A stretch of 32,795 bases of DNA from Mariprofundus sp. GTDB taxonomy: Bacteria; Pseudomonadota; Zetaproteobacteria; Mariprofundales; Mariprofundaceae. The notes under the pieces are model-generated. The model did not search any database. It was not told the DNA's origin and saw only the letters and a program-made list of their open reading frames with translations. Location: positions 1 to 32,795 of the forward strand of contig JAUZQJ010000089.1 in assembly GCA_030951045.1 (NCBI GenBank), read 5' to 3'. Made by a program: the position numbers and the translations under genes. Shown here piece by piece: positions 1 through 32,795 of this stretch (positions are counted from its first letter, which is position 1; each line of letters begins with the position of its first letter).

Positions 1-35
1 AGTAAGTAAATAAAAATAGTAACTTAGACGCGTAA

Positions 36-61
36 GCGGTGGCAGGTTTTCCTGCTGCCGC
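36..61 (+). terminator. Hairpin upstream of rpmG, possible terminator or attenuator of the preceding gene
   Basis: Two 11-nt arms (36-46 and 51-61) pair fully, with two G-T wobbles, around a TTTT loop. Only three T's follow directly (62-64), so the U-tract is weak. It lies just before the rpmG ribosome site. In many bacteria tuf precedes this cluster, so this may be the leaky terminator of an upstream gene not in the window. The hairpin is seen; its role is inferred. Confidence 0.4.
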
Positions 62-85
62 TTTGCTGTCACTGGAGAATGGGAA

Positions 86-244
86 ATGCGTGAATTGCTG
101 GCTTTGGCGTGTGAAGATTGTAAACGTCGTAATTACACCACTGATAAAAACAAACGTACAATGACTGATAAGTTGTCGTTGAGAAAGTATTGCAACTCTT
201 GTCGTAAGCATACTGCGCACAAGGAAACAAAAATAGGTAAATAG
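86..244 (+). CDS. rpmG: 50S ribosomal protein L33 (zinc-binding form)
   Basis: A 52-residue basic protein of the usual L33 length, part of the large ribosomal subunit near the E site. It has two CxxC pairs, Cys9/Cys12 and Cys36/Cys39, so it is the zinc-ribbon version rather than the cysteine-free paralogue that some genomes carry. The start ATG at 86 is preceded by GGAG at 74-77, a good spacing. It sits directly upstream of tRNA-Trp and secE, a common arrangement outside the enterics, where rpmG is instead paired with rpmB. Identification rests on the N-terminus, the cysteine pattern and the context. In some bacteria the zinc form is replaced by a zinc-free copy during zinc starvation; no such copy is visible here. 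Confidence 0.93.
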
Positions 245-264
245 TTTTAAACTATTTGTCGGAT

Positions 265-340
265 AGGCGAGTAGCTCAATTGGTAGAGTACCGGTCTCCA
301 AAACCGGGTGCTGTGGGTTCGAGTCCCTCCTCGCCTGCCA
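265..340 (+). tRNA. trpT: tRNA-Trp (anticodon CCA)
   Basis: A complete 76-nt cloverleaf. The 7-bp acceptor stem pairs 265-271 with 330-336, the D arm starts at 274, and the anticodon stem 291-295/303-307 encloses a loop with CCA at 298-300. The T arm contains the GGTTCGAGTCC motif, the discriminator is G337, and the 3' CCA is encoded at 338-340. It lies 20 nt after rpmG and 34 nt before secE, so it is probably processed from the same transcript. Trp tRNA next to secE is a widely conserved arrangement. Confidence 0.97.
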
Positions 341-374
341 GTTTTGAATGTGTAATGTAAAATAGGAGCTTGAG

Positions 375-563
375 ATGAGTCGCGTAGCAGATATGCGTAA
401 ATTCATGAATGAAGTGAAGGTAGAAACCAAAAAGGTTACGTGGCCGGAAAGCAAAGAGACAACGCAAGCAACACTGATGGTGTTTGTGATGGTCATTTTT
501 ATTGCCCTATTTTTATGGTTGATTGATACAGGCTTAAGTGCCCTTGTGCAGCAGGTGATCTAG
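375..563 (+). CDS. secE: Preprotein translocase subunit SecE
   Basis: A 62-residue short-form SecE, the essential clamp of the SecYEG channel in the inner membrane. An amphipathic N-terminal half contains the family motif KKVTWP (about residues 19-24). It is followed by one transmembrane helix (about 33-53) and a very short periplasmic tail. This is the single-helix form typical of most bacteria, unlike the three-helix E. coli protein. GGAG at 365-368 supports the ATG at 375. The stop codon is immediately followed by the nusG ATG, so the two are translationally linked, as in most bacteria. Confidence 0.96.
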   Translation: MSRVADMRKFMNEVKVETKKVTWPESKETTQATLMVFVMVIFIALFLWLIDTGLSALVQQVI

Positions 564-1094
564 ATGGCAAAACAATGGTTTGCAGTCCAAGTATATTCCA
601 ACTTTGAAGATAAAGTTGAAAGAATGTTGCGTGAAAATATTGAGCGTGCAGGTCTGGAAGAACTGTTCGGCGATATTATGGTGCCGCGCGAAGAAGTTGT
701 TGAACTGCGCGATGGCCAGAAGGTGATTTCGCAACGTAAATTCTTCCCTGGTTATGTGCTTGTCCAGATGGAAATGAATGATGAAACCTGGCATGTGGTA
801 AAAGATACCCGCCAGGTTAGCGGTTTCCTGGGATCCGGTGGTAAGCCTCGTCCGATGCCACAGCATGAAGTAGACGCGCTGGTGAATCAGATTGCAGAAG
901 GCATTGAGCGTCCGAAACCTAAGGTGATGTTTGATATTGGTGATGCAGTACGTGTTATCGATGGTCCGTTTGCATCATTCAATGGCATGGTTGAAGAGGT
1001 AATGGAAGATAAAGCGAAACTAAAAGTAAGTGTTTCGATCTTTGGTCGTCCTACCCCTGTTGAGTTGGAATACATTCAGGTTGAAAAGGCTTAA
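564..1094 (+). CDS. nusG: Transcription termination/antitermination protein NusG
   Basis: A 176-residue protein close to the usual 175-185 of the family. The N-terminal NGN domain (about 1-115) begins MAKQWFAVQVYSNFE and contains the conserved FFPGYVLVQ segment that contacts the RNA polymerase clamp. The C-terminal KOW domain (about 125-176) contains the GDAVRVIDGPFASF motif and in E. coli binds Rho or ribosomal protein S10. NusG increases elongation rate and links transcription to termination or translation. Its ATG directly abuts the secE stop. The encoded partners, RpoB and RpoC, lie downstream in the same block. Confidence 0.98.
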   Translation: MAKQWFAVQVYSNFEDKVERMLRENIERAGLEELFGDIMVPREEVVELRDGQKVISQRKFFPGYVLVQMEMNDETWHVVKDTRQVSGFLGSGGKPRPMPQHEVDALVNQIAEGIERPKPKVMFDIGDAVRVIDGPFASFNGMVEEVMEDKAKLKVSVSIFGRPTPVELEYIQVEKA

Positions 1095-1227
1095 GAGCAA
1101 GCTCTTGGCTTAACGTGTTACCCTGCACAGGATGTGCAGGACTCACCGCAGATGCGGAAGCATAGTCAGCAATGACATGCGAATAAAGGTGAAGGGCAAG
1201 AGACCTGAAACCGGTTGGAGATAAATA
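1095..1227 (+). promoter_or_regulatory. Structured leader between nusG and rplK (candidate L1 autoregulation region)
   Basis: A 133-nt spacer with two hairpins. One pairs 1093-1098 with 1101-1106 across the nusG stop. The other is a perfect 7-bp stem (1122-1128 with 1134-1140) around a 5-nt loop. In E. coli this spacer carries the L11-L1 operon promoter and the mRNA site where free L1 represses rplKA. I cannot identify the L1 motif with certainty here, nor a convincing -35/-10 pair, so the regulatory role comes from position only. GGAG at 1215-1218 is the rplK ribosome site. Confidence 0.4.
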
Positions 1228-1656
1228 ATGGCAAAGAAACTTGATAAAATTGTTAAATTGCAAGTGCCTGCGGGCTCTGCGAATCCAGCTCCACCAGTAG
1301 GACCAGCTCTTGGTCAGGCTGGTGTGAACATCATGGAATTCTGTAAAGGCTTTAACGCCAGAACACAGGAAATGGAAAAAGGCCTGACACTACCAGTAGT
1401 GATCAGTGTTTATGCTGACAAATCATTTGATTTTATTATCAAAACTCCGCCTGCTTCTGTGTTGTTGCTGAAAGCAGCCGGCCTTAAAAGTGGCAGTGGT
1501 GAACCGAACAAAAAGAAAGTTGGTAAAGTGACCAGCGCCCAGGTTCGTGAGATTGCTGAAACTAAAATGCCTGACCTCAACTGCTACACAGTTGAAGCTG
1601 GTATGAAAATTATTGAAGGCACCGCTGTTTCTATGGGCCTGGTAGTAGACGGCTGA
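1228..1656 (+). CDS. rplK: 50S ribosomal protein L11
   Basis: A 142-residue protein of exactly the usual size. The N-terminal domain has the [21 protein letters not shown] region, with the conserved proline-rich stretch that thiostrepton-class antibiotics contact. The C-terminal RNA-binding domain begins near residue 70 and binds the GTPase-associated centre of 23S rRNA. L11 forms the stalk base with L10 and L7/L12, both encoded downstream. The start is supported by GGAG at 1215-1218. rplA follows after 10 nt and is probably co-translated. Confidence 0.98.
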
Positions 1657-1666
1657 GGGGATAGAG

Positions 1667-2353
1667 ATGGCAAAGTTAACTAAACGTATGAAAGCTAGCC
1701 TGGCAGCAGTACCTGCACAGGCTGTAAGTGTAAAAGACGCTGTTGATGCGATTTTGGCACAACCAGGCACAAAATTTGATGAGTCTATTGATGTGGCCAT
1801 TAAATTGGGTGTAGATCCTCGTCACGCAGATCAGATGGTACGTGGTTCTATCTCTTTGCCAAACGGCACAGGTAAAACAGTACGTGTTGCTGTATTTGCT
1901 AAAGGCGCAAAAGCAGAAGAAGCAACCGCTGCTGGCGCTGACTTTGTCGGTGCTGATGATCTGGTAGAAAAAGTTCAGGGTGGTTTCATGGATTTTGACC
2001 GTGTTGTTGCTACACCTGATATGATGGCACAGGTAGGCCGTTTAGGTCGTGTGTTGGGCCCTCGTGGTTTGATGCCTAACCCTAAGCTTGGCACAGTAAC
2101 TATGGATGTTACGAAAGCTGTTGGCGCAATTAAAGCTGGTCAGATTGAAGTGCGTGTTGATAAAGGTGCTGTGGTTCATGCTCCTGTTGGTCGTCGTTCT
2201 TTCGATGCAGCTAAGTTGAATGAAAATCTTGAGTACTTGTTAAGTGAACTTAACCGTATGAAGCCAGCATCTTCTAAAGGTCGTTATATGCTGAAAATGT
2301 CTATCTCATCTACGATGGGTGCAGGCGTTCGCATAGACGAAACAACCCTTTAA
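1667..2353 (+). CDS. rplA: 50S ribosomal protein L1
   Basis: A 228-residue protein of typical L1 length (about 230). It begins [15 protein letters not shown] and contains the family signature [21 protein letters not shown] in its central domain, plus the [13 protein letters not shown] segment. L1 forms the mobile stalk at the E site and is often the translational repressor of its own operon. A purine-rich site overlapping the rplK stop (around 1656-1661) serves the ATG at 1667. The following spacer is the long rplJ leader. Confidence 0.98.
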
Positions 2354-2584
2354 CAGGTAACACGTTTGGCTGCAGGCCTTCGGGTCAGTAGTAGTGTCTA
2401 CGGACACATAAAAAATCGATAGCACAGTGGCTGCTTTTTAGTCACTGGAAAATCGAACGAACGATCCGTCCAAAACTGTCGGAGTCTGACTTAGAACGCT
2501 TAAGTGAGATTTAATTGGAGAAATCCTTCCAGCAGTAGATGGAGTGCAAGCCACTTGCGCGGGTCGAAAAGCAAGGGGGTAAAT
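2354..2584 (+). promoter_or_regulatory. rplJ (L10) mRNA leader with several hairpins
   Basis: This 231-nt non-coding spacer lies where many bacteria carry an L10 leader, the mRNA site bound by the L10-(L12)4 complex for feedback repression. Visible hairpins: 2370-2378 with 2383-2391 closing a TTCG loop (one A-A mismatch); 2394-2398 with 2403-2407 closing a TACG loop; 2425-2432 with 2440-2447 around a T-rich loop; and 2551-2557 with 2561-2567 around CCA, just before the rplJ ribosome site. Two stems are capped by UNCG tetraloops. I could not prove the kink-turn that defines the L10 site. Confidence 0.6.
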
Positions 2585-3103
2585 GTGAATAAAAATGACA
2601 AACAACGCATTGTCGAAGAACTTCACTCTGCCTGGTCTGAATCAACAGCGGCTGTTGTAACACAGTATCGCGGTCTTACAGTTTCCCAAATGGGTGAACT
2701 GCGCCGTGATCTGCATAATGCAGATGTGTCACTACAGGTTGTTAAAAACACGTTGGCAAAACGTGCTGCTGAAGGTACAGACTTTAAGGTAGCTGAAGAA
2801 CTCTTCAAAGGTCCAGTAGCAATTGCTTATGGTAATGATCCTGTTGGCATGGCAAAAGCCATCGCAGATTTTTCCAAAAAGCATGAGATATTTGAGATCA
2901 AAGGTGGAGTACTCGACGGTAAAATGGTTGATGTTGCGGGCATTAAAATGCTTGCGAGCCTACCATCACGCGAAGTTTTGCTCGCCAAAATGTTGGGAAG
3001 CATGCAATCACCAATTTCCGGATTCGTCCGTACATTGGCAGAAGTACCTGCATCTTTCGTACGTACATTGGCAGCCATTCGCGATCAGAAAGAAGCTGCA
3101 TAA
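2585..3103 (+). CDS. rplJ: 50S ribosomal protein L10
   Basis: A 172-residue stalk-base protein that anchors L7/L12 dimers and binds 23S rRNA beside L11. It begins VNKNDKQRIVEELHSAW and contains the conserved TVSQMGELRRDLHNAD and VVKNTLAKRA segments. The alanine-rich C-terminal helix (about 135-172) is the L12-binding region. I chose GTG at 2585 because AAGGGGG ends 5 nt upstream and no in-frame ATG is near. The open frame continues 27 codons upstream to an ATG at 2504, but that stretch lies in the structured leader and does not look like L10. An ATG-TGA pair (2583-2588) overlaps the GTG start. Confidence 0.95.
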   Translation: MNKNDKQRIVEELHSAWSESTAAVVTQYRGLTVSQMGELRRDLHNADVSLQVVKNTLAKRAAEGTDFKVAEELFKGPVAIAYGNDPVGMAKAIADFSKKHEIFEIKGGVLDGKMVDVAGIKMLASLPSREVLLAKMLGSMQSPISGFVRTLAEVPASFVRTLAAIRDQKEAA

Positions 3104-3173
3104 TCGAGTCTTTGATTCGAAACCGCAAACATTTATCACTAACTTATTAAACTAAAAGCACAAGGAGCTTAAA

Positions 3174-3551
3174 ATGGCACTATCTAAAGACGAACTAATT
3201 GAAGCAATCGAAACTATGACCGTACTGGAACTGTCTGAGCTGGTAACGGCATTAGAAGACAAATTCGGCGTTTCTGCTGCAGCACCTGTAGCTGTAGCTG
3301 CTGGTCCTGCTGCTGGCGGCGAAGCTGCTGCTGAAGAACAGACTGAATTCAATGTAGTTCTAGTTTCTGCAGGCGAAAAGAAAATCCAGGTAATCAAAGC
3401 AGTACGTGAAATCACTGGCTTGGGCTTGAAAGAAGCTAAAGCAATGGTTGACGGCGCACCTGGCAACGTTAAAGAAGGCGCATCTAAAGATGACGCTGCA
3501 GACGTTAAAGCTAAATTGGAAGCAGCAGGCGCTACAGTAGAACTTAAGTAA
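3174..3551 (+). CDS. rplL: 50S ribosomal protein L7/L12
   Basis: A 125-residue acidic protein of usual length (120-130). The N-terminal dimerisation domain (about 1-32) binds L10. An Ala/Gly-rich hinge follows (about 36-55). The C-terminal domain (about 56-125) contains [20 protein letters not shown], the surface that recruits and stimulates translational GTPases such as EF-Tu and EF-G. AGGAG at about 3162-3166 supports the ATG. L12 is needed in several copies per ribosome, which fits the strong hairpin after this gene that would limit rpoBC transcription relative to rplL. Confidence 0.98.
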
Positions 3552-3589
3552 GCAACTCTAGTTGTTCCGTTTTACACACGCTTGATTTT

Positions 3590-3632
3590 GGTTAATCCCC
3601 GGTAGCGAAAGCTACCGGGGATTAGCCTTTTT
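3590..3632 (+). terminator. Strong hairpin plus T-tract between rplL and rpoB (attenuator)
   Basis: Arms 3590-3606 and 3611-3627 form a 17-bp stem with only one G-T wobble, closed by a GAAA tetraloop and followed by five T's (3628-3632). By sequence this is a full intrinsic terminator. E. coli has a partial terminator at the same place that lowers rpoBC expression to about a fifth of rplJL. Here either readthrough or antitermination, or a downstream promoter, must supply rpoBC. Confidence 0.88.
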
Positions 3633-3659
3633 CGCGTTTGTGAGTTTTATCTTTATAAG
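3631..3659 (+). promoter_or_regulatory. Possible weak promoter for rpoB
   Basis: TATAAG at 3654-3659 matches five of six -10 positions. Seventeen bases upstream, 3631-3636 (TTCGCG) is a poor -35. It lies after the rplL-rpoB hairpin and 35 nt before the rpoB start, where an internal promoter would make sense. The region is AT-rich, so a chance match is likely enough to keep this tentative. Confidence 0.25.
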
Positions 3660-3694
3660 TATTTAACAAAACTAGTTTTTAGTTCGAGGGTATC

Positions 3695-6600
3695 ATGGCC
3701 AAGCAAGCATCATTGAAACGTATCCGTAAGAATTTCGGCACAATTAAGTCTCCTATCGACATGCCAAACATGTTGCAGTTGCAGACTGAATCGTACCACG
3801 AGTTTGTGGGTTATGGGGAAGCGGTAAATGATTCCCGTCTATCCACTGTATTCCAATCCGTGTTTCCTGTGCGCGATTATGGAGGCAATGCTGAGTTGTC
3901 TTTTGAAGGCTTAGAATATAGCCCGCCACGTTATGATCTAGATGAGTGTCGTCGTCGTGATATGACTTTTGCCTTGCCGGTAAAAGTGAAATTACGCTTG
4001 AAAATTTTTGAATCTGATGGAGATAAACGCAACAAACGCAAAGTGCGTGAAGTGCGTGATCAGTCGGTATACATGGGTGAAATCCCATACATGACAGAGC
4101 ATGGCTCTTTCATCATTAATGGTACTGAGCGTGCCATTGTTTCTCAGATGCATCGTTCTCCAGGTGTCTTCTTTGACCACGATAAAGGCAAAACCCATGC
4201 ATCGGGTAAATTTCTGTTTAAAGCACGTGTGATTCCTTACCGTGGTTCATGGCTTGATTTTGAATTTGATGCCAAGGATAAAGTACATTTCCGCATTGAT
4301 TTGCGTCGCAAAATGCCATGTGGAGTTTTGCTGAAAGCGCTGGGTCTTTCTACGCAGGATATTCTGGAACGCTTTTATCAGCGTCGTACCTACCAGTTCA
4401 CCAAAAAAGGTATTCAAATTAAATTTGAAGCTGAAAAGTTCCTTGGAACACGAGCGGTTACCAGCATCAAGATAGGTTCGAAAATTATTGTCGCTGAAGG
4501 TAAGAAGTTTACCAATATGGCGATTAAGCGCCTGACTGAAGCAAGTGTTGAGTGGATTGATGTGCCGCTTGAAACGGTGATTGGTGAAGTTGCTGCCGAA
4601 CCTATTTTGATTGATGGTGGCGAAATCCTCATTGATCATAACCACGAACTTACAGAAGATTCCATCTCTGCTTTGCAGGGTGCTGGCATTAAGAAGTTTG
4701 ACTGCCTGTTGATCGATGGATCTGTTCGCGGCCCATGGTTGGCCGATACGCTGCGCCTAGACATGGTTCAGTCACGCGAAGAAGCGCGTGTGGAAATTTA
4801 TCGTATGATGCGTCCTGGTGAGCCTCCAACGGTGGAAACTGCCAGAGCACTGTTTGAATCACTGTTTTATGATCCTTCCCGTTACGATTTGTCCCGTGTT
4901 GGTCGTATGAAATTGAATAGCCGCTTGAATATTAATGATGCTGATGTGCCACTGGATCAAGGTACTCTGCGTGTAGAAGATATTCTGATGACAATGGACA
5001 TGCTGTTGAACTTGCGTGATGGTATTGGTGAAGTGGATGATATTGACCACTTGGGTAACCGTCGTCTTCGCTCTGTTGGTGAGTTGCTGGAAAATCAGAT
5101 TCGTATTGGTTTGGTTCGCATGGAGCGTGCTATTCGTGAGCGTCTGACTTCAGGTGACTTAACTGAAATGATGCCTTCTGATGTGGTCAACGCCAAACCA
5201 TTGATTGCATCTGTGAAAGAGTTCTTTGGCTCTTCTCAGCTGTCTCAGTTTATGGATCAGACCAATCCGCTTTCTGAAGTTACCCATAAACGTCGTCTAT
5301 CTGCATTAGGCCCCGGTGGTCTGTCGCGCGAACGTGCTGGTTTTGAAGTACGTGACGTACATCCAACCCATTATGGCCGTCTTTGCCCAATTGAAACGCC
5401 TGAAGGTCCAAACATCGGTCTGATCAACTCGTTAGCAACATATGCTAAAGTGAATGACTTCGGTTTCCTTGAATCCCCATACCGTAAGGTGATTAATGGT
5501 AAAGTTACTGATGACGTTGAATACCTTTCTGCTATTGATGAATCGACGCTGGTGATTGCTCAGGCCAATGCGAAAATCAATGATCAAGGTATGTTTAGTG
5601 CTGATATGGTTCAGTGTCGTCAGGCTGGTGAGTTTATTATGACCGAGCCTGCTGATATCAACTATATGGATGTTTCTCCATCACAGGTTGTATCTGTTTG
5701 TGCCGGTTTGATTCCGTTCCTTGAGCATGATGATGCGAACCGCGCATTGATGGGTTCAAACATGATGCGTCAGGCTGTGCCTTTGCTGAAATCAGAGAAA
5801 CCTCTAGTTGGTACCGGCATGGAAGCGCCATTGGCACGTGACTCGGGTGTATCTCAGGTTGCTCGCCGTGGTGGTGTTGTTGAACGCCTTGATGGTGGCC
5901 GCATCGTTGTCAAAGCACATGATGATGAACAGGTTGAAGGTGAGCCTGGTGTTGATATCTACCGTCTATTCAAATATCGCCGCTCCAACCAGAACACATG
6001 CTTTAACCAGCGTCCGCTGGTTAAAGCTGGTGAAATTGTAGCTAAGGGTGACATCATCGCAGATGGCCCATCTACTGACTTGGGTGAATTAGCTCTAGGT
6101 CGTAACGTGCTGGTGGCATTGATGCCTTGGCGTGGTTACAACTTTGAGGATGCGATTGTTATCTCCGAGAAGATTGTCAAAGAAGATGTCTACACGTCAA
6201 TTCATATCGAAGAGTTTGAAGCAGTTGCACGTGATACCAAGTTGGGCGAAGAAGAGATCACGCGTGATATTCCAAATGTTGGTGAAGAAGCACTGCGTCA
6301 CCTTGATGAGTGTGGTATCGCTTACATTGGTGCCGAAGTTAAACAGGGCGACATTCTGGTTGGTAAAATTACACCTAAGGGTGAAACCCAGCTCTCTCCT
6401 GAAGAAAAATTGCTACGCGCCATCTTTGGTGAAAAAGCATCGGATGTACGTGATACATCGATGCGCATCAAGCCGGGTAATGAAGGTGTAGTTGTAGATG
6501 TACAGGTCTTCACACGTAGAGGGGACGAGAAAGATGATCGTGCCAAAGTGATTGAAGAGAGTGCTATTGAGCAGCTTTATGCCGATAAAGAAGAAGAGCG

Positions 6601-7789
6601 CCGTATTCTTGAAGCCAATGCTGTGAGCCGTTTGCAGGACTTGTTGACTGGCCAAACTGCTGCGCAGTTCAAGGGTCTGAAAATAGGTGCAAGTATTAAA
6701 GCAGAAGATATTAAGGCGCTTAATCTGCGTGATCTGTCTGCAGTGTCTGTGGATGATGCTGCAATCAATGAGCGAGTCGCTGAAATTCATGAATCTATGG
6801 ATAAAGAGCGTGCTAAACTTGAATCACGTTTCGAAGAAAAAGTTGCCAAGGTTCGTGAAGGTTCTGAATTGAAACCTGGCGTCATCAAGGTGGTTAAAGT
6901 CTTCGTTGCCGTGAAACGTAAATTGCAACCTGGTGATAAAATGGCTGGCCGTCATGGTAATAAGGGTGTTATTTCGGTTATCGTACCGGAAGAAGACATG
7001 CCATATACCGCTGATGGTACACCGGTTGATATCTGCTTGAACCCACTGGGTGTACCGTCACGTATGAATATCGGACAGATTTTCGAAATTCATATGGGCT
7101 GGGCTGCCAGTGGCTTAGGCAAGAAGATCGAAGGCATGCTGCGGGCCAATACCGCACATGATGACATGAAGGACTTCCTGCTGGATGCGTATGACGAAGA
7201 TAAGTCTGCCTGCAAAGATATTGAAGACATGGATGAAGAGTCACTGACTGAACTGGCGACTAATCTGAAGGGTGGTATTCCAATCGCGACACCTGTGTTT
7301 GATGGTGCTAAAGAAGCGCATATTACACGTATGTTGAAGTTGGCTGGCTTGCCTGAAACGGGTCAAACTACATTGTATGATGGTCGCACCGGCGAAGCAT
7401 TTGATCGCCCTGTAACGATTGGTCACATGTATATCATTAAACTGCATCACTTGGTTGATGAGAAGATTCATGCCCGTTCAACTGGTCCGTATTCTCTGGT
7501 TACACAGCAGCCATTGGGTGGTAAAGCACAGTTCGGCGGACAGCGTTTCGGTGAAATGGAAGTGTGGGCGCTGGAAGCGTATGGCGCAGCTTACACCTTG
7601 CAGGAAATGCTGACTGTGAAGTCTGATGATGTGCAGGGTCGTACGAAGATGTATGAGTCGATTGTACGTGGTGATATGTCGTTTGATGCAGGTATTCCTG
7701 AATCATTCAACGTGATGACGAAGGAATTGAACGCGCTGGGTATTGACCTTTCTATGGTCAAGAAACCCACCGAAACAGAAGGAGAATAA
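3695..7789 (+). CDS. rpoB: DNA-directed RNA polymerase subunit beta
   Basis: A 1,364-residue beta subunit, close to the 1,342 of E. coli. It forms half of the active-site cleft. The rifampicin region runs from about residue 510 to 545. The positions equivalent to E. coli D516, H526 and S531 are all the sensitive type (D521, H531, S536), so no classical resistance change is seen. Further conserved segments include [29 protein letters not shown] and [12 protein letters not shown], which carry active-site lysines. The C-terminus with [20 protein letters not shown] packs on RpoC. GAGGG at 3686-3690 supports the ATG. rpoC follows after three bases. Confidence 0.99.
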
Positions 7790-7792
7790 GTT

Positions 7793-12007
<4,215 letters not shown>

Positions 12008-12033
12008 GTTCCGACTTACACATACGTAACAAC

Positions 12034-12062
12034 AAAAGGGCGCCTCTGGGCGCCCTTTTTTT
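12034..12062 (+). terminator. rpoC intrinsic terminator
   Basis: A GC-rich stem, GGGCGCC at 12038-12044 with GGCGCCC at 12049-12055, encloses a 4-nt loop. Flanking A's (12034-12037) can pair with the T run that follows (12056-12062). A classic intrinsic terminator 26 nt after the rpoC stop, closing the large operon. The core is nearly the same as the terminator at 13283-13312. Confidence 0.95.
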
Positions 12063-12137
12063 ATGATAATGGTTTCGTTTTCAGATGGTGTAGCACGAAA
12101 TAGAGGCAACCTACGCTGCTTTGCATATGATCGGGGT

Positions 12138-13208
12138 ATGGATCCTTTAACACATGCGATTTCGGGGGCAGCACTTGCCCGCGCAATTCCGAAACATCAT
12201 CTTCCCGCACAGCAGTTTATGATGATTGTACTGCTGTCGATGGCTCCAGATGCCGATATTGTATTGCGTCTCTTTTCAGAGGCCCTTTATCTGGAACATC
12301 ATCGAGGCCTTACCCATTCCATACTGTTGGCTCCTCTCTGGGGCTGGTTTATCTATAGCCTTACAACACGGCAGGTGCAGGCGAACAGGGTAATGCCATG
12401 GCTGATCGGGGGAGTGTTGTTGCTGCATATCATGATCGATGCGATTACCACCTTTGGTACCATGATACTGGCACCGTTTTCAGATTGGCGTGCCAGTCTT
12501 GACCTGTTGTTTATTATCGACCCGTTTTTTTCGGCCTGTATGTTGATTCCACTGTTGCTAGGTTTGATCTGGAAAAAGCAAAAGCGCATCATGGGAATAG
12601 CCAGTTTAATACTGATGTGCAGTTATTTGGGTTTAGCCTATAGTAACCAGCAATCAGCAATCACATTGACAAAACAGGCGTATCCGGATGCTGTGGGCTA
12701 TAATGCTCTACCCTTGGCATTTTCACCGTTTCATTGGCAGCTGATCGCGATCTATCCAGATTATTATATGCGGTCATCAGTAAACCTGTCCCCTGCATTC
12801 GCTGGTACGAAATGGTTATTTGATGATGCTTTTGTAGAAGCAATAATCTCCAACCGTATGGGGCGTGCTGGTGGTCTCGTTTGGCAGAAGTTATTGGCGA
12901 TGCATACGGTAAACGATGTGCATAGTCTTCCCGGTGCAGCATTTTATACGTGGTTTGCCAGTTACCCTGTGTTGTTGGAGAAGGGCGAAAATATGATTCG
13001 CTTCGGTGATCTGGCTTTTGGAGCAGGTGCACCGGGCGGGCGTCCTGCCTTTGAACTCCAGATTGAGGGATACATGGCAAATTTCAATCATGATAGTAAA
13101 GCAAATCATCTTGTTATCCCTTCACAAGCCCGTGCGTATCTTATCTGGCGCAACAACCACAAGAGTGAACTCACAGGAGCTGAGGTGCCATTTGGCTGGC
13201 TGAAATAG
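12138..13208 (+). CDS. YdjM-like membrane protein (DUF457 family, annotated as metal-dependent hydrolase)
   Basis: A 356-residue integral membrane protein. Residues 1-10 (MDPLTHAISG), SMAPDADIV at 34-42, HHRGLTHS at 54-61 and an H97/D101 pair give the His/Asp pattern of the YdjM/DUF457 family. The substrate of this family is unknown; the metal-hydrolase label comes from the conserved His/Asp residues. Several hydrophobic helices lie between about 25 and 170, and the last 180 residues look like a soluble domain. I chose ATG 12138 because the family starts MDPLTHA. An ATG at 12063 in the same frame overlaps the terminator tail and adds unrelated residues. No good ribosome site is visible (GGGG ends one base before the ATG). 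Confidence 0.8.
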   Translation: MDPLTHAISGAALARAIPKHHLPAQQFMMIVLLSMAPDADIVLRLFSEALYLEHHRGLTHSILLAPLWGWFIYSLTTRQVQANRVMPWLIGGVLLLHIMIDAITTFGTMILAPFSDWRASLDLLFIIDPFFSACMLIPLLLGLIWKKQKRIMGIASLILMCSYLGLAYSNQQSAITLTKQAYPDAVGYNALPLAFSPFHWQLIAIYPDYYMRSSVNLSPAFAGTKWLFDDAFVEAIISNRMGRAGGLVWQKLLAMHTVNDVHSLPGAAFYTWFASYPVLLEKGENMIRFGDLAFGAGAPGGRPAFELQIEGYMANFNHDSKANHLVIPSQARAYLIWRNNHKSELTGAEVPFGWLK

Positions 13209-13282
13209 TTGATAACTGCATGGTTGGTTGTCGTAGAGTTGCTGTAACAGACTCGATGTGTGCATGTTGCTGGGTGGTTAAC

Positions 13283-13312
13283 AAAAAAGGGCGCTCAAGG
13301 CGCCCTTTTTTT
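13283..13312. terminator. Bidirectional terminator between the YdjM-like gene and sulP
   Basis: GGGCGC (13289-13294) pairs with GCGCCC (13300-13305) around a 5-nt loop. Six A's precede and seven T's follow, so a U-tract is made on either strand. It lies between two convergent genes and can end both. Its core matches the rpoC terminator about 1.25 kb away. Confidence 0.93.
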
Positions 13313-13331
13313 CATCCTGAGATGCGCTGTA

Positions 13332-14861
13332 TTATGCCAGTTTATCGTCCGCAATGTGGTAGCGCGGGTCTTCTTTAATATTCACTTCAACCAAATCACC
13401 AGCCGTTGTAAGCAACTTGGTACACTCAGGGCTCAAGTGGATCAGATGCAGGTTCTTGCCGGCGATTTTGTAGCGTTCAGCCAGATTATCGATGGCTTCA
13501 ATTGCGGAGTGATCTGCAATACGGGATAGAGCGCAATCGATATAGACCTCTTCAGGGTCAGAATCAGGATCGAACAGGTTGCCGAAGTTATGTGCTGAGG
13601 CGAAAAAGAGCGGGCCATGCACTTTGTGGGTGCGTGAACCATCGGTATGATCTTCTGTAGTGACATAGATATGGCGAGCCTGCTTCCATGCAAATACCAG
13701 TGCAGTTGCAATCACACCAACAATTACAGCAGTGGCCAGATCAGTAACAACAGTAACGGCTGCAACCAGCACTCCTACAAATGAATCTTCACGCGGTACT
13801 TTTTTGAGCAGGTTAAAACTGCCCCATTCAAACGTACCAATGACTACCATAAACATTAGCCCGACCAGTGCGGCAACGGGCACCAGAGCAATCAAATCAG
13901 ATGCGAACATGATAAATATAAGTAGAAATAGTGAAGCTGCGATGCCGGAGAGGTTACGCAGGCCACCGGATGATACATTGATCATGGTTTGCCCGATCAT
14001 GGCACAACCACCCATGCCACCGAAGAAACCGTTGATGGTGTTGGCCAAGCCTTGCCCGATGGATACGCGGTTGCCCTGTCCGCGGCTATTGGTCATTTCA
14101 TCCACAACGGTCATGGTCAGAAGCGATTCAATCAGACCAACGCCGGCGAGGATGGCTGCATATGGTAAAATGATATAGAGCGTTTCAAGCGTAAACGGTA
14201 CGTCAGGGATATGAAACGATGGGAACCCACCACTGATATCAGCAATATCGCCAACGGATTTGGTATCCAGACCACCAAAAATAACGATCAGACTGATGGT
14301 GATAATTGCTGCAAGCCCGGCAGGGATCGCGCGGGTAATCTTTGGCAGGAAGTACATAATAGCCATTGTTAATGTGACCAGTCCAAGCATGGTGAATAGC
14401 GGGTTGCCACCTAACCAGTGCATGATGCCATCGGCACCTTCAGCTTTAAAATGATCCATTTGGGCTAGAAAAATAACGATAGCCAGGCCGTTTACGAAGC
14501 CGAGCATGACGGGGTATGGAACCATGCGAATATATTTACCGAACCTGGCGGCACCAAACATCATTTGAAAAACACCGGTCAATACAATGGTGATAAAGAG
14601 ATATTCAACACCATGCTGAGCAACCAGCGCAACCATGACAACAGCCATTGCACCTGTAGCACCGGAAATCATGCCCGGACGACCGCCTACAATCGACGTA
14701 ACCAAACCCATCATAAAAGCGCCATACAAGCCTACCAGTGGGTTGACACCGGCGACAAAGGCAAAGGCAACTGCTTCCGGTACCAAAGCAAAAGCAACGG
14801 TCAGACCGGAAAGGATATCATCCTTGGTCTTGGCGGCGTGGTTATAGTAAAGCTCGAACAT
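13332..14861 (-). CDS. SulP family inorganic anion transporter with C-terminal STAS domain
   Basis: A 509-residue transporter. The membrane part (about 1-400) has the SulP first-helix motif DILSGLTVAFALVPEAVAFA, the GQGLANTINGFFGG and GGCAMIGQT segments, and about ten or more hydrophobic helices. The C-terminal STAS domain (about 420-509) contains SRIADHSAIEAIDNLAERY, the region matching the phosphorylated serine loop of anti-sigma antagonists. SulP proteins move sulfate, bicarbonate or dicarboxylates; which one here cannot be read from sequence. ATG at 14861 is preceded by AGGAG at good spacing. The frame runs 23 codons further upstream, but that part lacks family features. It is divergent from hemD across 134 nt. 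Confidence 0.88.
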   Translation of the reverse strand: MFELYYNHAAKTKDDILSGLTVAFALVPEAVAFAFVAGVNPLVGLYGAFMMGLVTSIVGGRPGMISGATGAMAVVMVALVAQHGVEYLFITIVLTGVFQMMFGAARFGKYIRMVPYPVMLGFVNGLAIVIFLAQMDHFKAEGADGIMHWLGGNPLFTMLGLVTLTMAIMYFLPKITRAIPAGLAAIITISLIVIFGGLDTKSVGDIADISGGFPSFHIPDVPFTLETLYIILPYAAILAGVGLIESLLTMTVVDEMTNSRGQGNRVSIGQGLANTINGFFGGMGGCAMIGQTMINVSSGGLRNLSGIAASLFLLIFIMFASDLIALVPVAALVGLMFMVVIGTFEWGSFNLLKKVPREDSFVGVLVAAVTVVTDLATAVIVGVIATALVFAWKQARHIYVTTEDHTDGSRTHKVHGPLFFASAHNFGNLFDPDSDPEEVYIDCALSRIADHSAIEAIDNLAERYKIAGKNLHLIHLSPECTKLLTTAGDLVEVNIKEDPRYHIADDKLA

Positions 14862-14995
14862 GGGGACTCCTAGTCTCTCTTGGGCGCGGCATGCTAGAGC
14901 AGGGGGTGTGTAGCGCAAGACGTTAAGCATCTCTGGAAACTTCTATCAGCTATTTGGCATAGAACTCGATCATCAGTTGCTGCATCATTGCATGC

Positions 14996-15760
14996 ATGAG
15001 CTCTCGACTTTTGGAACATAAGCGGATTCTACTGACGCGATCTGAAGAGCATCTGCAAGTTCTCGATAAGATGCTCTGTGCAAGAGGCGCAGTGGCTGTA
15101 CATTTCCCATGTCTGCAGATTGAGGTGTTATCCGATGCTGTGATGCAAGCCGCTGCATCTATATCAGAGGTTAGTGACGTGGTATTCACGAGTGCTAATG
15201 GTGTGCACGCGCTAGCCAGTCAGGATTTGCCACTTACCACACTGCTGCAAGGCAGGCGGGTTGCAGCAGTGGGCAAAAAAACTGCTGCGGCATTGCGGGA
15301 TTTTGGTGTGCGTGCCGACATTATGCCAGAACTTGAATCACAGGGTGGTTTGATTGCAGCGTATGCACAGTGCGGGTTGCCGCATTCACTGCTATTTGTA
15401 CGCGCTGAAGAGGGGTGTGATGCCTTAAGTGAAGCATTACGCAGCCAGGCTGTACCGGTGCATATGGCACTGCTCTATCGAACTATCTGCCCACTGGATG
15501 ATGCATCCGATATTATTCACAGCGTAGCGAGCAATCAAATTGATGCAGTGCTACTTGGCAGCCCTAAAACGGCCCTGCATTACATTGAACGTCTTGGATC
15601 TGTTGGGCTTGCAGATAAGCCGGTGGTTGTGGTGATCTCCGAATCTATGGCCATTGCTGTGCGCAATATGGGCCTGAGCGTGCAGGTTGTAGCCAAACAC
15701 GCTAGTTTCGAGGCTATGCTTGATGCGTTAGCCGAGTATTTTGAAAGCCATAAAATTTGA
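14996..15760 (+). CDS. hemD: Uroporphyrinogen-III synthase
   Basis: A 254-residue protein of typical HemD length. HemD closes and inverts ring D of hydroxymethylbilane to give uroporphyrinogen III, the branch point to haem, sirohaem and cobalamin. The family is weakly conserved, but the N-terminal KRILLTRSEEHLQVLDKML, the VVFTSANGVHAL motif (about 62-73), AVGKKTAAALRDFGV (about 90-104) and the mirrored VLLGSPKTALHYI segment fit it well. hemB follows after 12 nt. hemC, usually just before hemD, is absent; sulP lies upstream on the other strand. No clear ribosome site precedes the ATG, so the start is the least certain part. A 6-bp inverted repeat (14941-14946/14959-14964) lies upstream. Confidence 0.88.
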   Translation: MSSRLLEHKRILLTRSEEHLQVLDKMLCARGAVAVHFPCLQIEVLSDAVMQAAASISEVSDVVFTSANGVHALASQDLPLTTLLQGRRVAAVGKKTAAALRDFGVRADIMPELESQGGLIAAYAQCGLPHSLLFVRAEEGCDALSEALRSQAVPVHMALLYRTICPLDDASDIIHSVASNQIDAVLLGSPKTALHYIERLGSVGLADKPVVVVISESMAIAVRNMGLSVQVVAKHASFEAMLDALAEYFESHKI

Positions 15761-15772
15761 TGGAGTTTTAAT

Positions 15773-16771
15773 ATGTCCCTACCTGATTTAGCCATTCGTT
15801 CACGTCGATTGCGTGGCAATGCCACCATACGTCGCATGGTGCGCGAAACGCATCTGTCGGTAGCAGACCTGATTTATCCTCTGTTCGTTGATGAGGCCAT
15901 CAGTGAAGCGATTGAAGTGGTGAGTATGCCGGGTGTTAAACGCATTCCACTCTCTGATGTTGGAAAGGTGGTTCAAGAAGTAGAAGCGTTGGGTATTCCC
16001 GGTGTCATTCTGTTTGGCATTCCGACGGAGAAGGATGCCATCGGTTCTTCCGGATGGGATGATCATGGTATTGTGCAGGAGGCCATTCGTGCAGCCAAAA
16101 CTGCTGCCCCTGATATGTGCGTGATTGCCGATACATGTTTTTGTGAATATACCGACCATGGTCACTGCGGTGTACTGTGCGGCGAAGAAGTGGATAACGA
16201 TGCCACGCTGCTTAATCTGCAAAAAGAAGCGGTCTCTTATGCTAAAGCCGGTGTCGATATCGTTGCGCCATCAGGTATGATGGATGGTATGATTGGCGCG
16301 ATTCGATCTGCTTTGGATGCGGCAGGGTTTACCGAATTGCCGATTATGTCGTATGCGGTTAAATATGCGTCGGGTTATTTTGGTCCATTCCGTGATGCGG
16401 CTGATTCAGCCCCGAGTTTTGGTGACCGATCCACCTATCAGATGGACCCGGCCAACCGTCGGGAAGCCTTGAAAGAGGCTGAGCAGGATGTGAAAGAGGG
16501 CGCTGATATGTTGATGGTGAAGCCTGCCCTGGCCTATATGGATATTATTCGCGAAGTGAAGGATGCGACACAGCTGCCGATGGCCGTGTATAATGTGTCG
16601 GGTGAATATGCTATGGTGAAGGCGGCGGCAGCCAATGGTTGGATTGATGAGAAGCGTGTGGTGCTGGAAACGATGTTGAGCTTCAAACGTGCTGGTGCTG
16701 ATTTGATCCTGACCTATCACGCGCTTGATGTGGCGCGTTGGTTGCAGGAAGATGAGCTGAATAGAGGTTGA
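15773..16771 (+). CDS. hemB: Delta-aminolevulinic acid dehydratase (porphobilinogen synthase)
   Basis: A 332-residue enzyme, the usual length, that condenses two 5-aminolevulinate molecules to porphobilinogen in the cytosol. The cysteine cluster for catalytic zinc is intact ([16 protein letters not shown]; Cys122, Cys124, Cys132), so this is the zinc-type rather than the magnesium-only enzyme. The two active-site lysines are Lys197 (in [15 protein letters not shown]) and Lys250 (in [14 protein letters not shown]), the latter forming the Schiff base. GGAG at about 15761-15764, just after the hemD stop, serves the ATG. The product reaches HemD through HemC, which must be encoded elsewhere. Confidence 0.98.
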
Positions 16772-16776
16772 TCCTG

Positions 16777-17928
16777 ATGAGTGATAAGGTGGAGAATACG
16801 ATCGATAAGAAAGCTGCTGATGATGCATCGATTGAAGCTGTGATTGCTGAAAGCGCCAGTGCTGAGTCATCAGATAAACAGAAGAAAACAAGCAAAGCAA
16901 CAAGCAAGAAAGGCTCAAATACGGGCGTATATATTGTCGCCTTTATTCTGCTTATTGCAGCTATTCTTGGTGGCTTAAAGCTGACCGGGCAGTTGCAACC
17001 ACTGTATGCATCACTTATCTCAAGCATAGCGACAGAGTCAGCAGTCGTAGTGGAACCGGCCGAAAGGCTTGTGCCTCAGGCGGTTATTCCTCAGGCCGAT
17101 ACGCTGAATACTTCAGCTCAAGTAGAATATAGTCAGCCGATGACATCCGTTGTGCCATCCGACGTGCCGTCTGATGTGCAAAATGAGCCTGCCGATGTAG
17201 CGCCGGATGAAATGGCAGCAGCGATCCCTGCCGTGGCGGATGCTGCGATAAATGAATTGTTGCTTAGCATCGATAGTTTGCGAAGCACATTGAGCCAGTT
17301 GGAAGAATCGCAACAAACATTACAACAGCGTTTGCTTGAACAACAGCGCATGAACAGACAGGTGCGTTTACGTTGGATTGCAGATTCAGATAGTCGTTTA
17401 GCTCAGATGCAGTTGGCTTGGGAAGAGATTTCTTTACTGCCGGGTTTGAATGAACAGCAGCGTCAGCAAGCTGTGGAGATGCATACATTGGCCCGAGCCA
17501 ATGTGCTGCGATTGCATCAATGGCAAGGTAGCTTAAAAAAATGGGCAGAGGTTTTATCAACACCAGTGCATGAAAATGTATTGCCAACTCCTGAGCAGCC
17601 ATGGCTGGCCTGGATTGTCGGCCAATTCCAGTTGCGACATGCGCCTTCGCAAGAGGCCAGAAGACTGTCTGATTTGCGAGGGCGTTTGCTTGATTCTGCT
17701 CGTCAGCTGACATTGCAAGCATGGCCTGATCAAAGCGCATGGCAGCGTTTGCATGCCGAACTGTTATTGCAGATTAAATCAATGCAGGCTGGTGATGCAA
17801 AAGTTGAAATTGGTTTACCTGTTGACTTTGAAGGCATACAGATTGATATCAACACCTTACGAGAAACAGCTCGGCAATGGGCGAGTGATGTTGAACAGAG
17901 CAATGTGCAGCAAGGAGGTATGTTATGA
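16777..17928 (+). CDS. hemX: HemX-like membrane protein (uroporphyrinogen-III C-methyltransferase-like annotation)
   Basis: A 383-residue protein with a lysine/serine-rich cytosolic N-terminus (1-48), one transmembrane helix (about 51-70), a Pro/Val/Asp-rich linker with a repeated PSDV unit, and a coiled-coil, Gln/Leu-rich periplasmic part (about 150-250). This is the HemX architecture. The family is often labelled a methyltransferase but lacks the SAM-binding motifs, and its role is not settled. ATG 16777 is chosen: GAGG at 16764-16767 is well spaced, whereas a TTG at 16768 in the same frame would overlap the hemB stop. The gene overlaps hemY by four bases and lies in the hemD-hemB transcription unit. 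Confidence 0.8.
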   Translation: MSDKVENTIDKKAADDASIEAVIAESASAESSDKQKKTSKATSKKGSNTGVYIVAFILLIAAILGGLKLTGQLQPLYASLISSIATESAVVVEPAERLVPQAVIPQADTLNTSAQVEYSQPMTSVVPSDVPSDVQNEPADVAPDEMAAAIPAVADAAINELLLSIDSLRSTLSQLEESQQTLQQRLLEQQRMNRQVRLRWIADSDSRLAQMQLAWEEISLLPGLNEQQRQQAVEMHTLARANVLRLHQWQGSLKKWAEVLSTPVHENVLPTPEQPWLAWIVGQFQLRHAPSQEARRLSDLRGRLLDSARQLTLQAWPDQSAWQRLHAELLLQIKSMQAGDAKVEIGLPVDFEGIQIDINTLRETARQWASDVEQSNVQQGGML

Positions 17929-19073
17929 GACTGGTACTGACTCTCCTTGTTGTTCTGGCAATCAGCATTGCACTGATTGTGTTCCCTGATATTGCCGATC
18001 AGGCACTGCGTGTCGAAGCTTTTGGCTGGGTGTTTGAAACACGACAAGGGGCATTTATTGTAGCCTTTCTATTGTTGTTGTTCGTGCTCTGGTTGATGCG
18101 TAGTTTGATTGCAGCACTGTTTGCAGGCCCGGGCATGGCCTGGCGCTCACTGCGTATGGGCAGTCGTAAACGGCGCGAAAAAAACCTTAAAGAAGCGCTG
18201 GCACAATGTTTGGATCAACGCGGTGATTCTGGTCTTAAAGCTTTTAAGCGCAGTCGTGGTGTGCTGCCTGACTGGAGCGATGAGTTGCTACGCACGATGG
18301 TGACACCGGCGCATCGATTACCCTCGCCTGCGGAACAGCAGAATCAGGAACCACTAAGTACTGTGTTGGCAGCGCGGATCGCCACCGATCCACATGCTGA
18401 GCCAAAATTGGATCTGGATGTGCGCAAAGCGCACCTGGATGCATGGCTGGTGGCACATCCCGCCGCACCATTAGCTGTGAGCCGAAGGTCTGATTTAGCT
18501 GAAGAAGATGGTGAATGGTTGTATTGCACCGAACTACTTGAGGCTGAATTAAAACATGGCCAAAGGCCTGCTACGCAGGTGCATCCGCGTTTGGTGCATG
18601 CCTATCTTGAGCTAACCAAGCAGGAACCGAAAAATGCCACACTCTTTTTGAGAAAGGCATATCAGTTGCAGCCTGAAAATGAGGAAGTGTTGCTGGCTTA
18701 TGGGCGTAGCCTGGTTGCTGGCGATGATGCGAAAACTGCGCAGCGCTTGTGGTCGGGTCATCTGGAACGCATCAGCAGTGATGCCATTGCAGCAGCGTTG
18801 TTGGAGTTACTGCGTGGCGATGCCATGCATGCATATCGTAAGCTTGAAAATAAAAAAGCGAGTGCTATGAATCATGCCCAACGCTGGTTACGTGCTGAAT
18901 TGGCTCATGCCGCTCATCTTGATGGGCTGGCATTTGAACAGATGCAGGCGCTGGCAGATGAAACCGGCAGTAAATCGGCATGGCAGAGTCTTGGAGTGTG
19001 GTATCAGGCTGCGAAAAAATATGAACAGGCAGCGACCTGTTTGAGAGCCGCTTGTGAGGTCAAAGCCTCTTAA
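17925..19073 (+). CDS. hemY: HemY-like inner-membrane TPR protein
   Basis: A 382-residue protein with two N-terminal hydrophobic helices (about 2-20 and 43-66), the HemY_N arrangement, followed by a basic stretch (KRREKN) and a helical repeat region resembling tetratricopeptide repeats (about 85-375). Its function in haem synthesis is unproven; it is named from its place in hem operons and must not be confused with the HemY protoporphyrinogen oxidase of Bacillus. The ribosome site AAGGAGGT at 17912-17919 is the best in the region. The ATGA overlap with hemX indicates coupling. It ends one base short of the convergent nadE, with no terminator between. Confidence 0.85.
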   Translation: MRLVLTLLVVLAISIALIVFPDIADQALRVEAFGWVFETRQGAFIVAFLLLLFVLWLMRSLIAALFAGPGMAWRSLRMGSRKRREKNLKEALAQCLDQRGDSGLKAFKRSRGVLPDWSDELLRTMVTPAHRLPSPAEQQNQEPLSTVLAARIATDPHAEPKLDLDVRKAHLDAWLVAHPAAPLAVSRRSDLAEEDGEWLYCTELLEAELKHGQRPATQVHPRLVHAYLELTKQEPKNATLFLRKAYQLQPENEEVLLAYGRSLVAGDDAKTAQRLWSGHLERISSDAIAAALLELLRGDAMHAYRKLENKKASAMNHAQRWLRAELAHAAHLDGLAFEQMQALADETGSKSAWQSLGVWYQAAKKYEQAATCLRAACEVKAS

Positions 19074-19074
19074 T

Positions 19075-20679
19075 CTATTCCCAAAAACCGTGGGTGATGG
19101 GGTAACGCCGATCGCGGCCAAAGGCGCGTTCGGTAATTTTTACACCGGGGGCAGCCTGGCGACGTTTATATTCGGCTAGTTGTAGAAGTCGTATAATGCG
19201 TTTTACTTCCGCTTTGTCATAACCACGTGCAGCAATGGCATCTACACTTAAACGTTCTTCGATATTGGCGCTGAGAATCGCATCGAGCACATCATAATCG
19301 GGCAAGGAATCGGAATCTTTCTGATCCGGACGCAATTCGGCTGATGGTGGTTTGTTGATGGTGTTGGCCGGAATGATCTCCTGATTGCGGTTAATCCAGC
19401 GGCACAGAGCAAACACATCTGTTTTGTACACATCTTTGAGTACAGCAAAGCCACCAACCATGTCGCCATACAGGGTGGCATAACCGACTGCCATCTCTGA
19501 TTTATTACCCGTGGTGAGCACCATGCGTCCTGTCTTGTTGGATATGGCCATAAGTAATACGCCACGCATGCGGGCCTGAATATTTTCCTCGGTGATATCG
19601 GGTGCTGATTTCCCCCAGGCGGCAAAGGAGTTTGCCAGCGTGGCTTCTACCGATGTAACACTATCAGCAATAGGCAAGGTGATGGATGCTATGCCAAGAT
19701 TAGTGACCAGTGCTTCTGCATCTGCAATAGAGTGATCACTGGAATAGCGGGATGGCAGCAATACACCGAGTACATTGGCTGCACCCAGTGCTTCTACCGC
19801 AATCACCGCCGTTAAGGCGGAATCAATGCCGCCGGATAGGCCAATCACTACCTGTTTACAGCCATTACGCAGTACGTAATCGGCGACACCCATGACCAAT
19901 GCTTGGTGAATTTGCTGCATGGGTTCTGGCAATGGAGTGATATCACTGGTGCCAACCGCCTCAAGATCGACGATTTTCAGGCATGGCTCAAACAGTGGCG
20001 CGCGCATGAGTAAATTACCCAACGCATCCACCACATGAGAGCCGCCATCAAAGACAATCTCATCCTGACCGCCAACAGGATTCACATAAACCACGGGAGT
20101 TGAAAACGCTTGGGCCCGGCGTTGCACCAGGGCTTCGCGATCTGCCTGTTTACCAACATGGAAGGGAGAGGCGTTTAGATTAAGCCAGACATCACATGCA
20201 ATATCGGCTTGTTTGGCGGCGAGTTCATCACTCCACAGGTCTTCGCATACGCTGATGCCAATATGCCAAGCATTCACCTTAAAGCTGCATGTCTCACCAT
20301 TTCCAGGCTCAAAATATCTACGTTCGTCAAATACACCATAATTGGGCAGACATTGTTTATCATAGATGCCGATGATCTTGCCATATTGGGCTAGAAATAC
20401 GCTATTTCTAAGATGGTTACCATCTTGACGCGGGGCACCGAAAACTACGCAGCTATTATGACTGGCGGAGACCACTGCATGGATCGCACGCACTACAAGA
20501 TCCATGAAAGCCGGGCGTTGTAGTAGATCTTCAGGTGGATAGCCGGTGATGACTAATTCTGGTAGTACGAGTAGGTCACAAAGCCCAGCTTCTGCTTTGG
20601 CCATGGCCTCGTGTATCAGTTTTACATTGCCGTTAAGATCACCAACTCGTGGTGCGATTTGCGCCAGTAATATCTTCAT
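19075..20679 (-). CDS. nadE: Glutamine-dependent NAD+ synthetase
   Basis: A 534-residue fusion of a nitrilase-type glutaminase (about 1-245) and an NAD+ synthetase ATP-pyrophosphatase domain (about 255-534). It amidates nicotinic acid adenine dinucleotide to NAD+, using ammonia from glutamine. The glutaminase triad is visible as Glu41 (LPELVITGYPPED), Lys108 (YDKQCLPNYGVFDE) and Cys145 (SVCEDLW). The synthetase P-loop SGGIDS is at 282-287, with TTGNKSEMAVGY and GDMVGGFAVLKDVYKT further on. The ATG overlaps the queA stop by four bases, so the two are co-translated. It is convergent with hemY, one base apart. Confidence 0.96.
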   Translation of the reverse strand: MKILLAQIAPRVGDLNGNVKLIHEAMAKAEAGLCDLLVLPELVITGYPPEDLLQRPAFMDLVVRAIHAVVSASHNSCVVFGAPRQDGNHLRNSVFLAQYGKIIGIYDKQCLPNYGVFDERRYFEPGNGETCSFKVNAWHIGISVCEDLWSDELAAKQADIACDVWLNLNASPFHVGKQADREALVQRRAQAFSTPVVYVNPVGGQDEIVFDGGSHVVDALGNLLMRAPLFEPCLKIVDLEAVGTSDITPLPEPMQQIHQALVMGVADYVLRNGCKQVVIGLSGGIDSALTAVIAVEALGAANVLGVLLPSRYSSDHSIADAEALVTNLGIASITLPIADSVTSVEATLANSFAAWGKSAPDITEENIQARMRGVLLMAISNKTGRMVLTTGNKSEMAVGYATLYGDMVGGFAVLKDVYKTDVFALCRWINRNQEIIPANTINKPPSAELRPDQKDSDSLPDYDVLDAILSANIEERLSVDAIAARGYDKAEVKRIIRLLQLAEYKRRQAAPGVKITERAFGRDRRYPITHGFWE

Positions 20680-21704
20680 GCGCTTTCTAATCGAGGTACA
20701 AACATGGCATCTCCGTAGGAGTAGAAACGGTAATCATGCGCTTTGGCATGTTCATAGGCCGCCAGTACACGATCCTGACCTGCCAGTGCTGCAACCAGCA
20801 TAATGAGGGTTGATTTGGGCAGGTGAAAGTTGGTTAATAAGGCGTCCACCATCTGGAAATGGTACCCCGGATATATGAATATGGAAGTTCTGGCAGCACC
20901 TGCCTGCAGCATGCCGTGTTGGCTGGCGGCCTCCAATGTTCTCAGGCTGGTGGTGCCAACAGCTACAATGCGCTTGCCGTCTGCTTTGGCTTGATTGATT
21001 GTTTTCGCTGTTTCTGCGGGCACGATGTATGCCTCTTCGTGCATGATATGTTCGTTCAAGCTATCGACCTGTACCGGTTGAAAGGTGCCGGGGCCAACAT
21101 GCAGCGTGAGATGTACAAATTCGGCACCTGCTTGCTGCATCGCAGCCATTAATGCTGTGGTCAGGTGTAGTCCGGCAGTTGGCGCAGCTACAGCACCGGA
21201 GTGACGTGCAAAAACGGTTTGATAGCGCGCTTTATCCTCTTCAGTGTCAGGGCGATTGATATATGGCGGAAGCGGCATATGGCCATGTGTTTCAATAGCT
21301 GTGCCTACATCTTCGGCGATTAACTGTACTTCAATCTGTTTGCCATCACGGCGCAACACTTTGGCTGAGAAATCATCACTGAAGTGAATGATGGTATCGG
21401 GTTTCAATGGTTTATTGCACTTGCCCCAGGCCAGCCAGCAGTTGTCAGCCCCTGTTGGCTCAAGAAGCAAGACTTCTACTTTGCCGCCGCTGAGCTTTGT
21501 GCCGGTTAATCGGGCAGGAATAACCTTCGTATCATTTAATACCCAGACATCACCGGGCTGAACCAGACCTGCTAAATCGGCAATGTGCGCATCGATGCAT
21601 GCGTTGTCGGTTAGGCAAAGCAGGCGTGAAGCATCACGTTGCTTTAACGGTTGCTTGGCTATCAGGTGTTCGGGTAATTCAAAATTAAAATCGCTGACTT
21701 GCAT
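20676..21704 (-). CDS. queA: S-adenosylmethionine:tRNA ribosyltransferase-isomerase
   Basis: A 342-residue enzyme, close to the 340-356 typical of QueA. It transfers and isomerises the ribosyl part of SAM onto 7-aminomethyl-7-deazaguanine in tRNA, the penultimate step to queuosine at the wobble base of NAY/GUN-type tRNAs. Family segments seen include FELPEHLIAKQPL near the start, DVWVLNDTKVIPARL, AVAAPTAGLHLT, HVGPGTFQPVQVD and TNFHLPKSTLIMLV. ATG 21704 gives the family N-terminus MQVSDFNFELP. The frame continues 23 codons upstream into the perfect inverted repeat, which is not plausible coding sequence. No strong ribosome site is visible. Confidence 0.95.
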   Translation of the reverse strand: MQVSDFNFELPEHLIAKQPLKQRDASRLLCLTDNACIDAHIADLAGLVQPGDVWVLNDTKVIPARLTGTKLSGGKVEVLLLEPTGADNCWLAWGKCNKPLKPDTIIHFSDDFSAKVLRRDGKQIEVQLIAEDVGTAIETHGHMPLPPYINRPDTEEDKARYQTVFARHSGAVAAPTAGLHLTTALMAAMQQAGAEFVHLTLHVGPGTFQPVQVDSLNEHIMHEEAYIVPAETAKTINQAKADGKRIVAVGTTSLRTLEAASQHGMLQAGAARTSIFIYPGYHFQMVDALLTNFHLPKSTLIMLVAALAGQDRVLAAYEHAKAHDYRFYSYGDAMFVPRLESA

Positions 21705-21729
21705 GGTTGCGCAGCCTATCGTGAGCCAT

Positions 21730-21785
21730 AGTACACAGTCCATGTTGTATTGACGTATGCACCAATACAACATGGACTGTGTACT
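21730..21785. repeat. Perfect 23-bp inverted repeat between the PAS kinase gene and queA
   Basis: Arm 21730-21752 is the exact reverse complement of 21763-21785, with a 10-nt centre (21753-21762). It begins 24 nt after the stop of the upstream kinase gene and ends 26 nt before the queA start; both genes are on the minus strand. Neither side carries a T-run, so it is not a standard intrinsic terminator. It could be a REP/MITE-like element, a large operator, or a U-tract-free transcription stop. The repeat is certain; the role is unknown. Confidence 0.95.
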
Positions 21786-21809
21786 CAGCCAATGGGCACT
21801 TTGTTTTGT

Positions 21810-23906
21810 TTAGCCCTGTTTAGAGGTGGAATGCATGACCTCATAGAGCGTGGTTTTTAGCGTTTTTGCTTTAAATGGTTTTTGCAAAAATGCATTAGGG
21901 CGATCGCCAGCGATAAGAGAGCCGGCTTCAACCTCTGAATAGCCGGAAACCAGTATGATGGGTACTTTGCTGTCAATTTCACGCATACCCGCCATGGCTT
22001 CGACCCCCCCGAGCACAGGCATGGTCATATCGAGGAGTACTGCTTCCAGATTAGTATGATGTTTGGCGAATGCTTCCAGACCTTCTTTGCCATCATCGGC
22101 GGTCATCACCGTAAAGTGCAAGCTTTCTATGAAAGCTTTGCCTACTTGGCGTACCCGCATATCGTCGTCGACAATGAGGACTTTACCATCTCCTTGCCAT
22201 GCATCGACTTCGACAGTACTGATCATGGTCGCTTTAAACTCTTGATCAGTAGATGGCAGATAGACACGAAACGCCGTGCCTCTACCCTCTGAACTATGCA
22301 CCTGAATGGCACCATGGTGACCGCGTACAATACCAAGTACTGCAGATAGGCCCAGACCACTACCGGTTTCTTTGGTGGTAAAGAAGGGGTCAAAAATCTT
22401 AGAAATCATCTCAAGACTCATACCGCAACCAGTATCAGAGACTTCGATAATGACGTATTGGCCTGGTTTCAGGCATGAGCCATTATACAGTTTATCCAGT
22501 ATCTGGCGGTCTATGTTGCGGGCACCAGTAGATACTTTGATTTCACCTGACTTGGGGCCAATGGCATCGGCAGAATTAACGATGAAGTTAAGGATCAGTT
22601 GTTGAATTTGGGCCATGTCGCCTTCAATGCCGGGCAGTGTTTTTGCCAGTTTTATTTTTAGCGCAATATGACTACTTACCGAGGCACGAATAAGCTTCCC
22701 AGTCGATTTTACCATCTCGTTAAGATCGAGAATATCGAGTTCATAACTACCTTTTCCGGCATATGCGAGCATCTGCTTACATAACTCCGCAGCGTGATCG
22801 CAGGCGTCGCTGATATTATCGATATGGGTAGTTGCCTCTGCTTCTTCATCCAGACTGCTGCGAGCCAATTCTGCATTGCCGGAAATGGCTGCCAGCAGGT
22901 TATTAAAATCGTGGGCTATGCCTCCAGCCAGCACGCCAAGCGATTCCAGTCGTTGCGCATGTTCGAGCCGATCACTGTGATCGTTGGATGATAGGGGCTG
23001 ATCGCTTGTGTGCTGCTGTGATTCTTCAGCGGTGACTACAAAGGCGGGCTCACCATCATAAATAACCGGGCTGGATTGAATCCTGGCAACGATAGTCTGG
23101 CCGTCTTTGCGAATGATTGTTTCATCAACAGCAGGGGCGGGGCGAGCATGTTTGATCATGTTGGCAATGCGTTCTTTTACCTTTTCCAGATCATCATCTT
23201 GAACATAATCGTAAATGGATGTGCCAATGACCTCCTCAGTACCACTAGCGCCGAACAAGTCGGCAGCAATCGGATTGCAATATACCCAGCGGTCATTGCA
23301 ATGCACAGCTAAGGCATGCGGTAGGCTATCGAGCAGGGTGCGGTGACTCATTTTGTTGTTTAATAGTACATGCTCTTCATGTTTGAGACGTGAAGTGGTG
23401 TCTAGGATGCGATGTTGACTATTTTCTTCGCGTTGTTCGCGCCAAGTAATGGTGTAAGCGGCGATCAGGCTGAAAGCAACATAAGCCAGGCTAATATAGG
23501 CTGCTTTTTGCCAAATGAGATCACCAATGGTGGCGCTTAAAATTGCGATAATCAGAGCGTAAATTACAGTCCATATCAGGCCAATACGGGAGCCTGCACT
23601 TAAGCAGGCGATAAATGGGAATCCAAAACTCCAGATGAAACCAATGCCACTAAAACCACCCTGTAAAAACAATAGAGAAAACAGGGTGGCGGCATGGATA
23701 ATGAACAGGTTTTGTTGCACAAAAAGCATTTCTACTTTTTTGGTCCATAGGTAGAGAGAGGCAAGTGAAGCCACCATGAGCAGTTCGATTTGCCCCAAGC
23801 TGTTGAAGCCCTGACTGAAATTAATGATGCTAAACATCAGCACAAATGGAATGGCAACCAGCAGGGAGAGCTGTAATGGATTCATGTGAAGAATAGTCTT
23901 TTTCAT
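21810..23906 (-). CDS. PAS-domain hybrid sensor histidine kinase with C-terminal receiver
   Basis: A 698-residue membrane kinase, counted from the chosen ATG. About six hydrophobic helices occupy residues 10-155. A PAS domain follows (about 187-295), then a dimerisation domain with phospho-accepting His332 in GGIAHDFNNLL. The ATPase domain has an N-box near Asn444 (FIVNSADAIG), G1 DTGCGM and G2 GSGLGLSAV. A receiver (about 575-698) has acidic VDDD, Asp626 and Lys676 in QKPF. The HxDFNN type H-box fits NtrB-like kinases. I chose ATG 23906 because a probable promoter places the transcript start after an earlier in-frame GTG at 23954; the GAGGG upstream is 13 nt away, so the start is uncertain. 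Signal unknown. Confidence 0.85.
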   Translation of the reverse strand: MKKTILHMNPLQLSLLVAIPFVLMFSIINFSQGFNSLGQIELLMVASLASLYLWTKKVEMLFVQQNLFIIHAATLFSLLFLQGGFSGIGFIWSFGFPFIACLSAGSRIGLIWTVIYALIIAILSATIGDLIWQKAAYISLAYVAFSLIAAYTITWREQREENSQHRILDTTSRLKHEEHVLLNNKMSHRTLLDSLPHALAVHCNDRWVYCNPIAADLFGASGTEEVIGTSIYDYVQDDDLEKVKERIANMIKHARPAPAVDETIIRKDGQTIVARIQSSPVIYDGEPAFVVTAEESQQHTSDQPLSSNDHSDRLEHAQRLESLGVLAGGIAHDFNNLLAAISGNAELARSSLDEEAEATTHIDNISDACDHAAELCKQMLAYAGKGSYELDILDLNEMVKSTGKLIRASVSSHIALKIKLAKTLPGIEGDMAQIQQLILNFIVNSADAIGPKSGEIKVSTGARNIDRQILDKLYNGSCLKPGQYVIIEVSDTGCGMSLEMISKIFDPFFTTKETGSGLGLSAVLGIVRGHHGAIQVHSSEGRGTAFRVYLPSTDQEFKATMISTVEVDAWQGDGKVLIVDDDMRVRQVGKAFIESLHFTVMTADDGKEGLEAFAKHHTNLEAVLLDMTMPVLGGVEAMAGMREIDSKVPIILVSGYSEVEAGSLIAGDRPNAFLQKPFKAKTLKTTLYEVMHSTSKQG

Positions 23907-23956
23907 GGCAGTAAAAGCACCCTCATATTTTAAAATACGCTTCTTAACTGTCACAT

Positions 23957-23984
23957 ATTATAGCATAAAGGCTGTGTTTGTAAG
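23957..23984 (-). promoter_or_regulatory. Probable sigma-70 promoter of the PAS hybrid kinase gene
   Basis: On the minus strand a perfect -10 TATAAT (23957-23962) is preceded by TGC, giving an extended -10. CTTACA at 23979-23984 is a four-of-six -35 at 16-nt spacing. Transcription would start near 23949, about 45 nt before the chosen ATG. It lies in the 175-nt gap after cheB, so the kinase can be expressed separately from the genes upstream. Confidence 0.65.
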
Positions 23985-24081
23985 TTTTTTAAGATGTGTG
24001 ATTGCTGCCACTTGCACAAGCCGGGCCAATGTATTGCGTATGTTGTACTAAGCGTTTCTTTTTTGACTCTTTATTTTAAGA

Positions 24082-25167
24082 CTATTTGCACAGACTGATT
24101 AAGTGATCTCCGAGCGCGTTGAGTGCCACCTCTTCTTCAGCGGCGCCTATTTTTACGGCTGCACCGGGCATACCCCATACGACGGAACTGGCTTTATCTT
24201 GTGCTACAGTTCGGGCACTGGACTGTAGCATTTTTTTCAGACCGGAGGCTCCGTCTTCACCCATGCCGGTCATCAATGCGCCAATTGCTTTTGAGCCTGC
24301 ATGTTTGGCAACCGAATTGAATAGCATATCCACCGATGGACAATGGCTATTAATGGGATCCTTACCGCCAACATGACAAATATAACCCTGGCCATTGCGC
24401 TCGATGGTGAAATGTTCATCGCCGGCACCGACATAAATAAACCCCTTGCAGATTTCCATGCCTTCTTCAGCAGATACCACATGCATCGGTGAAGATTGAT
24501 CCAGCCTATCAATAAATGATGCAGAAAAACTTGTGGGAATATGCTGCACAAGTACTACTGCCCCTGTATCAGCAGGGAATTTGGCAATGACGTGGCGGAG
24601 TGCTTCTGTGCCGCCTGTTGAGGCTCCAAGCGCAATCAATTTATCCTGTGTGGGATGGTGTCGAACCGTTGTGGCTATATTTTTTTCGCTGCTTGAGAGG
24701 GGCATCTTTGCAGGCTGTTCTATGGCAATGCGTGTCTTTACTGCGGGTCCATATTTTTGTATGAATTGTTGCGAAACACGTTGAATTCGCCGAGTTAACT
24801 TGTTAAAAAAAGTTGTCTGCTGGGTCGTAGTTTCAAGTGAGGGTTTTACCATCATTGTGGCAATGCAGGAGCTGATTGCATTCAAGTAGGCACTGGACTT
24901 GGGCAATGCATCACTGGTCACAATCACCATAGCCAGTGATTTTTCTTCCGTCATCTGCATTAAAAATGTAGTGATGGCATCGCTGTTTTGATTAACCCCT
25001 AATACCAATACATCAGGTTTACGAATTTTTACCTGCATACGTGCCTGCATTACATCAGAGGCGATACCGTTCACGTTAATGCCGACTTGTTTGTTGAGCG
25101 CATGAACCATGGCCAGACGCGCTTTCGGAGCGCCTTCCACTACAACGACGTTTAATTTTGAAATCAT
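24082..25167 (-). CDS. cheB: CheB-type protein-glutamate methylesterase with degenerate receiver
   Basis: A 361-residue protein with the CheB layout: receiver-like domain (1-115), linker (115-170) and methylesterase domain (172-361). The catalytic triad is intact: Ser183 in GASTGGTEAL, His209 in VQHIP, Asp305 in MGEDGASG. The receiver has lost its acidic pocket (Glu11-Gly12 where Asp-Asp or Glu-Asp is normal) and its phosphorylation site (Gly57 in PDVLVLGV, normally Asp), while the lysine (Lys108 in VKPS) remains. It therefore should not be switched on by phosphorylation in the normal way. CheB demethylates and deamidates chemoreceptors; no cheR, cheA or receptor gene is in the window. It follows a stand-alone receiver gene by 51 nt. 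The ATG has GGTGAA upstream. Confidence 0.88.
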   Translation of the reverse strand: MISKLNVVVVEGAPKARLAMVHALNKQVGINVNGIASDVMQARMQVKIRKPDVLVLGVNQNSDAITTFLMQMTEEKSLAMVIVTSDALPKSSAYLNAISSCIATMMVKPSLETTTQQTTFFNKLTRRIQRVSQQFIQKYGPAVKTRIAIEQPAKMPLSSSEKNIATTVRHHPTQDKLIALGASTGGTEALRHVIAKFPADTGAVVLVQHIPTSFSASFIDRLDQSSPMHVVSAEEGMEICKGFIYVGAGDEHFTIERNGQGYICHVGGKDPINSHCPSVDMLFNSVAKHAGSKAIGALMTGMGEDGASGLKKMLQSSARTVAQDKASSVVWGMPGAAVKIGAAEEEVALNALGDHLISLCK

Positions 25168-25218
25168 AGATTCACCAGATTTAACAGCTTGTTGAAATTT
25201 CGGTAGGGCGGAAAGGGG

Positions 25219-25620
25219 TCATGTGAGATCAAATTCCATGACGCAGCTTAGTTTGTTGCGCAACTGAGGGAATTGAATGGGCTTGGTTACAAAATCAGAA
25301 GCCATCACCGCGATAGCACAATCTATTGCTGCCTTCCCTTCCAAAGCTGTGATCATAAATATCGGCAGTTCCTCACCTCCGGGCAATGTGCGAATGACTT
25401 CGCAAGCAGCAAAGCCATCCATTACCGGCATATCACCATCCAGCATGATCATTGCCGGATGCTGTTGTTCAAATATTTCCACGGCCTGTTCACCATCGCC
25501 AACAGTGATTACTACATAACCATTGGCTTGAAAAAATTGAGTCAGCATGACACAAAACATTGGATCATCATCTGCAACCAGTACAGTTGCTCCTTTTTCT
25601 ATCAAACTCATATCATTCAT
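25219..25620 (-). CDS. Stand-alone response regulator receiver (CheY-like)
   Basis: A 133-residue single-domain receiver with no output domain. The acidic pocket ADDDP (Asp17-Asp19), phospho-acceptor Asp61 in MIMLDGDMPVMDG, switch residue Thr91 (MITALEG) and Lys113 (VTKPIQF) are all present, so it should be phosphorylatable. ATG 25620 is preceded by AAAAGGTG and gives a start just before the first beta strand. The frame runs 63 codons further into the hybrid kinase coding region, which is a shadow. It begins 31 nt after the hybrid kinase stop and is the obvious local target of that kinase's HPt domain, or a phosphate sink. Confidence 0.9.
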   Translation of the reverse strand: MNDMSLIEKGATVLVADDDPMFCVMLTQFFQANGYVVITVGDGEQAVEIFEQQHPAMIMLDGDMPVMDGFAACEVIRTLPGGEELPIFMITALEGKAAIDCAIAVMASDFVTKPIQFPQLRNKLSCVMEFDLT

Positions 25621-25651
25621 TATAGCACCTTTTTCTGTTTTTTTTAGCTTA

Positions 25652-28600
25652 CTAGCGGATTTCGGATAACCAGTTGGCGGCGAGGGCCTCTTGCACCTGT
25701 TCTGCCGCTTGTTTGAATTCGTTGAATAAACGTGCGGCGGCTTTGATGTCGTTGTTTTGGCCAAACTGTTCGAGCTGAAAACAGAGCTCACCCAATGTCG
25801 CGGCAGCAATGGAACGACTGGCGCCTTTTAAACGGTGTCCATTACGGCGCAGTGTATCGCCATCAGCAGCAGCAATAGCGGCTTCAATTGCTTCGATCTG
25901 TTTAGGCAGTTCGGATAAATAGGTGTCGAGAATCATGCCGATACCAAAACCCATATCCGTTTGTAGTTGGCGCAGTGCAGCTTCATCTACGACGGCTAGA
26001 GCAGGTTCTTCGTTATGTTGTTCTTCCTCTATGGTTACGCTATTGGGTTGGGAGTCAGCTTGTGTTTGCGAGGGCAACCATTCGGCCATTACCCCTTTTA
26101 GTGCTTTGCCGGTGAGTGGCTTGGTCAGGTGAGCATTCATGCCTGCATCCCGGGTGCGCTGCATATTCGTATCGAGTGCATGTGCTGTCAGTGCGATAAT
26201 CGGAATCTGTTGTGCGTTTTCACTGAACTGTTCCAGCTCTCGTATTTCACGGGTGGCAGCAATGCCATCCAGATCTGGCATCTGCACGTCCATCAAAATC
26301 AAATCATATTCATGTTCGGCATACAGGGTCAGTGCTTCCAGGCCATTGTGTGCCACATCTACATTGGCAAAGCCTTGGTTCTTCAACATGCCCACGGCCA
26401 CTTGCTCATTCACGGCATTATCTTCAGCCAGCAGGATGCGTTCATCGCGATGAATAACACCAATCTCTGTATCACTACGAATGATCCGCTTTCTGACTCC
26501 CATCACATCCAGCACTGTTTCGCACAGCGAATGTACATAAATGGGCTTACGCATAAAACCATTCAGCCCATATTTTTGGCGCAATGCATTATCAAACGTA
26601 AAATCCAGTGATGTGGTCATGATAACTTTCAAGTCGGAAAGTTCAGGTGTTTCCTTAATCACACGTGCCAGCGTCATGCCATCCATGCCTTGCATTTGAT
26701 GATCTATAAATATCATATCATAGGCAGTAGATTGTCTGGTCATCTCTAGCAAGCGTTGTTTGGTATCTTCTCCGCTGCTGCACATATCACAACTCGCGCC
26801 CCAACCTGCCAACAGGCCATGCAATATGTCGCGATTGGTCGCATTGTCATCGACCACCAAGGCCCGCCACTGTGAAAATTCATCACTATATTGATGGGGT
26901 CCCGCTGCAATGGGAGCGGATTTCTTTAGCTTGAGATCGAAGTAAAAGCATGAGCCTTTGCCGATCTCACTTTTCACCGCAATGTCACCACCCATCATGG
27001 ATACCAATCGCTTCACAATAGCCAGTCCCAGACCTGTGCCGCCATGTTTACGTGTATCGGTTCCATCAGCCTGGGTGAACTCTTCAAACAGGCGCGCCTG
27101 ATCTTTAACGGAAATACCTCTGCCCGTATCGGCAACCTGAAAGCGGACAATCACCTGTAAATCGTTTTCTGACTGCAAATCGACAGCAATCAAAACCTCG
27201 CCCTGTTGGGTAAACTTAATGGCATTAGATACCAAATTTAACATCACTTGATGTAAGCGATCTGAATCGCCTATTACTACATTTTTTACCACAGGGATGC
27301 CTCTGGCAATCAACTCCAGAGTGTTTTCATTTTGATTAACTTGTGAGGAAAATAGTTGGACAACATCTTCAATCACGTGATTAGGATTAAATTCGATTGC
27401 TTTCACCTCCATTTGACCGGCTTCAATTTTGGAGAAATCGAGAATGTCGTTCAGAATCGTTAATAGAGCTTTGCCGCTGGATTGTATCACTTCCATGCGT
27501 TTGCGCTGTGCCGGATACATTTTCGACGAAAGCACCAGCTCAGTTAACCCCAAGACCCCATTTAACGGTGTGCGGATCTCATGGCTCATGGTGGCCAGAA
27601 ACTGACTTTTGGCCAAAGCAGCCTGTTCGGCATTGATCAAAGCCTTTTCCAGTTGATTGTTCTGGCTTTCCAGCTCTTCTGCCAGTTTGGCTAATTGTGC
27701 AGTACGGTTATTTACTTTCACTTCCAGTGCAACGTTCAGGGCTTCTGTTTTTTGACGCGATTCTCTTAAATGCGTTACCATCTGTTGCAGAGCATGGCTT
27801 AATAAACCTATTTCATCTTTGCCTGTGTTCGGCATAGGTACGTCTTTTTCGCCTTCACTGATTTTGACTGCAACATCGATCATCTTACGCACAGGGCGGG
27901 TTAAATAGCGCGCCCAATAATATGTGACCACGCCTAGAAAAATGGCCAGCAACAGGGTGAGCCACAGCATTCTGTCGCGCAATGCAAGTGATTGTTGGCG
28001 TAACTGATGCAGTGTGAATGTACCTCCTATATGCAAAAAACGATCGGGGTGGCTCTGATCAAGGAGTACTTTGCCGAGTATTAATATAAGCCCCGAATCA
28101 TCTAACAGATATTGATCAATACTGTTCGATGTATGCTTGTTGTTTTGTAAAAGCGCACCTTCAATATGAAAGTCCTGCTGCAAAGTGGTCTGCTGTCCGA
28201 GTTCAAAAGCCATGTTCTTGTGTGCATCAGGATGTACGATGTAATCACCATGCGCATTGGCAATAAAATAGTGTTGCTGATCATCGCTGTGCTCGACATG
28301 AGTCAAAACAGATTGTGCCAGTAGGTTGAAATCAACATTGATCAGCAAAATGCCATAGATTGCGCCATTATCATCAAATAGCGCTGTTGAAACGCGCAAC
28401 ACCGGTTGCGGCGGTAGGGTAATGACACCATGTTCTCGATTTAGGGTGATATCGGAAAAGCGAAACTTGCCCGGTTTGAGTTTGATGGATGCCTGGAAAT
28501 AATCCCACTTATTTTTTTTCATTAACTTACTGTTGGCAATGACTGTAATACCGTGTGCCAAACGAGCTACCCGCGCTAGCTCATGTCCATCGTTGGCCAC

Positions 28601-28948
28601 ACCAATTAAACGTACCTGAGAATACATTTTGTGTTGCACCAGCAGATTGGAAAAAAGCTTTTCCAAATGCCTGATATCTGTCTGAATAGAAAGACCTTTG
28701 GCGAATCTTTGAGCCAGTGATTGCACGGGCTGAGATTGGGATAAAAAGGCCACATCTGATCTTACCATCTCTGCATTGGAACTTAATAAATCGGATTCTT
28801 CTTGTACCTGCATGGATAAGCTATTAATGGCTTCTTGCTGCAATAACTGATCAGATTCGAGATAGGCCATCATGGCTACGCCAAGCACACCAAACAGGGT
28901 GATAATAAATGACATTGATGCAAACTTTACTGGTAATGATAATTGCAT
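25652..28948 (-). CDS. BarA-like hybrid sensor kinase: Cache sensor, HAMP, kinase, two receivers, HPt
   Basis: A 1,098-residue inner-membrane multi-step relay kinase. Transmembrane helix 1 (about 8-30) and helix 2 (about 328-348) flank a periplasmic sensor of about 295 residues that resembles a double Cache domain (INVDFNLL, ANAHGDYIVHP). Then come HAMP (about 349-402), a coiled coil (400-445) and a dimerisation domain with His456 (SHEIRTPLNG). The ATPase domain has N-box NLVSNAIKFT, DTGRGI and GGTGLGLAIV. Receiver 1 has Asp749, receiver 2 has Asp887, and the HPt domain has His1038 (NGHRLKGASRS). All phosphorelay residues are intact. The nearest known layouts are BarA, ArcB and TodS-like kinases. 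The receiver and cheB genes follow, probably in one operon. The ligand is unknown. Confidence 0.9.
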   Translation of the reverse strand: MQLSLPVKFASMSFIITLFGVLGVAMMAYLESDQLLQQEAINSLSMQVQEESDLLSSNAEMVRSDVAFLSQSQPVQSLAQRFAKGLSIQTDIRHLEKLFSNLLVQHKMYSQVRLIGVANDGHELARVARLAHGITVIANSKLMKKNKWDYFQASIKLKPGKFRFSDITLNREHGVITLPPQPVLRVSTALFDDNGAIYGILLINVDFNLLAQSVLTHVEHSDDQQHYFIANAHGDYIVHPDAHKNMAFELGQQTTLQQDFHIEGALLQNNKHTSNSIDQYLLDDSGLILILGKVLLDQSHPDRFLHIGGTFTLHQLRQQSLALRDRMLWLTLLLAIFLGVVTYYWARYLTRPVRKMIDVAVKISEGEKDVPMPNTGKDEIGLLSHALQQMVTHLRESRQKTEALNVALEVKVNNRTAQLAKLAEELESQNNQLEKALINAEQAALAKSQFLATMSHEIRTPLNGVLGLTELVLSSKMYPAQRKRMEVIQSSGKALLTILNDILDFSKIEAGQMEVKAIEFNPNHVIEDVVQLFSSQVNQNENTLELIARGIPVVKNVVIGDSDRLHQVMLNLVSNAIKFTQQGEVLIAVDLQSENDLQVIVRFQVADTGRGISVKDQARLFEEFTQADGTDTRKHGGTGLGLAIVKRLVSMMGGDIAVKSEIGKGSCFYFDLKLKKSAPIAAGPHQYSDEFSQWRALVVDDNATNRDILHGLLAGWGASCDMCSSGEDTKQRLLEMTRQSTAYDMIFIDHQMQGMDGMTLARVIKETPELSDLKVIMTTSLDFTFDNALRQKYGLNGFMRKPIYVHSLCETVLDVMGVRKRIIRSDTEIGVIHRDERILLAEDNAVNEQVAVGMLKNQGFANVDVAHNGLEALTLYAEHEYDLILMDVQMPDLDGIAATREIRELEQFSENAQQIPIIALTAHALDTNMQRTRDAGMNAHLTKPLTGKALKGVMAEWLPSQTQADSQPNSVTIEEEQHNEEPALAVVDEAALRQLQTDMGFGIGMILDTYLSELPKQIEAIEAAIAAADGDTLRRNGHRLKGASRSIAAATLGELCFQLEQFGQNNDIKAAARLFNEFKQAAEQVQEALAANWLSEIR

Positions 28949-28983
28949 ACCTACTATCCACCCTGATTCCCTGAATAAAAGTT

Positions 28984-29022
28984 AAATAACCATTTATTTG
29001 AGCAATATCTATGCCATAGATA
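28984..29022. promoter_or_regulatory. Two short inverted repeats upstream of the hybrid kinase gene
   Basis: One perfect 8-bp inverted repeat with a single central base lies at 29006-29022 (TATCTATG on each arm). A second, AAATAA with TTATTT, lies at 28984-28989/28994-28999. They fall 36-74 bp before the kinase start in the 201-nt space between that gene and the VOC gene, where a promoter or operator is expected. A loose minus-strand promoter match overlaps the 17-nt repeat. The repeats are seen; the operator role is inferred. Confidence 0.35.
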
Positions 29023-29149
29023 AGGGGGCTTCAATCATGGTTGTTTTTGAGAGGGGAGGTCATGGTCATTGAGAATGTGGGTTAGCTACAGTGAATGATT
29101 AACGGTGTTCGCTGGTGGTCAGGATGCCTATGGAAAGATCTTCTGGTAT

Positions 29150-29509
29150 TTATGTGGTTAATTCGATGGTGTTACCATCTGGATCACGACAAAAGAGTGC
29201 GTTCCGACCGGATTTACTCATGGTATATGGTACATCCATCGTATCTAGCTTACTGGCGATCAATTTGAGATCATCAGTTTGCATGGCGACATGATTGTCT
29301 CGTCCGCCGTGCAAAGGTTTAGGGCAATTTTCATAAGGGTTATCGAGCAGCATAAGGTGAATTTGTTGGCCACCATCAAGGCCATACCATAGGCCATCAA
29401 AAGCAAGCGCGGCAGGGCGCTCAAGGCGTTGTAGATCGAACACCTGTTCGTAAAAGTGGGCGGCTCTGTTGAGGTCACTTACCAATAATGCAATATGTAC
29501 AATCTTCAT
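29150..29509 (-). CDS. VOC (glyoxalase/dioxygenase fold) family protein
   Basis: A 119-residue small cytosolic protein of the vicinal-oxygen-chelate superfamily. Two beta-alpha-beta-beta-beta units are visible: residues 1-55 starting MKIVHIALLVSDLNRAAHFYE, and 72-119 starting NHVAMQTDD. The likely metal ligands are His5, His51, His73 and Glu116 (FCRDPDGNTIEL), a set seen in dioxygenase-like or FosX-like members rather than classical glyoxalase I, which normally has Glu at the second position. The substrate cannot be named. ATG 29509 has GGGAG upstream; an 18-codon extension lacks family features. It is divergent from folD across 65 nt. Confidence 0.8.
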   Translation of the reverse strand: MKIVHIALLVSDLNRAAHFYEQVFDLQRLERPAALAFDGLWYGLDGGQQIHLMLLDNPYENCPKPLHGGRDNHVAMQTDDLKLIASKLDTMDVPYTMSKSGRNALFCRDPDGNTIELTT

Positions 29510-29574
29510 GTTTTCTCCCATAGCCAAGCTTATGATTGTCTGAACAGGCCGATACTGCAACAATGCGCAGTCAT

Positions 29575-30444
29575 ATGACTACTTTAAATGCACAGATACT
29601 AGATGGTAAAGCCCTGGCTGCTCGCATGCGGCAGGAAATAGCGCTTGATGCTGACGCGCAGAGTCGCAAACACGGCCGAAAACCCGGACTAGCGGTTATT
29701 CTGGTTGGTGCCGACCCTGCTTCAGAGGTCTATGTCCGAGCCAAAAAAACCGGTTGTGAAAAAGCAGGCATTGCCTCTTATTCGCATGAGTTGCCTGCCG
29801 ATACCACGCAGCAACATCTGCTTGGCCTGATTACTGAACTGAATCACGATCCGAAAGTAGATGGTATTCTGGTGCAGTTGCCTGTGCCTGCGCACATTAA
29901 TCCCGAGACGATCATTGAAGCGATTGACCCGAGTAAGGATGTGGATGGTTTCCACCCTTATAATCTTGGTCGGTTGGCTGCGCGTCAGCCGGCACTGCGC
30001 TCGTGCACACCGTATGGCTGCATGAAACTGATTGAAGAAACGGGCATTGATTTGCATGGTAAAGAGTGTGTGATTGTTGGTGCATCGAATATTGTCGGTC
30101 GTCCGATGGCATTGGAATTATTGTTGGCCGGAGCTACGGTGACGGTGACGCATAAGTTTACCAGCGATTTGCAGAGTCATGTCGAACGCGCGGATGTGTT
30201 GGTGGCGGCAGCCGGTAAACAGGGCCTGATTAAAGGCGAATGGATTAAACCCGGTGCAATCGTTGTGGATGTTGGCATTCATCGTTTGGAAGATGGGACG
30301 TTAACCGGAGACGTGGCTTTTGAAGATGCCAGTAAGCGTGCTGGCTGGATTACCCCGGTGCCCGGTGGTGTGGGCCCTATGACGATTACCATGTTGTTGG
30401 CCAATACTGTGCAAGCATTTAAAGCACACCTGGGAGAAGGATAG
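29575..30444 (+). CDS. folD: Bifunctional methylene-THF dehydrogenase / methenyl-THF cyclohydrolase
   Basis: A 289-residue enzyme, the usual 280-300. It interconverts 5,10-methylene-THF, 5,10-methenyl-THF and 10-formyl-THF with NADP(H) in the cytosol. Catalytic Tyr53 and Lys57 occur in [16 protein letters not shown]. Further motifs are [23 protein letters not shown], the nucleotide-binding [10 protein letters not shown] and the C-terminal [19 protein letters not shown] chose ATG 29575, which gives the normal N-terminus; TTG 29536 and ATG 29563 in frame add residues without family likeness. No clear ribosome site is seen. The stop directly abuts gcvT, so folD leads a one-carbon operon. Confidence 0.95.
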
Positions 30445-31548
30445 ATGCCTACATTAGAAACAATCCTGGCTAAAACAGCACTATTTGATGCGCATGTTGG
30501 CCTCGGCGGAAAGCTGGTGCCGTTTGCAGGCTTTGAGATGCCTGTACAATATAAAATGGGCGCGTTAAAAGAATATACAGCTGTGCGTGAAGGTGGGGCT
30601 GGTATTTTTGATATCGCTCACATGGGCCAGGTGCGTGTGAGTGGAGATGAGGCGCTGGAGTTTTTGCAATACCTCACCACCAATGATGTCTCGAAGCTGG
30701 TGGAAGGGCAGGTGCAATATTCAGCCCTGTTGAATGAAACAGGTACATTTATTGATGATATCACCACCTATAAACTAGGCGGCAATGCATACTATCTCTG
30801 TATCAATGCCGCCAATCGCCACAAGGATGTCGCGCATTTGCAAACAGAGGCGGCTAACTTTGATGTGGTGGTGGTGGATGAATCGGATGGCACCACATTA
30901 TTAGCTCTACAAGGGGCTACTGCACAGGCGGCACTGCAACCACTACTGGATATCGATCTTGAGTCGGTTGGTTATTATAAGTTTGCTGAAATTTCCATCA
31001 ATGGTTGTGATGGCATCATTTCACGTACCGGTTACACCGGCGAAGATGGTTTTGAAATCTATATCCCCAATGCTATCGCTGTAGATGTGTGGGATGCATT
31101 GCTTGCCAATGGAGCCGTTCCGATTGGTCTGGCTGCGCGTGATATGTTGCGTACAGAGATGGGCTACGCACTATATGGCCATGAAATTTCTGATGCTGTG
31201 ACACCCGTAGAAGCGAAATTGATGTGGATTACCAAGCTTGAGAAAGGTTATTTTATCGGTAAGGAAGCGGTTGAAGCACGTAAAGAAAGCGGGCCTCAAC
31301 AGCGATTGATTGCGATTAAATTGACCGGTCGCGGTATTCCGCGCGAGCATTATCCGGTCAGTGTGGATGGTGTTTTGAGTGGAGAAATCACCTCCGGCAT
31401 GTTCAGCCCCATGGCTGGCGGTGTTGCATTAGCGTATGTAAAACCTGAACACGCTGAAGCAGGTGAAGTGAGCGTAGAGATTCGTGGTAAACAGGTGGCA
31501 GCCGAACGCACCGTTCTGCCTTTCGTACGCAGCAACGTAAGACGATAA
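30445..31548 (+). CDS. gcvT: Glycine cleavage system T protein (aminomethyltransferase)
   Basis: A 367-residue protein of typical length. It takes the aminomethyl group from lipoyl-GcvH and gives 5,10-methylene-THF plus ammonia. Family features include the N-terminal PFAGFEMPVQY, FDIAHMGQVRVSG, the Asp104-Asp105 pair (GTFIDDITTY) that holds the catalytic aspartate, ISRTGYTGEDGFEIY and the C-terminal IPREHYPV with GEITSGMFSPM. GGAGAAGG lies just inside the end of folD, and the ATG starts right after the folD stop. gcvH follows by 25 nt. Its product is the substrate of FolD, which explains the gene order. Confidence 0.96.
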   Translation: MPTLETILAKTALFDAHVGLGGKLVPFAGFEMPVQYKMGALKEYTAVREGGAGIFDIAHMGQVRVSGDEALEFLQYLTTNDVSKLVEGQVQYSALLNETGTFIDDITTYKLGGNAYYLCINAANRHKDVAHLQTEAANFDVVVVDESDGTTLLALQGATAQAALQPLLDIDLESVGYYKFAEISINGCDGIISRTGYTGEDGFEIYIPNAIAVDVWDALLANGAVPIGLAARDMLRTEMGYALYGHEISDAVTPVEAKLMWITKLEKGYFIGKEAVEARKESGPQQRLIAIKLTGRGIPREHYPVSVDGVLSGEITSGMFSPMAGGVALAYVKPEHAEAGEVSVEIRGKQVAAERTVLPFVRSNVRR

Positions 31549-31573
31549 TTCTAGTAGAAAAGGGAGAGGGACG

Positions 31574-31951
31574 ATGACAATTTCTGCGAATGTAAAATAT
31601 ACCAAAGATCATGAATGGGTCAGAATGGATGGTGATATCGCCACCTTTGGCATTACCGATCACGCCCAGGAAGCGTTGGGTGATATTGTGTTTGTCGAGC
31701 TGCCGGAAGTTGGTCGTGAGGTAGAGGCTGGTGAGGCCTATGCCGTGGTGGAATCTGTAAAAGCGGTTTCTGATGTCTATGCGCCTGTGGCCGGTGAAGT
31801 GGTTGAAGTGAATGAAGCGCTGGAAGGTGAGCCGGAGAAGGTCAATACCGATGCGTTTGGTGCCGGCTGGATTGCCAAAGTGAAAGTTATTGGTGATGGA
31901 CCTGTCGAGTTGATGACAGATGATGAGTACAACACATTTTTAGAAGAGTAA
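31574..31951 (+). CDS. gcvH: Glycine cleavage system H protein (lipoyl carrier)
   Basis: A 125-residue acidic protein of normal size. The lipoylated lysine is Lys63 in VVESVKAVSDVYAP, at the tip of a beta hairpin. The N-terminus has KYTKDHEWVR and the C-terminus GAGWIAKVKV. GcvH shuttles the aminomethyl and reducing groups between GcvP, GcvT and lipoamide dehydrogenase. GGGAGAGGG upstream supports the ATG. A 182-nt gap containing a long palindrome separates it from gcvPA, so the downstream subunit may be transcribed differently. Confidence 0.97.
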   Translation: MTISANVKYTKDHEWVRMDGDIATFGITDHAQEALGDIVFVELPEVGREVEAGEAYAVVESVKAVSDVYAPVAGEVVEVNEALEGEPEKVNTDAFGAGWIAKVKVIGDGPVELMTDDEYNTFLEE

Positions 31952-31971
31952 GGGTGACAATCCAGCTCACC

Positions 31972-32059
31972 ACTGATTTTCCCGATGGGCGCGTTAAAAA
32001 ATGCTCACTTGCAGTAGCAAGCTCCGCTTTTTCGCCTTCCCCTCAGAAAAATCAGCAGT
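31972..32059. repeat. 88-nt imperfect palindrome between gcvH and gcvPA
   Basis: The ends (CTGATTTT at 31973-31980 and AAAATCAG at 32047-32056) are complementary. The middle holds a 5-bp hairpin CTTGC/GCAAG (32008-32012/32017-32021) around AGTA, flanked by A-run and T-run arms and GGCG/CGCC. With a few bulges it folds into one long hairpin. It begins 20 nt after the gcvH stop. The layout resembles dispersed intergenic palindromes (REP/MITE-like) or a terminator/attenuator. It does not have the motifs of a glycine riboswitch. Whether it recurs in the genome is unknown. Confidence 0.6.
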
Positions 32060-32133
32060 AATCTGAATCGTTACGTAATAAAAACGTTACTGTTGAGCTA
32101 TCCTGTTCAGCGCTAATATAGAAGGACATAACC

Positions 32134-32795
32134 ATGCGGTTTCTCCCCCATACCGATACTGATCGCTCAGCCATGCTTGAGACGATGGGTGTATCAGGCA
32201 TTGCTGACCTGTTTTCAGATATTCCGGATGCATTTCATCTGGAGCGAGGTCAGATGAATATTGCCGAAGCGCTTTCAGAAGCAGGCATTGTGCGTAAATT
32301 TACCAAGGCTTCTGAAAAGAATCGTAATGCGACCAACACCCGTTATTTTCTGGGTGGCGGCACCTATCACCATTTTGTGCCAGCCGTTGTTGATTATGTG
32401 ATTTCACGTGGTGAGTTTCTCACTGCCTATACTCCATATCAGCCTGAAATTGCTCAGGGCACATTGCAGGCTTTGTTCGAGTTTCAAACCATGATTGCGC
32501 GTTTGACTGGCATGGATGTATCCAATGCTTCGATGTATGAGGCTGCCACGGCAACTGCAGAAGCAGCCTTGATGGCGCGCCGTGTGAGCCGCAAAAAAAG
32601 GGTAGTGATGGCCGGATCTGTGAATCCGCGTTATCGCAGTGTTACAGCCAATTACCTGTCGCGTTTAGATGGTGAATATGAAGAAGTTGATATGGGTTGT
32701 TTCGGCACTGATCTGGACAAGGTGATTGCTGCGATTGATGAGCAAACAGCCTGTGTGATTGTGCAATATCCTGATTTTTATGGTTCCGTTTATGA
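32134..32795 (+). CDS. gcvPA: Glycine dehydrogenase (decarboxylating) subunit 1, partial at window end
   Basis: The first 220 codons of an expected protein of about 440-450 residues; the window ends inside it. It starts MRFLPHTDTDRSAMLETMG, with ARYF-type segment NTRYFLGGGTYHHFVP, the conserved AYTPYQPEIAQGT and LFEFQTMIARLTGMDVSNASMY. This is the N-terminal half of the P protein, which decarboxylates glycine; the PLP lysine is on subunit 2, expected downstream. The split form differs from the single-chain GcvP of E. coli. GAAGGA at 32121-32126 supports the ATG. It belongs with gcvT and gcvH. Confidence 0.95.
   Translation, partial: MRFLPHTDTDRSAMLETMGVSGIADLFSDIPDAFHLERGQMNIAEALSEAGIVRKFTKASEKNRNATNTRYFLGGGTYHHFVPAVVDYVISRGEFLTAYTPYQPEIAQGTLQALFEFQTMIARLTGMDVSNASMYEAATATAEAALMARRVSRKKRVVMAGSVNPRYRSVTANYLSRLDGEYEEVDMGCFGTDLDKVIAAIDEQTACVIVQYPDFYGSVY

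Follow-up and report, generated by a model that had tools for sequence, protein, structure and literature searches.

A CheB-type methylesterase of Mariprofundus with a conserved pseudo-receiver, a candidate split response regulator

Introduction

CheB methylesterases normally reset chemical sensors. In ordinary members of the family, the regulatory domain covers the active site until phosphorylation exposes it (PMC8609364). Deletion of this domain activates the enzyme, but less than phosphorylation does (PMC8609364). Salmonella CheB (PDB 1A2O; PRK12555, PRK00742) shares its two-domain order and catalytic triad with the protein described here. Unlike the Salmonella enzyme, this protein has neither the phospho-acceptor Asp nor the acidic pair, is encoded outside a che operon, and is paired with a kinase and a receiver of its own. 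Among the closest ordinary CheB proteins in the same species are the zetaproteobacterial operon enzymes (L021-L025 and their relatives), which are ~36% identical to it. These differ in having an intact receiver and a location with CheR, a CheD-like protein, MCPs and CheW.

Aspartate-less receivers, or pseudo-receivers, keep the receiver fold without the key Asp (PMC4395418; PMC12632262), as does the protein considered here. How bacterial pseudo-receivers switch has been described as a mystery in a 2025 review, according to which the alpha1-beta2-alpha2 surface is likely to have acquired new importance (PMC12632262). In the WhiI/BldM and CmrR/CmrT systems an atypical receiver is thought to work or heterodimerise with another response regulator (PMC12632262), an arrangement like the one proposed below. 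Those proteins are gene regulators; the present system has an enzyme as output and, as candidate partner, a stand-alone receiver that lacks an output domain. CheB or methylesterase outputs go unmentioned in the main texts of PMC4395418 and PMC12632262, and a literature search of open-licence papers found no description of a CheB with a pseudo-receiver.

The window, the whole 32,795-nucleotide stretch analysed, is contig C153 of a Mariprofundus sp. genome (2.26 Mb, 164 contigs, 86.9% complete). Its features are listed in table 1.

Table 1. Coordinates of the module, its parts and a neighbouring kinase gene in the window.
Feature	Position	Strand	Details	Basis
PAS hybrid kinase, downstream	21810..23954	minus	weak MASE6-PAS-HisKA-HATPase-REC; not constant	
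CheB-type methylesterase with pseudo-receiver (P0001)	24082..25167	minus	361 aa	ORF, Pfam, 1A2O alignment
Catalytic methylesterase domain	24085..24651	minus	residues 173-361; Ser183/His209/Asp305; strongly constrained	
Interdomain linker	24652..24822	minus	residues 116-172; fast-evolving	
Pseudo-receiver	24823..25167	minus	residues 1-115; phosphorylation face eroded, beta2-alpha2 side retained	
Codon 57	24997..24999	minus	Gly replacing phospho-acceptor Asp	alignment; coordinates computed from ORF start
Codons 11-12	25132..25137	minus	Glu-Gly replacing acidic pair	alignment; coordinates computed from ORF start
Stand-alone receiver	25219..25620	minus	133 aa; ATG at 25620; acidic pair, Asp, Thr and Lys intact	
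Hybrid histidine kinase	25652..28948	minus	presumed phosphodonor	domain scan

Domain structure and key residues

The cheB frame runs from 25167 to 24082; the plus strand across this interval is riddled with stops. In a single-sequence Pfam scan, CheB_methylest matches residues 178-355 with 182.6 bits, and Response_reg gives no match at E<=0.001. Profile-profile comparison nevertheless recovers a receiver fold (99.1%, 128 columns). The Salmonella structure 1A2O aligns over residues 3-357 (E 2.6e-56). In this alignment G57 stands against the Salmonella phospho-acceptor Asp and 'VEG' against 'VDD', and the active-site motifs are kept. The residues read are E11, G12, G57, K108, S183, H209 and D305. 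A sequence-only reading had named the same triad and the same replacements at 11-12 and 57, and the alignments confirm its numbering. Because Asp57 and the acidic pair are replaced, the protein's own phospho-switch cannot work at the usual site.

The protein belongs to CheB by its triad-bearing CheB_methylest domain and N-terminal receiver fold; a phosphorylatable receiver and a che-gene neighbourhood are lacking. It scores below both NCBIfam cut-offs (285.5 versus 342 bits and 264 versus 293 bits). The N-terminal domain is a pseudo-receiver in that it has the fold without the phospho-acceptor Asp, a loss common to its orthologues. A structure prediction from three sequences had a mean pLDDT of 42.4, too poor for interface analysis.

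Loss of Asp57 as a lineage trait

Pseudo-receiver CheB occurs in ten genomes of two genera of marine iron oxidisers, according to searches of the genus and of the class (Zetaproteobacteria). Full-length orthologues are 39-90% identical to the window protein, the 90% being that of Mariprofundus sp. EBB-1, the closest named relative. At residue 57 the window protein and seven orthologues carry G, G, A, G, A, S, A, S, and a ninth member, with its gene split across contigs, carries S. In G039, the tenth holder, a contig end falls inside cheB; no receiver is readable there, and this genome is excluded from the count. All nine readable members, across both genera, thus have G, A or S in place of Asp57. 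Every further CheB in the class alignment that can be read at this position has D. Beyond the class, 398 genomes of the phylum gave best matches of at most 39% identity, and those whose receiver could be read are ordinary, with D at position 57. A scan of viral contigs found no further relatives.

In a tree built on catalytic-domain columns only, the pseudo-receiver CheB lineage forms one clade (100/100). The sequence-only reading had proposed a receiver alignment with an orthologue tree as a check, and had taken Asp57 in close orthologues as the sign of an error or recent mutation. No readable orthologue has this Asp, and the receiver fold is kept. Sequencing error or recent mutation at residue 57 is ruled out by a loss common to nine members. 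A shifted acceptor, an Asp at 58-59, was also considered; it occurs in orthologues L004, L005, L006 and L008 and is absent from the window and EBB-1 proteins. The second residue of the acidic pair is missing from every readable member, and the catalytic triad is kept in every clade member compared. Lys108, earlier said to remain, does so in the window protein but is not invariant: it is K in five of eight members, and R, E or lost in the others.

The two halves of the protein have evolved differently. Against EBB-1, dN/dS is 0.38 for the receiver and 0.40 for the linker, versus 0.068 for the catalytic domain and 0.073 for the stand-alone receiver. Among diverged members, catalytic-domain conservation is 0.64 in the clade versus 0.65 in ordinary sister CheB, whereas from beta3-alpha3 through beta5 of the receiver it is 0.18-0.33 versus 0.77-1.00. 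The eroded elements are beta3-alpha3, beta4, alpha4 and beta5; beta2 and alpha2 hold at 0.61 and 0.57. Mean between-species identity is 0.69 for the stand-alone receiver, 0.66 for the catalytic domain, 0.54 for the kinase core and 0.37 for the pseudo-receiver. By these comparisons, the pseudo-receiver has kept its fold and lost its phosphorylation face, and one side looks retained. That beta2-alpha2 side could be a docking face. A receiver dN/dS like that of the linker also fits drift under relaxed constraint.

The receiver-CheB-kinase module

Upstream of cheB lie the stand-alone receiver and then the hybrid kinase. Receiver and cheB adjoin in every orthologous locus whose contig extends far enough. 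The stand-alone receiver is found in 9 of 78 Zetaproteobacteria genomes, each of which holds pseudo-receiver CheB beside it (Fisher test for co-occurrence, 5e-11, with shared ancestry uncorrected). Genome G012 has one further, weaker match, within a larger open frame. Distance-matrix correlations do not single out the pair: those between parts of CheB and the stand-alone receiver do not exceed the level that general co-inheritance would produce. A receiver 41% identical to the stand-alone one was observed in G012 in a cluster of hybrid-kinase and response-regulator genes (L109:1-5001), and the partner receiver may have come from there.

The window kinase has the order sensor (HK_sensor_dom_bact, weak dCache)-HAMP-HisKA-HATPase-REC-REC-Hpt. 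Whatever the sensor, Hpt forms the C-terminal end in all seven modules scanned. Most Mariprofundus kinases have a sensor of the HK_sensor/dCache type with HAMP; elsewhere it is SBP_bac_3 with PAS (G018) or NMT1 (G032). The start of the G038 kinase resembles that of G032, and both genomes have a divergent kinase gene. Several distinct genomic contexts surround the module in different genome groups, so that it has either moved or been inherited as a unit. Kinase sensors are exchanged and the location changes, and the receiver-CheB pair stays. By domains and residues the locus has the parts of a multistep phosphorelay, namely a hybrid kinase with REC and Hpt and a separate intact receiver. Across the loci compared, CheR, CheA and MCP genes are not among the module's constant members.

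Chemotaxis genes

The sequence-only reading had placed CheB away from any visible chemotaxis operon. This holds for the window, but in G002 the orthologous module adjoins a gene for an 837-aa, PAS-containing MCP (L035:14668-17178), divergent from the module kinase. No other module was seen next to a chemoreceptor gene.

CheR gave no match in the window genome, of which 86.9% is represented. Two MCP-domain matches were found there, one of them below the cut-off, and few in EBB-1; a PilJ/ChpA-like cluster is present. When the CheA-CheW-CheB-CheR operon of EBB-1 was compared with the window genome, the one short match fell in an MCP gene, and its 7.3 kb flank gave short scattered matches only. 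Contig C55 of the window genome breaks off within a repeat-rich gene located after an MCP gene, and the EBB-1 counterpart likewise ends at a contig edge. The missing CheR and che operon are probably an assembly gap, because in G041 the same gene order continues from the repeat-rich gene into cheA-cheW-cheB-cheR. Loss of the whole chemotaxis system would be an unsafe conclusion, given the completeness and the fact that the gene preceding the operon runs into a contig end. In Zetaproteobacteria (L078:3173-8604, L079:3433-8729, L086:8921-19900) an MCP gene is followed by one for a long protein with Glu-rich repeats. This repeat gene lies upstream of cheY-cheA-cheW-cheY-cheB-cheR, and assemblies are interrupted in the repeats, which can mimic absence of the operon.

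Proposed mechanism and alternatives

The pseudo-receiver CheB trait is real and conserved and, as far as sequence comparison goes, is best read as a split regulator. An intact switch protein that is always present, with a sensor kinase, beside CheB suggests that the switch has moved to a partner protein. We give about even chances to a phosphorelay of three genes that ends in a CheB-type esterase, the phosphorylation site of which has been handed to the partner receiver. The following steps would be expected. (i) The hybrid kinase would autophosphorylate and, to judge from its domains, pass phosphate His-Asp-His to the C-terminal Hpt. (ii) Hpt would phosphorylate the adjoining stand-alone receiver, as their constant adjacency suggests. 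(iii) The phosphorylated receiver may then bind CheB, perhaps via the retained beta2-alpha2 side. (iv) Binding might move the pseudo-receiver away from the active site or over it, so that the domain would act in docking and occlusion and not as a phospho-switch. (v) The esterase would act on a chemoreceptor-type substrate, by demethylation or deamidation, with a non-CheA signal in control. The stand-alone receiver is the natural candidate to act in trans, since it is intact and as conserved as the esterase domain. The fuller proposal is more tentative and falls somewhat short of even: that phosphorylation site and enzyme reside in two obligate partners, that the former receiver is a docking module, and that a non-CheA kinase sets receptor methylation. 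If true, it would give non-chemotaxis signals a route to receptor methylation. The module offers a clean test case for pseudo-receiver switching, with a measurable enzyme output, one small neighbouring candidate partner and natural sensor variants.

The sequence-only reading had left the enzyme either constitutively active or under the control of a partner, for example the adjacent receiver. Partner control is favoured because that receiver is intact, conserved like the catalytic domain and confined to genomes with an adjoining pseudo-receiver CheB. A constitutive esterase, having lost both autoinhibition and phosphorylation and holding methylation constantly low while kinase and receiver act elsewhere or control expression, would account for the fast-evolving receiver and linker and the eroded phosphorylation face. 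It also agrees with the activation that follows deletion of the regulatory domain. The domain is nevertheless present in 9/9 readable members, with its fold kept, its beta2-alpha2 side constrained and dN/dS below 1, and the strict link to an intact stand-alone receiver would be left unexplained; we consider constitutive activity improbable. Unlikely too, if a little less so, is that kinase and receiver serve a parallel output: the receiver would act elsewhere, for example on the motor or a c-di-GMP enzyme, and the co-transcribed CheB would be regulated through different contacts, for instance binding to a receptor. Contact cannot be deduced from gene order alone, and the class's next closest receiver is encoded in a cluster with hybrid-kinase and larger response-regulator genes (L103, L109). 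Against this, no other constant partner occurs in the neighbourhood, and in 78 genomes the stand-alone receiver is never found without pseudo-receiver CheB.

The substrate might instead have changed, the esterase acting on another methylated or amidated protein and no longer on chemoreceptors. The module's lack of CheR, CheW and CheA, the failure to find CheR in the window genome and the few MCP domains there and in EBB-1 all point this way. Yet the catalytic residues and their surrounding motifs are those of an ordinary CheB, the absence of CheR is probably an assembly effect, and the G002 module adjoins an MCP gene. This is the least probable of the three alternatives.

Genes flanking the module

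The downstream PAS hybrid kinase adjoins the module in the window and in EBB-1, and may feed the same pathway. In G019 a PAS hybrid kinase (L034:14671-17193) is also found beside the module, ~42% identical over 376 residues to the window one; the two lie on different sides of the module and in different orientations. Between a glyoxalase-like gene and folD, EBB-1 has a 303-residue ORF (L039:14822-15730) that is absent in the window (29150-29563). Its N-terminus is like that of a ROK-type kinase.
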